From Desulfuromonas sp. (lineage in GTDB: Bacteria; Desulfobacterota; Desulfuromonadia; Desulfuromonadales; Geopsychrobacteraceae): a stretch of DNA of 64,000 nt. Made by a program: the position numbers and the translations under genes. Under the pieces are notes generated by a model that was given only the letters and a program-made list of their open reading frames with translations, was not told the origin of the DNA and did no database searches. Below are positions 1-64,000 of the stretch, in pieces. The stretch is taken from NCBI GenBank assembly GCA_002869695.1, contig PKUD01000087.1, positions 1 through 64,000 on the forward strand, in the 5' to 3' direction. The first letter of the stretch is position 1. Each line of letters starts with the position of its first letter.

Positions 1-1
1 C

Positions 2-430
2 AACCAACACTGCGGCTGTTTCGTCACCATCACCCGTGACGGGAAACTGCGCGGCTGCATCGGCAACTTCTGCAGCAATCGACCACTCTATCTTGAGGTC
101 GCCGAGATGGCGAAAGCGGCAGCCACTTGCGACCCGCGCTTCCAGCCGATGACGCCAATCGAACTGGAGGACTTCAGCCTGGAGATTTCGGTCCTCTCCC
201 CGCTGCAGAGGGTCGGTGACGTCAACCTGATCGAGGTCGGCAAGCATGGCATCTACCTGGAAAAAGGCGTACAGCGTGGAGTTTTGTTACCGCAGGTGGC
301 GACTGAGCATAACTGGGACAGGGAGACTTTTCTCCAGCAGACCTGTCGCAAGGCGGGTCTGTCTGCCAATGCCTGGCAGACTACGGACATCGATATCTAT
401 ATTTTCAGCGCGATAATTATTAAGGAATAA
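2..430 (+). CDS. AMMECR1-domain protein, 3' part (start outside window)
   Basis: The reading frame is open from the left edge, so this is the C-terminal portion (about 142 residues) of a longer gene. The translation carries the AMMECR1 core: a GCIG motif, then PLYLEV, then AAATCDPRFQPMT, then a VLSPL strand, in family order. In bacteria this domain is often part of the AmmeMemoRadiSam set, linked to a Memo-like protein and a radical-SAM protein. Its biochemical role is not established. It ends in TAA and is followed by the convergent rubredoxin gene 12 bases on. Family assignment is confident; function is open. Confidence 0.85.
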   Translation, partial: NQHCGCFVTITRDGKLRGCIGNFCSNRPLYLEVAEMAKAAATCDPRFQPMTPIELEDFSLEISVLSPLQRVGDVNLIEVGKHGIYLEKGVQRGVLLPQVATEHNWDRETFLQQTCRKAGLSANAWQTTDIDIYIFSAIIIKE

Positions 431-442
431 CGTCCGCCAACC

Positions 443-601
443 CTAATCAAGAGGATCGAAGGAGTCCTGTTCCGCATAGCAGAGCGGACAGACCCAGGCA
501 TCGGGCAGATCTTCGAAAGGGGTTCCGGCGGCGATCTCATTGAGCGGATCGCCCTTTTCCGGGTCATAGATGTAACCGCAGCAGGTACAGATATAGCGCA
601 T
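443..601 (-). CDS. rubredoxin (52 aa)
   Basis: This short gene encodes a 52-residue rubredoxin with both iron-binding knuckles: CTCCGY near residue 5 and CPLCYA near residue 38. It also has the typical [10 protein letters not shown] stretch and the aromatic and acidic residues of the fold. Each CxxC pair supplies two of the four cysteines that hold one iron. It is a small soluble cytoplasmic electron carrier. It lies 11 bases downstream of the split methionine synthase on the same strand, so it is probably co-transcribed. A link to reductive reactivation of cob(II)alamin in MetH is possible but is only inference from position. Confidence 0.93.
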
Positions 602-612
602 TGTTGCTCCTG

Positions 613-3060
613 TCAGATGGCAAAATATTTCGCCTGGGGGTGATGTGCGACAATCGCCGAGGTGCTCATTTCGGGAACCATTTCCAGGGTCTCAGTCAGG
701 CTCACGCCGATCTCCTCGGGCCGCAACATGGCAAACAGGGGTCGGTGGGCCTCGAGGTCCGGACAGGCAGGATAACCGAAGCCGTACCGCGATCCGCGAT
801 ATTCCTGGGTGACATACTCAAGCTCGCCCTGTCCCTGCGGATCGGGGAAGCCCATCTCGGCCCGCATTTGCTGGTGCCAGTATTCCGCCAGGGCATCGGT
901 CAGCTCGACACCAAGACCGTGCACCATCAGATAATCATGGTACTGATCATCCCGGAACAGTTCCGCGGTCAGTTCCGCCAGTTGCTCTCCGATTGTTACG
1001 ACAAAGAAACCGACCAGGTCCTGCGCGCTTTCTCCGCCCTTGAAATAATCAGCAATGCACAGATTCGGCGCCAGAACCTGACGCGGAAAGTCAAACCGGA
1101 AGAGCTCTGAATCCGCATTGACCAGCAGGCTGTCCGCTTCACTGCGGCACGGGAAATAGCCGTAGACGACCTGCGGCTGCAGCAGATGCTCATCGAGCAA
1201 CCGCTGCTTCAACCTGGCATAGAGCGGATCCACCGTCTCGCTGAGTAATCGCGCATACTCCTCCTTGCTCAGCTTGGCGCGACGATACCCCCAGCGCCCG
1301 CGGATCAGGGCCTGCCGGTTCAGGTAAGAGAAAAGCTGTTCCGGATCGATATCCCGCACCACCCTGCGGCCCCAAAAAGGCACCGATGGAACGTCATGAC
1401 TGCTATCTATCGCCTCCTTCGGCCCGGGCCGATTGCGTACCGGAACTGCAGCAGCAGTCCTGGTACTGGCCAGGCACCCTTGCTCGTATTCACGGATGGC
1501 CTTGAGCCCGGCAAACGCATCCGCGCAGTAGACAACCGGGGAGGTATAACCGGGGACGCATGATTCAGCCACGAACGACCTCGTCAGCGCAGCCCCGCCG
1601 AGCAGGATCGGCATAGTGAGACCTGCTTCCTGGTACTGGGGCATCGATTGCTGCATGATAATTGCCGACTTGACCAGAAGCCCACTGAGGCCGATCACGT
1701 CAACCTCGTGTTCGCGTGCCTTGGCAATGATCGTCTCGGCCGGCACTTTGATGCCAATGTTATAAACCTTGTAACCGTTGTTGGTGAGGATAATGTCCAC
1801 CAAATTTTTACCAATATCGTGAACATCACCCTGTACCGTAGCCAGCAGAATTCGCGTCTGCTTGCCGCTCTCCGCGTCCTGTTCCATGAACTCCTCGAGG
1901 AACGCCACGCTGCGTTTCATAACTTCGGCTGACTGCAGCACAAACGGCAGCAGCAGTTCACCACGCCCGAACAGGTCACCGACCTCGCGCATGGCCGGAA
2001 CCAGCAACCGGTTGACGATCTCCAGGGCCGGATAGCGCTGCAGCAGGATGGTCAACAGATCTTCCAGCCCGTCCCGATCTCCTCTCACCAGCTTGCGACG
2101 GATCTCCTCCTCGGCAGGGACGCTCCCGTGCTCAGCCTCTTCCTCGGACTCTCCCTGATGATCAGAGAAATAGGCCATCAGGCGCATCAGCGGGGTATCC
2201 TCTTCACTGCGCTCGCGGTCATAGATCAGGTCGAGGCAAACATTGCGGTCCTCGGCGGAGATCTGTGCCAGCGGCATCACCTTGGCGGCATCGACTATTG
2301 CGGCGTCGAGCCCGGCCTCCACTGCCTCATGGAGAAAAACCGAATTGATGATTTTGCGCACCGCCGGTTGCAGTCCGAAAGAGATATTACTGACGCCAAG
2401 CAGGGTGGCGACATCCGGCCAGCGCCGCTTGATTTCCCGGATAGCCTCCAGGGTCTGAATCCCCGCATCGAAGAGGGTCGTATCTCCTGAACCGATGGTG
2501 AAGGTCAACGGATCGAACAGCAAATCCTGCGGCCGCAAGCCGTATTGATCGACCGCCAGATGATAAATTCTTTCGACGAGCTCAACCTTATCAGCCGCGG
2601 TCATCGCCATCCCGCTCTCATCAATGGTCAGGGCCACCACTGCGGCGCCGTAGCGACGTGCCAGCCGGCATATCCGATCGAGGTTCGCCCCGCCATCCTC
2701 CAGATTGATCGAGTTGATCACGCAGCGGCCGGGATAGAGCTTGAGACTGGCCTCGATACAGTCGGGGTCAGTCGAATCGATCATCAGCCCGGCCTTCAAC
2801 GATCCGGCAAACTTTTCCACTAATCGTGGCAGGTCGGATTTTTCATCCCGCCCGGCATAGGCGACACACAGGTCGATCACCTGAGCCCCGCGGGATTCCT
2901 GCTCCAGTCCAACCTGCAGGCAACCGTCAAAGTCATCCGCCAACAACAGATCGCGGAACTTGCGCGAACCGTTCGGGTTGGCGCGCTCGCCAATCAGCAG
3001 CGGGGGGATCTCCTGCTTCAATTCGATGGCCTGGTAAAGGCTGGCCAGATCTCCAATCAT
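613..3060 (-). CDS. metH: methionine synthase, folate/cobalamin/reactivation part
   Basis: This 815-residue protein carries three of the four modules of cobalamin-dependent methionine synthase. They are a pterin-binding TIM barrel (about 15-275, beginning [11 protein letters not shown]), a B12 cap plus B12-binding domain (about 315-525, with DVHDIGKN at about 412-419, whose His is the lower axial cobalt ligand), and a C-terminal AdoMet-binding reactivation domain (about 570-815, with [11 protein letters not shown]). The homocysteine module is missing here and is encoded by the gene just upstream. The two overlap by one base (TGATG), with GGGAG eight bases before this ATG. Together they would make methionine from homocysteine and methyl-tetrahydrofolate. 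A GTG three bases upstream is an alternative start. Confidence 0.95.
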
Positions 3061-3980
3061 CACGACAGCTCCCTTGACAGTGGCTGGACACCGTGAAGGC
3101 TCATTGCCAAAGCGCGGATATGCTCAGGTGAACTGCCGCAGCACCCCCCAAGCACGCTGACTCCGTACTCTTCGACAAAACGCTTCATCAAAGCAGAAAA
3201 CTCCTCCGGGAGGAGCGGATAATGGGTCTGCCCATCGACAATCTGCGGCAGGCCCTGGTTCGGCACACAGGAGATCCGTCCGCGCCAGTTACGGCTGAGA
3301 TAGCGGATATGTGATTCCATGTCGGTCGGTCCGGTCGCACAATTAAGCCCCAAGGAGAAGATCGGGAAGGGGTCCAGGGTCGCCACCACCGCTGCGATAT
3401 CCGTGCCCACCAGCATGGTCCCCTGCTGTTCGATGGTCACCGAGACCATCACCGGAAGGGTCTGTTGCCGCTCGGCGAGGAGATCGAAACAGGCCACCAG
3501 CGCTGTCTTGACCTGCAGCAGGTCCTGACAGGTTTCGATGATCAGGGCATCGACCCCGGCCTCCAGCAGCGCCTGCATCTGCTCCCGCAGGGATGCGGCA
3601 AGTTCGTCCACCGAGACATGGCCCAGACTCGGCAGCTTGGTCGTCGGACCGACCGACCCGGCAACGTAGCGGTTGGGGTCACCTTGCAGAGCGGCCCGGG
3701 CGTGGTTAACCGCCGCGGCATTGATCTCCGCAACCCGGTCCTGCAGTCCGTATTCGGCCAGCACCAGGCTGGAAGCGCCGAATGTGTTGGTTTCCAGCAC
3801 CATCGCACCGGCCTCGACAAAGCTCCGATGCATCTGCACAATCGACTCAGGCGACGAAAGGTTAAGAAACTCGTTACACCCTTCCCGGCCCTGCCACAGG
3901 GAAAAAGACAGATCCATCCCCTGCAGGGTCGTGCCACAGGCACCATCAAGGATCAGCAGGGGTTCCTCAATAAAAGGCAT
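3060..3980 (-). CDS. metH: methionine synthase, homocysteine-binding part (split MetH)
   Basis: This 306-residue protein is the homocysteine S-methyltransferase module. It begins LDGACGTTLQGM, has NTFGAS, and carries the zinc-binding cysteines in GLNCATGP (Cys214) and GGCCGSS (Cys279 and Cys280). It ends where single-chain MetH would continue into the pterin-binding domain, and the next gene supplies exactly that remainder, so enzyme activity probably needs both proteins. The ATG at 3980 was chosen because GGGAGAG lies just before it; a TTG at 3992 in the same frame overlaps that site and is less likely. Standalone Hcy-domain enzymes such as MmuM or BHMT are the alternative, but translational coupling to the rest of MetH argues against them. 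Confidence 0.92.
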   Translation of the reverse strand: MPFIEEPLLILDGACGTTLQGMDLSFSLWQGREGCNEFLNLSSPESIVQMHRSFVEAGAMVLETNTFGASSLVLAEYGLQDRVAEINAAAVNHARAALQGDPNRYVAGSVGPTTKLPSLGHVSVDELAASLREQMQALLEAGVDALIIETCQDLLQVKTALVACFDLLAERQQTLPVMVSVTIEQQGTMLVGTDIAAVVATLDPFPIFSLGLNCATGPTDMESHIRYLSRNWRGRISCVPNQGLPQIVDGQTHYPLLPEEFSALMKRFVEEYGVSVLGGCCGSSPEHIRALAMSLHGVQPLSRELS

Positions 3981-4072
3981 AATCTCTCCCAACCTCAGTA
4001 AAGTGACTCAGCAAATAGATGCACACCGCTCATTATAACAGGAATGAGGCGAGTTCAGCCGTCAGCAGAGGG

Positions 4073-5314
4073 TTAATGAAAACAACCGACCACAGCTCCC
4101 GTCATACAGGTCGCCAAGACGCCGGCGAGGATCGATTTCATGCCGAGCGAGACGAGTTCTTCCCTGCGTTCGGGGACCAGAGTGCCCAACCCGCCAAGCA
4201 TGATGCCGAGACTGCCGAAATTGGCAAACCCGCACATCGCATAGGTCATGATCAGCCGACTTCTGGGAGAGAGGCTCTCCGGCGGCAAAGCCGCCAATTC
4301 CAGATAGGCAACAAATTCATTGAGGACTGTCTTGCTGGCAAGCAGACTGCCGGCGACTTGGGACTCCGGCCAGGGGATACCGAGCAGCCAGACCAGCGGT
4401 GCGGCAAAATAGCCGAATATTCGTTGCAGAGTCAGCGGCGTCCCGCCGACATCAGGAATCAGACCGAGAGCCTGGTTACAGAGTGCGACCAGGGCAATCA
4501 GGACAATCAGCATGGCAATGATATTCAGAAGCAACTTGACTCCGTCCAGGGTGCCCTGTGTGATCGCATCCATGCTGCTGGTCGCACGATGCAGCTGGAT
4601 TCCGCCGGCATCAGTCGGGTCGCCGAGCTGCGGGACCATCAACAGGGCGACGGCAACGGCCGCCGGGGCACTCATCAGCGAAGCGGTCAGGATATGTCCC
4701 AGGGCGTCGGGAAGCGTCGGGTTGAGAATCGCGGCATACAGCACCAGCACGGTACCGGCGATGGTACTCATGCCGCAGACCATTAAAACAAACAGTTCAC
4801 TGCGTGACATCTGCCGGAGATAGGGCCGGATGCAGAGTGGCGCTTCAACCATTCCGACGAAAATGTTGGCCGCCGCAGCGACCCCAACCGCTCCGCCGAT
4901 CCGCAGACTCTTCTGCAGCAGTCGGGCGAACTGTGTGACCACCCAGGGGAGAACCCGCCAGTAGAACAAAAGCGAAGAGAGAGCACTGATGACCAGGACC
5001 AGCGGCAGTGAGCGGCAGGCGAGAACAAATGAGGCGCCGGGCGCCGTCTCCTGATAAGGGAGCGGAGCACCGCCAAGAAAACCGAAGACGACGCTGGTCC
5101 CAGCGACCGTCGCGCGCTCCAGGGCCAGCGCCGCCTGATTCAAAAACAGAAAAAAGGATCGGAAAAACGGAACTTTCAGCAACAGCAAAGCGAGCAGAAA
5201 CTGCAGGGCAACCCCTGCGCACACAGGTCGCCAGGTAATCTTGCGTCGATTTTCACTGAGCAGCCAGGCCAGCAGCAGAATGACCATGATTCCCAGCAGA
5301 CCACGTAATTGCAT
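4073..5314 (-). CDS. nupC: NupC-type concentrative nucleoside transporter
   Basis: This 413-residue inner-membrane protein has about ten hydrophobic segments and the features of the concentrative nucleoside transporter family. These include GAVGVAAAANIFVGMVEAPL, whose VEAPL region lines the substrate site, and MCGMSTIAGTVL, followed by the C-terminal gate region ending in MCGFANFGSLGIMLGGLG. Such carriers import nucleosides with H+ or Na+. It is the first gene of a minus-strand set leading into split metH after about 90 bases, so shared transcription is possible. Substrate preference cannot be read from the sequence. Confidence 0.92.
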   Translation of the reverse strand: MQLRGLLGIMVILLLAWLLSENRRKITWRPVCAGVALQFLLALLLLKVPFFRSFFLFLNQAALALERATVAGTSVVFGFLGGAPLPYQETAPGASFVLACRSLPLVLVISALSSLLFYWRVLPWVVTQFARLLQKSLRIGGAVGVAAAANIFVGMVEAPLCIRPYLRQMSRSELFVLMVCGMSTIAGTVLVLYAAILNPTLPDALGHILTASLMSAPAAVAVALLMVPQLGDPTDAGGIQLHRATSSMDAITQGTLDGVKLLLNIIAMLIVLIALVALCNQALGLIPDVGGTPLTLQRIFGYFAAPLVWLLGIPWPESQVAGSLLASKTVLNEFVAYLELAALPPESLSPRSRLIMTYAMCGFANFGSLGIMLGGLGTLVPERREELVSLGMKSILAGVLATCMTGAVVGCFH

Positions 5315-5588
5315 ATATCTGTCCTTAATCCTACCGACAAGCGTTCAAAAATGTTAATTTATCTGCGTTCATTCTGTTAAACTAGTGATCTGATCTTTAT
5401 ACCGACAGCAGAGCGGACCTGTCCAGCGTTACGGCTACACAGATAAAATTAAGCGGCCGGCCGATTGAGCACCAAGCCTGCCACTCCCCCCTGTTCCATG
5501 TACGGGTGGCAGCTATAATCAGCTGACAGAGATGAAATTCTTTATTATGATTCGATAGAGTCTTTGAATTGGTAGAGCAGGAGTCGAT

Positions 5589-6962
5589 ATGGCCAAAAGA
5601 CTGGGTGAAATTCTCATTGAAAAAAATTTGATCACGATAGAGCAGCTTGAAGAGGCGACGGAAATCCAATGCCTTTACGGTGGCCGGCTCGGCACGGGAT
5701 TGATCGAACTGGGAGCCATCGACGAAGACACTCTCGGCCTGGTGTTAAGCGAGATCCATCGTCTGACCTATTTCAAGCCATCACTGCTGATGGACATCCC
5801 TGCAGAGCTCATTGAACTTGTTCCCAGACAACTTGCCCTCAAGCATCTGGTTGTTCCTTGCAAACTGGAAGGGAAGCGTCTGCTTCTGGCAATGTCAAAC
5901 CCGAGTGACTTGAGCGCCATAGACGATCTGGCGTTCAACCTCGGTTACCGGGTCGTCCCCGTCGTTGTCCCGGAACTCAGGTTGTTTCTGGCGCTGAACA
6001 AATATTACCGGAGGAAACTCTCTCCACGCCTTATCAGTCTCGGCAGACAACTGATGTCCGGCGGCCCCCGGAAAAGAACCGATGCTGAGGCGGTTGGCCC
6101 TGCGGCAAACGCTCCGCTTGGCCTTCAAGACTACAAAGAAGAGGTCCTTTCCGAGGATGCGGTGCGCAATGTCGATGAACTGGAAGAGGTCCTCGACATC
6201 GAGGATCTCCTGGTGGAAGATGAAGAACCGGCCCAGGGAAGCGAACAGTGGCCGGAACTGGATGGAAGTTCTCTCTCGGGTGGACTCTCGGATGCAGAAT
6301 ACCATCAACTCGCTTCGCTTGCGGAACCCGAAACCGAAGCCGCCGATGCACCCTCCCCTGCTGCCGAAGCGGACTCTATCGAAGAATTAGAAGAACTGGA
6401 TATTATTGAGGAGATTGAACCGGAGGAGGAACCCGTTCCGGAGGAGGATTCTGAAGAAGAACGCCCAGCCGGACCCCTTGAATTCAGCGCGTTCTGTGAA
6501 CAGTTAATCAGGGCGGAAGATCGCGATGATATTGCAACCTGCCTGATCCGCTACCTGGCCCAGGAGTTCGAGGCCGGCGGCATTCTGATGACCAAAGGTG
6601 GAGAGGTCATGGGCTGGCGGGGCACACTCGGTTCCGTCCCGATCCCCGAATTCGAACGCTTTCATGTCAGCCTTGATCAACCCTCGGTTCTGCTGACCGT
6701 CGCCGAAAGTAAAAGCTATTATCTCGGGCCACTCCCGGATACGGAGCAGAACAACCAGTTGATGAACCACTTCGGTACTGAACGACCGGCAACTGTTCTG
6801 CTGATACCGCTGCTGCTGAGGGGGCGCCTGGTCAGTATTCTCTATATCCAGGACAACGTGGATACGATTTCGGATAAACTGGCCGAACTGCAGCGCCTGG
6901 TCAGTAAGTCCTCGATGGCGTTCGAAATGCTGGTCCTGAAGAACAAAATCCTGATGAGCTAG
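5589..6962 (+). CDS. MshEN (c-di-GMP-binding type) protein with acidic linker and GAF-like C-terminus
   Basis: This 457-residue protein begins with two tandem 24-residue MshEN motifs (residues 4-27 and 33-56; RLGEIL...EIQ and RLGTGL...SEI) joined by five residues. That is the cyclic-di-GMP-binding arrangement known from MshE-type ATPases. The rest of a T2SSE N-terminal domain follows to about residue 145. No ATPase domain is present. Residues about 190-295 are a long Glu/Asp/Pro-rich linker, and about 296-457 look like a GAF-type sensor domain. It is probably a soluble c-di-GMP receptor rather than a motor. One motif position, where glycine is usual (EKNL), is Asn. It heads a three-gene set that ends with a GGDEF protein. 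The partner is unknown. Confidence 0.75.
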   Translation: MAKRLGEILIEKNLITIEQLEEATEIQCLYGGRLGTGLIELGAIDEDTLGLVLSEIHRLTYFKPSLLMDIPAELIELVPRQLALKHLVVPCKLEGKRLLLAMSNPSDLSAIDDLAFNLGYRVVPVVVPELRLFLALNKYYRRKLSPRLISLGRQLMSGGPRKRTDAEAVGPAANAPLGLQDYKEEVLSEDAVRNVDELEEVLDIEDLLVEDEEPAQGSEQWPELDGSSLSGGLSDAEYHQLASLAEPETEAADAPSPAAEADSIEELEELDIIEEIEPEEEPVPEEDSEEERPAGPLEFSAFCEQLIRAEDRDDIATCLIRYLAQEFEAGGILMTKGGEVMGWRGTLGSVPIPEFERFHVSLDQPSVLLTVAESKSYYLGPLPDTEQNNQLMNHFGTERPATVLLIPLLLRGRLVSILYIQDNVDTISDKLAELQRLVSKSSMAFEMLVLKNKILMS

Positions 6963-6972
6963 AGTCCGCATC

Positions 6973-7767
6973 GTGGAGCGCAGAGAGGCACAACTGCAAC
7001 CAGACCGGATCAGAGCCCTGCAGCAGGCATTGACCGCCACACCGGAGGAGTTGTTTCAGCTGTTGCTCACTCCGGATCCGGAAATCCTGCAGGCCCTGCT
7101 GAAAAACCCTCAGCTCACCGAAGACCACCTGCTGGCCCTGCTCAAACGGCGAGATCTCCCGGAATCGCTGCTGCGCACCATTCACCTTCGCTGCGCGGAC
7201 ACCCACAGCCATCGCCTGGTTGTGGCCCTGGTTAAAAATCCCAACCTGCCGAGCGTTCTGCTGCGCAGCCTGTTACCGCAGTTGCGCCTGTTTGAGCTTG
7301 TTGACCTGTGCTTCCTGCCGGGGTTCACCCCGGACCAGAGGCTCGCCGCAGAAAGAACCATCCGTCAACGCCTGCCGACCACCCCGCTGGGGAACAAAAT
7401 GGCGCTGGCACGCCGGGCGACCGCTCCGATTGTCGCTGAGATATTGCGCGAGGCAGATGCCCGACTGGTGGGCATCTGCCTTGATAGCCCGCGGCTGACC
7501 GAAGCGGCGGTCTTCCAGTTCGTCAATAGCCCACAGGCAACAGCGGCCACACTGTCGATGGTGGCTCGTCATCAGCGCTGGAAGAATCGGCCGAACCTGC
7601 AACAGGCCATCCTGAAAAATCGTCAGACACCGGCAATCTGGTTCACCCTCTGGCTGCCAAAGCTGCCTCTTGCCACTCTGAATCGATTAGTGGCCGGAAG
7701 ACAGCAGACCCCAGCGCAGAAAAGAGCTCTGGAGGAAGAACTTAAGCGCCGACGCTCAACCCGCTAA
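6973..7767 (+). CDS. all-helical repeat protein of unknown function
   Basis: I do not recognise the family. This 264-residue protein is almost entirely predicted helix, with repeated short units of the form NPxL followed by LLxxLL (for example near residues 40, 50 and 82), like a HEAT-type solenoid. It has no signal peptide or membrane segment and ends in a basic tail. It begins with GTG 10 bases after the MshEN protein gene, so the two are almost certainly co-transcribed, and it precedes the GGDEF-like gene. A scaffold or adaptor role in the same pathway is inferred from position only. Confidence 0.7.
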   Translation: MERREAQLQPDRIRALQQALTATPEELFQLLLTPDPEILQALLKNPQLTEDHLLALLKRRDLPESLLRTIHLRCADTHSHRLVVALVKNPNLPSVLLRSLLPQLRLFELVDLCFLPGFTPDQRLAAERTIRQRLPTTPLGNKMALARRATAPIVAEILREADARLVGICLDSPRLTEAAVFQFVNSPQATAATLSMVARHQRWKNRPNLQQAILKNRQTPAIWFTLWLPKLPLATLNRLVAGRQQTPAQKRALEEELKRRRSTR

Positions 7768-7814
7768 AGGCTCTTTCCCATCGAGGCGAAAAGGAGCAGT
7801 TTTAATTTACTAAC

Positions 7815-7849
7815 AATCGACAATCCGCTATCATTAGAAACTGTCGATT
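7815..7849. promoter_or_regulatory. 8-bp inverted repeat ahead of GGDEF gene
   Basis: AATCGACA at 7815-7822 is perfectly repeated in inverted form as TGTCGATT at 7842-7849, with 19 bases between. It lies about 30 bases before the TTG start at 7880, in the only sizeable gap of the trio. It could be an operator for a dimeric regulator or a leader stem-loop. Confidence 0.4.
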
Positions 7850-7879
7850 CTATTCATTGCCTATATCTGGGAGGATTCC

Positions 7880-8530
7880 TTGTCAACAGAATCTGAGAAA
7901 ATCACAATTGAACAGCTTTCGGCCGAACTGGCCAATACCCAGCGCCATGTTGAACAACTGACCCTTGAACTCCAGGAAGCGAAGGAAAACCTGCACCAGC
8001 TGGTCTATCGCGACGGGTTGAGCGGCCTTTACAACCGCCGCTACATGCAGCAGATGATCCGCAAGGAACTGGAGCGCTCGCTCAGGTACGCATCCCCGTT
8101 CTCCCTGGTCATTTTTGATCTGGACGATTTTGCCGGACTCCGGGAAAATTTCGGGGCGGCCAACAGTGATCTGGTTATCATGAATGTTGCCAGGATAGTG
8201 GAACAGCAGGCCCGTCCCTGCGATATAGTTGCTCGCTACAGCGACCATCAGTTCGCTGTGCTTCTCCCGGAAACAGACATCTCCGGGGTTAAAATCTTTG
8301 CCGACCGTCTGCGCGAAAGTATTCGCGAAACGGCAACCCTGGTCGATGGGAAAGAGATCAAAACCACGATCAGTGCTGGCGGAACAACCTTCAATCCGGA
8401 AGCCCCCCAGGTCACCATGAGTGACTTTATCAAGACCGCCGAACAGGCTCTGAGCGAGGCCAGCGATGATGGCAACAACCAGATCCGGGTCATCCTGCTT
8501 TCAATGACACAGGACCAGGTCTCAGAATAA
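7880..8530 (+). CDS. GGDEF-domain protein with degenerate active site and intact I-site
   Basis: This 216-residue protein has a short N-terminal coiled coil (about 7-45) and a GGDEF domain (about 48-205, beginning YRDGLSGLYNRRYM). The signature loop reads SDHQF instead of GGDEF, so diguanylate cyclase activity is very unlikely. The inhibitory-site motif RxxD (RPCD) sits exactly five residues before it, as in true cyclases, so c-di-GMP binding may survive. It has no receiver domain. The start is TTG preceded by GGGAGG. It closes the MshEN/helical/GGDEF set and is followed by a strong terminator. It is most likely a c-di-GMP receptor or regulatory subunit. Confidence 0.85.
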   Translation: MSTESEKITIEQLSAELANTQRHVEQLTLELQEAKENLHQLVYRDGLSGLYNRRYMQQMIRKELERSLRYASPFSLVIFDLDDFAGLRENFGAANSDLVIMNVARIVEQQARPCDIVARYSDHQFAVLLPETDISGVKIFADRLRESIRETATLVDGKEIKTTISAGGTTFNPEAPQVTMSDFIKTAEQALSEASDDGNNQIRVILLSMTQDQVSE

Positions 8531-8550
8531 ATTCCAGCGAAACAGCCGTG

Positions 8551-8589
8551 AAAGGCCCCGGTCGGAGGGTATCCGGCCGGGGCCTTTTT
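8551..8589 (+). terminator. intrinsic terminator after GGDEF gene
   Basis: A GC-rich stem (AAAGGCCCCGG paired with CCGGGGCCTTT) is followed by a T run, 20 bases after the stop of the GGDEF-like gene. It ends the c-di-GMP-related set. Confidence 0.9.
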
Positions 8590-8771
8590 GGGGCTCAGTT
8601 AGTAACCTCTGCTGATTTTCGCGTCCCCAAAATCATATGGCAAGCCCCACAGGTCGGTTGAACGGGTAGTGATAACCGGCGGCGATGCGAGCTTGCATAC
8701 ACCACCGCAATTTTAGATTGTTGTTATCCTTGTTATTCAATTTTACACAGACGTATTTTCCGTCCGGTTGA

Positions 8772-9719
8772 TTAGTTTGTTATGCCGGGATCAATCCGCC
8801 GTATACGTTCATTGCCGCCAATGTCCATTTTGAAAGTATCGTCGAGTATTGCTTCGGGACATACTGTTGTGCACGTCAAACAGAAAATGCATTCGGTGGA
8901 GAGTACCCTTTCACCATTCATTACGTATTCCATGACATTGATGTCCATTGGACATGCCTTAGTACATGCACCGCACTGGGAACAGTTCTCCTTGCTCCCC
9001 TCAATTTTGAGAAAAGCGAACCTTGATGTGACTTTTAGTATTACGGTTATAGGACAAAGATATTTACAAAAAGCCCTATTATCTTTGAGCATAAAGGCAA
9101 GAAAAAATGCCGAGACAAAATAAAATGTATTCCCGGCAGCAAGCCATGCCAACTCTAATTTGCTCATTGGGATAGGGCGATATTGGATAACGAACCAGAA
9201 TAAAAGGACTAATAAAAGGCTAAACCCAAAATGGACATACCTCAAAAGCTCCCATTTTTCGGTTAATCTACCCGCTTTGTTCCTTTTATAGGGTAAAAAG
9301 TCGAGAGCCATGGCAGTCCAGCAAGCCCAGCCACAAAAGCCTCTTCCAAACAGAATCGGTCCTAAAATTTTTGCGGCCAAATAATGAAGAACAGAACCAG
9401 CGAAATATCCAGAGAGAAGGTAAAAAAAGAAACCCTCAAGCTGCATATTTTCTAGTTTGATTATCCCCAAAAAACCCAACATGTAGATTCCAATGAGCAG
9501 TTGGGCAAAGCGCCTGCCGGTAGATTTCAATTTTCTTGGAAGCAATATATATAGGCCGATTCCAAAACCAACAGCAGTTCCAATGTACCCAAAATTGAAC
9601 AAATAAAATATGTTTCCATTTGCTCGCCATAAAAAAATGGCGAGGACCCAAAATGAAAGAAAGATGATTAAGGGGACTTTGAGTTGATTTAACCTGAATA
9701 CCTTGTTATTGGCGTTCAA
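8772..9719 (-). CDS. NapH/MauN-type membrane polyferredoxin
   Basis: This 315-residue membrane protein has about six hydrophobic segments, two cysteine pairs at the membrane edge (GFCGWACW and FCKYLCP), and a C-terminal domain with two 4Fe-4S motifs (CSQCGACTKACP and CIFCLTCTTVCP). This is the NapH/CcoG-like layout, proteins that pass electrons between the quinone pool or cytoplasm and redox partners. The start is TTG with AAGGTG upstream. The gene is markedly more AT-rich than the flanking core genes and has no redox partner nearby, which suggests acquisition. The partner reductase cannot be named. Confidence 0.85.
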   Translation of the reverse strand: MNANNKVFRLNQLKVPLIIFLSFWVLAIFLWRANGNIFYLFNFGYIGTAVGFGIGLYILLPRKLKSTGRRFAQLLIGIYMLGFLGIIKLENMQLEGFFFYLLSGYFAGSVLHYLAAKILGPILFGRGFCGWACWTAMALDFLPYKRNKAGRLTEKWELLRYVHFGFSLLLVLLFWFVIQYRPIPMSKLELAWLAAGNTFYFVSAFFLAFMLKDNRAFCKYLCPITVILKVTSRFAFLKIEGSKENCSQCGACTKACPMDINVMEYVMNGERVLSTECIFCLTCTTVCPEAILDDTFKMDIGGNERIRRIDPGITN

Positions 9720-9952
9720 AATGACACCTTATGTTGGCATAGAACCGCATCTGCGCTTTGGGACATGGAGAATATGTTCTGAAGGTTGCCCTGTACCGAC
9801 AGGAAAAAGGATAACAGGGTAAGCATTTTTGGCAATTCTCGATCAAAGGAACAGAGGGCGTAAATCCTCACGGAAGCGCTTCAGAAAAGAGAACTCTCAG
9901 CTCTTTTTACTCTTGCTAGGGGTATGGTTTTGAAGTCTCAGAGATCGTGATT

Positions 9953-9981
9953 AAAAGGAGCCCCGACTAACGCCAGGGCTC
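9953..9981 (-). terminator. intrinsic terminator of rsgA
   Basis: On the minus strand GAGCCC and GGGCTC form a stem around a 12-base loop, followed by CTTTTAA. It lies directly after the rsgA stop. Confidence 0.75.
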
Positions 9982-9993
9982 ACATTTTTGTCG

Positions 9994-11061
9994 TCAGGCT
10001 CCACCACGCTCCTTGTGCCGGACAGCAGAGGCACTCCTGCATAACTTGCCGAAAGTCCGCTCCCGTCGGCGCCTTTCAGCAATGGATTCCGTATTGCGTT
10101 CCTGCTCTGTTTTGAGCTTCTGATAGTTGGCGAATCGTCTTGGGTCGATATCTCCCCGTTGGATGGCTGATTTTACTGCGCAGCCGTCCTCGCTTTGGTG
10201 TTGACAGTCATTGTAGCGACAACTCGTTGCGAGTTCTTCAATCTCTTCAAACAGGACAGAAACACCACTGGCACACTCACTGAGCTGCAGTTCGCGCATG
10301 CCCGGGTTGTCGATGAGGAGGGCTCCTCCCGGGAACATGTGCAGGCTTCTGGAGGTTGTTGTGTGGCGGCCCCTGGCATCATCCTCGCGAATCGCATTGG
10401 TCTTCTGGGCGACGGCACCACAAAGAGTGTTGACCAGTGTTGATTTACCTACGCCAGAAGATCCTACCAGGGCGATGGTCTGGCCAGCACCGCACCATGA
10501 ATGCAGTACCTCGACGGAGGACGGCTCCAGGGCATTGACCGTTTCAATCGCCCAATTGGAATTTATGCCTTGCGCTTGTTGGCGATAGTCAGAGACATGA
10601 TCGCTCAAATCTGACTTGGTCAGAACCAGTACCGGGTTCACTCCGGCTTCCAGTGCAAGCGCCAGATAGCGTTCCAGACGTGACAGATTGAAGTCCTGAT
10701 TACACGACGTAACGATAAACAGGGTATCGACGTTGGACGCGATCAGTTGCAGTCTGGCGTCATTCCCGGCAGCTCTGCGCCGGAACAGGCTTTTGCGCTC
10801 CAGCATTTTTTGCAGCTGACCGGTTGCGGAATCGATCAGCAACCAGTCACCGACCGTGGGAAGTTCTTCAGGATCTCGTAAATGCCAGGCTCCCGGCAGG
10901 GTAATCTGCTGCTGTCCATGCACGCTGGCAATATCTATACTGTTTCGGTAAACAGCAAAAACACGAGCGGGAAACGTCGATTCCCACTCTTCAAGGCTCA
11001 GTTGTTGTTGAAAAAAGTGGCTCCACCCCAGTTGGGGCAGAGAGTAATATGTATTTGACAT
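9994..11061 (-). CDS. rsgA: RsgA/YjeQ-type ribosome-associated GTPase
   Basis: This 355-residue circularly permuted GTPase has an N-terminal OB-fold (about 30-105) and G motifs in permuted order: TKSD (G4, about 147), GSSGVGKS (G1, about 200) and DNPGM (G3, about 250). The C-terminal zinc knuckle is C-x4-C-x-H-x5-C (CRYNDC...C). RsgA proteins act in late maturation of the 30S subunit. The ATG at 11061 was chosen because AAGGGGG precedes it; an ATG at 11097 has no ribosome site. The gene sits in the accessory block behind an elaborate leader, so it may be a second copy. Whether another rsgA exists cannot be seen here. Confidence 0.92.
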   Translation of the reverse strand: MSNTYYSLPQLGWSHFFQQQLSLEEWESTFPARVFAVYRNSIDIASVHGQQQITLPGAWHLRDPEELPTVGDWLLIDSATGQLQKMLERKSLFRRRAAGNDARLQLIASNVDTLFIVTSCNQDFNLSRLERYLALALEAGVNPVLVLTKSDLSDHVSDYRQQAQGINSNWAIETVNALEPSSVEVLHSWCGAGQTIALVGSSGVGKSTLVNTLCGAVAQKTNAIREDDARGRHTTTSRSLHMFPGGALLIDNPGMRELQLSECASGVSVLFEEIEELATSCRYNDCQHQSEDGCAVKSAIQRGDIDPRRFANYQKLKTEQERNTESIAERRRRERTFGKLCRSASAVRHKERGGA

Positions 11062-11225
11062 AGAAACCCCCTTCGGACGCTCTTGTCCGAAAAGCATTTT
11101 GGCCTGACATTGCCGTCAGGTAAATCTGGTTGGGTTTCTTATTTATCAGAGAAACCCGGCGCTATTGCCGGGCAAAGAGAGGGAATTAGGCGGGAAAAGG
11201 TTAAGCTCCCTGACCTCTCTTTGCC
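11062..11225 (-). promoter_or_regulatory. structured leader of rsgA with mutually exclusive hairpins
   Basis: Read on the minus strand the leader holds, in order: a 12-bp stem (GGCAAAGAGAGG at 11225-11214 with 11182-11171), a 6-bp stem (CCCGGC/GCCGGG, 11172-11155), an 8-bp stem (GGGTTTCT/AGAAACCC, 11157-11132), a 6-bp stem (11120-11103) and a 7-bp stem (11091-11072). GGGTTTCT occurs again at 11069-11062, directly between the ribosome site and the rsgA ATG, so AGAAACCC at 11139-11132 can pair with either copy. The second stem overlaps both the first and the third. This is the geometry of a translational attenuator. The pairings are seen in the sequence; the function is inferred. Confidence 0.55.
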
Positions 11226-11251
11226 TTTTTACGCGGGATTACAAGCTCCAT
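11201..11251 (-). CDS. possible 16-residue leader peptide upstream of rsgA
   Basis: An open frame MELVIPRKKAKRGQGA begins at ATG 11251 with a near-perfect ribosome site (AGAAAGGAG, five bases before) and ends in TAA. The left arm of the first leader hairpin lies inside codons 9-13 (KAKRG), so a ribosome on this frame would prevent that hairpin from forming. The peptide is strongly basic. It resembles leader peptides in arrangement only; I recognise no family. Confidence 0.45.
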   Translation of the reverse strand: MELVIPRKKAKRGQGA

Positions 11252-11361
11252 AAATTCTCCTTTCTTGGTATTTTTTATGTGTGGAAATTATCAGCAGGGC
11301 AATCGTCCGTCAAGGTGTGATTAGAGGCAAGATTCAAACAGGCATACCGTTTCAAATATCG

Positions 11362-12024
11362 TTACTTTTGGTAAGAGGCGAAGAAATGTGGGACCGGTGG
11401 GTCTTGTGTGTCGTCATAAGATTCGAAACTTTTTTCGTTTAAGCCACATCGCACAAAGCCATCTATTTCCTCTTTGTCGAGAGGAAGTGGAATGTCATCT
11501 TCTTGTTCTCCCTTGAGACGACTTCTGCATGAGACAAGAATATATCCCTTTGGTGCAAGCAGTGAGATCATAGCATCTCGTGCTTGTACTCTATACTTAC
11601 CGGGTAATACTTGAATTGTGTTGCATTCATATACCAAGTCAAAGTTTTCAGCCCAGTGTGATGGATAATCAAAAAGATCAGCGACAAGATAGTTGACCGT
11701 GGTCTCTGGATAGCGATCCTTACAAAGGCGTATCGCTTCCGGTGATATGTCAAAAGCGGTCACATCATACCCCTCGTCACTCAAAGCTTCAGCATCATCA
11801 CCAACTCCACATCCAACAACAATGGCACTGCAACCTGGCTGCTGCGAGCAACTATTTTTCAACCAGCTTAAAAGGTAAGGGTTCGGCTCAAGGTCTGCCC
11901 AGAAAACGGCTTTATAGTTCCCCTGCGCATCCGTGTAGATACTGTCAAACCATCCCATTGGATCGTCTCGCTCCTGGTAGGCTTTGACCATATTTTTGTA
12001 TGCAATCGGATCAAACTCTTTCAT
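11362..12024 (-). CDS. class I SAM-dependent methyltransferase
   Basis: This 220-residue protein has the Rossmann-like methyltransferase core: motif I IVVGCGVGDDAEAL (about residue 60), the acidic end of strand 2 in VTAFDIS, then LVADLFDYP and the post-motif strand. An N-terminal tryptophan-containing region (MGWFDSIY) could form the substrate lid. The nearest look is small-molecule methyltransferases of the thiopurine type, but the substrate is unknown. ATG 12024 was chosen because AAGGA lies five bases before it; ATG 12030 and TTG 12045 are in the same frame. It lies in the minus-strand accessory block. Confidence 0.8.
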   Translation of the reverse strand: MKEFDPIAYKNMVKAYQERDDPMGWFDSIYTDAQGNYKAVFWADLEPNPYLLSWLKNSCSQQPGCSAIVVGCGVGDDAEALSDEGYDVTAFDISPEAIRLCKDRYPETTVNYLVADLFDYPSHWAENFDLVYECNTIQVLPGKYRVQARDAMISLLAPKGYILVSCRSRLKGEQEDDIPLPLDKEEIDGFVRCGLNEKSFESYDDTQDPPVPHFFASYQK

Positions 12025-12104
12025 GCTCATCCTTATTTGTGACAATCAGAACGGAGAATATCCAAGCTACCTTAATATCTAGATTAGCTATTTTCACCGT
12101 TTTA

Positions 12105-12374
12105 TCATAAAGCGACTGATAGAATAGCAAGTAAAAAGGCTAAAACGGCAACAACTAATGCTATTGAAAGTTTACTTTTCAACTGTACCAATCTGGAAAT
12201 GTATGGCGTTGGTGGATTTTTACGAAAGACCTTAAATTCCTCACTATGGCCACGAAATAGTGGCTGTGATTTGCCTCCAGCACTTATAAATTCTGTCCTG
12301 ATCCTTATCGAGATTAAATAGACAAGTACCCCTAATAAGATTATTAAAAAAAGTGTAAGTCTCAGGAAGAGCAT
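12105..12374 (-). CDS. small two-helix membrane protein
   Basis: This 89-residue protein has a hydrophobic segment at each end (about 3-22 and 68-88) and a polar basic middle containing FRGHSEEFKVFRKNPP. No family is recognised. It begins just after the attC-like repeat at 12409-12470 on the same strand, the usual place for the gene of an integron cassette. No attC is visible after its stop. Expression is unproven. Confidence 0.5.
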   Translation of the reverse strand: MLFLRLTLFLIILLGVLVYLISIRIRTEFISAGGKSQPLFRGHSEEFKVFRKNPPTPYISRLVQLKSKLSIALVVAVLAFLLAILSVAL

Positions 12375-12408
12375 GGCAAATGATAAATCCTTCTGATTTT
12401 ATTATTAC

Positions 12409-12470
12409 GACAACTAACGTGAAGTTGAGCGGCGAGCGTCAACGAGTCCTTCTCGAACGCCTTGTTCGTC
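12409..12470 (-). repeat. attC-like integron recombination site, degenerate
   Basis: Read on the minus strand: R'' GACGAAC (12470-12464), spacer AAGGC, L'' GTTCGAG (12458-12452), a central imperfect palindrome, L' CTCAAC (12429-12424), spacer TTCAC, then R' beginning GTTAG (12418). L'' pairs with L' apart from one extra base, and both spacers are exactly five bases, which is the structural hallmark of attC. The outer R boxes depart from RYYYAAC/GTTRRRY at one to two positions, so the site is probably decayed. It separates the serine hydrolase gene from the small membrane protein gene. Confidence 0.6.
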
Positions 12471-12576
12471 TTTATTCTCTGTATCCTCTGTAGCGGACCC
12501 TTAGAAGCAGTTCTACGCCGCAGATGGTCTTCATAAACTCTCGCTTTACGTGTTGCATGCGCAAAAGCACCGTGTA

Positions 12577-13914
12577 TTACTTTGTCATCAGGTAATCGGC
12601 GACCGCCTGATAGGCAGGTAGCGACGTTGGATCGATAAGCGCGTTTTTCGGCTTCGGATAAGAAGCGAGCCGCACCAGCACCATTTCGGCGGTCGGATCA
12701 ACATAGATCGTCTGGCCATAGACGCCTCGAGCAGCGAAGGCACCATTCTTGTTGTGCAACACCCAGAACATGGAGCGGTAGCTGCCGCCCTCAAGGGTAT
12801 CATAGCCAGCCTTGACAAATGCGTCACGGTCCCCGCCCTGGCGGATGCTCTCCACCACTTTAGCCGGGAACACGCGTTTGCCGTTGATCACGCCTTCGTT
12901 CAGCAACAGCAGACCCATCCGCCCGAGATCGCGCAATCCGGCCGACATACCGCCACCGGCGAAAGGCGTACCGGCAGCATCGACAGAGAAGTAGGCGCTT
13001 TGCTCGGCGCCCATCCGGCGCCACAGCATCTCGGACAACGCCTCGTGGTAGCGCATCCCGGTCACGCGTGCGACGATCCAGGCCAGCACATCCGTGTTTA
13101 TCGTCTTGTAACCAAAGGCCTTACCGTGTTTACCGTCCTGCTTGACGGTCAGTAGATAATCAAGATAGCCGACAGGGCCCTGATAGCTCTTGGGTTTGGG
13201 CAGCGGATTACCGGCTGCGGAATAGATCCAGATATCGGCTTTGGGATCATCGTAGTTCTCGTCAAAGACCACGGCGGTCGTCATGTCCATGACCTGTCGC
13301 ACAGTCGCATTACCGAAAGCCGTTTTGGCCAGTTCGGGAAGATAGTCAATGACTGGCGCGGTGTCATCCAGCCGCCCCTCGGCGATCAGGATCTCTGCCA
13401 GCATGCCGACCGTTGATTTGGTCATCGACATGATGGCGTGTTTGCCTTGCTCGGTCAGGCAACCCGAATACCATTCATAGACTACACGGCCCTTGTGAAG
13501 AACCAGCATGCCGTCTGTGTAATTGGTGGCAAGCGACGCTTTCCAGGTCATCTCCTGGTCACTGCCCATCGGCGTGAAGGTCAGCGCGTCGATCTCGGCA
13601 CGGCTATCGGCAAATTCATGATGCGGCACATAATCCAGCGGCACTGGCGCCCCGAGGCCACGACTGACTTCGATGGTTGGAAGCAGATCGCGGATATTAC
13701 AGACTGTCCAGCGCAATTTTGGAAAGTTGAAGAAGTCGCCCGCGGCGATGGTAATGCGCGCATCCGGGGATGGTGGAACGCCTTGCATCCAACCCATGTT
13801 TCTCGGGTCTGAATTTTCAGCTGTCCATTCTCCAGGACCTTCTGCAAGAGCCATGCAATACGCACATAAAACCAGAGCCGAACAGAAAAATGCGATGGTA
13901 AAATAATTTCTCAT
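12577..13914 (-). CDS. exported serine hydrolase, class C beta-lactamase fold
   Basis: This 445-residue protein has a signal peptide (MRNYFTIAFFCSALVLCAYC, cleavage after about residue 25) and the penicillin-recognising hydrolase fold. SMTK supplies the catalytic SxxK Ser and Lys, and GYKTINTDVLAWI supplies the conserved Tyr region. Similarity of layout is to NylB/EstB-type esterases and amidases (6-aminohexanoate-dimer hydrolase family) rather than true beta-lactamases. ATG 13914 has GGGGGAG upstream; a GTG at 13929 is an alternative. It is flanked by attC-like sequence downstream and an integron-type core site upstream, as a cassette gene would be. The substrate is unknown. Confidence 0.85.
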   Translation of the reverse strand: MRNYFTIAFFCSALVLCAYCMALAEGPGEWTAENSDPRNMGWMQGVPPSPDARITIAAGDFFNFPKLRWTVCNIRDLLPTIEVSRGLGAPVPLDYVPHHEFADSRAEIDALTFTPMGSDQEMTWKASLATNYTDGMLVLHKGRVVYEWYSGCLTEQGKHAIMSMTKSTVGMLAEILIAEGRLDDTAPVIDYLPELAKTAFGNATVRQVMDMTTAVVFDENYDDPKADIWIYSAAGNPLPKPKSYQGPVGYLDYLLTVKQDGKHGKAFGYKTINTDVLAWIVARVTGMRYHEALSEMLWRRMGAEQSAYFSVDAAGTPFAGGGMSAGLRDLGRMGLLLLNEGVINGKRVFPAKVVESIRQGGDRDAFVKAGYDTLEGGSYRSMFWVLHNKNGAFAARGVYGQTIYVDPTAEMVLVRLASYPKPKNALIDPTSLPAYQAVADYLMTK

Positions 13915-13931
13915 TGTAATCTCCCCCACAA

Positions 13932-14040
13932 TGAAGAACGGACCAAGCTAGGCGGGCTGGTGCTGGTCATTTTCAAGTATCTAGAAACTGATACGCGAAC
14001 CACAGCCACACCACCCAGACCGCTTGAGCATCTGGTTAGG
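13932..14040 (-). repeat. possible decayed attC between two minus-strand genes
   Basis: On the minus strand a perfect R'' box GCCTAAC (14040-14034) begins directly after the stop of the 95-residue protein. A five-base spacer and GCTCAAGC follow. About 90 bases on, AGCTTGG, a short spacer and GTTCTTC resemble L' and a damaged R'. Only the left half is convincing. Confidence 0.35.
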
Positions 14041-14328
14041 CTACCTCCGGCTCCTTGGATCGATTGCCAATAGAATCCTTGGCAAGAAGTACCACCAAAT
14101 TGTTCCAATTACCCCATGTATAATATACAGGGTCCAAACGGATTTGAAGCCAACCGGTTTAGCTAAAAACACCAGCAAAGATACAGGAAAGTCAATCAAC
14201 CACCAAAAAATCCAATTTAACTGGTGTTGCGCTACCCCTGCTTGCGATTTCATAAAGACTAAGAAGCCTACGAATATAACGATATGAAATATGGCAAACC
14301 CCACGCAGTTTTTTTGTACAACATCCAT
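14041..14328 (-). CDS. small three-helix membrane protein
   Basis: This 95-residue protein has three hydrophobic stretches (about 8-26, 38-57 and 66-88), many Trp and Phe residues, and a basic C-terminus ending RSRR. I recognise no family. Its ATG lies a few bases after GTTAGGC (14340-14334) and its stop directly precedes GCCTAAC, so the gene is framed by the two integron core sequences, as expected for a single-gene cassette. It is AT-rich relative to the core genes. Confidence 0.55.
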   Translation of the reverse strand: MDVVQKNCVGFAIFHIVIFVGFLVFMKSQAGVAQHQLNWIFWWLIDFPVSLLVFLAKPVGFKSVWTLYIIHGVIGTIWWYFLPRILLAIDPRSRR

Positions 14329-14333
14329 TCGGA

Positions 14334-14340
14334 GCCTAAC
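14334..14340 (-). other. GTTAGGC core site ahead of cassette-like gene
   Basis: The minus strand reads GTTAGGC, a perfect GTTRRRY integron core, six bases before the ATG of the 95-residue protein. No clear partner arm lies upstream, so this is suggestive only. Confidence 0.35.
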
Positions 14341-14524
14341 GAGGTTAATATACAGAAAACTTTCCGTCTAAAATTTCCATTATACTACCTATAAATATCA
14401 CTTTTATCGATTTATGCTAAAAGGTTGGGGATACCTATAAGCTTAATTGAATCTGTATTTCCCACCAGATTTTGATCGCGCCCCTATCCTCCTTCTGTGA
14501 TTTTCATTGTCACGTTCCGCCATT

Positions 14525-14602
14525 TCACAGAATTGTGCCTGGACTGTAGTTTCGTAATTTCATCAGATTACGGACCTGCACCAGCAGTGTTGGTTTGTTC
14601 AT
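14525..14602 (-). pseudogene. truncated tyrosine recombinase (integron integrase/XerC-like N-terminus)
   Basis: A 25-codon frame with a good ribosome site (GAGGGAG before ATG 14602) contains LLVQVRNLMKLRNYSPGTI. This matches the start of the N-terminal core-binding domain of IntI/Xer-type recombinases (LLxQVRxxMRLRxYSxxT). It then hits TGA, and neither downstream frame continues the domain, so the gene is a remnant. It faces the cassette-like genes. Assignment to IntI rather than another integrase is uncertain because only the first helix remains. Confidence 0.5.
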
Positions 14603-14806
14603 AATTCTCCCTCTTTTATCAAAGAAAAAGCCCAACTACCCAAAAAGACATATAAAATTTCCATGATAAATGGATGAAACAATACCCCCACCAGAACCCC
14701 CTTAAGTTATCGAATTAAAGATGTTTTAATATTAACATCCTATCGTGCCTAAATAAGGTCCCGAATTTCAATTTTAAACGCACATTTATTTTCGCAAATT
14801 AAAATA

Positions 14807-14835
14807 TTGACAGAATCCATTAATTAATGTAAATT
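14807..14835 (+). promoter_or_regulatory. sigma70-type promoter of the rhodanese gene
   Basis: A perfect -35 TTGACA (14807-14812) and a -10 TAAATT (14830-14835) are separated by 17 bases, about 34 bases before the start codon and in a very AT-rich setting. Confidence 0.65.
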
Positions 14836-14868
14836 AAATTTATATAATTTATCTCAAAGGAGGTTCCC

Positions 14869-15432
14869 ATGAAGCAGTCCCTTATCAAAATGTTGCTCAT
14901 TGCCTTGAGTCTGACTCTGTTGACCACCCAGTCCTTTGCGCAGGAAGTTAACAAAGGGGAAATCCCGGCCGACCATCTGGCTAAGTCTCTGACAACACTC
15001 CCCTGGGGGGTGCAGGTGTGGGATATCGATATAGCCCTGGAAAAACTCGCTAAAGACGATAGCTGCGTTTGGATCGACACACGACCGGAAAGCTTTTTTG
15101 AAAAAGGGACATTGAGAAACGCAATCCTAAGCCCTTATGATAAAACCGGCAAAGAGGGCAATATGCTGACTGCAGATGTACTGGCTGAAACGATCAGTCA
15201 AGCCGGGAAGACAAAAGATAGCGCAACAGTCGTCTTTTTCTGTCAAGGGCCCAAATGTCACCGTAGCTACAATGCCAGCTATGTTGCCGTAAGCCAGTGG
15301 GGGTACGATCCTGCCAGGATTGCGTGGTTCCGCGATGGCTATCCGACGACACTGAAAAAAGTGTCTACAGATGCCAAGCTCAAGCGTCGGGCCAAAAGAT
15401 ACTTGAGTGACGCTGGTGTCGACAGCCTGTAA
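14869..15432 (+). CDS. exported rhodanese-domain protein
   Basis: This 187-residue protein has a signal peptide (about 1-24, cut after SFA) and one rhodanese-like domain. Asp in IDTRPES marks the usual DxR entry, and the catalytic cysteine loop is VVFFCQGPKCHRSYNA near residue 127. The second Cys in the loop (CxxxxC) is unusual for a sulfurtransferase. It is probably periplasmic, handling sulfane sulfur or acting as a binding domain. It has a strong ribosome site (AAAGGAGG) and its own sigma70 promoter. It precedes a chemoreceptor gene, but co-function is not evident. Confidence 0.82.
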   Translation: MKQSLIKMLLIALSLTLLTTQSFAQEVNKGEIPADHLAKSLTTLPWGVQVWDIDIALEKLAKDDSCVWIDTRPESFFEKGTLRNAILSPYDKTGKEGNMLTADVLAETISQAGKTKDSATVVFFCQGPKCHRSYNASYVAVSQWGYDPARIAWFRDGYPTTLKKVSTDAKLKRRAKRYLSDAGVDSL

Positions 15433-15533
15433 TAGTCTTGATTATCAACCTGAGATCAGCCGATGGATCAACGACTGATTGAGCTGCATTTGTAATTGTG
15501 ACGCAGATTCACCAGTCAGCGAGGGGCTTTCCC

Positions 15534-17549
15534 ATGAACATTCAACTCAGCTTGCGGATTAAAATCATTGCCCTGTTTATCTCCGGGCTGTTATTTGCCT
15601 CTAGCCTAATGGTCATTCTCCACTTCGTCGATCTGCAAAGAAGCCAGCAGGAAACCACATCGGCACTGACACGCGGCAGTCACTTTGCTCTGGATGGCTT
15701 ACTGAGCAAACAGAATCTGTTGCTGGATAAAATGATCACCGGTCTTCTGAACACAGACGAGCTGACCGATTATCTCAACGATATCTCCAATTCTGAAGCA
15801 CAAAGAATCCTTGGGGGAATGTTCATCGGCCTTGAAGAGAAAAACGCCAGTCGATTGATCCTTTACGATCAGAATTTTCACGTCCGGATGCAGCTGAAGA
15901 CCAATGAAATTCCTGAGCGTGCCCCTTTACTCCCGGATGAGCTGAAAGCAGTCGCGCGTAACGCCGCAAAAGATTTCGGGACTCACTTCTATTTCCGCGG
16001 CCAGGAAGGGATAGCACAAGCATTCCCGGCGGAGTATTGTGCTCTTACCGTGGTCACCGACCTGGATGATAACGTTATCGGTTATGCCGAAATTTCTCTG
16101 GATGCCAAGATTTGGATGGACGCTCTGGCAGAGATTACAGGAAACGATGCGGCCCTGTTCAGCACAGGGGTTGAGCAGTTTAGCTACACAACCCGGGATG
16201 ATGTATTTCTGCAGGTAACTCCTGAAACAGTTCAAGAGGCCATGAACGATCGGATCATCCTCTCCGACATCGACAATAAGTGGTTTCGCTCAAGCTTGAT
16301 GCCGCTCAATAGCCATTCAGGTGAGGTGATCAGTTGGCTATTACTGACAAGCGATTATACTGCGCAGATCACTTCCCAGAGGCAGACTCTGATCCTCGGT
16401 TTGGCTCTGTTTCTCGTACTTTTCCTGGCAACACTGGGAGTGACAAACCTAGTTCTGAGTCGGGCATTCATTCATCCGTTGAAAAAAACTGTCGAGATGA
16501 TCCAGGAAATGGGTGCTGGTCACCTGGATAAGCGCTTGAACATGAGCCGAAAAGATGAAATTGGTCAAATGTCCAGAACGATGGACGAATTTGCAGACAG
16601 TCTGCAAAATGAGGTTGTTGACGCTCTTCAGAAGCTTGCTGCAGGTGATTTAACCTTCTCCGTAACGCCTCGGGACGATCATGACATAATTCGCGGAGCA
16701 CTGAAAAAAGTGGGTGAAGACCTTGTCAATCTGATGGCTCAAATCCAAGACGCCTCTGGAAAAGTTTCCTCTGGAAGCCAGGCAATGAGTGCCGTTTCAC
16801 AGCAACTATCTCAGGGCGCCTCGGAACAGGCCGCCTCGGCTGAAGAGGCATCGGCCTCAATTGAGCAGATGACAGCTAACATCCGACAGAACACAGAGAA
16901 TTCGTTCCAGACAGAAAAAATCGCCGTTAAGGCGGCAGAAGATGCGGCAGAGGGAGGAAAAGCAGTTCAGGATACAGTCACTGCCATGAAGCAAATCGCG
17001 GATAAGATTTCGATTATTGAAGAGATTGCCCGGCAGACCAATCTTCTCGCTCTCAATGCAGCTATTGAAGCAGCTCGCGCAGGTGACCATGGTAAAGGTT
17101 TTGCTGTTGTCGCAGCAGAAGTCCGCAAGCTTGCTGAGCGAAGTCAAGTTGCAGCAGGAGAGATTAATGAGTTGTCGACCAGTAGTGTCGAAGTTGCGCA
17201 GAAGGCCGGCGAACTACTCTCCGAAATTGTTCCGGGCATCGAAAAGACATCAGAGTTGGTCCAGGAGATAAGTGCCGCGAGCAAAGAGCAGGACTCAGGT
17301 GCCGATCAGATCAGGAAGGCAATCCTGCAGCTCGATACAATTATTCAGCAAAACAGCGCGTCTTCTGAAGAAATGGCATCGGCCGCAGAGGGATTGATGA
17401 ATCAGACAGGTGCGCTTGAAGACATAATATCGCTATTCAAGGTCGATATGAATGCTACCAGGGTGAACGTGACTCCTCTCAAAGCGGTGAGTGATTCGCC
17501 GAAAAAATCACCTGAACTGATACCTGAGCAGAACTGGAAGCTGGGTTGA
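15534..17549 (+). CDS. methyl-accepting chemotaxis protein
   Basis: This 671-residue chemoreceptor has a first membrane helix (about 7-28), a periplasmic sensor of about 240 residues, a second helix (about 275-300), a HAMP domain with a second HAMP-like segment (about 301-405), and a cytoplasmic signalling domain whose tip contains [22 protein letters not shown]. The tip is the CheA/CheW contact site; the flanking Gln/Glu/Ala-rich helices carry methylation sites. ATG 15534 has GAGGGG upstream; a GTG at 15498 lacks one. The ligand cannot be told from sequence. The C-terminus lacks a CheR-docking pentapeptide. Confidence 0.93.
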
Positions 17550-20144
<2,595 letters not shown>

Positions 20145-20197
20145 TTTTCTCAGAAATCTCTTCGGCAGGTTTAGAAGCGTAGGCTATGAACAACATA

Positions 20198-20241
20198 AAA
20201 GCGCGGCGATTCATTACTATCTGAATCGCCGCGCTTTCTTT
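20198..20241 (+). terminator. intrinsic terminator of katG
   Basis: A 16-bp perfect stem (AAAGCGCGGCGATTCA with its complement) surrounds an 8-base loop and is followed by TCTTT, 53 bases after the katG stop. Confidence 0.9.
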
Positions 20242-20397
20242 AACCCTTGCATTTGCACATCTGATTATTCGGGCCGCAGAAATTGATGGCTCAATCGGTG
20301 CCCCCCAGAGGTACTCATAGAAAACAGGATATGTGATAGAGTAGATTTCAAACTGAAAATTATTAAAGGGGCAAAATGGCGAAGCTGGGAAGTTCTC

Positions 20398-21207
20398 ATG
20401 TCTAGACTGGAAGAACATTATTCCGCAGACGATATCGAGTCTCGAATTCTGGCCGCCATCCGCGCGGCAGGATTAAATCCAGAACAACGACTTTCGCCCG
20501 AAGAGTTGGGTGCACTCGACCATTTCCATACGGGCGGACTTCGCGCTTCACGCGAGTTGCTGGAAATCGCGCAGATTCAGGCCGATGATAAGGTTCTCGA
20601 TATTGGGGCTGGGCTGGCCGGTTCCGCCCGGTTGATCGCTTCGGCGATAGGCTGCCGTATCGACTGCATCGAAATGTCTAACGACTACTGCACTGGCGCA
20701 GCACTGCTGAATCGGCTGACCGGCCTTGAGAACCGAATCAAAATACACCAGGGCAGTGCTCTCGACCTCCCCTTTCCAGAAAATTCATTTGATGTAGTCT
20801 GGATGCAAAACGTCGGCATGAACATCGCTGACAAGCGAAAACTCTACGGAGAGATTTTCCGGGTCCTCAAACCAGGCGGGCGTTACGCTTTCCAGGAGAT
20901 GGCCGCCGGCAAAGTTACCACGTCCTATTTTCCCCTGCCTTGGGCCAGCAACGCTGCCCACAACTACCTTATCTCAGCCGAAGAGATGCGCTCGGTCCTC
21001 AGTGAATGTGGGTTCATCGTCGAACTGTTCGAGGATACCAGCGATTCCCATTTGAGCAGCACTCTCGCAAATGCCACACCCGCCGCACCGGGACAGTTGG
21101 GTTTGGCAGTCTTCGTCGACAACCTCGCCCTAAAGGCCAAGAATGCGCGGCGCAGTCTTGAGGAGGGTCAAGTCCGGCTGGTCAGAGGTAACTTCCGGGT
21201 GAAATGA
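20398..21207 (+). CDS. class I SAM-dependent methyltransferase (UbiE-like)
   Basis: This 269-residue protein has motif I KVLDIGAGLAGSARLIA (about 67), acidic IDCIEMS on strand 2, GSALDLPF, the post-motif WMQNVGMNI and FRVLKPGGRYAFQE, as in small-molecule or lipid methyltransferases. An N-terminal helical extension (1-60) may recognise substrate. The substrate is unknown. The start follows GGGAAG. A tiny out-of-frame ORF (MAKLGSSHV, ATG at 20375) with a better ribosome site (AAAGGGG) overlaps the start, and could couple or dampen translation. It stands alone between the katG terminator and a broken gene. Confidence 0.85.
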   Translation: MSRLEEHYSADDIESRILAAIRAAGLNPEQRLSPEELGALDHFHTGGLRASRELLEIAQIQADDKVLDIGAGLAGSARLIASAIGCRIDCIEMSNDYCTGAALLNRLTGLENRIKIHQGSALDLPFPENSFDVVWMQNVGMNIADKRKLYGEIFRVLKPGGRYAFQEMAAGKVTTSYFPLPWASNAAHNYLISAEEMRSVLSECGFIVELFEDTSDSHLSSTLANATPAAPGQLGLAVFVDNLALKAKNARRSLEEGQVRLVRGNFRVK

Positions 21208-21544
21208 GAGGCTACACGTCAGGTACCGCCAATACGTGGTCACATCGTAGCCACGAGAATTGACTGTAATTCAATCGCATCGACGACAACGGCAGGGAAC
21301 GAAACGCCAGCGGCCCGCTTCGCGCAAGATTTGTCCGTCTGTAGATGCGAAACGTTGGCTGTGGAGAAAAACATTCCAATCGTTCACCAGCGTCGGAAAC
21401 TTGACTCAGATCACAGAGGGTATCGAACATTAATTCGCATTGACATGAGTAAAATCTTTAGCTTAATGAAGAAGTAAGGACAACCCCGGCTCTCATGAAA
21501 AAGCTCGCTCTCGAGGGGGAATTTATCTTCCTAGGAGCAGACAA
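21208..21544. other. intergenic region, no gene recognised
   Basis: This 337-base stretch has short open frames on both strands (one of 72 codons on the minus strand) without ribosome sites or recognisable motifs. It may be decayed coding sequence. The last part carries the ribosome site of the next gene. Confidence 0.5.
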
Positions 21545-22051
21545 ATGAAGTGGTGCTTTATTGGGTTGCTACTATGCCTTTCTTCATCCCCCTCCTGGGC
21601 GACTGAACTAACGTTCCGTTTTGGACAAGGTGGAATGCTCGAGCAGCGGGCTCCCGACAACAGCATCGGGGGCGGTCAGATTGCCGCGAATATTCTTCTT
21701 GATGATTTGCCTCTCGGCTTCTCCGTTGCAAACGAGAGCTACACGAAGAGTCGAGACCCTACGGAGAGATACGAGATCGACAATCTCCTGATTGCGAGCG
21801 CCTACTACGTCCAACCGGTTGAGACACGAGTCACGAGGAATCTTTTTCTCGGCGCAGGCATCGGCCGTCTTAAAATCCCACAGGGTGAAACCGCCCCGGC
21901 CTATCAATTTTAAGCTCTTGTCGATACCCAGTTGGCGTGGAGAATTAGCGGCTACTTTGAAACCAAATACCTATATTCCAATCATGGTCCGGTAGACTTC
22001 AATGATTTTGGATTCGTCATTGGGATTACGGTTCGAGCCGCCTCTTGGTAG
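21545..22051 (+). pseudogene. outer-membrane beta-barrel protein gene interrupted by in-frame TAA
   Basis: The gene starts with a signal peptide (MKWCFIGLLLCLSSSPSWA) and alternating beta-strand sequence rich in aromatic residues. After residue 122 (PAYQF) a TAA occurs at 21911-21913, yet the same frame continues for 45 more codons with the expected closing strands (LAWRISGYFETKYLYSNHG, FGFVIGITVRAASW) to TAG at 22051. A single base change would restore a protein of about 168 residues. The style resembles small barrels such as PagL- or OmpW-like proteins, but no family is certain. Treated as a recent nonsense mutation. Confidence 0.7.
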
Positions 22052-22077
22052 AGCTACGTTCCGGATAAATACAACCA

Positions 22078-22677
22078 TCAGAATGAAGAGCCGGGCTGAG
22101 TGAGGAATTCCCTCTCCTCTGCGGTCGAGCTACGCCCGAGGATAGAGTTGCGATGCGGGAAACGGCCGAAGCGGACGATGATATCTCGATGACGCACGGC
22201 GTAATCATGAAATCCGGCAAAGGTTTTGCGCCACCCTTGCGGGACAGTGTCCATCAGTTCAGCAAACAACGTCACTGAACGATGCTGCAGCGCTTCATCC
22301 TCAGCATGCTCGAGCGGCAGATAGAAAAAGACCCGCTCGATCGGGCGCAGCTGCTGGTCGTCCCCCACCTTGAGACCTTCGAGTGCTAGCTGCAGGGCCA
22401 GCGGATCACTGGCAAAGCACTCCGGCTGACCACGATAGATATTACGGGTGAACTGGTCGAGCAGGATGATCAGCGCCAGGCGGTCATGCCCTGAGTGAAG
22501 CTGCGATTCAAATGATCCATCGGCCGCCTGACGGACCAGGTCAGCAAAGCGAACGTCTATATCCCGGTCAGTCGCGGCACTCTTGCCGAACCAGAGAGAC
22601 CCCTTTTCGGCGGCGACGTCCGCATCATCAGTCGCGCTACCGAACCAGAAGCTCAACACCTCATCTAAACGATCCAT
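22078..22677 (-). CDS. DUF924 family protein
   Basis: This 199-residue protein matches DUF924: it begins LDEVLSFWFG, has LWFGKSAATDRDI, RLALIILLDQFTRNIYRG in the middle and FFYLPLEHAED further on, then the FHDYAVRHRDIIVRFGRFPHRN C-terminal block. The fold is thought to be helical and TPR-like, and no biochemical role is known. It is the last gene of a minus-strand run of five closely spaced genes (25741 to 22078), so its expression is probably tied to the exporter and mutase genes upstream. Confidence 0.9.
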   Translation of the reverse strand: MDRLDEVLSFWFGSATDDADVAAEKGSLWFGKSAATDRDIDVRFADLVRQAADGSFESQLHSGHDRLALIILLDQFTRNIYRGQPECFASDPLALQLALEGLKVGDDQQLRPIERVFFYLPLEHAEDEALQHRSVTLFAELMDTVPQGWRKTFAGFHDYAVRHRDIIVRFGRFPHRNSILGRSSTAEEREFLTQPGSSF

Positions 22678-22701
22678 CTCTTCCTTTCTGTCCGATCCCG
22701 T

Positions 22702-23328
22702 TCAGGTCCGCAAGGCAACCCCTTTGATTACCGGGCTGACAAACCCCGGAGCGCCGGACATCAAATCCTGCTCCAGCTCAAGTTTAAAACCAGCGCTCTG
22801 CAGCAGTTGGGCTGTCGGCCGGGTCAGATGGCAGTTTCCTGCCAACCACTTCCAGGCAGGTTCCAGGCACGCCTGCAGTCGCTGCAGGGCGGGGTCCTCC
22901 GCGCCGACGTGTTCCAGCAGGACCAGAGATCCTCCCGGTCGCAGCAGGCGCCTTATCTCCGCCAAAGTCTGCTCGACGTCGGCGACCGAGCAGAGCACCA
23001 GGGTCGATACGACGTGATCAAATCCCGAATCAGGCAGATCGAGCCGCTCAGAATGGCCGCTCAGGACTTCCACCTGATGTGCCTGCGCGGACGATACCCG
23101 TTGCTCCAGTCTGCGGCGCATGTGTGGGTCGGGTTCAGAGAGAACCAAGCGGCTCAATTGGGGAGGATAGTACTGGAGATTGATGCCTGTACCGGAACCG
23201 ATCTCGAGCACTTCACCACGCAGGGGGGCCAGCAACTCCTTGCGCCATCGGGACAAGCAGAGACGCTCGGTCCTGCGCATCATCCGGTCGTAGAGGGCCG
23301 CCTGCAGCATGGCTCGCAGATTTTTCAC
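22702..23328 (-). CDS. class I SAM-dependent methyltransferase
   Basis: This 208-residue protein has an N-terminal helix, motif I EVLEIGSGTGINLQYYP (about 39-55), strand 2 VLSEPD, then LDLPDSGFDHVVSTLVLCSV and RRLLRPGGSLVLLEHV. A C-terminal segment with LAGNCHLTRPT resembles METTL7/UbiE-like methyltransferases. The start is GTG, and the spacing to GGGG is long, so translation may be weak. It lies 24 bases after the phosphohexomutase gene on the same strand. The substrate is unknown. Confidence 0.85.
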   Translation of the reverse strand: MKNLRAMLQAALYDRMMRRTERLCLSRWRKELLAPLRGEVLEIGSGTGINLQYYPPQLSRLVLSEPDPHMRRRLEQRVSSAQAHQVEVLSGHSERLDLPDSGFDHVVSTLVLCSVADVEQTLAEIRRLLRPGGSLVLLEHVGAEDPALQRLQACLEPAWKWLAGNCHLTRPTAQLLQSAGFKLELEQDLMSGAPGFVSPVIKGVALRT

Positions 23329-23352
23329 TCGTGCATTACCCCGTTACGCTAT

Positions 23353-24774
23353 TCATCCAAGTACAAATTGTTCGCCAGCCTGCATCAACCTGTCAAGCTC
23401 CGCAGCACTACCCGCTTCACCATACAGGCGCACCACCGGCTCGGTACCGGACTTGCGGAACAGCATCCAGCTGCCATCTTCGAACAGGTACTTGCTGCCG
23501 TCGATCCGGATGATCTCCTTGATCCGACGACCGCCGATGGTTTCCGGGGGGTTCTGCAGCTTTTCCTGCAGAGAGTCTTCCAGTCCGGACGCCAACTTCA
23601 GGTTGACCCGTCTGGTATAAAACTCGCCGACCCTCTGGTAGAGATCGGTCAGTAGCTGCTGAAGGCTGCGTCCTTCCACCGCGACCATCTCTGCAACCAG
23701 CAGACACGCCAGAATACCATCCTTCTCCGGAACATGACCACGAATCGAAAGTCCGGCACTCTCCTCGCCGCCGATCAGAATGCGGTCTTCACTGATATAT
23801 TCGCCGATGTACTTGAATCCGACCGGGGTTTCCAGCAATTTGACCCCATGGTATGCCGCCACCGCATCAACCAGGTGGGACGTCGCCACGCTGCGGGACG
23901 CATCCCCACGCAGCCCCTTGCGGCGGATCAGGTAGTCGAGCAGCAGCGCCAGAATATAATTCGGTTCAATATAGCTGCCGTCCCCATCGACTATGCCGTA
24001 TCGGTCCGCATCCCCGTCAGTCGCCAGACCGAGCGTGATCTGCGGGTCAGATTGCACCAGCTCGATGAAGTCGGGGATATAGGCGGCCGCCGGCTCTGGA
24101 GGTTTACCGCCGAAATAGGGATCAAGATGGTCATTCATGCAGACAATGTCGATACCGGCCTCGGTCAGCAGGGTATCGAGATAACCACGGCCGGAACCAT
24201 AGAGAGGATTCACCGCGATCTTCATTGTGGAGCGTTTGATCGCGGCAAAATCGATCAGCCTGCGCAGGGTCTCGAAATAGGCCGGACGCGGGTCAATGAT
24301 TTCATAGAGGCCGGCCCTCTCTGCCTCGTCAAGGAACATCTCCTTGTAGCAGACTTCGCCCATCAGCGCATTGGCCCGTCGTTCGATATCACCGGTGGTC
24401 TCGGGCAGGGCCGGACCACCCCAGGCCGGAGAGAACTTGATCCCGTTATAGTCATAGGGATTATGACTGGCGGTGAAGTTGATCGCTCCGGAAGCCTTGC
24501 GTCTGAGCAGTTCATGGGCTATGACCGGGGTCGGCGTATCCCGCTCGCAGAGAAACGATTTGATTCCGGCCCCGGCCAGGACCCGGACTGTTTCGCGGGC
24601 AAAATCCCGTCCCATGAAACGGGCGTCGCAACCGACCACCAGGCCATTGTCGGCCAATCCCTCGGAGCGCAGATGATCAGCGATCGCCTGGGTGACGATC
24701 CGTACATTCTCCAGAGTGAAATCATCGCCGAGAATTCCCCGCCAGCCGGAGGTGCCGAATTTAATTCTGTTCAT
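23353..24774 (-). CDS. phosphoglucomutase/phosphomannomutase family enzyme
   Basis: This 473-residue alpha-D-phosphohexomutase has all four signature loops: TASHNPYDYNG (phosphoserine), DGDADRYG (metal), GGEESAGL (sugar recognition) and RKSGTEPVVRLYGE (phosphate). It interconverts sugar 1- and 6-phosphates through a phosphoserine. The GEES sugar loop is compatible with a phosphoglucomutase or a dual-specificity enzyme, and the preferred sugar is not decided by sequence. ATG 24774 was preferred because GGGG lies about eight bases before it, while TTG 24780 sits too close to it. It belongs to a minus-strand run of five genes. Confidence 0.92.
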   Translation of the reverse strand: MNRIKFGTSGWRGILGDDFTLENVRIVTQAIADHLRSEGLADNGLVVGCDARFMGRDFARETVRVLAGAGIKSFLCERDTPTPVIAHELLRRKASGAINFTASHNPYDYNGIKFSPAWGGPALPETTGDIERRANALMGEVCYKEMFLDEAERAGLYEIIDPRPAYFETLRRLIDFAAIKRSTMKIAVNPLYGSGRGYLDTLLTEAGIDIVCMNDHLDPYFGGKPPEPAAAYIPDFIELVQSDPQITLGLATDGDADRYGIVDGDGSYIEPNYILALLLDYLIRRKGLRGDASRSVATSHLVDAVAAYHGVKLLETPVGFKYIGEYISEDRILIGGEESAGLSIRGHVPEKDGILACLLVAEMVAVEGRSLQQLLTDLYQRVGEFYTRRVNLKLASGLEDSLQEKLQNPPETIGGRRIKEIIRIDGSKYLFEDGSWMLFRKSGTEPVVRLYGEAGSAAELDRLMQAGEQFVLG

Positions 24775-24788
24775 ATTCAATCCCCTGT

Positions 24789-25427
24789 CTAGAGTTCAAG
24801 TAATTTCACGATGCCGTGGTACCCGAAATAACCGCCGAAGCCAAGTAGAAATAAAGCACAGCCGCCGATCAGCAGGCGATAGGGTCGATCTGCCAGCAGA
24901 TGCCGGCCTCGACTGACCGCGTAGGCGATTAAAATATACCACGCCAGATCGGCAAGAATGTGAAAGAGATAAAAGGTGAGCCCCCCCGCCCAGCCCTGGG
25001 CGCTGGTTACGGTCAGGTAACCGATACCGATCGTTGCCCACCAGAGAGTAAAATATGGATTGGCCAGACTGATCAGCCCACCGGCCAGGACCGGCGACAG
25101 TCCCTGTTCCGGCTCCCGTTGCTCAAGATCGAGCGAAAGGGATGGCAGACTGCGCAGCATGCCACCGCCCATCCAGAAGAGCATCGCCCCGCCGACCAGA
25201 GCAATCACTCCGAAGATCTCCGGGCGCTGAACCAGATCAGCGAGGCCGATCAGCAGCAACACCACCAGAACACCTTCGACCAGCCCATGACCGAGGATCA
25301 GCAGAGGGCCCGCGCGCACCCCCCGCCGGGCGGACTCACTGATGGTAAGGGTCAACAGCGGCCCCGGCATCATCGCCCCGGACAAGCCGAGCATAAAGGA
25401 TGTTGCCGCTATGACCGGCAGGGTCAT
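24789..25427 (-). CDS. LysE/RhtB family exporter
   Basis: This 212-residue inner-membrane protein has six hydrophobic segments and the LysE signature in its first helix (FMLGLSGAMMPGPLLTLTISESARRG). The family exports amino acids such as lysine, homoserine or threonine. The region LISLANPYFTLWWATIGIGYL in the second half is also typical. Its start overlaps the stop of the upstream CxxCxxCC protein by four bases (ATGA), so the two are translationally coupled. The substrate is unknown. Confidence 0.9.
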   Translation of the reverse strand: MTLPVIAATSFMLGLSGAMMPGPLLTLTISESARRGVRAGPLLILGHGLVEGVLVVLLLIGLADLVQRPEIFGVIALVGGAMLFWMGGGMLRSLPSLSLDLEQREPEQGLSPVLAGGLISLANPYFTLWWATIGIGYLTVTSAQGWAGGLTFYLFHILADLAWYILIAYAVSRGRHLLADRPYRLLIGGCALFLLGFGGYFGYHGIVKLLEL

Positions 25428-25741
25428 TGCTCCTCCCCTCCCTCCAGTTGTGGCGCGGTATAATCCTCAATGCCATCTACATAAGGGCAGTCCGCCGGCA
25501 GAAACCCGGCTGCCACCACCTGCGGGGTTAGCTGTACACAGTCGGGCCGGACTTCGCTTCTGCACTCGTACACCTTGCAGAGACGTGAGTTCGGGTCAAA
25601 TTGATCGCAAGGCACCCCGGTATAGTAAATGGTCCCGCTGTCATCGATCTTTTCATAACAGCAGCGCCCGCAGCGGGCACAGATTGCTTCCCACTCCGGC
25701 CCGGCGAGACCGGCCAGTTTTTTCAGTCGCTTATCTCCCAT
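25424..25741 (-). CDS. YcgN/YkgJ-type cysteine-cluster protein
   Basis: This 105-residue protein has the CxxCxxCC motif (CARCGRCC, about residues 21-28), then IYYTGVPCDQFD, CKVYECR and PDCVQLTP, in the order found in UPF0260/YkgJ proteins. These are thought to bind zinc or an Fe-S cluster; the role is not known. It is the first gene of the five-gene minus-strand run and is coupled to the LysE exporter. Confidence 0.88.
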   Translation of the reverse strand: MGDKRLKKLAGLAGPEWEAICARCGRCCYEKIDDSGTIYYTGVPCDQFDPNSRLCKVYECRSEVRPDCVQLTPQVVAAGFLPADCPYVDGIEDYTAPQLEGGEEQ

Positions 25742-25907
25742 AGCCCGTTACCCTATCCAAACCGCTGCGACTGGTCAATTTTCAACTGCATCAGCAGTTA
25801 TTTTTTTATCTGATCAGTGTCCAAATAACCATTGACTCGTAAACGGATATTAGCTAATAGTACGTGTTCTGAATCTAGAACCAAGCACACGCAAGGAGGC
25901 TTATAAG

Positions 25908-26189
25908 ATGCAGTGCCAAACCGTACTCCCCGGTACCGAGTGTACCTTCTGGAAAAAAACTGGCTGCAGTGCCGAAAACGGCAGCTGTAAGGTTGTTGTA
26001 GAAGAATGCGAGGGCTGCGATCGCATTGCCGAAGGGACCATCGGCAAGGTCTGCACCGCCTACCCCGATCCGGCTGCGAAATGGGTCAACGGATTATGCA
26101 ACTTCGCCACCCACCGCAAAGTCGATGTCAAGATCGATGATGTCCGAGTCAACCCGCTGAAAGCGGCCAAGCGCGCGTCCAAGCGCTAG
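25908..26189 (+). CDS. PxxKW family cysteine-rich protein
   Basis: This 93-residue soluble protein contains eight or so cysteines in spaced groups (MQCQTV, TECTFW, TGCSAENGSCKV, EECEGCDRI, GKVCTAY) and the PAAKW motif that names the family. The family is typical of Desulfobacterota and probably binds metal. It has a good ribosome site (AAGGAGG) and its own terminator, so it is a single-gene unit, probably well expressed. Function is unknown. Confidence 0.9.
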   Translation: MQCQTVLPGTECTFWKKTGCSAENGSCKVVVEECEGCDRIAEGTIGKVCTAYPDPAAKWVNGLCNFATHRKVDVKIDDVRVNPLKAAKRASKR

Positions 26190-26210
26190 ATTATCGCCAG
26201 GATCAGAAGA

Positions 26211-26244
26211 AAGGGCAGACGGAAATTCCGTCTGCCCTTTCTTT
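26211..26244 (+). terminator. intrinsic terminator of the PxxKW gene
   Basis: A perfect stem AAAGGGCAGACGGAA / TTCCGTCTGCCCTTT, nearly loopless at the top, is followed by CTTT, 22 bases after the stop. Confidence 0.9.
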
Positions 26245-26323
26245 ATTCGCGCCATTCTGCGTCAAGTACCAATCCGCTACGCTCAAAGAACCTCGCCATG
26301 TTTATATTCATTCAGCAATCATC

Positions 26324-27352
26324 TCAAACATTAAACAGGAAATGGCAGATATCACCATCTTCGATAATGTAATCCTTGCCGTTGAGCTGCATCTTACCTG
26401 ACTGTTTGACGGCCTGCTCCGAACCAGATGCCATCAGGTCGTCAAACTTCATGACCTCGACCCGGATGAAGCCACGTTCGATGTCACTGTGAATCTTGCC
26501 CCCTGCCACCGGTGCACTTGACCCCTTGCGAATTGTCCAAGCCCGACACTCATCCTCCCCCGAGGTGTAAAAACTCATCAGACCCAAGGCGTCATACAGG
26601 GCCGCGTTGATCCGTTCAAGGCTCGGCTGGGTAATTCCCAGTGCCTCCATGAATTCCGCTCGATCTTCACTTTCCATGGCAGCAATCTCGCTTTCAATTG
26701 CGCACGAGAGACTGAACACATCAGGACCGAAATCCTTTCCGATATCATCCTCGGAAACGTTGTAGGCATACAGAATCGGGGTGCGGGTCACCAGGTCGAG
26801 ACTTTTAATCGCCTGCTCTTCGTGAGGTTCCAGCTGTACCGTACTCAGCGGCTTTTCTTCTTCAAGAGCGGCATTAAAACGGTTGAGAATCTTCTCTTCC
26901 AGAACCTGGGCGGAGGTCTGCCCCCCCTTTTTCTCTCTGGCAATCCGTTGCAGGCGCGTCTCCACCAGCTGCATGTCAGCCAGCAGCAGTTCCGCATCGA
27001 TCATCGCCCGATCGCGCTCCGGATCCACCGAGCCTGCCGGGTGAAACACCTCCGGAGAGTCAAAAGCACGGATCAGCAGGCAGAGCAGATCACAACGCCG
27101 CGCAGGGTCCATCCACTGTCGTGAGGTACTCCCCTCGGCAATGTCGGGGCAGAGCACGAACTGGTTCTCGGCATAAGTGGTTTTCTTCGGCTGATAGAGA
27201 TTACTCAGAGCATCCACCCGACTGTCGTGGATCTGGGCGATCCCTTCCACCGCCTCGTCAGGTTTCCGGGTGGGGGGAACCGGGCGCCCGGTCAGCAGGG
27301 TGAACAGGGTTTTCTTGCCGGTCTGACTCAGCCCCAAGATGGCAATTTTCAT
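26324..27352 (-). CDS. divergent YchF/OLA1-family P-loop protein
   Basis: This 342-residue protein follows YchF from end to end: a G1 loop GLSQTGKKT, a helical insertion (about 110-160), the unusual G4 NVSE (YAYNVSED), and the C-terminal TGS-like domain (GEDECRAWTIRKGSSAPVAGGKIHSDIERGFIRVE in pieces). The G1 loop differs from the usual GLPNVGKST, and the G3 DxxG region reads DIAEG in a rewritten context, so nucleotide turnover may differ from that of canonical YchF. ATG 27352 follows AAAGGAAT; the frame extends upstream without a good start. Probably a paralogue of the ribosome-associated ATPase, but the canonical copy is not in this window. Confidence 0.85.
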   Translation of the reverse strand: MKIAILGLSQTGKKTLFTLLTGRPVPPTRKPDEAVEGIAQIHDSRVDALSNLYQPKKTTYAENQFVLCPDIAEGSTSRQWMDPARRCDLLCLLIRAFDSPEVFHPAGSVDPERDRAMIDAELLLADMQLVETRLQRIAREKKGGQTSAQVLEEKILNRFNAALEEEKPLSTVQLEPHEEQAIKSLDLVTRTPILYAYNVSEDDIGKDFGPDVFSLSCAIESEIAAMESEDRAEFMEALGITQPSLERINAALYDALGLMSFYTSGEDECRAWTIRKGSSAPVAGGKIHSDIERGFIRVEVMKFDDLMASGSEQAVKQSGKMQLNGKDYIIEDGDICHFLFNV

Positions 27353-27522
27353 AACAAATTCCTTTCCAAAGAACGTCGATTTTACCTCAGATTGTTCACA
27401 GTATACTATCAAGGAATACCTGTTGCTAAGGGAATCTTACCCCTCCAGGAATCAGCACTGACTGCAGGGTCATGGAGATGTTATAATGCCACTCAACAAC
27501 AACTGACGACCCCGGAGGCCAT

Positions 27523-27717
27523 ATGCCTGAATCCCAGAAGACCGAATGTAAAGACCCCGCAGGACACTGGAAACATCTCTGCCAATTGAGAAGAGAGGGC
27601 AAGGAGGAGGAATTTAAAGACCTGATGCAAGACCCGGGTCATATCTGCCTTAATTGTAACGCTGTCGCCAGATATGCAAAAAATCTCTGCAACCCAAGTC
27701 CCATTGCCAAGGTATAG
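27523..27717 (+). CDS. small cysteine-containing protein of unknown function
   Basis: This 64-residue soluble protein has Cys9, Cys20, a CLNC pair (about 42-45) and Cys56 in an otherwise polar helical sequence. The start follows GGAGG, so it is probably translated. The CxxC suggests metal or redox binding. No family is recognised; it lies alone between the YchF-like gene and the icmF terminator region. Confidence 0.6.
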   Translation: MPESQKTECKDPAGHWKHLCQLRREGKEEEFKDLMQDPGHICLNCNAVARYAKNLCNPSPIAKV

Positions 27718-27844
27718 ATTTTTTTGCAAAGTGCTGGCCGAACAGTGAGCGGTCCCTGCCTAATTTTGCAAGGCATGACGCCAAGGGACTGATCCAGAAA
27801 ATAATTTACTGGACGAAATCGCCTCGCCAGCTTATCTTTCAGAA

Positions 27845-28072
27845 ATGCAGATGCTATCACTATTTAGCTACCAACCCGGCGTAAGCCTGCGCAAAGAAGA
27901 AGCTCTGCGGATGAGCTCCGAGGGCTGCACTCTGGCTGAAATACGCCTGAAGCTGAGACTCAGCCACAAAACCCTGACGGCATGGCTGAAGCCTGGATTG
28001 CCCGCCGGGGATCCAGACCTCGACCAACTTTCCCTGGTTGACGGTTTGACCGAGAGGGAACGGCGCAAATAA
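27845..28072 (+). CDS. small protein with helix-turn-helix-like segment
   Basis: This 75-residue protein contains a stretch (about 18-50, EEALRMSSEGCTLAEIRLKLRLS followed by HKTLTAWL) that reads like a helix-turn-helix of the resolvase/Mor type. No ribosome site is clear. It ends 40 bases before a strong bidirectional terminator. It could be a tiny DNA-binding protein or non-coding. Confidence 0.4.
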   Translation: MQMLSLFSYQPGVSLRKEEALRMSSEGCTLAEIRLKLRLSHKTLTAWLKPGLPAGDPDLDQLSLVDGLTERERRK

Positions 28073-28111
28073 CGACTGAAGAGGAATTACTTCCCCTTCG
28101 TAAATTCTGAC

Positions 28112-28152
28112 AAAAACAGCGACCCGGAACAAATGGCCGGGTCGCTGTTTTT
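28112..28152. terminator. bidirectional intrinsic terminator
   Basis: AAAAACAGCGACCCGG and its perfect complement form a 16-bp stem with A and T runs on the two sides. It serves icmF on the minus strand and the small gene on the plus strand. Confidence 0.9.
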
Positions 28153-28176
28153 ATTCTCTGTATCAAACCCTGCCGG

Positions 28177-31100
28177 CTACATGTTGCGGCGATACTGGCC
28201 ACCGACCTCATAGAGCGCCGCGGTAATCTGCCCGAGGGACGCAACCTTGACCGTTTCCAGCAACTCGGCAAACAGATTGCCGCCACTTTCGGCAACCCCT
28301 TGCAAGCGCTTGAGGGCTTCGGAGGCGGCATCGGCGTGCTCCGCCTGAAAAGCTCTCAGGTTAATGATCTGGTGGTGCTTTTCTTCTTCGGTTGAGCGCG
28401 CCAGTTCTCCGGGAATGGCGTATCCTTCCTCGTCGGCGCGCGGGTTCAGATAGGTGTTGACGCCGATGATCGGCAGCTCGCCTGTGTGCTTCTGGTGTTC
28501 GTAGAGCATCGACTCATCCTGGATCCTGCTACGCTGATACTGGGTCTCCATCGCTCCGAGCACACCGCCACGCTGGCTGATCCGCTCAAACTCGTGCAGC
28601 ACAGCTTCTTCGACCAGGTCGGTCAACTCATCGATAACAAAGGAACCCTGCAGCGGGTTCTCGTTTTTTGCCAGACCGAACTCCTTGTTGATGATCATCT
28701 GGATTGCCATCGCCCGCCGGACCGATTCTTCGGTCGGGGTGGTGATGGCTTCGTCGTAGGCGTTGGTATGCAGCGAATTACAGTTGTCGTAGATCGCCAG
28801 CAACGCCTGCAGGGTTGTACGGATGTCGTTGAAGGCCATCTCCTGGGCGTGGAGTGAACGACCCGAAGTCTGGATGTGGTATTTAAGCATCTGACTCTTT
28901 TTGTTTGCACCGTAGCGGTCGCGCAGCACCACTGCCCAGATTCTCCGTGCGACCCGCCCGATGACCGAGTATTCGGGATCGAGCCCGTTGCTGAAAAAGA
29001 AGGAGAGGTTGCCGGCAAAATCATCGATGTGCATTCCGCGCGCCAGATAATACTCGACAAAGGTGAAGCCGTTGGACAGGGTGAAGGCCAGCTGACTTAT
29101 CGGGTTGGCGCCCGCCTCGGCGATATGGTAACCACTGATCGACACCGAGTAATAGTTCCGCACCTGCTTATCGATGAAATACTGCTGGATATCCCCCATC
29201 ACCCGCAGAGCAAACTCGGTGGAGAAGATACAGGTGTTCTGCCCCTGATCCTCCTTGAGGATGTCGGCCTGTACCGTGCCACGTACCGTCTGCAGGGTAC
29301 AACTTTTAATCTCGTTCCGCTCTTCGGCTGAAGGTTCCCGCCCCTGCTCCTGGCGGAATTTTTCCAGTTGCTGGCGGATTGCGGTGTTCATGAACATCGC
29401 CAGCAGCATCGGTGCGGGACCGTTGATGGTCAGGGAAACACTGGTCAGGGGATCGCACAGGTCGAAGCCGGCGAACAGCTTATCCATGTCGTTCTGGGTA
29501 CAGATCGACACACCGCTCATACCGACCTTGCCGTAGATATCGGGCCTTTCGTCCGGATCCTCACCATAGAGGGTCACGCTGTCGAAGGCTGTCGAGAGCC
29601 GCTTGGCGTCATCATCCTTGGTCAGATAGTGGAAGCGTCGATTGGTTCGTTCCGGGGTCCCTTCGCCGGCGAACTGTCGCTTGGGGTCTTCGGCAGTCCG
29701 CTTGAAGGGAAACAGGCCTGCGGTATAGGGGAAAAACCCCGGAGCGTTCTCTTTCATGCACCAGCGGATAATTTCGCCATAGTCGGCATAATCCGGCAGA
29801 CAGACCTTAGGGATACGTGTGCCGGAGATGGTCGTCGTGAAGAGCTGGGTGCGGATCTCTTTGTCACGCACCCTGGTGACCATCACATCATCACGATAGG
29901 CCTTTTTCAGCTCGGGCCACTTCTCCAGCAGCAGTCGATTCTCCTCGCTCAACCGCCCCTCTGCCGCTTCGATCAGCAGATCAAGTTCCGCGACCCGGCA
30001 ATCACATTTGTCGGCCAGCAGCTGCTTGGTCCCCCTGAGCTGAAACAACTGGCGAGCGGCCTGGGACTGATCATCGATCTGCCTGCTGTAGGCTCTCGCA
30101 GCATGGGCGATCTCGGCCAGGTAACTGGCCTGTTCGGGGGGAATGATCAGTTGTGCGAGGCTCTCCCCTTCACCTACGTCCAGACGTGATTGCCAGCCGA
30201 GGTGACATTTCGTGTTGAGTTTTTCGATCAGGGCGCGGTACAGCCGGTTTACGCCGATATCGTTAAACTGGCTGGCGATGGTCCCGTAGACCGGCAGATC
30301 AGCGTCATCCGCAGCGAACAACTTGCGATTACGCCGGTACTGTTTACGGACATTGCGCAGCGCATCCTCGGAACCCCGCTTCTCCATTTTGTTCAGGGCG
30401 ATCAGATCAGCGAAATCGAGCATGTCGATCTTCTCCAGCTGGGTCGGAGCTCCGAATTCGCTGGTCATGACATAGAGCGAAAGATCGCAGATGTCGACGA
30501 TTCCGGCATCCCCCTGACCGATTCCGCTGGTCTCGACGATGATCAGGTCATAAGCGGCGGCCTTCAGAACATTGAGGGCTTCACGGATCGCGGCGGAAAG
30601 TTCACTGCGCGAATCGCGGGTGGCAAGAGAACGCATGAAAACGCGCGGAGTGTCAATCGCGTTCATCCGGATGCGATCGCCGAGCAAGGCCCCGCCGGTC
30701 CGCTTGCGGGTGGGGTCAACGGAGAGAATCGCGACCGCCTTCTCTTCGAAATCACGCAGAAATCGCCGCACCAGTTCATCCGTCAAAGAACTTTTCCCGG
30801 CTCCACCGGTTCCGGTGATTCCCAACACCGGCACAGGTTGAGCCATGGCATCAAGCCTCTCATGAACTGCCTGCAGTTGACCGTTTTCGCCCTGCACGGT
30901 CTGTTCGGCTGCGGTGATAAGACGCGCTACCGCCTGAGGGTCTCGCTGCGAAAGCCTTTCAAGATCAGCTGCAATGTGCTGCGGTGGCGGAAAATCACAC
31001 TGTTGCAGCTTGAAGTTAATCATCCCCTGCAGGCCCATGCGGCGGCCATCTTCCGGAGAAAAGATCTTGCAGATGCCATAAGCTTCCAGTTCGCTGATCT

Positions 31101-31422
31101 CTTCCGGCAAAATGACTCCGCCGCCACCGCCGAAAATCTTCACATGTCCGGCCCCCTGTTCCTGAAGGAGGTCGTACATGAACTTGAAGAACTCCATGTG
31201 GCCGCCCTGGTAGGAGCTGACCGCGATCCCCTGTGCATCTTCCTGCATGGCTGCGTCGATGATTTCATGCACCGAACGGTTATGCCCGAGGTGCACGACC
31301 TCGGCGCCGGAATCCTGCATAAGCCGACGCATAATATTGATCGATACATCATGGCCATCATAAAGGCTTGTGGCCATGACAAAACGGACCGGGTTCTTGA
31401 TCGGATAAATCTCAGGCTGCAT
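28177..31422 (-). CDS. icmF: fused isobutyryl-CoA mutase (IcmF)
   Basis: This 1081-residue adenosylcobalamin enzyme has the IcmF order: a B12-binding domain (about 10-140, DGHD near 22 with the cobalt-ligating His), a MeaB-like GTPase chaperone (P-loop GTGGAGKSS near 205), and the TIM-barrel mutase domain (about 540-1080, with [11 protein letters not shown] and [14 protein letters not shown]). The PFKR region, in place of the methylmalonyl-CoA mutase PTMY, points to isobutyryl/butyryl-CoA or a similar branched acyl-CoA. ATG 31422 has GAGGAG upstream. A consensus sigma54 promoter lies about 75 bases before it. Its place beside branched-acid genes fits conversion of isobutyryl-CoA to butyryl-CoA for beta-oxidation. 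Pivalyl-CoA or another substrate is possible. Confidence 0.95.
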
Positions 31423-31480
31423 GCTTGTCTCCTCTTCTGGCAACAGGCAGAGTTGTGCTAGGCAATCCCCCCTCACTTAA

Positions 31481-31493
31481 AAAACATTGTTTT
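31481..31493. promoter_or_regulatory. AAAACA-T-TGTTTT dyad next to icmF promoter
   Basis: A 13-base dyad directly adjoins the -12 element of the icmF promoter on its downstream side, so it would cover the transcription start. The same half-sites recur at 31701-31715 and 33714-33724. Confidence 0.4.
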
Positions 31494-31509
31494 AGCAACA
31501 GTTGTGCCA
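31494..31509 (-). promoter_or_regulatory. sigma54 (-24/-12) promoter of icmF
   Basis: The minus strand reads TGGCACAACTGTTGCT, matching TGGCAC-N5-TTGCW with the invariant GG-N10-GC spacing. Confidence 0.82.
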
Positions 31510-31700
31510 GCCCTGAAAGGCCCGAAAGCTGGCTGACCTGTCTGCTGCCTATCTCCTGAGCTGATATATATCGGCGACACAGTGTAAACGTCGGTTAACA
31601 GCCAGGCCGAAACTCAGTAAATCTGCAGCTTAGACCCTTGCAGGCGACGACGTGAATAACCTGGCTGAGATAAAAACCTCCCTATTTGGTTTATGCACGT

Positions 31701-31715
31701 CAAACATAATGTTTG
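31701..31715. promoter_or_regulatory. perfect 15-base palindrome upstream of the activator gene
   Basis: CAAACATAATGTTTG is a perfect 7+1+7 palindrome about 90 bases before the activator start. It may be an autoregulatory or enhancer site. Confidence 0.45.
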
Positions 31716-31803
31716 CAGGTTCAATATAACGGTGTTATTATTTTCATCAGTCGAGAACCTTTTCGTGCTAAGTACAGGGAACAACTCAACAGTGGGGAAA
31801 ATA

Positions 31804-33576
31804 ATGAAGATCAGCGAACAGATAAAAGCTGCGGGGTTCTGTCTTGACAGCATCAACAACAGCAGCGACTGCCTGCTGCTCAGTTTCGATCAGGAATACA
31901 GGATCACCGGCTGCAACGAGGAAAGCTATCGGCTGCTCAAACTGCGCCCTGAACAGCTGCTCGGGCAGAAACTGAACCAGCCGCTTAAGCTCGGCTACCT
32001 GCAGACCCTGATCATGCAGAACTACTGTTTCAAGGGACAACCGCTGCTGATTGATGGCCGGCAGCACTTCTGCGACTTTTCACCACTGGAACAGAATAAT
32101 TTAAGCACCGGTGGCCTCCTCGCTGTCTACCGCGAAGAACAGCGTGCAACCCGCACTCCAGACCTGCCCGACCTGCTCAGCACCCTGAAACAGCATAGTT
32201 TCTTCCATGACGACAGCCTGATCCTGGTCAACCCTGAGGGGATCATTACCCTGATAAACCAGTCATTCGCTGACCCCCTCGGCATACGCGCAATCCAGAT
32301 GATCGGCAAGCATGTGCTCCAGGCATATCCCAACTCCAGCCCCTCCCGGCTGCCGGTGGTGATGGAGACCGGCCAGTCGGAAGAGGCCGAACCACACATG
32401 CTCAACGGACATAATGCCGTGGTCAGCCGCTACCCGCTCCTCAAAGACGGAAAGATGATCGGAGCGCTTGGCAAGATCCTGTTTCATGACATCCGCGAAC
32501 TGACCAGGCTGACGGACAAGTTCCACGCCTTCATCAACCAGCCAGAGAAAATGAAGAAACCTGCCCAGCACGGCGGTCATCACTTCAAGTACGACTGCAA
32601 CAGCATCATCGGCCAGAGTCCGGTAATGAAAGACCTGAAAGGCAAGCTGCTACGCATCGCCCAGCGGCCCTCGAATGTGCTCCTCACCGGTGAGAGCGGA
32701 ACCGGCAAGGAACTGTTCGCCCATGCCATCCATGCCGCCAGTAAACGTCGCCACGCGCCTTTCGTGCGGGTCAACTGCGCTGCCATCCCGGAACAGTTGA
32801 TGGAAGCTGAACTGTTCGGCTATGTCGACGGAGCATTCACCGGAGCGCGCAGGGGTGGCCAGACCGGCAAGTTCGAGCAGGCCCACAGCGGCACCATTTT
32901 CCTTGATGAAATCAGCGAGATGCCACCCCACATGCAGGCCAAGATGCTCCGCGTTCTACAGGAAAAAGAGGTCACCCCCCTGGGCAGTACCCAGACCAGA
33001 AAACTGGATATCCGGGTCATCGCCGCGACCAACGTTACCCTCGAACAGCAGGTTGCCGAAGGCAAGTTCCGCACAGACCTCTACTATCGCCTCAACGTTA
33101 TTGCCCTGGAAATTCCCCCGCTGCGCGATCGCCGCGAGGACATCTACTTTATTACCAAGCATCTGATCGACAACTTCAACGGTGAGTTCGATTTGAACAT
33201 CCAGGGTCTTACCGATGACGCCTGGAAAATACTCAAAAGTTATAACTATCCTGGGAATATCCGTGAACTACGCAACGCCGTGGAAAGCGCGTTCAACATG
33301 GCCAACGGCCCGTTGCTCGATGCGGCCGACCTGCCCCAACATATCCGGCTGAAATTCGGCGTTCAGGCAACTTGCTCACCGCAGGTCCCCCCCTCCAAGG
33401 AGTTTTTTTCCTGCATCGGCCAGAAGCCACTTCAGGAAATCATGGAAGAGCTTGAACAGCACCTGCTCGAAGCAACCCTTGACAAGACCGGAGGAAACAA
33501 AATGAGCGCCGCCAACCTGCTCGGTATCTCCCGGCCCGGACTCTATAAAAAGTTGAATAAGTTTAACCTCAACTGA
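31804..33576 (+). CDS. sigma54-dependent activator with two PAS-like domains
   Basis: This 590-residue bacterial enhancer-binding protein has two PAS-like sensor regions (about 10-120 and 125-235), an AAA+ domain (about 255-490) with Walker A GESGTGKE (about 297), the sigma54-contact loop GAFTGA (about 342) and Walker B GTIFLDEI, and a Fis-type HTH (about 550-590, GGNKMSAANLLGISRPGLYKKL). It has no receiver domain, so it senses its signal through the PAS domains. It lies between icmF and the liv operon, both with sigma54 promoters, and is probably their activator. ATG 31804 has GGGGA before it. Confidence 0.93.
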   Translation: MKISEQIKAAGFCLDSINNSSDCLLLSFDQEYRITGCNEESYRLLKLRPEQLLGQKLNQPLKLGYLQTLIMQNYCFKGQPLLIDGRQHFCDFSPLEQNNLSTGGLLAVYREEQRATRTPDLPDLLSTLKQHSFFHDDSLILVNPEGIITLINQSFADPLGIRAIQMIGKHVLQAYPNSSPSRLPVVMETGQSEEAEPHMLNGHNAVVSRYPLLKDGKMIGALGKILFHDIRELTRLTDKFHAFINQPEKMKKPAQHGGHHFKYDCNSIIGQSPVMKDLKGKLLRIAQRPSNVLLTGESGTGKELFAHAIHAASKRRHAPFVRVNCAAIPEQLMEAELFGYVDGAFTGARRGGQTGKFEQAHSGTIFLDEISEMPPHMQAKMLRVLQEKEVTPLGSTQTRKLDIRVIAATNVTLEQQVAEGKFRTDLYYRLNVIALEIPPLRDRREDIYFITKHLIDNFNGEFDLNIQGLTDDAWKILKSYNYPGNIRELRNAVESAFNMANGPLLDAADLPQHIRLKFGVQATCSPQVPPSKEFFSCIGQKPLQEIMEELEQHLLEATLDKTGGNKMSAANLLGISRPGLYKKLNKFNLN

Positions 33577-33713
33577 TATCGCCTTTCGGTAACATCTGTG
33601 TTAACCGGGATGACACCTGAACATTCTTCAGCAGACGAACAAAACACTCGGCTAAGTTATTTTTCCTCGTGATTTAAGAAACATAGGAAGATTTTACAAA
33701 ATATGCGCAAATA

Positions 33714-33724
33714 AAACATTGTTT
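33714..33724. promoter_or_regulatory. AAACA-T-TGTTT dyad next to liv promoter
   Basis: This 11-base dyad directly adjoins the -24 element of the liv promoter on its upstream side. It shares half-sites with the dyads at 31481 and 31701. Confidence 0.4.
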
Positions 33725-33739
33725 GGTATCAGCCTTGCA
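33724..33739 (+). promoter_or_regulatory. sigma54 (-24/-12) promoter of the liv operon
   Basis: TGGTATCAGCCTTGCA keeps the invariant GG-N10-GC and the TTGCA -12 box; only the CAC part of -24 deviates. It lies 58 bases before the first gene. Confidence 0.75.
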
Positions 33740-33797
33740 GTAATTGAGAACGAACAGTCCACACAGCTCACTGCGAGGAAAGCAAAGGAGACAGCCC

Positions 33798-34616
33798 ATG
33801 CCCGACCCCGCCTTGCTCCTGGAGGTTAATGATATATCGCTGTCATTCGGTGGCGTTCATGCCCTTACCGATGTCAGCTTCAGTGTCAGGAAGGGAGAGA
33901 TTTTTTCCATCATCGGGCCTAATGGTGCCGGGAAAACCTCGATGCTCAACTGCATTTCCGGCCGCTACCAACCGAACAAGGGCTCTATTACGTTTCAACA
34001 ACAGGAGATGATCGGCCTGCGTCCCAATGACCGCTGCAATCTCGGCATCGGCCGGACCTTCCAGAATCTTGCTCTGTTCAATCACATGTCGGTCCTCGAC
34101 AACATCATGGTCGGTCGTCACCACTTGCTCAGGAATAACTTCCTCAACGGATCCATCTACTGGTTGCTTGGAGCTCGCAAAGAAGAGCTGACCCACCGCG
34201 CCGAGGTCGAGGACATCATCGACTTTCTCGAGATCGCTCATATCCGCAAAGCGATTGCCGGAACCCTTTCCTATGGTCTGCGCAAGCGGGTTGAGCTGGC
34301 CCGGGCAGTCGCCCTGCGACCCGACCTGATCCTGCTGGACGAACCGATGGCAGGGATGAATCTTGAAGAGAAAGAGGATATGGCACGCTATGTCATCGAC
34401 CTGAACGAAGAATGGGGAATGACGGTGGTCATGATCGAACACGATATGGGTGTGGTGATGGACATCTCCCACCGGGTCATGGTGCTCGACTTCGGCCGAA
34501 AGATTGCCGAGGGACTACCGGACGAAGTGATGGCCAATCCGCGGGTCAGAACCGCCTATCTGGGAGAGGATGACGGACCTTCCACTACGTCCGCAGCTGC
34601 AGGGGAGGTCGCCTGA
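33798..34616 (+). CDS. livG: branched-chain-type ABC transporter ATP-binding protein LivG
   Basis: This 272-residue ABC ATPase has Walker A GPNGAGKTS (about 41), a Q-loop at FQNL, a signature loop that reads LSYGLRKR instead of LSGGQ as in LivG proteins, and Walker B LILLDEP. With LivF it drives the LivHM permease. ATG 33798 follows AAAGGAG. It opens the sigma54-driven operon and overlaps the acyl-CoA ligase gene by one base (TGATG). The transported compound is likely a branched-chain or aromatic acid rather than simply leucine, given the CoA ligases in the operon. Confidence 0.93.
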   Translation: MPDPALLLEVNDISLSFGGVHALTDVSFSVRKGEIFSIIGPNGAGKTSMLNCISGRYQPNKGSITFQQQEMIGLRPNDRCNLGIGRTFQNLALFNHMSVLDNIMVGRHHLLRNNFLNGSIYWLLGARKEELTHRAEVEDIIDFLEIAHIRKAIAGTLSYGLRKRVELARAVALRPDLILLDEPMAGMNLEEKEDMARYVIDLNEEWGMTVVMIEHDMGVVMDISHRVMVLDFGRKIAEGLPDEVMANPRVRTAYLGEDDGPSTTSAAAGEVA

Positions 34617-36571
34617 TGCAAGCCGAATATGCCGACATCACCCGCTACAACACATTCCCGAAACTACTCGACTACAACGCGATGAACTGGCCGGATGAAA
34701 TCGCCATGCGTGAAAAGGAGTTTGGCATCTGGAATCCCTATAGCTGGGCAGACTATCGCAAGATGGTGAAAAATTTCGCCCTCGGCATGTACCGACTGGG
34801 GATCGGTGCTCAGGATGCCGTTGGGATCATTGGTGACAACCGTCCCGAGTGGGTCGCCAGTGAAATAGCCGCCCATGCATTGCGGGCGATGATCTTCGGC
34901 ATCTATCAGGATTCGCTCAATGAAGAGGTCGCCTACCTGATAAATTATGCCGGCGCCAAAATAATCGTCGCCGAGGACGAGGAGCAGGTCGACAAAGTCC
35001 TGGACATCACCGAGCAGTGCCCCTGTGTAGAGCATATCGTCTATTGTGACCCGCGCGGCATGCGCAAGTACGATGACCCACGCCTGATCAGTCACCTCGA
35101 CCTGATGCAGCACGGTGAACAGCTCGACGCGGAGCAGCCACAGCTTTATGAACAGCTGTTGGCCGCGGGGCAACCGGAGGATGTCGCCATTCTCTGCCCG
35201 ACATCAGGGACGACGTCCAATCCGAAACTGGCCATGCTGCAGGCCGGGCCGATGCTCGAGCACAGCCTCGCCTATCTGCACGCCGACCCCAAGCTGCCGA
35301 GTGACAACTATGTTTCGGTCCTGCCACTCCCCTGGATCATGGAACAGGTTTATGCGGTTTCTCAGGCTTTGATCAGCCGCCAGATCGTCAATTTCGTTGA
35401 AGAGCCGGAAACCATGATGGAGGACCTGCGGGAGATAGGTCCCAATTTCGTCCTGCTCGCTCCACGTGTCTGGGAATCTGTTGCCGCCGATGTTAAGGCA
35501 AAGATGATGGATGCCACCCGCTTCAAACAGAAAATGTTCCAGATCGGCATGAACCTGGCGGAAAAGGCCGCCAGCAAGGGTCAGGCCCAATCCAAGCTGG
35601 CTTACTGGCTGCTGTTTCGCCCCCTCAAGGACCGGCTCGGTTTCTCCTACCTGCGGTCCGCGGCAACCGGTGGCGCTGCCCTCGGTCCGGACACCTTCAA
35701 GTTCTTTCTGGCCATGGGGGTACCGTTGCGCCAGCTCTATGGTCAGACTGAAATGGGCGGAGCCTACACGATTCATCAGTCCGACGACGTGGATTTCGAT
35801 AGCGTCGGCATTCCGTTCGAAAACGCCGAAGTGCGCATCGACAATCCGGACGGCAACGGGGTCGGCGAAGTCATCGCCAAATCGCGGGGGATGTTTCTCG
35901 GCTATTTCAAAAACGAGCAGGCGACCGCCGAGGCTCTTGAAGATGGCTGGATGCATACCGGCGACGCCGGCTATTTCAAACCCGAGAACGGCCATCTGGT
36001 GGTCATCGACCGGATCTCCGATCTGGCCGAGACCTCAACGCAATCACGTTTTTCTCCTCAGTTCATCGAGAACAAGCTGAAATTTTCCCCCTTCATTGCC
36101 GAGGCGGTTGTTCAGGGGGACGCGCGCCCCTACTTGGCGGCGATTATCTGCATCCGCTTCGAGATTGTCGCCAAATGGGCAGAACAGAGGGGATTGGCGT
36201 TTACCAACTACATCAACCTTTCCGCCCAGCCAAAGATCTACGACCTGGTGCAGAAAGAGGTCGAGCAGGTCAACGCCACTCTGCCGGACGCCCAGAGGAT
36301 TCGCAAATTCCTCCTGCTCTATAAGCAACTTGATGCCGACGACGGCGAACTGACCCGCACCCGCAAGGTTCGTCGCGGGGTGATCAAGGAGAAATACGCC
36401 GAGATCATCGATGCGATCTATTCGGACCAGGAACTGGTCCACATCGACACGGTCATCACCTTCCAGGACGGAAACAAATCCCGGGTTCAGACCGACGTCA
36501 GGGTTGTCGATCTGCAGGCCGACAAGCCCAACGACACTGGCGCGACTGAACCATTGCAGTCGGCGATCTGA
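34616..36571 (+). CDS. long-chain-type acyl-CoA synthetase (AMP-binding)
   Basis: This 651-residue adenylate-forming enzyme has the P-loop-like CPTSGTTSNPKLAM (about 197), YGQTEMGG (about 375), GWMHTGDAGYF (about 445) and the linker motif DRISDLAETSTQ. It activates a carboxylic acid to its CoA thioester with ATP. In the linker motif the usual K/G after D-x-x-x is altered (SDLAETS), as in the bubblegum/long-chain branch. It is inserted between livG and livH, an arrangement that suggests the substrate is the acid imported by this transporter. The chain length is unknown. Confidence 0.9.
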   Translation: MQAEYADITRYNTFPKLLDYNAMNWPDEIAMREKEFGIWNPYSWADYRKMVKNFALGMYRLGIGAQDAVGIIGDNRPEWVASEIAAHALRAMIFGIYQDSLNEEVAYLINYAGAKIIVAEDEEQVDKVLDITEQCPCVEHIVYCDPRGMRKYDDPRLISHLDLMQHGEQLDAEQPQLYEQLLAAGQPEDVAILCPTSGTTSNPKLAMLQAGPMLEHSLAYLHADPKLPSDNYVSVLPLPWIMEQVYAVSQALISRQIVNFVEEPETMMEDLREIGPNFVLLAPRVWESVAADVKAKMMDATRFKQKMFQIGMNLAEKAASKGQAQSKLAYWLLFRPLKDRLGFSYLRSAATGGAALGPDTFKFFLAMGVPLRQLYGQTEMGGAYTIHQSDDVDFDSVGIPFENAEVRIDNPDGNGVGEVIAKSRGMFLGYFKNEQATAEALEDGWMHTGDAGYFKPENGHLVVIDRISDLAETSTQSRFSPQFIENKLKFSPFIAEAVVQGDARPYLAAIICIRFEIVAKWAEQRGLAFTNYINLSAQPKIYDLVQKEVEQVNATLPDAQRIRKFLLLYKQLDADDGELTRTRKVRRGVIKEKYAEIIDAIYSDQELVHIDTVITFQDGNKSRVQTDVRVVDLQADKPNDTGATEPLQSAI

Positions 36572-36584
36572 CAGGAGGCAACAG

Positions 36585-37478
36585 ATGAACTTTGAACTGC
36601 TGACCCAGCTGGTGGTCAACGGATTGATCGTCGGCACCCTCTACGGGGTGGTCGCCATGTGTTTTGTCCTGATCTACAAATCGACCAGGGTCGTCAATTT
36701 TGCCCAGGGTGAGTTTCTGCTGATCGGCGCCTGGACCTGCTGGGCGCTGCTGGTCAAGTTCGAATTGCCCTTCTATCTCGGCTTTCCGATCACCCTGGCA
36801 TTCATGCTGGTCTTCGGCATCCTTTTGCAGGTGCTGGTGCTGCGACCGATGATCGGTGAACCGATCATTTCGGTGATTATGGTCACGATCGGTCTTTCCA
36901 TGTTCTTCCAGGCGCTGATCGCCTGGATTTTCGGGGGCTATACCAAGGCGTTCCCGACGGTCTTTGAAACAGAGTCGGTGAACATAGCCGGGTTGCAGAT
37001 CGAGTCCGCATATATCATGAGTATGGTGGTTTCGCTGGTCATCATGGTCGGCTTCTATATCTTTTTCAAACACTCGCGATTCGGGCTGGCAATGCGCGCG
37101 ACCGCCTTTAACCAGCAGATCGCCCAAAGCCTGGGTATTTCGGTGAAGCATGTCTTTGCCGCCGCCTGGGCCATTTCCGCGGTCGTCTCCGCACTTGCCG
37201 GCGTGGTCATCGGCATGGTCAACGGAGTTTCGTCAGCCCTTTCATTCATCGGCATCAAGGTGTTTCCGGTCGTCATCCTCGGAGGGCTCGACTCGATCAT
37301 CGGCTCGATCGTCGGCGGGCTGACTATCGGGGTGCTGGAGAATGTCGCCGAGTTTTTCGACAGCCAGTGGCTGCATGTCGGCAATTTGTACAACATTGCG
37401 CCCTTTTATGCCCTGGTCATCATTCTGATGATCAAACCCTACGGTCTTTTCGGCACCAAAGACATCGAGAGGATTTAA
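36585..37478 (+). CDS. livH: branched-chain-type ABC permease LivH
   Basis: This 297-residue inner-membrane permease has about eight hydrophobic segments and the LivH features NGLIVGTLYGVVAMCFVLIYKSTRVVNFAQGE in pieces near the start, and a C-terminal GGLDSIIGSIVGG loop that contacts the ATPase. ATG 36585 follows AGGAGG. It works with LivM (three bases downstream), LivG and LivF. Confidence 0.93.
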   Translation: MNFELLTQLVVNGLIVGTLYGVVAMCFVLIYKSTRVVNFAQGEFLLIGAWTCWALLVKFELPFYLGFPITLAFMLVFGILLQVLVLRPMIGEPIISVIMVTIGLSMFFQALIAWIFGGYTKAFPTVFETESVNIAGLQIESAYIMSMVVSLVIMVGFYIFFKHSRFGLAMRATAFNQQIAQSLGISVKHVFAAAWAISAVVSALAGVVIGMVNGVSSALSFIGIKVFPVVILGGLDSIIGSIVGGLTIGVLENVAEFFDSQWLHVGNLYNIAPFYALVIILMIKPYGLFGTKDIERI

Positions 37479-37481
37479 GCT

Positions 37482-38546
37482 ATGGCCTCTGCCCATTCAA
37501 GGATGCGCTGCGGAGAATTCCGCACCAACTACCGGCAGGATACCACTATTTTCCCGACCCCCCTGGCACGTCGGGTCGCAGTCGTATCGGTCCTGCTGCT
37601 GATGCTGGTGCCGATGTTCGGCAGTGCCTACCAGCTCAACCTGCTGATCCAGATCGGTTATTACGGAATCGCCGCTCTCGGGCTGAATATCGTCGTCGGT
37701 TTTACCGGTCAGATCTCGCTGGGACACGCGGCCTTCTTCGGTCTGGGCGCTTTCTCCTCGGCCTGGATCAACAGCACGACTGGCATCCCGGTCTTCTTCT
37801 GCATTCCGCTGGCCGGGCTGATGACCATGGCGGTCGGCCTGCTGGTCGGCATCCCGGCCGGCCGGATCAAAGGTCTCTATCTGGCCATCGCCACGCTGGC
37901 CTCGCAATACATCCTGGAGGATTTCTTCGCCCGGGCCGATTGGTTTACCGGCGGGTCAGCAGGCGCCATGGCAAATCCTTTCAGTCTGTTCGGCTACCAG
38001 ATGAACAGCGATCGTTCCTATTTTTACGTGGTCCTTTTCTATGTGGTGATCATGTATCTGGCTGGCACCAACCTGCTGCGCACCCGGGATGGAAGAGCCT
38101 TTGTTGCCGTTCGCGACCATTACCTTTCAGCCGAAATCATGGGGATCAACCTGAACAAGTACCGGATTCTTTCTTTCGGCATCTCTTCATTATATGCCGG
38201 CATCGGTGGCGCCCTGTTCGGCCATTACCTCGGTTTCGTCTCCGCCGAAGGGTTTACCATCATGCTGTCGATCCAGTTCCTGGCCATGGTGATCATCGGC
38301 GGACTCGGCTCGGTGATGGGTTCCATGCTGGGAACCGTGTTCATGGTCCTGCTCCCCGAAGTCATGGAATTCGGCGTGCACCTGGTTGGCAGCAACAATT
38401 CTGCGTTGACCCAGGCCCTGGCCTATATCAAGGAGATGGCCATTGGCCTGGCGATTATCCTGTTTCTTATTTTTGAACCGGACGGGCTTTCCCATCGCTG
38501 GAAGATGATAAAGAACTATTGGAAACTCTACCCGTTCTCCTACTGA
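37482..38546 (+). CDS. livM: branched-chain-type ABC permease LivM
   Basis: This 354-residue inner-membrane permease has the LivM signature GLNIVVGFTGQISLGHAAFFGLGAF in part (about 66-90), about nine hydrophobic segments, and the coupling loop GGLGSVMGSMLG. The N-terminal 30 residues are polar, longer than usual. It begins three bases after livH, so both permeases are translated together. Confidence 0.93.
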   Translation: MASAHSRMRCGEFRTNYRQDTTIFPTPLARRVAVVSVLLLMLVPMFGSAYQLNLLIQIGYYGIAALGLNIVVGFTGQISLGHAAFFGLGAFSSAWINSTTGIPVFFCIPLAGLMTMAVGLLVGIPAGRIKGLYLAIATLASQYILEDFFARADWFTGGSAGAMANPFSLFGYQMNSDRSYFYVVLFYVVIMYLAGTNLLRTRDGRAFVAVRDHYLSAEIMGINLNKYRILSFGISSLYAGIGGALFGHYLGFVSAEGFTIMLSIQFLAMVIIGGLGSVMGSMLGTVFMVLLPEVMEFGVHLVGSNNSALTQALAYIKEMAIGLAIILFLIFEPDGLSHRWKMIKNYWKLYPFSY

Positions 38547-38558
38547 TCCGATCGATTG

Positions 38559-38579
38559 CCCGGGCAGCGGTTGCCCGGG
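38559..38579 (+). other. strong hairpin between livM and binding-protein gene
   Basis: CCCGGGCA and TGCCCGGG form an 8-bp stem around GCGGT, with no T run. Such stems often protect or process mRNA ahead of the abundant binding-protein message. Confidence 0.5.
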
Positions 38580-38657
38580 GTTAGGTATTGTACCACGGGG
38601 AGGGACTCCCCACCGGCCTGTAAGGTCATGTCAACGCTCAAGAGGAGGTAATACGTC

Positions 38658-39902
38658 ATGCGCAAATCGCTATTCTGGCTCACCGTAGTACTGGCACTAT
38701 CGGCTCTTTCGACCACGGCAACTGCAGCTGACTCTATTCCGGTTGGGCATCTAGCCTGCTACACCGGCCCGACCTCCGATGTCGGCGTCCCCTATGGTAA
38801 CGGAGTCGCCGACGCCATGAACTACATCAACAGCAACGGCGGGGTAAACGGCAAACAATTGGAATACGAGACGGTTGACTACTCCTACAAGGCTCCGCAA
38901 GCCATCGCTACCTACAAAAGATGGGTTTCGGACCTCAAGCCGGTCGCTATCCAGGGATGGGGTACTGCTGACACCGAAGCGCTGGTTCAGTTCATTGCCA
39001 AAGATAAGATTCCCTACTACTCCGCCTCCTACTCGGGGCACCTGACCGACCCGACCGGAAAATCGCCGAGAACCAAGGCTCCTGCACCCTACAACTTTTT
39101 CTACGGCCCGTCTTACTCGGATACCTGTCGCGGTCTGGTCCAGTGGGCCGCTGAAGACTGGAAGTCAAAAGGTGGTAATGGTGCACCCAAATTCATCCAC
39201 ATGGGCGCAAACCATCCCTACCCCAACGCACCCAAGGAAGCCTGTGCCGCCTATGCAGAGGAACTCGGTTTTGAAGTCCTGAACCCGATTGTCTATGATC
39301 TCAAGCCGGGTGATGCCAAGGCCCAATGCCTGACGCTCAAGGACTCCGGGGCGAATTATGCCTACATGGGGAACACAGCAGGCTCCAATATCTCGCTTCT
39401 CAACTCCTGCGGGACCGTCGGCGCCAAACCTCAATTCCTGGCTAATGTCTGGGGGTGGGACGAAAATTCGATAAAAGCTGCGCAGGAGTCGGGTGATGGC
39501 GTTGCCGTACCCCTCGGGGCCCCTTCCTGGAAAGATTCCGCTCCCGGGATGGCCACCGTACGTGCTATCTCCAAAATGTCAGACCCTTCCGGTGAAACCT
39601 ATCGCAACCTGCACTACATGCGTGGGGTCTGTGCGGTCTTTTTCATGAAGGACGCCATGGAAGTCGCCGACAAGCAGGGTGGCATCACCGGACCGAACAT
39701 CAAGAACGCCATGGAGCAGATGAAAGAGCATGTTCCCGCCGGGCTTGAAGGGGTCTGTAAAGCCTCGACCTGGACCAGCGAAGATCACCGCGGCACGACC
39801 GAGATCTCGGTCTACACGACGAGCTACAATGGCGGCGATTTCAAATTCAACCCACAGTCGACCGTTAACGTGCCTCGGCGCGACGATTGGCTCGGTTGGT
39901 AA
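38658..39902 (+). CDS. ABC transporter substrate-binding protein, Liv family
   Basis: This 414-residue periplasmic binding protein has a signal peptide (1-23, cleaved at TAA) and the type I fold of LivJ/AmiC-like receptors: GHLACYTGPTSDVGVPYGNGV near the N-terminus, a first lobe with IQGWGTADTEAL, and a hinge-following region YAYMGNTAGSN. Cys residues at CRGL, EACAAY, AQCLTL and NSCGT could form disulfides. It is longer than the amino-acid receptors and resembles receptors for organic acids or aromatics. Hairpins flank the gene on both sides, which fits high, separately tuned expression. Confidence 0.9.
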   Translation: MRKSLFWLTVVLALSALSTTATAADSIPVGHLACYTGPTSDVGVPYGNGVADAMNYINSNGGVNGKQLEYETVDYSYKAPQAIATYKRWVSDLKPVAIQGWGTADTEALVQFIAKDKIPYYSASYSGHLTDPTGKSPRTKAPAPYNFFYGPSYSDTCRGLVQWAAEDWKSKGGNGAPKFIHMGANHPYPNAPKEACAAYAEELGFEVLNPIVYDLKPGDAKAQCLTLKDSGANYAYMGNTAGSNISLLNSCGTVGAKPQFLANVWGWDENSIKAAQESGDGVAVPLGAPSWKDSAPGMATVRAISKMSDPSGETYRNLHYMRGVCAVFFMKDAMEVADKQGGITGPNIKNAMEQMKEHVPAGLEGVCKASTWTSEDHRGTTEISVYTTSYNGGDFKFNPQSTVNVPRRDDWLGW

Positions 39903-39913
39903 ACTGAGCTTCC

Positions 39914-39939
39914 GTGCGGGGGTGTTCGCACCCCCGCAC
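39914..39939 (+). other. very stable hairpin after the binding-protein gene
   Basis: GTGCGGGGGTG and CACCCCCGCAC form an 11-bp perfect stem capped by a TTCG tetraloop, 12 bases after the stop. No T run follows, so it is more likely an mRNA stabiliser or partial attenuator than a full terminator. Confidence 0.65.
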
Positions 39940-40030
39940 AGTTCGATGCTCCGGCTACGTGGTCTGCCGCTGGACCCTGTAGCTGGAATATTGAGCTGAC
40001 AACCTTCCAGCCCGAGATCGGAGCGTTTCC

Positions 40031-40864
40031 ATGGTAGAACCGGCCATCGCAACTGTAGAAACCCCTGGCGAAAAAGAGATCATCCTCTCTGTGAACAACA
40101 TCGAGGTGGTCTACGATGAGGTGATCCTGGTGCTGCGCGGGATCAGTCTAGATATCCCGAAAGGAGAGCTGGTCACCCTCCTCGGGCCCAACGGCGCCGG
40201 AAAATCAACCACCTTGAAAGCGATCTCCGGGCTACTGAAGACCGAAGATGGCGAAGTCTCCCGCGGCAGCATAACGTTCAACGGCGAGAGCATTGCCAAC
40301 AGCGCCCCTGATGAAATCGTCCGCAAGGGAATTTTTCAGGTCATGGAAGGCCGACGGATCATTGAAGACATGACAGTCATAGAAAACCTGCGGCTTGGTG
40401 CATTCACCCGCAGGGACAAGAAGATCAAGGATGATATCGAAAAGGTTTTCCATTACTTCCCGCGGTTGAAGGAGCGGACCGGAATGGCCGGCTACCTTTC
40501 GGGGGGAGAACAACAGATGCTCGCCATCGGCCGGGCTATTATGGCCCGCCCCGAGATGATCCTGCTTGACGAACCGTCCATGGGCCTCTCGCCACTGCTG
40601 GTCAAGGAGGTCTTTGAGATCATTCGCAACATTAACCAGGAGCAGGGCATTACCATGCTGCTGGTTGAGCAGAATGCAAACATGGCATTGCACAGCGCTA
40701 CCTATGGCTACGTCATGGAGTCCGGAAAAATCGTGCTTGATGGCACCGCAGAGGAACTGCTCAACAATGAGGACATGAAGGAATTCTATCTGGCCGGCGG
40801 TGACTCGGAACGCAAATCGTTTAAAAATCTCAAATCGTACAAGCGCCGCAAGCGCTGGATGTAA
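40031..40864 (+). CDS. livF: branched-chain-type ABC transporter ATP-binding protein LivF
   Basis: This 277-residue ABC ATPase has Walker A GPNGAGKST (about 54), signature YLSGGEQQMLAIGRA, and Walker B MILLDEPSMGLSP. The C-terminal 25 residues are unusually basic (KSFKNLKSYKRRKRW). It pairs with LivG under the LivHM channel, and ends 12 bases before the second ligase-like gene. Confidence 0.93.
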   Translation: MVEPAIATVETPGEKEIILSVNNIEVVYDEVILVLRGISLDIPKGELVTLLGPNGAGKSTTLKAISGLLKTEDGEVSRGSITFNGESIANSAPDEIVRKGIFQVMEGRRIIEDMTVIENLRLGAFTRRDKKIKDDIEKVFHYFPRLKERTGMAGYLSGGEQQMLAIGRAIMARPEMILLDEPSMGLSPLLVKEVFEIIRNINQEQGITMLLVEQNANMALHSATYGYVMESGKIVLDGTAEELLNNEDMKEFYLAGGDSERKSFKNLKSYKRRKRWM

Positions 40865-40876
40865 GGGAGGCCTGCA

Positions 40877-42112
40877 ATGCGCGACGATTATTTTGACAGC
40901 CTTGAGATCCGCAGCATAAAAGAGCGCGAGATCGAACAGCTGCAGGCATTGGCGGGTCAGGTTGATCACGCGATGGCAACGGCACCTGCCTATGCCAGCC
41001 TGCTGAAGGACGTCACTGGGCCGGTCAACAGTCGCGAACGGCTAGCCCGGTTGCCGTTGACCCGCAAGAGCGAACTCACAGCCTCGCAGCAGAAGAAGTT
41101 ACCCTTTGGTGGTTTATCCGGACTGTCCGGCGCCGAGCTGACCCACATCTTCGTTTCCCCGGGGCCGATCTACGAACCGGGAACTGCACGGCGCGATTTC
41201 TGGAGTTTCGGTCGAGCCCTTTTTGCCGCAGGATTTCGCCGCGGTGAGCTATTACAAAACTGCTTCTCCTACCACTTCACCCCCGCCGGAGCAATGGTTG
41301 AATCGGGGGCAAGCGCCCTGGGTTGCACAGTGATCCCGGCCGGGACCGGTAACACTGAACTGCAGGTTTCGACCATCGCTGACCTGCTTCCGACAGGCTA
41401 TGTCGGCACCCCTTCTTTTTTAAAGATCATCCTTGATAAGGGAGACCAGCTGGGGGCCGACCTGTCGAGTTTGAACAAGGCCCTGGTCAGCGGCGAGTAT
41501 CTGCCACCGGCATTGCGCGACGGCTTCAAACAGCGCGGCATCGATTGCTTACAATGCTATGCCACAGCGGATCTCGGTCTGATCGCCTACGAATCAACAG
41601 CCGGAGAAGGGATGATCGTCGATGAGCGGATCATCCTCGAGATCGTCCGTCCCGGTACCGGGGACCCGGTGCCGGATGGAGATGTCGGGGAACTGGTGGT
41701 CACCAGCCTGAATCACGACTATCCCCTGATCCGCTTCGCCACCGGCGACCTCTCGGCTGTCCTGCCGGGGGAGAGTTCATGCGGGCGCACAAATCAGCGC
41801 ATCAAGGGCTGGATGGGGCGCGCTGATCAGACCACCAAGGTCCGCGGCCTGTTCATCCACCCGTCACAGGTTGCGATGTTGCTCAAACGCTATCCGGAAA
41901 TCAGCAACGCCCGCCTGGTGGTCAGCCGCGAAAACGATCTCGACCGTTTGGTTTTACGCTGCGAATCGTCAGCCACCGGGAAGGAGATCGAGGAAAAGTT
42001 GAAGGATGCGCTCCGCGACATCTGCAAGCTTCGCGGCGAAATCGAGCTGGTACCGCCCGACAGCCTGCCGAACGACGGCAAGGTGATCGACGATCAACGC
42101 CCGATTGAATAG
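40877..42112 (+). CDS. PaaK-like adenylate-forming protein with altered P-loop
   Basis: This 411-residue protein follows phenylacetate-CoA ligase (PaaK) in order: LPLTRKSEL (about 57), YATADLG (about 230), DYPLIRFATGDLS (about 285) and the C-terminal NDGKVIDDQR lysine. However, the ATP-binding SSGTTGxP loop reads VSPGPIYEPGT, losing the usual Thr-Gly core. Either it binds nucleotide differently or the activity is lost. It follows livF by 12 bases. It would activate or sense an aromatic or branched acid; which one is unknown. Confidence 0.78.
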   Translation: MRDDYFDSLEIRSIKEREIEQLQALAGQVDHAMATAPAYASLLKDVTGPVNSRERLARLPLTRKSELTASQQKKLPFGGLSGLSGAELTHIFVSPGPIYEPGTARRDFWSFGRALFAAGFRRGELLQNCFSYHFTPAGAMVESGASALGCTVIPAGTGNTELQVSTIADLLPTGYVGTPSFLKIILDKGDQLGADLSSLNKALVSGEYLPPALRDGFKQRGIDCLQCYATADLGLIAYESTAGEGMIVDERIILEIVRPGTGDPVPDGDVGELVVTSLNHDYPLIRFATGDLSAVLPGESSCGRTNQRIKGWMGRADQTTKVRGLFIHPSQVAMLLKRYPEISNARLVVSRENDLDRLVLRCESSATGKEIEEKLKDALRDICKLRGEIELVPPDSLPNDGKVIDDQRPIE

Positions 42113-42168
42113 TAAACAAGGCATTGACGGCCATCGGGTCATCACGACATCACTACGGAGAAGATAAC

Positions 42169-42720
42169 ATGACCGAGAATACCGTTCGACCACAGCTCGA
42201 TGAAGGAATACATTTGCTCCGCAGCCTGAGCAAGGAGCAACTAATCGAGATTATTATCGACGATGCGAAGAACTGGCTGGCTCATGACGGGCTTTGGTTT
42301 CAGGCAGTGGAAGCCGGTCACGGCATGGATGCAGCAATCGACGCAGACCGGGCTGCCTGGGAAAAGTTCACCGTCATCGAGGCGAAGCGGATCATGGCCC
42401 GCCTCGGAATCGAACCGGGCGGCGGTATTCCTGCTTTGGTTGAATGCGTCAAGCACCGACTCTACGCACGACTGAACCTGCAGGAGTGCCTTGAGATGAG
42501 TGACAAGCGGGTGGTCTTCCGTATGGTCGACTGCCGGGTACAGTCTGCGCGCAAACGCAAAGGGTTGCCCGACTTCCCCTGTAAGTCGGTCGGCATCGTC
42601 GAATACAGCGAGTTTGCCCGTACTGTCGACCCGCGCATCAGGACCAACTGCCTGGCCTGCCCGCCCGATGAACACCCGGACGAATTCTGGTGCGCCTGGG
42701 AATTCACACTGGAGGACTGA
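42169..42720 (+). CDS. DUF6125-like cytosolic protein
   Basis: This 183-residue protein has helical sequence SLSKEQLIEIIIDDAKNWLAHDGLWF near the N-terminus, a middle GIEPGGGIPALVECVKHRLY, and a Cys/Trp-rich end (NCLACPPDEHPDEFWCAWEF). It looks like the DUF6125 proteins found in anaerobes. The end resembles a cofactor- or metal-binding lid. GGAG precedes the ATG. Its stop overlaps the start of the racemase/CoA-transferase gene by one base, so it is coupled to acyl-CoA metabolism. No reaction is known. Confidence 0.6.
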   Translation: MTENTVRPQLDEGIHLLRSLSKEQLIEIIIDDAKNWLAHDGLWFQAVEAGHGMDAAIDADRAAWEKFTVIEAKRIMARLGIEPGGGIPALVECVKHRLYARLNLQECLEMSDKRVVFRMVDCRVQSARKRKGLPDFPCKSVGIVEYSEFARTVDPRIRTNCLACPPDEHPDEFWCAWEFTLED

Positions 42721-43838
42721 TGCTCGCCGAAGCCCTCACCGGCATCCAGGTGCTCGATCTCAGCCAGTATCTGCCAGGTCCCTACGCCACCCAGGTCCTC
42801 GCCGACCTGGGTGCGGAGGTACTGAAAATTGAACCGCCGCAGGGCGACCCGATGCGAACTTTCATCCTGCAGGATGAAGATGGGCTGTCACCCTGGTATA
42901 AGCAGGTCAACGCCGGCAAAACAGTGCGGCGGCTCGACCTGAAGACGGAAAGTGACCAGAAAATACTGGCCGAACTGCTGCGTGACGCGGACATCCTGCT
43001 CGAATCCTACCGGCCGGGCGTGATGACGCGGCTCGGTTTTGACCGGGAACGGTTGCGGCAGCTGAATCCGCGGCTGATCCACTGCGCCCTTTCCGGCTTC
43101 GGGCAGACCGGCCCCTGTCGCGACCGCGCCGGCCACGACCTGACGTATCTTGCGATGAGCGGCATGCTCAGTCTGACCGGGACGCCGGAAACGCCGGTCA
43201 TCCCCTTCCCGCCAATCTGTGATTATGCCGCAGGGAAGCAGGCGGTGACGGCAATTCTCGCCGCCCTGTTGCGGCGGGGCAAAACCGGGCAAGGCGCGTT
43301 CATCGATGTCAGCCTCTTCGAAATGGCACTCTCCTGGCAGTCTTTTGCCCTGACCGCAGCCAGCCGACCCGGTCAGCAGTTTGCCCGCGGCCGCGATCTG
43401 CTCACCGGTGGGGCGGCCTGCTACCAGATTTACCGCACCGCTGATAACCGGTTTATCGCCCTCGGTGCCATCGAGGAAAAATTCTGGAGAACCTTCTGTT
43501 CCACCGTCGAACGAACTGACTGGATTGAGCGACAGCAGGAACCTCTTCCCCAGAAAGAGCTGATTGCGGAACTCAGCGAACTTTTTGCCGGCGCAACGCT
43601 GGCCGACTGGCAGCAACGGTTCAGCGGAATCGACTGCTGCCTTGAGGCGATTCTCGAGCATGCCGAAGTTGCCGCACATCCGCATGTGCGGCAGCGAAAA
43701 CTGCTTCAGCAGCGACCAAATGTGGTGAATTATGATACGCTGTTCCCAGTCTGGGTCGATGACAATCCGCCTCTCCACCGACAGCCCCTGAGGGAGCTGA
43801 AGCCAACGGGCTGTGTGAAAGGAACCAACAATGATTGA
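42720..43838 (+). CDS. CaiB/BaiF family protein, alpha-methylacyl-CoA racemase-like
   Basis: This 372-residue protein of the family III CoA-transferase fold begins LTGIQVLDLSQYLPGPYATQVLADLGAEVLKIE. It carries GHDLTYLAMSGML (His) and CDYAAGK (Asp) at the positions that act as the acid-base pair in alpha-methylacyl-CoA racemase, so a racemase of 2-methylacyl-CoA esters is the better reading than a CoA transferase. That would suit branched substrates handled by the (S)-specific dehydrogenases further on. It overlaps the next crotonase by eight bases. Confidence 0.8.
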   Translation: MLAEALTGIQVLDLSQYLPGPYATQVLADLGAEVLKIEPPQGDPMRTFILQDEDGLSPWYKQVNAGKTVRRLDLKTESDQKILAELLRDADILLESYRPGVMTRLGFDRERLRQLNPRLIHCALSGFGQTGPCRDRAGHDLTYLAMSGMLSLTGTPETPVIPFPPICDYAAGKQAVTAILAALLRRGKTGQGAFIDVSLFEMALSWQSFALTAASRPGQQFARGRDLLTGGAACYQIYRTADNRFIALGAIEEKFWRTFCSTVERTDWIERQQEPLPQKELIAELSELFAGATLADWQQRFSGIDCCLEAILEHAEVAAHPHVRQRKLLQQRPNVVNYDTLFPVWVDDNPPLHRQPLRELKPTGCVKGTNND

Positions 43839-44646
43839 GCTGCCCAACGTGACAGATGCGCGACTGAGTCTGCGGGAACGGGTGGCTGAATTAACCTTCC
43901 TGCGCGACGACGTGCGCAATGCCCTGACCGGCACGGCGCTGGTCGAGGACCTCCTGACTACGCTCGACTGGTGCAACCGAACCCCAGAGGTTTCAGTGCT
44001 GATTCTGACCGGTGCTGGATCAGCATTTTCCGCCGGAGGGAACGTCAAACAGATGCGGGACAGAGAGGGGTTGTTCGGCGGGTCAGTCCTGGATGTGCAG
44101 GACCAGTACCGACGGGGAATCCAGCAACTGCCGCTGGCGATGCATAAAACGGAAATCCCGATAATTGCCGCAGTCAACGGTCCGGCGATCGGTGCCGGGA
44201 TGGACCTTGCCTGCATGTGCGATCTGCGCCTCGGATCAGAACAGGCTCTGCTCGGCGAAACTTTTCTCAACCTGGGCATCATCCCTGGCGATGGCGGGGC
44301 CTGGTTCCTGCCGCGTCTGGTCGGAGCGCAACGCGCCGCTGAATTGATCTTTACCGGTCGAAAGATTCAGGCCGATGAGGCCAGAGAACTCGGTCTGCTG
44401 CTCGATGTGGTCCCTGCCGACGAGCTTTTGCCACAGGCACGCGGGCTGGCGGGTCGGATCGCCGCGCAACCTCCGCAGGCCCTGCGATTGAGTAAACGCC
44501 TGCTGAAACTGGGACAGAAAACGGAACTGGCGGAATTTCTCGACTTATGTGCCTGCTTCCAGGGGATGGCACACCACACTGAAGATCATATAGAGGCGGT
44601 GAACGCCTTCTTGGAAAAACGGCCGCCGATATTCAGCGGCACATGA
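43831..44646 (+). CDS. enoyl-CoA hydratase/isomerase (crotonase)
   Basis: This 271-residue crotonase has the oxyanion-hole motifs SAFSAGGNVKQM (about 65) and GPAIGAGMDLACMCDLRLG (about 117), and ETFLNLGIIPGDGG with Glu and Asp in the catalytic region. It hydrates a 2-enoyl-CoA. Its eight-base overlap with the racemase-like gene shows co-translation. The substrate is likely a branched or unusual enoyl-CoA handled by this operon. Confidence 0.9.
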   Translation: MIELPNVTDARLSLRERVAELTFLRDDVRNALTGTALVEDLLTTLDWCNRTPEVSVLILTGAGSAFSAGGNVKQMRDREGLFGGSVLDVQDQYRRGIQQLPLAMHKTEIPIIAAVNGPAIGAGMDLACMCDLRLGSEQALLGETFLNLGIIPGDGGAWFLPRLVGAQRAAELIFTGRKIQADEARELGLLLDVVPADELLPQARGLAGRIAAQPPQALRLSKRLLKLGQKTELAEFLDLCACFQGMAHHTEDHIEAVNAFLEKRPPIFSGT

Positions 44647-44709
44647 ACAGGGAGCAATACCCGGCAAGTTGCTCGTCTCAACGCTCAGACAATCACCAGG
44701 AGGTCAGCA

Positions 44710-45297
44710 ATGTCCGACACAAAACTTAATATTGGCGAAAAAATACACAAGCTGCGCATCAAAAACAGCATGTCTATTGAAGAAGTTGCTGAAAAAACCG
44801 GCCTGAGCACGGCCACCATCAGCGGGATTGAAGACCAGTCGATCTCCCCCCCCCTGGGGCAGCTTGTCAGACTGGCCAACAGCTTCCGAATTACGGTCGG
44901 TGAACTCTTCGGCGACAGCGCCGACTCCCCTTTCTGCATCGTCAGGCACGATGACAGAACCAGCGTCTCACGCTTCGATTCAACCGCCGGACAAGCGAGC
45001 CATTACAGCTATGAATCACTCGGCTACAAAAAACAGAACCGGCAGATGGAACCGTTTCTGGTCACTCTCAACCCGGGCGAAAATCCAGCTGAACCGAACC
45101 AGCACGTTGGTGAAGAAATCCTTTTTGTTTTGGAGGGCCAGGTTGAAGTCAGCCTTGCCGGCCATGCAGACGTCCTGAATCCGGGCGATTCTATCTATTA
45201 CGACTCTAATCTGCCCCATATAGTCTCCTGTCACGGAGACCAGCCGGCTAAACTCTTTGCGGTAATTTATGCCAGGAAGGAAATGCTGATTTTTTAA
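44710..45297 (+). CDS. XRE-family regulator with cupin sensor domain
   Basis: This 195-residue regulator has an HTH domain (about 8-65, KIHKLRIKNSMSIEEVAEKTGLS) and a C-terminal cupin (about 105-190, VGEEILFVLEGQVEVSLAGH and LNPGDSIYYDSNLPH). Such two-domain regulators sense a small ligand in the cupin barrel. It follows AGGAGG, 63 bases after the crotonase, and may be the last gene of the liv operon. It probably regulates acid or acyl-CoA genes nearby. Confidence 0.9.
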   Translation: MSDTKLNIGEKIHKLRIKNSMSIEEVAEKTGLSTATISGIEDQSISPPLGQLVRLANSFRITVGELFGDSADSPFCIVRHDDRTSVSRFDSTAGQASHYSYESLGYKKQNRQMEPFLVTLNPGENPAEPNQHVGEEILFVLEGQVEVSLAGHADVLNPGDSIYYDSNLPHIVSCHGDQPAKLFAVIYARKEMLIF

Positions 45298-45431
45298 TTG
45301 CTATACTGTTTTTACAGGTGCAGCAATCCAGAACCGATCGCCATTGAACAACCATCATGGCTCTTCGGGTTCAATCTCGACTAAAGGCAGCCACACCCCC
45401 TCAAACGAGGGCATTTAGTTGGTTCGCTAAC

Positions 45432-45445
45432 CTAACAAACGTTAG
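45432..45445. promoter_or_regulatory. CTAAC-N4-GTTAG dyad, likely TetR operator
   Basis: A perfect 5-bp inverted repeat around AAAC lies 15 bases before the TetR start, in the promoter region; it suits autorepression by a dimer. Confidence 0.5.
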
Positions 45446-45460
45446 ATTTGCCATGGATAA

Positions 45461-46075
45461 ATGATGTCCGTAACCGGTCGCTCGAGAAAACAGATTATCC
45501 TCAAGGAAGCGGCCAGGCTGTTTCGCGAAAAGGGCTATCTGGCATCAACCCTGCGCGAGCTTGCCAGGCGGGCAGGCGTTCAGGGGGGAAGTATATATCA
45601 CCATTTCAGCTCCAAGCAGGAAATTCTCTTTGTGCTGATGGACAACACCATGAACGACATGATCGAGCGTCTCTCAACCTCCATCGCCGAACTCGACTCT
45701 CCGCTCGCGCGATTGCGCCATGCGATTCGATTGCACATCGAGTACCACATCATCGGCCCCGACGAGACTTATATCACCGAGGATGAGCTGCGCAATCTCG
45801 AGAGCGAAAACTACCGCCGGATCATCGTTCAGCGAGACCACTATCAGCAAATTTTTGAAGAGATCATCGCTGAAGGAAAAGCCTGTCTCAACTGGCAGGT
45901 AAGCGACGTCAAACTGTTAGCCCGTGCCATCATCCAGATGTGCGCCGGAGTCACCCGTTGGTACAAACCCAACGACAAGTTCAGCATTGACGAGATAGCC
46001 GAGCAGTATTTCAGCCTGCTCTTAAACGGGCTTAAAGAACGAGGTGCAGAGGAAAAACAGACACAGCCGCTGTAA
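45461..46075 (+). CDS. TetR-family transcriptional regulator
   Basis: This 204-residue regulator has the TetR HTH (about 8-55: RKQIILKEAARLFREKGY, TLRELARRAGVQGGSIYHHFSSKQEIL) and a ligand domain with AIIQMCAGVTRWYKP, typical of the group that senses acyl-CoAs in fatty acid or branched-chain degradation. No ribosome site is evident at ATG 45461, and ATG 45464 is next to it. It lies between the liv and etf operons. It probably represses one of them in response to a CoA ester; this is inference. Confidence 0.9.
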   Translation: MMSVTGRSRKQIILKEAARLFREKGYLASTLRELARRAGVQGGSIYHHFSSKQEILFVLMDNTMNDMIERLSTSIAELDSPLARLRHAIRLHIEYHIIGPDETYITEDELRNLESENYRRIIVQRDHYQQIFEEIIAEGKACLNWQVSDVKLLARAIIQMCAGVTRWYKPNDKFSIDEIAEQYFSLLLNGLKERGAEEKQTQPL

Positions 46076-46149
46076 ACATCTGGAGACTCTGTCACGGAAG
46101 TTACCACGGCCAACCCTGGCAATGCCTTTATTCACTGGGGTTTTACCGT

Positions 46150-46165
46150 TGGTATCCTCCTTGCT
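46150..46165 (+). promoter_or_regulatory. sigma54 (-24/-12) promoter of the etf operon
   Basis: TGGTATCCTCCTTGCT has invariant GG-N10-GC spacing and shares the TGGTAT variant of the liv promoter. It lies 40 bases before etfB. Confidence 0.75.
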
Positions 46166-46205
46166 CTAGTTATATTCAGCGAACTTTCAATTATGGAGGT
46201 AATCG

Positions 46206-46979
46206 ATGAAAATTCTGGTCTGCATTAAACAGGTTCCCGACATGGAATCGAAATTCAAGGCCAACGCGGCCGGGGACTGGTTCGACAGTTCTGATCTGGC
46301 CTGGAGGATGAACGAATATGACGAGTACTCCGTCGAGCAGGCGATACAGCTTAAGGGGCAAGTCGGTGATGCTGATCTGACGGTCCTCTGTATCGGCGGC
46401 GAGCAGGTCAAGGAAACGATGAAAAAGGCGTTGGCCATGGGCTGTGACCGCGGCGTGCATATCCTCGATGAACAGAGTTATCAGCGGGACCCCTTCGCGA
46501 TCGCCTCACTGATCGCCAGTTTTGCGCGGGACAAGGACTTCGATGTGATCTTCACCGGTCTGCAGTCGCAGGATCGGGGCAGCGCCCAGGTCGGAGTGAT
46601 GGTCGCAGAGCTTTTAGGACTGCCGGCTCTGACAACTCTGGTTGAATTTGCCTACGACAATGGCACCATCAACGGCAAGCGCGAACTGGAAGGGGGAACA
46701 AGAGGCAAGGTCAGCTGCAAGACCCCGGCCCTGGTGACCTGCCAACTCGGTCTCAACACGCCTCGCTACCCCACCCTGCCGAACATCATGAAGGCAAAGA
46801 AAAAAGAGCTGATTTCAATCCCGGCCAGCGACTTGGGTGCTTCCGACTCGCGCAGCCAGTCCCTCAAACTGGCCCCGCCGGAGAAGAAAGGAAGCGGCCT
46901 GATCCTTGAAGGAGAGCCCGCCGAGATAGCCGATCAGCTGATCCGCATCCTTAAAGAAAAAACTACTGTGCTGGCCTAG
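46206..46979 (+). CDS. etfB: electron transfer flavoprotein beta subunit
   Basis: This 257-residue protein has the EtfB nucleotide-binding region (LVCIKQVPDMESKF near the start, VLCIGGEQVKETMKKALAMGCDRG about 60-85) and the signature GLQSQDRGSAQVGVMVAELLGLP (about 117). With EtfA it accepts electrons from the acyl-CoA dehydrogenases in the same operon. Ribosome site GGAGG. It is the first gene after the sigma54 promoter. Confidence 0.96.
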   Translation: MKILVCIKQVPDMESKFKANAAGDWFDSSDLAWRMNEYDEYSVEQAIQLKGQVGDADLTVLCIGGEQVKETMKKALAMGCDRGVHILDEQSYQRDPFAIASLIASFARDKDFDVIFTGLQSQDRGSAQVGVMVAELLGLPALTTLVEFAYDNGTINGKRELEGGTRGKVSCKTPALVTCQLGLNTPRYPTLPNIMKAKKKELISIPASDLGASDSRSQSLKLAPPEKKGSGLILEGEPAEIADQLIRILKEKTTVLA

Positions 46980-46988
46980 GAGGCAATG

Positions 46989-47903
46989 ATGAAACTTCTC
47001 CTGATTGCGGAATCCCGTGAAGGAAAGCTGCTTGGCAGCAGCTCCGAACTGACCTGTTTCGCCAAACAGATGAATGCCGACAGCGTCATGCTGCTGGTCG
47101 GCAACGACAACGACCTGCCTGCCTACAACGGTACTCTCTACCTTGCCGATCCAGCCCAGGCAGGAGAGTTCAACCCGGCTGTCCACAAACAACTGGTGCT
47201 GGAGGTTGTCGCCAAAGAGCAACCGGACATGATCGTCCTGTCTCATTCCAGCTATGGCTGGGATCTGGCCCCGCGGCTGGCGGTCGCCCTGAACGCAGCG
47301 CAGATCTCCGAGGTGGTGGAGGTCAAGCAGGACGGGCTGCTGGTGCCCGTCTGCAATGCCAAGCTGCGGCGCCAGGTCAAACCAGACACCGAGATCTGCG
47401 TGGTGACCCTGCAGGCCGGCGCGTTTACCCCGAGTGAAGAGTTAACGGGCACCCCGGTGGTGGTCAAGCTCACCGCCGATGGCGAAGGGAATATCCTGTT
47501 CCAGGGATACGAGGCAGCAGAAGAGACCGGCGTCGATCTGTCTAAAGCCGAGGTTGTCGTCAGTGCCGGGCGCGGCATCGGCAAACCGGAAAATCTGGAA
47601 ATGATCGCGGCACTGGCCAAAGCGCTCAAAGGCGAATTCGGCGCCAGCCGCCCGGTCGTCGATGCCGAATGGGCCGAGCACAGCCGCCAGGTCGGCACCA
47701 CCGGCCAGACGGTCAGCCCCAAGCTCTACGTTGCCTGCGGTATCTCCGGCGCAATCCAGCACCTGGCGGGGATGAAGAAGTCGGAATTCATTGTCGCGAT
47801 CAACACCGACAAAGATGCACCGATCGGCGAAGTGGCCGATGTATTGGCGGTCGTGGACCTGAAGCAACTGGTGCCGATTCTGACCGAGAAACTCTCAGCT
47901 TAA
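46989..47903 (+). CDS. etfA: electron transfer flavoprotein alpha subunit
   Basis: This 304-residue protein has the EtfA N-terminal domain and the C-terminal FAD-binding half with [10 protein letters not shown] (about 195), [24 protein letters not shown] and INTDKDAPI, which is the classical signature. The ATG at 46989 is better spaced from AGGAGG than the ATG three bases before. It passes electrons to the quinone pool or another reductase; no ETF:quinone oxidoreductase lies in this window. It starts nine bases after etfB. Confidence 0.96.
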
Positions 47904-47932
47904 CCGTTCCAATTATTTGCAAAGGACAGAAC

Positions 47933-49108
47933 ATGAACGAAGTCTTTGTCATCGATGCGTTACGCACACCTTTCGGCAGTTTCGGCGGTTCCCTGGCTGA
48001 TGTTCCTGCCCCGCAACTGGCAGCCACCGTGACCAGGGCGCTGCTTGAACGACACAAGCTCGACCCGGCCGCTCTTGATCAGTTCATCGCCGGGCAGGTG
48101 CTTACCGCCGGCAGTGGTCAGGCCCCGGCCCGGCAGGCGATGCGCGGCGCCGGAGTTCCTGATGGCGTAGCGGCGATGACCATCAACAAGGTCTGTGGCA
48201 GCGGACTCAAGGCAATGATGCTGGCGGCGGATGCAATACGCCTCGGCGATGACCAGCTGTCTGTCGCCGGGGGCATGGAGAACATGTCGTTGGCCCCATA
48301 CTCTCTGCCGGCGGCACGCTACGGCATGCGCATGGGAAACGCTCAAGCGGTTGACCTGCTGATTCATGATGCGCTGCTCGATCCCTACAGCGGGCGGCAC
48401 ATGGGCGAGGTCACCGAGGTCGCAATCGCAGAACAGGAGATTGGGCGGGAGGCGCAGGACGAGTATGCGCTCAGCTCATATAAAAGGGCGCAGCAGGCAG
48501 CTGAACGTGGTTTCTTTACGCGGGAAATCGTCCCTGTGGTCAAAATCGACCGTAAGGGAGAGAAGATCATCGAAAATGACGAGGAACCCTCACGGGTCGA
48601 CTTTTCCAAGTTCACCTCGCTACGTCCGGTATTCAAGAAAGAGGGCACCTTGACCGCCGGCAACGCGTCAACCATCAATGACGGCGCCGCCTTCGCTCTC
48701 CTGGCCGGCAAGGCGGCCTGTGACCGGTACTCGTTAACCCCAAAGGCCAGAATGGTCGCCTACGCCACCAACAGTCTGCACCCGGATCAGTTTCCGGTCG
48801 CGCCGATCGGGGCCATAGAGCGGGTCTGCGCAAAAGCCGGTTTAACCCTAGAGCAGATCGACCGCTTTGAAATTAACGAAGCGTTCTCCGCGGTCGCGCT
48901 GATGGCGATCAACCGTCTGCAGCTCGATCGAGAGAAGGTCAATGTCAACGGCGGAGCGGTCTCTATCGGCCATCCGGTCGGCGCGAGCGGCGGCCGGCTG
49001 GTCGCTACCCTGCTGAACGGCCTTGCTGAAAGCGGCGGCCGCTACGGACTGGCAACCCTCTGCATCGGTGGCGGCGAGGCGGTTGCGGCAGTGTTTGAGA
49101 AACTGTAG
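47933..49108 (+). CDS. acetyl-CoA acetyltransferase (thiolase)
   Basis: This 391-residue thiolase has the nucleophilic Cys in NKVCGSGLKAMM (about 89), the His in NEAFSAVALM, GHPVGASGGR (about 347) and the C-terminal CIGGGEA with the second catalytic Cys. It cleaves acetoacetyl-CoA, or condenses two acetyl-CoA, and may also take 3-oxoacyl-CoAs. AAAGGA precedes the ATG. It lies directly after etfBA and before 3-hydroxybutyryl-CoA dehydrogenase, so it closes the beta-oxidation cycle. Confidence 0.95.
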   Translation: MNEVFVIDALRTPFGSFGGSLADVPAPQLAATVTRALLERHKLDPAALDQFIAGQVLTAGSGQAPARQAMRGAGVPDGVAAMTINKVCGSGLKAMMLAADAIRLGDDQLSVAGGMENMSLAPYSLPAARYGMRMGNAQAVDLLIHDALLDPYSGRHMGEVTEVAIAEQEIGREAQDEYALSSYKRAQQAAERGFFTREIVPVVKIDRKGEKIIENDEEPSRVDFSKFTSLRPVFKKEGTLTAGNASTINDGAAFALLAGKAACDRYSLTPKARMVAYATNSLHPDQFPVAPIGAIERVCAKAGLTLEQIDRFEINEAFSAVALMAINRLQLDREKVNVNGGAVSIGHPVGASGGRLVATLLNGLAESGGRYGLATLCIGGGEAVAAVFEKL

Positions 49109-49166
49109 AGGTGCTCACCGAAGAGCAGCGTAGAGAGTATTCATATTTCTCTCAGGGAGGAACGGA

Positions 49167-50018
49167 ATGACAATTAGACGAATCATGGTCATCGGCGCCG
49201 GCCAGATGGGTGGCGGTATCGCCCAGGTCGCAGCCCAGGCCGGTCTGCAGGTGGTCCTGAACGATATCGACCAGGGGTTAATCGAAAAGCGGTTGGCCTT
49301 TATCGACAAACTGCTGCTGAAGAGTATCGAGAAAGAGCGGATAACCGCGGCCGAAAAGGCTGACATCCTGTCCCGGCTCACCCCCTCGACCAGCCTTGAT
49401 GACGGCGCCGGGGTTGACTTCATCGTTGAAGCGGCGACGGAAAATATGGCGCTCAAGGAGAAAATATTTCGCGCCCTGGATGAATGTGCCAAGCCGGACA
49501 CGATCCTCGCCACGAACACCTCCTCCCTGCCGATTACCGAAATCGCTGCCGTGACCAAGCGCCCGGAGCAGGTGATCGGAATGCATTTCATGAATCCGGT
49601 CCCGGTCATGGAGCTGGTTGAGGTGATCCGTGGTATCGCCACAAGTGACGCAACTTACGCCTCGGTCAAAGCACTTGCTGAGCAGATGGGCAAAACACCC
49701 GTCGAGGTCAACGATTATCCCGGCTTTATCTCCAACCGGGTACTGATGCCGATGATCAACGAAGCGATTTACTGCGTCTACGAAGGAGTGGCCGAGCCGG
49801 AAGCAATCGATACGGTGATGAAACTGGGAATGAACCATCCGATGGGGCCGCTGACCCTGGCAGATTTTATCGGCCTGGATACCTGCCTGGCGATCATGGA
49901 AGTCCTCTACGCCGGATTCGCCGACAGCAAGTACCGCCCCTGCCCTCTGCTGCGCAAGATGGTCAAGGCCGGCTGGTTAGGCAAGAAGAGCGGTCGAGGT
50001 TTTTTCAGTTATCTATAG
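49167..50018 (+). CDS. 3-hydroxybutyryl-CoA dehydrogenase
   Basis: This 283-residue enzyme has the Rossmann motif [17 protein letters not shown] (about 10), [18 protein letters not shown] with the catalytic His, DYPGFISNR and [18 protein letters not shown]. Its length is that of the single-function short-chain enzyme. It oxidises (S)-3-hydroxyacyl-CoA with NAD+. GGGAGG precedes the start. It lies in the etf operon. Confidence 0.95.
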
Positions 50019-50089
50019 AACGCCATCTTCGGTCGGTTGCTTCGGTGCGCGATGAGACAGTCATTGAGCCGACCCCAAAGGAGAGAAGC

Positions 50090-50872
50090 ATGGTCCTGAA
50101 AAATATTCTGGTCCACCTGGACGACACCCCGCGGAGTCCCCTGCGTTACGACTTGGCGCTGCAACTGGCCCAGCGACAACAGGCGTGCCTGACCGCCTTT
50201 TACTCAACCGCGTCCCCCTACTTCTCGCAGGGTGCAGAAATGCCGCAGCGGAAAGCGGCACATGCCGACTACGCCGAAAAGGCCGCCCAGTCAGGGGTCA
50301 AATTCATCTGGGCCGAAGCAGATGAAGCAGAAGCAATCATGCCTCTGACCAGCCGGATCATCTACCAGTCGACCTATGCCGACCTGTGCATTATCGGCCA
50401 ACCGGGCAAACAGCCCCCGCCTCCCCGCGATCTTCCCGAACGGCTCATTCTGGCGTCCGGGCACCCGGTTATCACGATCCCCTTTGCCGGCCACTTCAAG
50501 TCCCTCGGCAGCAGGGTGATGATCGCATGGAGAGCCGGAAGGGCGTCCGCCCGGGCGCTCGCCGATGCGATGCCCTTCATGCTGCAGGCCGATGAAGTCA
50601 TACTGATCAGCTTTTGCGCTAACGATGAAGAACGCAAAAAAAATGAGCGTTCACTGCAGAAGATCGAGCACCACCTGTCACTTCACGGGATTAAGGCCAA
50701 ACTTGAAAATCGCCTGATCTCCAACATCAGCCTTGGCGATGCCCTGCTCAACCGTGCGGCAGAGGAAGGAATCGATCTGCTGGTTTGCGGCGGCATGGTT
50801 GCATCCCAACTGGGGCCATTGGCATATCACCTTCTGCAGCAGATGACCGTGCCGGTCCTGATGTCGAGCTAA
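50090..50872 (+). CDS. tandem universal stress protein (UspA family)
   Basis: This 260-residue protein appears to have two Usp units: an N-terminal LKNILVHLDDTPRSPLRYDLALQLA and a second half VMIAWRAGRASARALADAMPFM, ending with VCGGMVASQLGPLAYHLL and a final VPVLMSS. The ATP-binding G-2x-G-9x-G pattern is not clearly complete. AAAGGAGAG precedes ATG 50090. Its position inside a beta-oxidation operon is unusual and suggests a stress or energy-state role for this pathway. Confidence 0.85.
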   Translation: MVLKNILVHLDDTPRSPLRYDLALQLAQRQQACLTAFYSTASPYFSQGAEMPQRKAAHADYAEKAAQSGVKFIWAEADEAEAIMPLTSRIIYQSTYADLCIIGQPGKQPPPPRDLPERLILASGHPVITIPFAGHFKSLGSRVMIAWRAGRASARALADAMPFMLQADEVILISFCANDEERKKNERSLQKIEHHLSLHGIKAKLENRLISNISLGDALLNRAAEEGIDLLVCGGMVASQLGPLAYHLLQQMTVPVLMSS

Positions 50873-50914
50873 TTCACTGCTATGGGTCTGAAGTTACACG
50901 ATCGAGGAGCACAA

Positions 50915-51700
50915 ATGATGAATTTTGAAAACCTGCTGGTTGAAATCGTCGATGGCATCGCAACTGTGACCATCAATCGTCCCAAGGCTCTGAATGCACT
51001 GAACGAACAAACCCTGGGTGAACTGCAAAGCGCTTTCAGCCATTTTGCCGAAGATGATGCGGTTCAGGTGATCATCATCACCGGCAGTGGCGAAAAGGCC
51101 TTCGTCGCAGGAGCCGATATTGCAGCAATGCAGCCATTGTCTGCCCTGCAGGCGAGAACCTTTGCCAAACTGGGTCACCAGGTGATGCGCCACATCGAAG
51201 CCTGTCCCAAACCGGTCATCGCTGCAGTCAACGGTTTCGCCCTTGGTGGCGGCTGTGAGCTGGCACTGGGCTGCGATATCCGCCTGGTCTCTGACAACGC
51301 ACGTTTCGGTCAGCCCGAGGTCAACCTCGGTGTGATCCCCGGTTTCGGCGGGACCCAGCGTTTATCGCGACTGGTCGGAAAAGGTCTGGCGATGGAACTG
51401 GTTCTCACCGGCGACATGATTGATGCAGGTGAAGCCTACAGAATCGGCTTGGCCAACAAGGTCATTGTCCAGGCCGATCTGCTCGACGCGGCAAAGGCAA
51501 TGGCGGCCAAAATCATCAGTAAGGGCCCGCTTGCAGTCAGACTGGCAAAAGAAGCGATCCGCAACGGGCTGGAGATGGACCTTGACAAGGCCAACCAGTA
51601 CGAAGCTGAACTGTTCGGGCTCTGCTTCGCCAGCAAAGAGCAGAAGGAAGGGATGCTGGCGTTTCTGGAAAAGCGCCCGGCAAACTTTAGCGGAGAATAG
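50915..51700 (+). CDS. enoyl-CoA hydratase (crotonase)
   Basis: This 261-residue crotonase has KAFVAGADIAAMQ (about 64), NGFALGGGCELALGCDIRL (about 105), and FGQPEVNLGVIPGFGGTQRL with both catalytic Glu positions (ELALG and PEVNLG) kept, as in standard enoyl-CoA hydratase. It hydrates crotonyl-CoA or a branched homologue. It starts after GAGGAG and belongs to the etf operon with the thiolase and dehydrogenases. Confidence 0.95.
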   Translation: MMNFENLLVEIVDGIATVTINRPKALNALNEQTLGELQSAFSHFAEDDAVQVIIITGSGEKAFVAGADIAAMQPLSALQARTFAKLGHQVMRHIEACPKPVIAAVNGFALGGGCELALGCDIRLVSDNARFGQPEVNLGVIPGFGGTQRLSRLVGKGLAMELVLTGDMIDAGEAYRIGLANKVIVQADLLDAAKAMAAKIISKGPLAVRLAKEAIRNGLEMDLDKANQYEAELFGLCFASKEQKEGMLAFLEKRPANFSGE

Positions 51701-51742
51701 CGATCTGAGCGCATTTCCTGCGACATCGTTCAGGAGTATCAG

Positions 51743-52900
51743 ATGTACCTAGATTTAACCGAAGAACAAAAACTGATTCAGGAAACGGCCCGCGAGTTCG
51801 CCAACGCAGAGCTATTCCCCGTTGCCGCCGCACTCGATCACGGGGAAAATGAGCAGGTCTTCTTTAACAATCTGGCGAAACTGGCTGAACTCGGATTCAT
51901 GGGTTTGAATGTCCGCGAAGAATATGGCGGCACGGAAGCCGGCGTTGTCGCCTTTTCCGTCGCGTTGACCGAAATTTCCCGGGCCTGCGCCTCAACCGCC
52001 GTGACCTTGTCGGTCAACAACATGGTCTGCGAAATCATTCAGGCGGTCGGCAACCAAGATCAGTGTCAGCAGTATATCCCGAAAATCTGCTCCGGAGAAT
52101 ACCTCGCCGGAGCCTTTGCCCTGACCGAAACCGGCGCCGGATCAGATCCTGCCGGAATGTCCACAAGCGCAACCCGCGATGGCGAACACTGGATACTCAA
52201 CGGCAACAAGGTGTTCATCACCAGTGCACCTTATGCAGGGGTTTTTGTCGTCTGGGCAGTCACCGACAAGAAGGCTCCGAAAGGGAAGGGGATCAGCTGT
52301 TTCCTGGTTGAGCAGCATAGCCCGGGACTGATAATCGGCAAAAAAGAGGAAAAACTCGGGCAACACGCATCAGCGACCAATGAACTGCTTTTCCAGGATT
52401 GCCGTATTCCCGGAGACGCGCTGTTGGGAAAACTAAACGACGGTTTCCGCGTCGCAGTCGGCGAACTGGCTGGTGGCCGCATTGGTATCGGCTCCCTGGC
52501 ATTGGGTGTTGGTCTGGCAGCCATGGACGCAGCGACCAGTTATTCTCTCCAGCGAAAACAGTTCGAGCAGAAGATCTCCGAATTTCAGGCGATTCAGTGG
52601 AAGATTGCTGACAGTTATACCGAGCTCGACGCCGCACGACTCCTGCTGATGAACGCGGCTTTCAAAAAAGAACAGGGCCGCAGTTTCGGCAAGGAGGCCT
52701 CGATGGCCAAACTGTTCGCCAGTGAAGCCGCCAACCGCGCCTGTTACGAAGCGATGCAGATGTTCGGCGGTTACGGTTATACCAGCGACTTCCCGATTGA
52801 ACGCTATGCCCGGGATGCGCGCATCACCAGTATTTATGAAGGGACCAGCGAAATCCAGCGGTTGATCATCGCCCGCGACATCCTGCGCAGCTTTTCATGA
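51743..52900 (+). CDS. acyl-CoA dehydrogenase (short/branched chain)
   Basis: This 385-residue flavoenzyme has the FAD-binding motifs [15 protein letters not shown] and [13 protein letters not shown] (in the middle domain) and the catalytic base in [14 protein letters not shown] near residue 366. [21 protein letters not shown] is the usual C-terminal FAD contact. Specificity for butyryl-, isobutyryl- or 2-methylbutyryl-CoA cannot be told. It passes electrons to EtfAB of the same operon and lies 42 bases after the crotonase. Confidence 0.94.
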
Positions 52901-52934
52901 TTCTTATGACAATTCTAAACAAGGGAGTGGACTC

Positions 52935-54083
52935 ATGATTTTCGAACTGACCGATGAACACAAATTGATGCGCCAGATGGTTCGGGATTTTGCCGAGGCG
53001 GAAATTGCGCCCGGTATCGAGCAGCGTGATGAGGAGGAGAGGTTCGATCGTGAACTGATGTACGACAAACTCGGCGAACTGGGACTGACCGGAATCGTCT
53101 TTCCTGAACAATATGGCGGGGCCGATGCCGATTACATCAGTTATGCAATCGCTGTTGAAGAGCTGTCTCGTGTCTGTGCTTCGACCGGCGTCACCCTCTC
53201 GGCCCACCTCTCCCTCGGGGCCAATCCGATCTTCCTGTTCGGCACCGAAGCGCAGATGAAGAAATTTCTCAAACCGCTCGCAGAAGGGAGCAAAATGGGC
53301 GCATTTGGTCTGACCGAAAATTCAGCCGGTTCAGATGCCGGTGGCACCAAGACCACCGCGGTGCGTGACGGTGACGACTGGGTGTTGAACGGCAGCAAGA
53401 TTTTCTGCACCAACGGCGGTGACGCTGAGATCTATATTATTTTCGCCCGTACCGACAAGGAGGCCCAGAAACATCACGGTATCAGCGCCTTTATTGTCGA
53501 AAAGGACACTCCGGGTTTCAGTTTCGGCAAAAAAGAGAAAAAGCTCGGCATCCGCTCTTCGCCGACCATGGAACTGGTTTATGAAAATTGTCGGATTCCG
53601 GCGGAGAACCTGCTTGGCGCAGAGGGCGAAGGGTTCAAGATCGCGATGAAAACGCTTGACGGAGGTCGTATCGGAATCGCAGCCCAGGCCCTCGGCATAG
53701 CTCAGGGAGCGTTCGAAGCGGCACTGAACTATGCCAAGGAACGCAAACAGTTCAACCAGCCGATCAGCTCCTTCCAGGCGGTTCAATTCAAGTTGGCTGA
53801 TATGGCGACCGAGATCGAGGCTGCCCGGCTTCTGGTTTACCAGGCGGCTTACAAGGCAAGTGCCGGCATCCCCTACAGTAAGGATTCAGCAATGGCCAAA
53901 CTGTACGCTTCAGATGTCGCCATGAAGGTCACCACTGAGGCGATCCAGGTGTTTGGCGGTTACGGATATACCCGTGAATTCCCTGTCGAACGGATGATGC
54001 GCGATGCCAAAATCACCCAGATCTACGAAGGGACCAACGAGGTGCAACGGGTCGTTATCAGCGCTGCGCTGACCAGAGACTGA
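52935..54083 (+). CDS. acyl-CoA dehydrogenase (butyryl-CoA type)
   Basis: This 382-residue flavoenzyme has [34 protein letters not shown] and the catalytic Glu in [14 protein letters not shown] near residue 368, as in short-chain (butyryl) dehydrogenases. It is the second such enzyme in tandem, which suggests different substrates, one straight and one branched. It ends the etf operon; a long hairpin follows. Confidence 0.94.
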
Positions 54084-54106
54084 CAACCGCGCAATGAATC
54101 AGGGTT

Positions 54107-54150
54107 AACGGACGGAGACAACTGTTAGCAAGCAGTCGTCTCCATCCGTT
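54107..54150 (+). terminator. long hairpin after the etf operon
   Basis: AACGGACGGAGAC and GTCTCCATCCGTT pair over 13 bases with one mismatch around an 18-base loop that also has a small internal stem. No T run follows, so it may weaken rather than fully stop transcription into the leucine operon. Confidence 0.55.
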
Positions 54151-54255
54151 GACACCGCCGCAGGACGTTCCGAAACATATCACAACGCACCAGTTAACAC
54201 CTTACAGATCAGTAGGTTAGCAAATCATAAAAATAAAAGATCGGCCCCGAAAGTC

Positions 54256-54271
54256 TGGCACCTGCCTTGCA
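54256..54271 (+). promoter_or_regulatory. sigma54 (-24/-12) promoter of the leucine degradation operon
   Basis: TGGCACCTGCCTTGCA is an exact match to TGGCAC-N5-TTGCA, 43 bases before liuA. Confidence 0.85.
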
Positions 54272-54314
54272 AATTCATCAGGATATAACCTGAACCCATA
54301 GCAGGAGAGACGAG

Positions 54315-55493
54315 ATGACAGCAATCCATATTCCCGGACTTGAATACGGCCTTGACGACACCACGAAGCTTTTACGCGAAACTGTCAGGGACTTTGCTGC
54401 TGCTGAAATAGCTCCCAGGGCGGCCGACATCGATCGCGAAAACCTGTTTCCGGCCGATCTCTGGCGGAAAATGGGAGAGCTCGGTCTGCTCGGTATCACC
54501 GTCAGCGAAGACTATGGGGGAGCCGGGATGACTTATCTCGACCATGTCGTCGCCATGGAGGAAATCAGCCGCGCATCGGCATCGGTCGCCCTCTCCTACG
54601 GAGCTCATTCCAATCTATGCGTCAACCAGATCTACCGTAACGGCAGCGCGGAGCAGAAAAGCAGGTACCTGCCGAAACTGATCAGCGGGGAGCATGTCGG
54701 CGCTCTCGCCATGAGTGAATCAGGCGCGGGTTCCGACGTCGTCGGTATGCGCCTGCGAGCCGATCGCGAAGGCGACGTCTACCTGTTCAACGGCACCAAG
54801 ATGTGGATCACCAACGGTCCGGATGCCGATGTGCTGGTGGTCTACGCCAAGACCGACCTGGCTGGCGGACCGCGGGGAATCACCGCGTTTCTGGTCGAAA
54901 AGGGAACTCCCGGCTTCACCACGGCACAGAAGCTCGATAAACTCGGCATGCGCGGGTCCAACACCTGTGAGTTGGTTTTTGAAAATTGCCCGATCCCGGC
55001 GGAAAATATCCTTGGTGAATTGAACCAGGGCGTCAAAGTGCTGATGAGCGGTCTCGATTACGAGCGGATCGTTCTTTCCGGTGGTCCGCTGGGTATCATG
55101 AGCGCCTGCCTCGATGCAGTTCTCCCCTACCTGCACGAGAGGAAACAGTTCGGACGACCGATCGGCCAGTTCCAGCTCATGCAGGGGAAATTGGCCGATA
55201 TGTACACCAGCATGAACGCCTGCCGCGCTTACGTCTATGCGGTCGCAGCCGAGGCACAGCGCGGCAGCGGCCGAAAACTGCGCAAAGACGCTGCCGGAGT
55301 GATTCTTTACTCGGCTGAAAAAGCGACCCAGCTTGCTCTCGATAGTATCCAGTGCCTTGGCGGCAACGGCTACATCAACGAGTTTCCCACCGGCCGTCTG
55401 CTGCGCGATGCCAAGCTATACGAGATCGGTGCTGGTACCAGTGAAATCCGGCGCATGCTGATCGGCCGCGAACTGTTCGAATTGACAAGCTGA
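54315..55493 (+). CDS. liuA: isovaleryl-CoA dehydrogenase
   Basis: This 392-residue flavoenzyme differs from the two preceding dehydrogenases in the way isovaleryl-CoA dehydrogenase does: the catalytic Glu is in [16 protein letters not shown] (about 245-260), and the usual C-terminal Glu position is occupied by Gly ([12 protein letters not shown]). It converts isovaleryl-CoA to 3-methylcrotonyl-CoA and reduces ETF. ATG follows AGGAGAG. It is the first gene of a complete liuABCDE operon under its own sigma54 promoter. Confidence 0.96.
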
Positions 55494-55504
55494 AAGGTTT
55501 GGAT

Positions 55505-57112
55505 ATGTCTGTCCTGAAGAGCCAACTGAAACCCGGCAGCGAAGAATTCAAGCAGAATGCGGCCAATCTGGCCACCCAGGTTGAGGATCTGCGCAGCAAG
55601 GTTGACCAGATCAAACTCGGCGGCGACGACAAGGCCCGACAGAAGCATGTCGATCGCGGGAAATTACTGCCGCGCGAACGGATCCGACAGCTGCTTGATG
55701 TCGGTTCGCCGTTTCTGGAGCTGTCGCAATTCGCCGCCTACAAGGTTTATGACAGCCAGGTGCCGGCCGCCGGGTTGATCACCGGCATCGGACGCATTGA
55801 GGGGCGCGAGTGCATGCTCGTTGTCAATGACGCCACCGTCAAAGGGGGGACCTACTTCCCGCTGACGGTAAAAAAACACCTCCGCGCCCAGGAGATCGCC
55901 GTGCAGAACAGACTGCCGTGCATCTACCTGGTCGATTCCGGCGGCGCTTTCCTGCCGAAACAGGACGAAGTATTCCCCGACCGTGACCATTTCGGACGGA
56001 TTTTCTATAACCAGGCGCAGATGTCTGCGCAGGGGATTCCGCAGATCGCCGTGGTGATGGGTTCCTGCACCGCCGGCGGTGCCTATGTGCCGGCGATGGC
56101 CGATGAAAGTATCATCGTCAAGCAGCAGGGAACTATCTTTCTCGGAGGACCGCCACTGGTCAAGGCAGCGACCGGTGAGGTGGTCAGCGCCGAGCAGCTT
56201 GGCGGTGCCGACACCCACTGCCGCACCTCCGGAGTCACCGATCACTACGCCGAAAACGACCCCCATGCCCTGGCCCTGACAAGGCGCATCGTGAGCAATC
56301 TCAACTATGCCAAGCGACCGGATATCAGCCTGCGTGACAGCCGTGAACCGCTTTACGACCCCGCTGAAATTTACGGTTTGATCCCGAGGGACACGCGCAA
56401 ACCTTTCGATGTGCGCGAGGTCATAGCACGTCTCGTCGACGGCAGCGAGTTCGACGAGTTCAAGCAACTCTATGGCACCACGCTGATCTGTGGCTTCGCT
56501 CATCTGCATGGCATCCCGGTCGGTATCGTCGCCAACAACGGTATCCTCTTTTCCGAGTCGGCTCTCAAAGGAACACATTTCATCCAGCTCTGCAGTCAGC
56601 GCGGCATCCCGCTGCTGTTTCTGCAGAACATCACCGGCTTCATGGTCGGCAGCAAATACGAAGCCGGCGGGATTGCCAAGGATGGCGCCAAGATGGTGAC
56701 CGCAGTCGCCTGCGCGAAGGTCCCCAAGTTGACCCTGCTGATCGGCGGCAGTTTCGGCGCCGGCAACTATGGCATGTGTGGACGTGCCTACAGCCCGCGC
56801 CTGATGTTCATGTGGCCCAACGCACGGATCTCGGTGATGGGTGGCGAGCAGGCCGCATCGGTACTGGCCCAGGTACGCCGAGACGGGATAGAAGCGAGGG
56901 GTAAAAGTTGGAGTGAGCAGGAGGAAGAGCAGTTCAAGGCGCCAATCCGCGACCAGTACGAACACCAGGGGCACCCCTACTATGCCAGCGCACGGCTCTG
57001 GGACGACGGCATCATCGATCCCGCCGACAGCCGCATGGTGCTCGGTTTAAGCCTCTCGGCCACCCTTAACGCCCCAATCGAACCAACCACTTTCGGTGTT
57101 TTCAGGATGTAA
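55505..57112 (+). CDS. liuB: methylcrotonyl-CoA carboxylase, carboxyltransferase subunit
   Basis: This 535-residue carboxyltransferase (beta subunit) has [15 protein letters not shown] near the N-terminus, [16 protein letters not shown] (about 183), [23 protein letters not shown] and [15 protein letters not shown], as in MCC beta rather than propionyl-CoA carboxylase. It transfers CO2 from biotin to 3-methylcrotonyl-CoA. ATG 55505 has AAAGG upstream. It starts 11 bases after liuA. Confidence 0.95.
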
Positions 57113-57114
57113 TC

Positions 57115-57900
57115 ATGAACCGTCTGTTGATCGACATGGATAAGCTCGGCTGCGCCACCCTGACCCTCAACAATCCGGAGCAGCACAACGCGTTTGATGA
57201 CCAGATGATTACCGAACTGACGACGGCCCTGCTGAAGCTCAGGGAGAATCCGCAGGTCAGGGTGATCCTGCTCGCCGCGAACGGCAGAAGCTTTTCCGCC
57301 GGCGCAGACCTCAACTGGATGCGCCGTATGGCTGACTATTCGCAGCAGGAAAATATTCAGGATGCCGTTGCGCTGGCAGAGCTGATGAGAACGTTGAATG
57401 AGATGCCTCAACCGACCATCGCCCTGGTACAGGGAGCGGCGTTCGGTGGCGGAGTGGGCCTGATCGCGGCCTGCGACATCGCCATCGCCAGCGAGCGGTC
57501 CAGCTTCTGCCTGTCAGAGGTCAGGCTCGGCCTGATCCCGGCGGTAATCTCCCCCTACGTACTCATGGCGATCGGGCAACGCCAGGCTCGTCGATATTTC
57601 CTGACGGCCGAGCGGTTTTCCGCTGCAGAAGCGTTACGTATCGGTCTGGTCCACCAACTCTGTGCGGAAGCGGAACTTGTCGAGACCGCGACAGTGCTGT
57701 GCCGCCAGCTGCTGCAAAACGGTCCACAGGCACTCAGCGAAGCAAAACGGCTGATCCGCGAAGTTTCCGGTCGAAGCGTCGATGCAGAGCTGATTGAGTT
57801 GACCGCCGCACGGATCGCCGCTATTCGCGCCAGCGCTGAAGGCCGCGATGGACTGAGCGCCTTCCTCGCCAAACAGCAACCGAGCTGGTTCAAGGAGTGA
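57115..57900 (+). CDS. liuC: methylglutaconyl-CoA hydratase
   Basis: This 261-residue crotonase has RSFSAGADLNWMRRM (about 60), GAAFGGGVGLIAACDIAIA (about 104) and SEVRLGLIPAVISPYV (about 134), a combination characteristic of 3-methylglutaconyl-CoA hydratase. It yields HMG-CoA. It begins two bases after liuB and ends within the ribosome-site region of liuD (AAGGAGTGAGC), so translation is coupled. Confidence 0.93.
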   Translation: MNRLLIDMDKLGCATLTLNNPEQHNAFDDQMITELTTALLKLRENPQVRVILLAANGRSFSAGADLNWMRRMADYSQQENIQDAVALAELMRTLNEMPQPTIALVQGAAFGGGVGLIAACDIAIASERSSFCLSEVRLGLIPAVISPYVLMAIGQRQARRYFLTAERFSAAEALRIGLVHQLCAEAELVETATVLCRQLLQNGPQALSEAKRLIREVSGRSVDAELIELTAARIAAIRASAEGRDGLSAFLAKQQPSWFKE

Positions 57901-57902
57901 GC

Positions 57903-59906
57903 ATGTTTGACAGTATCCTGATCGCCAATCGCGGCGAAATCGCCTGCCGGATCATTACCACTGCTCGCCGTCTGGGGATTCGCAGTGTCGCAGTCTATTC
58001 AGAGGCGGATACCGACAGCCTGCACGTGCAACTAGCCGACGAAGCGCTGCTGGTCGGTCCGGCACCTGCCGGTGACAGCTACCTGCGCGCGGACAGACTC
58101 ATCGCTGCTGCTCAACGCAGTGGCGTCCAGGCAATTCACCCGGGCTACGGCTTCCTCGCCGAAAACGCCGACTTTGCCCGCAGCTGCGAAAACGCCCGCA
58201 TCACCTTTATCGGCCCCCCCGCCTGCGCCATCGACGCAATGGGCGACAAAGCGCGCGCCAAGCAGTTGATGGCCAGCGCCGGGGTTCCACTGGTGCCCGG
58301 CTATCACGGCGAGGATCAGGATCCCGACCTCCTGTTGCAGGAGGCGGACAAGATCGGTTACCCGCTGCTGCTCAAGGCGAGCGCCGGCGGTGGCGGCAAA
58401 GGGATGAGGGTGGTTGAAAGTAAAGAGGAGTTCCTGACCGCCCTTGCCGCGGCCCGGCGTGAAGCCATGTCCGCCTTTGGCGATCAGCGGATGTTGCTGG
58501 AGCGCTATCTGCGCCAGCCGAGGCATGTTGAAATCCAGGTTTTCGCCGACAGTCAGGGAAATGTTCTGCACCTGTTCGAGCGTGACTGCTCTGTACAGCG
58601 CCGGCATCAGAAGGTGATTGAGGAAGCCCCGGCACCGGGGATGTCAGAAAAGCTTCGCCAGCAAATGAGCGCTGCGGCGATCGCCGCGGCCAGGGCGATC
58701 AACTACGTCGGGGCCGGCACGGTCGAATTTCTGCTCGGCAGTGACGACAGCTTTTATTTTATGGAGATGAATACCCGGCTGCAGGTGGAACATCCGGTCA
58801 CCGAAATGATCACGGGACAGGATCTGGTCGAATGGCAGTTACTTGTGGCGAGCGGACAGCCTCTCCCCTGCTCTCAGAACCAGCTGCAGATCAGCGGACA
58901 CGCCATCGAAGTCCGGCTATACGCCGAAGACCCGCAGCGCGATTTCCTCCCGGCAAGCGGGACCCTGAAGCACTGGCTGTTGCCCGAACCTACCCCCCGG
59001 GTCCGCATCGACAGCGGCGTACAGCAGGGAGACCGGATCGGTATTCACTATGACCCGCTGCTCGCCAAGCTGATCGTCCACGCAGAGGACCGACCAAGCG
59101 CACTACAACGCTTACGGCGCGCGCTCGACGGGATGGAAGTGGTCGGGCTGACCTGTAATCGCGATTTTCTGCGCAGGGTTTGCGACAACCCGACATTCAG
59201 CAGTGGTGAATTCGATACCGGCTTCATTGACCGCAATCAGAAGACGCTGCTTGCCCCGCCACCACCGATCAGCGATGAGCAGTTGGCCCTGACCGCCCTC
59301 TACCTGTTGCTGCAGCGTCGCCAGCAGGCTCGCCAGGCGGCACTCAGTTCGAGCGAACCGGACTCCCCCTGGCATTCCACAACCGGATGGCGACTCAACA
59401 GTGACAATCATCATCGGCTGCTGCTGCGAAATGAGGATCAGCAACATAGCATCATGCTCCACTATCGACCGCATGGGTTTCTCGTGGAACTGCCCGGCGG
59501 CAACATCGAAGCGAGCGGTGAACTCTGTGACGACGGCAGCCTGCGGGCAATCATCAACGGTCACCGCTGCCGGGCCAGGGTCCTCCAGAACGGACTGGAT
59601 TTGACCCTGCTGCACAACGGCTTCACCCACACCCTGCAGCTGGACGATCCCTTATACAGCGTCCTCGACCTGCAAGCGGGAACAGGCAGCCTCAATGCCC
59701 CGATGCCGGGTAAGATTATCGCCATCCATACCAGCCCTGGCAACAAAGTCGAGGCCGGCACACCGCTTCTGACCCTGGAAGCGATGAAGATGGAACATAC
59801 CATCAACGCACCGTTGGAAGGGATTGTCAGCGAGATCCACTTCCAGACGGGACAGATGGTCGAGGAGGGGGTTGAGTTGATTTCAATCGTCAGCGAGGGA
59901 GGCTGA
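57903..59906 (+). CDS. liuD: methylcrotonyl-CoA carboxylase, biotin-containing subunit
   Basis: This 667-residue alpha subunit has a biotin carboxylase domain (about 1-450: ILIANRGEIACRI, ASAGGGGKGMRVV, NTRLQVEHPVTEM), a linker domain, and a C-terminal biotinyl domain with EAMKMEHTINAP, whose Lys takes biotin. Together with LiuB it forms the carboxylase. ATG 57903 sits five bases after AAGGAG. It requires biotin ligase encoded elsewhere. Confidence 0.96.
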   Translation: MFDSILIANRGEIACRIITTARRLGIRSVAVYSEADTDSLHVQLADEALLVGPAPAGDSYLRADRLIAAAQRSGVQAIHPGYGFLAENADFARSCENARITFIGPPACAIDAMGDKARAKQLMASAGVPLVPGYHGEDQDPDLLLQEADKIGYPLLLKASAGGGGKGMRVVESKEEFLTALAAARREAMSAFGDQRMLLERYLRQPRHVEIQVFADSQGNVLHLFERDCSVQRRHQKVIEEAPAPGMSEKLRQQMSAAAIAAARAINYVGAGTVEFLLGSDDSFYFMEMNTRLQVEHPVTEMITGQDLVEWQLLVASGQPLPCSQNQLQISGHAIEVRLYAEDPQRDFLPASGTLKHWLLPEPTPRVRIDSGVQQGDRIGIHYDPLLAKLIVHAEDRPSALQRLRRALDGMEVVGLTCNRDFLRRVCDNPTFSSGEFDTGFIDRNQKTLLAPPPPISDEQLALTALYLLLQRRQQARQAALSSSEPDSPWHSTTGWRLNSDNHHRLLLRNEDQQHSIMLHYRPHGFLVELPGGNIEASGELCDDGSLRAIINGHRCRARVLQNGLDLTLLHNGFTHTLQLDDPLYSVLDLQAGTGSLNAPMPGKIIAIHTSPGNKVEAGTPLLTLEAMKMEHTINAPLEGIVSEIHFQTGQMVEEGVELISIVSEGG

Positions 59907-59907
59907 T

Positions 59908-60831
59908 ATGCTGTTACCGAAACGGGTAAAAATCGTCGAAGTCGGCCCACGGGACGGCCTCCAGAATGAAGCCGAAATCGTCCCGACCCAGGTCAAGATC
60001 GAACTGATCAACCGACTATCCAAAACCGGGCTGGCGGCGATTGAGGGGGGCAGTTTTGTTTCGCCTAAATGGATGCCGCAGATGGCCGACAGCCTGCAGG
60101 TGATGCATGGGATCAAACGTCATCCCGGGGTCTGCTACCCGGTGCTGGTGCCGAACCTGCAGGGGTTGCACGCTGCCCTGCAGGCCGACATCGATGAGGT
60201 CTCGATCTTCGCCTCGGCTTCGGAATCTTTTTCGCGCAAGAATATCAACTGTTCCATAGCCCAGAGCCTTGATCGCTATGCGGAAGTCTGCAGCGAGGCC
60301 CAAAAGCTCAATCTGCGGGTGCGCGCGTACATCTCCTGCACCCTCGGCTGCCCCTATGAAGGAACGGTCGACCCGCAGAATGTCGCCTGGCTGGCGGGTC
60401 GGCTGGTCGAACTAGGCTGTTACGAAGTCTCTCTCGGCGACACCATAGGCGTCGGCACTCCGGGCAAGGCCCAGGAGATGGTCGACTGCGTTGCGGAAAA
60501 GGTTCAGCACGAGCGACTTGCTGCCCACTTTCATGACACCTACGGTCAGGCCTTGGCCAATATTCTCGCGGTGATGGAGCGCGGTATCACCGTCATCGAC
60601 AGCTCGGTTTCAGGCCTTGGCGGCTGCCCCTTCGCACCTGGAGCCACGGGCAATGTCGCCACTGAGGACCTGCTCTATATGCTTAAGGGACTCGGCATCG
60701 AAACCGGAGTCGATCTCCAGGGGGTCGCTGCAGCAGGTCGCTTTATTACCGAGTCTCTCGGCCGGCCCTCAGGCTCCAGGGTCGCTCATGCCCTGGCCGG
60801 TCAGCTGGAAAAATCCAGGACCTGCGCGTGA
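59908..60831 (+). CDS. liuE: hydroxymethylglutaryl-CoA lyase
   Basis: This 307-residue TIM-barrel lyase begins KIVEVGPRDGLQNE and has the family signature GLGGCPFAPGATGNVATED with its catalytic cysteine, plus AHFHDTYGQALAN with the metal-binding His pair. It splits HMG-CoA into acetyl-CoA and acetoacetate, ending leucine/isovalerate breakdown. The ATG overlaps nothing and lies one base after the liuD stop, with GGGAGG before. Acetoacetate-activating enzymes are not in this window. Confidence 0.96.
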   Translation: MLLPKRVKIVEVGPRDGLQNEAEIVPTQVKIELINRLSKTGLAAIEGGSFVSPKWMPQMADSLQVMHGIKRHPGVCYPVLVPNLQGLHAALQADIDEVSIFASASESFSRKNINCSIAQSLDRYAEVCSEAQKLNLRVRAYISCTLGCPYEGTVDPQNVAWLAGRLVELGCYEVSLGDTIGVGTPGKAQEMVDCVAEKVQHERLAAHFHDTYGQALANILAVMERGITVIDSSVSGLGGCPFAPGATGNVATEDLLYMLKGLGIETGVDLQGVAAAGRFITESLGRPSGSRVAHALAGQLEKSRTCA

Positions 60832-60966
60832 TCCGGCAGGATTGCATCATCTCCGGAAAGTCGCCGTCGATTCTCTCATGGTGAAAAAACCAGGGCGGCT
60901 ATGTAAAGGCAACTGTCTAGCGAAGATTCGGACCGAATCATCTTCGAAGACGCCGCTGTTTTTTGA

Positions 60967-62577
60967 TCAATCCCGGTTGTCACATACGTGATCACGTGCA
61001 TGGTCTACTGCCTGATCAAACGACAGGTAAATGTGCTGTTCACGAAGAATAGAGGAAATCCCCAGCCTGATAAGTTTCGCCCTTATCTCTTCACTGACAA
61101 CAATAAAGGGCATGATCTTTTTTTCCTTGAGCTTCAAAATAATTTCACAGAGCGCAAAGAACGCGGACAAGTCAATAAAAGGGACTTTAAGGCAGTTAAA
61201 AATCACTATTTTTGTGCCCAGCATTGCACCGACTTGCCCCACGAGGCGGGATGTTGAACCGAAAAAGAATGGTCCGTCGATATCGACGACCCTGACATTG
61301 AAACTCTTTTCAAAGTTAAATTTTTCGCAGCCTTCGACATCCCTAACCGAAATTTCAAAATCACTGACTGAGGACTGTACTTGCTGTGTCACCCGGACCG
61401 TAAGAAGAACTGCGGCGAGGACGACACCAACCCCGACCGCGACAATCAGATCAACAAACACAGTAAGTAACAGGACGACAAACATGATGACAAGATCATG
61501 CTTTGGCGCTTTCCTGATGATTTTTACAAACCTGTAGTCAACAATATCTATTCCGACTTTTATCAGGATCGCGGCCAGAACAGGCATTGGAACAATCGCG
61601 GCATATCTGCCTAACCCAAGGAGAACCCCCAGCAGGATCAACGCGTGCAAAATCCCCGATAATCTTGTTGACCCACCAGATTTGACATTGACGACCGTCC
61701 GCATCGTAGCCCCGGCGCCCGGGATTCCTCCGGCAAAAGCCGTCAATGCATTACCAAGTCCCTGTCCTATCAATTCCCTGTTGGAGTTGTGCTCTGTCTT
61801 CGTCAGGGAATCAGCAACCAATGAGGTAAGCAGGCTATCAATCGCCCCGAGAACGGCAAGGCTCATTGCCGCCGTGACAATAATCGGGACCTGTTCAAGA
61901 GCGAATCCGGGCCAGGCAAATTCCGGCAGGCCCGAGGGGATTGAACCAATAGTCGTCACGTTCAGGCCGGCAAGTTGCGCAATTGCAGTGACCACGACAA
62001 GTGCCAGCAAGGGAGTCGGTATGATTCTGGCGATCTTTCTGGGGGTAAAGAAGACAATCAATAAAGCAATTAGGCTGACATATACCGCGTCAAGTTGAAA
62101 CAGGGTCCAGATTTGCGTGAAAGCACCGACTGCCTGCAGTGGTGAACTCACCCCTTCAATGCCAAGGAGAGGGTTTATCTGCAACAGAATGATAATTATT
62201 CCGATACCGCTCATAAAGCCGGAGATTACCGGATAAGGGACATATTTTACAAACTTGCCGACCTTTAGTACGCCGAGCAATATCTGAAAAAGCCCGGTTA
62301 AAAGGATGGCGGCCATCAATAGCGACACATTCCCCTGGAAAAGAACCAGGGTGGACGCTGCGACAATAGTCATCGGTCCGGTCGGGCCGGATATCTGAAC
62401 CTTGGTTCCTCCTGCAAGGGCGGCAACAAAACCGAGAATGATCGCGCCGTAAATCCCTGCTTGTGCGCCTACCCCACTGGCCACCCCAAATGCCAGAGCG
62501 AGAGGCAGAGCGATCACGCTCGCGGTCACTCCGCCAAAGATATCTCCCGTTATTGTTTTGTAATTGAACTCTGCCAT
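60967..62577 (-). CDS. SulP-family anion transporter with STAS domain
   Basis: This 536-residue inner-membrane protein has about 12 hydrophobic segments, the SulP start (TASVIALPLALAFGVASGVGAQAGIYGAI in part), ISGPTGPMTIVAAS, the GIPGAGATMRTVVNVKSGGSTRLSGILHA region, and a C-terminal cytosolic STAS domain (about 420-520). The family moves sulfate, bicarbonate or dicarboxylates with Na+ or H+. GGIPGAGA and the short STAS are common in bicarbonate/C4-dicarboxylate members, but the substrate is undecided. It is convergent with liuE. Confidence 0.93.
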   Translation of the reverse strand: MAEFNYKTITGDIFGGVTASVIALPLALAFGVASGVGAQAGIYGAIILGFVAALAGGTKVQISGPTGPMTIVAASTLVLFQGNVSLLMAAILLTGLFQILLGVLKVGKFVKYVPYPVISGFMSGIGIIIILLQINPLLGIEGVSSPLQAVGAFTQIWTLFQLDAVYVSLIALLIVFFTPRKIARIIPTPLLALVVVTAIAQLAGLNVTTIGSIPSGLPEFAWPGFALEQVPIIVTAAMSLAVLGAIDSLLTSLVADSLTKTEHNSNRELIGQGLGNALTAFAGGIPGAGATMRTVVNVKSGGSTRLSGILHALILLGVLLGLGRYAAIVPMPVLAAILIKVGIDIVDYRFVKIIRKAPKHDLVIMFVVLLLTVFVDLIVAVGVGVVLAAVLLTVRVTQQVQSSVSDFEISVRDVEGCEKFNFEKSFNVRVVDIDGPFFFGSTSRLVGQVGAMLGTKIVIFNCLKVPFIDLSAFFALCEIILKLKEKKIMPFIVVSEEIRAKLIRLGISSILREQHIYLSFDQAVDHARDHVCDNRD

Positions 62578-62780
62578 GGCTGGTATCCAGTCGAGGAATT
62601 TTTAAAAAAGACATGAATAGGAATAAACAAGAATCGAGGCATCCGCTCCTTTAAATACAGAACCTGCATCTTAACGTGATACGGGTCAAAGTGGAATATT
62701 AAACCATTTCAGAAAAACCCTCTCTTCCTAAATAATTTTCTATACTTCTATCAATTGACCCGCGACTGAAGACTTCACCT

Positions 62781-62816
62781 AAAAAAGTAAAAGCCCTGCT
62801 TTTCAGCAGGGCCTTT
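62781..62816 (-). terminator. intrinsic terminator of the multihaem cytochrome gene
   Basis: On the minus strand GGCCCTGCT pairs with AGCAGGGCT around GAAA, followed by TTTACTTTTTT. Confidence 0.85.
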
Positions 62817-62845
62817 ACTCTGTTCACATGAATGTTCAGTTGTTG

Positions 62846-64000
62846 TTACCGGTTAAAATCATGGCAGTCTACGCATTCTGCCCCTTTTTCATTGATATGT
62901 TTATCGTGACGAGAAGTAAACTCTCCCCAGTTTCCATATTGCCACTCTGCCGCCTTCGAACCTGAATGACATGCCGAGGCGCAGGTGGACTGAGGGCGAC
63001 TGGGAGCATAACCAAGACCTCCCTGCAGATCCATCCTGCCGGTGGTGAGGTGGCAACTGGAACACTGCAGGGCCTGCTCCCTGGGGCTGACCTGATGATT
63101 CAACAGCTGATAGGTGTCGGTCATAACCCACTCGTAGGGCGTGCTCTCGGCAAAGCCCATATTGGCGAGGCCTGAAGCCGTTGCGGTTGCCGCGTCAGCA
63201 CTCATGAAGTAGACACTGGTGTCGAGAGCAATCAGTTGCTGCGTGCCGATCATCATCGGCTGTTCAGCAGTCTTGTACTTGAACGGGTAGAGTTTGCTTC
63301 CGGAATCGCTGACTGCACCTTCCGGCCTTGAGGTCGGATAGGCTCCGGTTGCCATATCCATCACGGCCACATCACCAAGCAGGTAGTTGTCGCTGTACCC
63401 GTTCCAGAAGCGGTAGGCCGGGATCAGGTCGTTGGCCTTGTCAGCCGCGGGATGGAACGGCGGAGCGGTTGCATGTGACGACAGCCAGGTCCGATGGGTT
63501 TCTGTCGCTTCGCTGGCGGTTGTGTCTGCAGCATTTTTCGCATAGACCGGGATATGGCAGGTCTGGCAGGCCACCCGGGCAGTATGGCGGTTGGTCGTAC
63601 TCGAGGAGTGCGGGGTATCGGTGTGGCAATTACTGCACTCCACCGCGACATCCAGATCGGTCGGACGCAGATCAGAACCTTTGCCTGCAATCCGGTGGTT
63701 CTGGGTGGTATGGCAGGAACGGCACTGCAGGTCGGCACCGGTGGTTGCCATGTGAACATCGTAGTTACGATCGCTGGTACTGCCGGTCGCCAGGGCCAGA
63801 TCACCCCGTTTTACCGCATCGCCGCCGCCGGCTTTGGCATGACAGGTCAGACAGTCGACACGCGTAGGCAGGACTCCAGGCTCACTGTGGCACTTGAGGC
63901 AATCAATATTTTCCAGCTGAGCCTGGGTCGCAACCGGTTCCGGCATCGCGCCTTTACCGACATGGCAGCTGCTGCACCCGCCCCAGTTGCCCATGATGTT
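62846..64000 (-). CDS. multihaem c-type cytochrome, C-terminal part (start outside window)
   Basis: The frame is open at the right edge, so only the last 385 residues are seen. It holds eight CxxCH haem motifs (CSSCH, CLKCH, CLTCH, CRSCH, CSNCH, CQTCH, CSSCH, CVDCH) and one CxxxCH (CASACH). The first six are clustered in the first 150 residues, then about 150 residues without haem, then three at the end. The layout resembles octahaem/OTR-like or nitrite/tetrathionate reductase cytochromes. It would be exported; the signal peptide lies beyond the window. It may belong to extracellular or periplasmic electron transfer. Confidence 0.93.
   Translation of the reverse strand, partial: NIMGNWGGCSSCHVGKGAMPEPVATQAQLENIDCLKCHSEPGVLPTRVDCLTCHAKAGGGDAVKRGDLALATGSTSDRNYDVHMATTGADLQCRSCHTTQNHRIAGKGSDLRPTDLDVAVECSNCHTDTPHSSSTTNRHTARVACQTCHIPVYAKNAADTTASEATETHRTWLSSHATAPPFHPAADKANDLIPAYRFWNGYSDNYLLGDVAVMDMATGAYPTSRPEGAVSDSGSKLYPFKYKTAEQPMMIGTQQLIALDTSVYFMSADAATATASGLANMGFAESTPYEWVMTDTYQLLNHQVSPREQALQCSSCHLTTGRMDLQGGLGYAPSRPQSTCASACHSGSKAAEWQYGNWGEFTSRHDKHINEKGAECVDCHDFNR

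Follow-up and report, generated by a model that had tools for sequence, protein, structure and literature searches.

A likely leader-peptide translational attenuator upstream of an accessory rsgA gene in Desulfuromonas and other bacteria

What controls the rsgA gene that follows a long intergenic gap in Desulfuromonas sp. contig PKUD01000087.1 (GenBank assembly GCA_002869695.1), and does a short ORF within that gap take part in the control? The window, i.e., the whole 64,000-nt stretch of DNA that was analyzed, carries this gap of 300 nt on its minus strand, between the end of the upstream gene at 11362 and the rsgA start at 11061. The downstream gene (9994-11061, minus strand, 355 aa plus stop, ATG at 11061) encodes an RsgA GTPase according to Pfam and TIGR profiles (PF03193, 162.6 bits with a cut-off of 30; TIGR00157, 148.6 bits with a cut-off of 100), and its product also matches RsgA structures in PDB. 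The same genome encodes a second RsgA (G000:C82), which is 42% identical to the window paralog; the sequence upstream of this other rsgA was inspected, and the leader arrangement described below is not present there. Our analysis indicates that the gap probably holds an erm/toiL-type translational attenuator, acting through a leader peptide, for an accessory RsgA; this is an attenuator whose inducer is unidentified and for which there are no expression, profiling or probing data.

A probable promoter lies about 33 nt 5' of the leader start, with a -35 element read from the sequence (TTGACG, 11308-11313, minus strand), a 17-nt spacer and a -10 element (TAATTT, 11285-11290, minus strand) that was assigned by its match to the promoter box of relatives and was missed by a stricter promoter scan of the window. 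The same box, TTGAC(A/G)-17-TARNNT, is found upstream of the leaders of four relatives (L013, L034, L062 and L065), and a promoter box of that score is present at 37 of 67 leaders versus 24% of shuffles. A terminator-like hairpin with a T-run is located on the plus strand at 11398-11425, within the 3' end of the upstream minus-strand gene.

The leader ORF (11201-11251, minus strand; ATGGAGCTTGTAATCCCGCGTAAAAAGGCAAAGAGAGGTCAGGGAGCTTAA, translated as MELVIPRKKAKRGQGA*) has 16 codons and is preceded by the Shine-Dalgarno sequence AAAGGAG (11257-11263), which is kept across leaders. Five RNA arms, all on the minus strand, follow one another from within this ORF to the rsgA start. Complementarity and folding define arm 1 (GGCAAAGAGAGG, 11214-11225), which lies within the leader ORF, and its partner arm 2 (CCTCTCTTTGCC, 11171-11182), which together form a 12-bp stem. 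Leader comparison defines hairpin 2:3 (CCCGGC-AATAGC-GCCGGG, 11155-11172), which overlaps arms 2 and 3; the 67 leaders used for the arm analysis were themselves defined by a hairpin of this CCCGG/CCGGG type. Sequence, comparison and folding agree on arm 3 (GGGTTTCT, 11150-11157) and on arm 4 (AGAAACCC, 11132-11139), which pairs with either arm 3 or arm 5. Arm 5, identified by sequence and comparison, is a second copy of GGGTTTCT (11062-11069) that overlaps the rsgA Shine-Dalgarno (AAGGGGG, 11067-11073, read from the sequence) and extends to the ATG. Folding places two further hairpins between arm 4 and the rsgA start: a less conserved one (CCTGAC...GTCAGG, 11103-11120), and hairpin X (CTTTTCGGAC...GTCCGAAGGG, 11069-11094), which lies directly 5' of arm 5, partly over the rsgA Shine-Dalgarno, and corresponds to the terminator-like site (11094-11069) reported by the terminator scan. 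The leaders of gammaproteobacteria have a hairpin at the position equivalent to hairpin X. In dinucleotide-shuffle tests of the window leader, the match of the ORF arm to its partner was significant (p=0.005), as was the 3:4:5 arrangement (p=0.010). The RNA as a whole is more stable than 199 of 200 dinucleotide shuffles (z=-4.2), with 1:2 plus 3:4 as the predicted fold. Much of this had been claimed by a first-pass annotation made from the sequence alone. Its 16-codon ORF with a strong ribosome site (11251-11201) held when the sequence was re-read, as did the 12-bp stem with one arm inside the ORF (11225-11214 with 11182-11171) and the pairing of AGAAACCC (11139-11132) with either of two GGGTTTCT partners (11157-11150 and 11069-11062). 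Its placing of the second GGGTTTCT copy between the rsgA Shine-Dalgarno and the ATG held only in part, since this copy overlaps the last three G of the Shine-Dalgarno.

Because a DNA-level similarity search returned only two clear relatives, homologs were gathered via the RsgA protein from Desulfuromonadales, gammaproteobacteria, and plasmids or second replicons, and their upstream regions were read directly. About 70 of these regions show the same ORF and arm arrangement. On a tree of 134 RsgA proteins, the leader is found upstream of 71 of the 111 genes in one RsgA paralog clade and of none of the 23 genes outside it, with 11 changes of label versus 44.6 in shuffles. The carriers include Thermodesulfobacteriota (Desulfuromonadales), Oceanospirillaceae/Oceanospirillales-like and other gammaproteobacteria, Vibrionaceae and others. 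The remaining 40 of the 111 clade genes have no leader, and one Desulfuromonadales group of 18 rsgA genes lacks it altogether. Since all carriers fall inside one clade, the leader is likely ancestral to the group and was lost repeatedly.

Genome searches gave the same picture of a single neighboring gene. In 369 gammaproteobacterial genomes, a covariance model built on the gammaproteobacterial leaders had five strong hits, every one directly before this rsgA. A pattern combining hairpin 2:3 with arm 4 matched ten times in 134 related genomes, always before this rsgA and once as a decayed copy, and its reversed control had no match there. These hits, all before this rsgA, indicate that the element belongs to that gene. 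Of the weak covariance-model hits outside rsgA (E 4e-5 to 0.009), five were also inspected and rejected, as none had the arrangement in the stretch that was read; for one of them (L182) that stretch was offset from the match. Several loci deserve separate mention. One is a decayed copy (L201, 1500-1840, genome G495), in which the 3' half of the leader is followed by rsgA in fragments. In another (L063, upstream of 2501), the leader is 403 nt long versus about 195 in its relatives, with about 200 extra nt, perhaps an insertion, between arm 4 and the rsgA site. Two near-identical, leaderless rsgA paralogs (L094 and L095) lie beside GNAT and helix-turn-helix genes on Shewanella and Vibrio plasmids, and have apparently been transferred recently.

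Across the leaders, the five consecutive arms remain complementary despite the divergence of their sequences, such that either 1:2 and 3:4 or 2:3 and 4:5 can form, and arm 5 spans the rsgA Shine-Dalgarno. In Desulfuromonadales, arm 1 is GGCAAAG(A/G)GAGG and arms 3/4/5 are GGGTTTCT/AGAAACCC/GGGTTTCT. Most gammaproteobacteria have CCGGGCAG as arm 1 and GGGGC/GCCCC/GGGG(T/C) as arms 3/4/5, and two further groups have GGGATTC/GAATCCCAA/TTGGGAT (L085 group) and GGGGTTTTTCA/TGAGAAGCCCT/GGCTTTTC (L150 group) as the latter. When each arm was paired with its own or with swapped partners over 17 sequence clusters, the own partner was better for 1:2 (p=0.00015), 3:4 (p=0.00005) and 4:5 (p=0.026), the last being statistically the weakest pairing; four leaders (L096, L099, L083 and L140) have no convincing arm 4 or 5. 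The alignment of gammaproteobacterial leaders contains both-sided changes in three pairs of helix 1:2 and in several other pairs, and compensatory changes were also found for the alternative structure. Shifting the partner by one column in this alignment reduces pairing from 88% to 51% or less. The first-pass annotation would have been refuted by a lack of conservation of the ORF or of the alternative pairing; the comparison instead supports it, both being kept from Desulfuromonadales to Vibrionales with compensatory changes in the arms. In L070, L072, L126, L085 and L087, the start region of the leader (e.g., ATTGTAGT, TTGTTATCC) is additionally complementary to that of rsgA (ACTACAAT, GGATAACAA). 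Its own-partner excess is significant over the 17 clusters (p=0.0036) and strong only in the L070 and L085 groups; possibly, this pairing closes rsgA when the leader is free of ribosomes.

The peptide is conserved only at its N-terminus, which in the approximately 70 leaders reads M, an optional E, then I/L/F/S/T/N, and then V (twice A). The start codon may be GTG or TTG (L062, L004), and start, Shine-Dalgarno and stop are retained. The C-terminal codons track RNA arm 1, so the basic residues of the window peptide are not conserved. No run of codons for a regulated amino acid was present in the leader peptides compared. The codon that precedes the conserved valine has T as its third base in every leader (ATT, CTT, TTT, AGT, ACT or AAT; 11245-11240 in the window), and a search that did not require this T found 46 leaders, all of which carry it. 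The T creates an NTG in the +1 frame, and in 42 of 71 leaders a stop of that frame comes directly after it, so that this start-stop element is not universal. As the first two positions of the codon vary while the third is fixed, a constraint on the RNA, together with or instead of one on the peptide, is indicated; we offer no explanation for it.

Arm 1 occupies a nearly constant place relative to the leader ORF. In all leaders but one, it begins at a distance of 17-31 nt from the A of the leader start codon, and, again with one exception, it finishes 4-18 nt short of the stop. On its leading side, a ribosome shields roughly 15 nt. With this geometry, a ribosome at the start leaves arm 1 free, whereas one at the stop covers it. 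That the geometry is shared when the arms have little sequence in common is the trace to be expected from selection on ribosome position. The ORF, the five complementary arms, their covariation, the position of arm 1 and the restriction to one RsgA clade are shown by comparison.

The consequences of ribosome position were predicted by folding each leader with a simulated ribosome, i.e., a ribosome-sized stretch held single-stranded. The mean cost to open the rsgA start was lowest for a ribosome at the valine codon (8.4 kcal/mol) and rose to 8.9 when it sat on the start codon, 9.9 when there was none and 10.0 when it sat at the stop. The difference between stop and an early stall at codon 3-4 was 1.64 kcal/mol, versus 0.14 in shuffles, and that between the ribosome-free state and the stall was 1.54, versus 0.26. 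By cluster means, rsgA was more accessible with an early stall than with a ribosome at the stop in 16 of 17 clusters. The difference (stop minus stall) was positive by more than 0.5 in 73% and negative in 11% of leaders, versus 39% and 30% when shuffled. The model thus predicts the direction of the switch, an early pause opening rsgA (ON) and completed translation closing it (OFF), and predicts that whether a ribosome-free leader is open or closed seems to vary between leaders. For the window leader, the opening cost was 13.6 kcal/mol with the stall, 13.6 without a ribosome and 16.6 at the stop, and the rsgA Shine-Dalgarno is still partly within hairpin X in the ON fold. These energies leave out kinetics and cotranscriptional folding. 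The first-pass annotation had proposed that stalling on the basic peptide, or failure to translate it, could switch rsgA translation. Comparison and folding support such a leader-peptide switch, without direct evidence from ribosome profiling or probing. Stalling on the basic peptide has to be corrected, as it is the first three or four residues that are conserved and not the basic C-terminus. As for the two signals, folding favors a pause at the first codons over absence of translation as the ON signal, and for the window's own leader the two states are predicted to be equal.

In the mechanism that we propose, the mRNA would start just 5' of the leader ORF. When the leader is translated to its stop, the ribosome would cover arm 1, so that arm 2 would pair with arm 3; arm 4 would then be freed to pair with arm 5 and the rsgA Shine-Dalgarno, and rsgA would be OFF. 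If a ribosome instead halts at the start or somewhere in the opening M-[E]-x-V stretch of three or four codons, arm 1 would remain free to pair with arm 2, arm 3 would capture arm 4, and the exposed rsgA start would be ON. By analogy, with precedent as the only support, the signal may be that ribosomes stall because of a ribosome-targeting antibiotic or some other fault in early translation. As expected of such attenuators, a short ORF that looks translated and has a Shine-Dalgarno of its own precedes the regulated gene. The leader also has mutually exclusive pairings of which one (4:5, the weakest) sequesters the downstream ribosome-binding site, and, as a prediction only, a downstream site whose accessibility is altered by an early-stalled ribosome. 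Its membership of the erm/toiL kind is inferred without one defining feature, namely a demonstrated stall at a defined codon upon addition of an inducer.

Among the other explanations, the one that survives best, though it is unlikely, is a sensor of initiation capacity that needs no stalling, in which a translated leader is OFF and an untranslated one is ON, as few active 30S subunits would leave arm 1 free. The five-arm parity does fold an untranslated leader into 1:2 plus 3:4, which is the predicted fold of the window, and such a sensor would be sensible for a 30S assembly factor. However, the ribosome-free leader is on average nearly as closed as that with a ribosome at the stop (9.9 vs. 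10.0 kcal/mol, with 8.4 for the early stall), and this explanation has no need for a conserved M(E)xV start. Transcription attenuation, with hairpin 2:3 as an intrinsic terminator and 1:2 as its antiterminator, is very unlikely. The TTTCTCT that follows the CCCGGC/GCCGGG hairpin of the window speaks for it, but no T-run follows the hairpin in the gammaproteobacterial leaders or the L085 group, a simple terminator scan of the window did not report hairpin 2:3, and the conservation of arms 4 and 5 as far as the rsgA start would be left without a role. As a conserved feature of the leader, an intrinsic terminator was rejected because its U-run is not conserved. Equally hard to sustain is a ligand- or protein-binding RNA (a riboswitch, or RsgA or a ribosomal protein acting on its own mRNA) with an incidental ORF. 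It is consistent with a structured, conserved leader upstream of a ribosome-related gene, but the start codon, Shine-Dalgarno and stop are kept, though the start can become GTG or TTG, no conserved loop or core exists besides the arms, and no Rfam match was found at the gathering score for the window and seven related loci. A chance ORF with chance repeats, for which only the shortness of the ORF speaks, is all but excluded by conservation and covariation across phyla.

The translational attenuator remains the preferred reading, and the closest system described so far is toiL, the uORF of E. coli topAI-yjhQ. There, tetracycline or retapamulin stalls ribosomes on the start codon, which exposes the topAI site and turns the gene on (PMC12121999). 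Both combine a short ORF with RNA structures that exclude each other and lie over the ribosome-binding site of the gene downstream. In E. coli, however, the toiL sequence pairs directly with the topAI site within a single hairpin, whereas the rsgA leader relays the signal through five arms; the target gene differs, and the inducer of the rsgA leader is unidentified. The attenuators of the erm, vmlR, cplR and vga(A) type, which control ribosome-protection genes (the last three cited in PMC12121999), likewise combine a leader peptide with alternative pairing that exposes the downstream gene upon stalling. The erm leaders have four arms, of which arm 1 is masked by the stalled ribosome. The rsgA leader has five arms and the opposite parity, so that masking of arm 1 closes the gene and an early stall leaves arm 1 free, and its target is a 30S-assembly GTPase and not a methylase or ABC-F protein. 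In trp and his attenuators, the ribosome's position on a leader peptide selects between overlapping hairpins. The rsgA leader shares this selection, but it has no regulatory codon run or conserved terminator and acts at the rsgA start. What is likely new is thus the target, the five arms with reversed parity, and the deep conservation. Ribosome-position attenuators are known for antibiotic-resistance genes, amino-acid operons and a toxin-antitoxin pair; none ahead of a ribosome-assembly factor was found in the open-access literature searched. Likewise, the earlier statement that no leader-peptide control of RsgA is known stands for the open full-text literature searched, subscription papers being outside its scope.

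In E. coli, RsgA functions at a late step of 30S maturation (PMC6912228). RsgA docks on the 30S subunit such that one domain sits in the A site, inspects helix 44, and is able to dissociate 70S ribosomes (PMC6912228). A role of the paralog in late 30S maturation is extrapolated by analogy from the E. coli protein. These activities, we infer, would be fitting for a protein that is produced while ribosomes are held up at a start codon. A bolder reading, which is no more than possible, is that ribosomes whose 30S subunit is immature, or blocked in the decoding site, themselves hang at the leader start and so open rsgA. If true, ribosome assembly would be under feedback control through the position of a ribosome on a short ORF, and the product would be the GTPase that itself monitors or resets the decoding site. 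The rsgA leader is old and widespread, marks an accessory RsgA clade that probably responds to translation stress, and offers a concrete handle on when and why bacteria retain a second RsgA.
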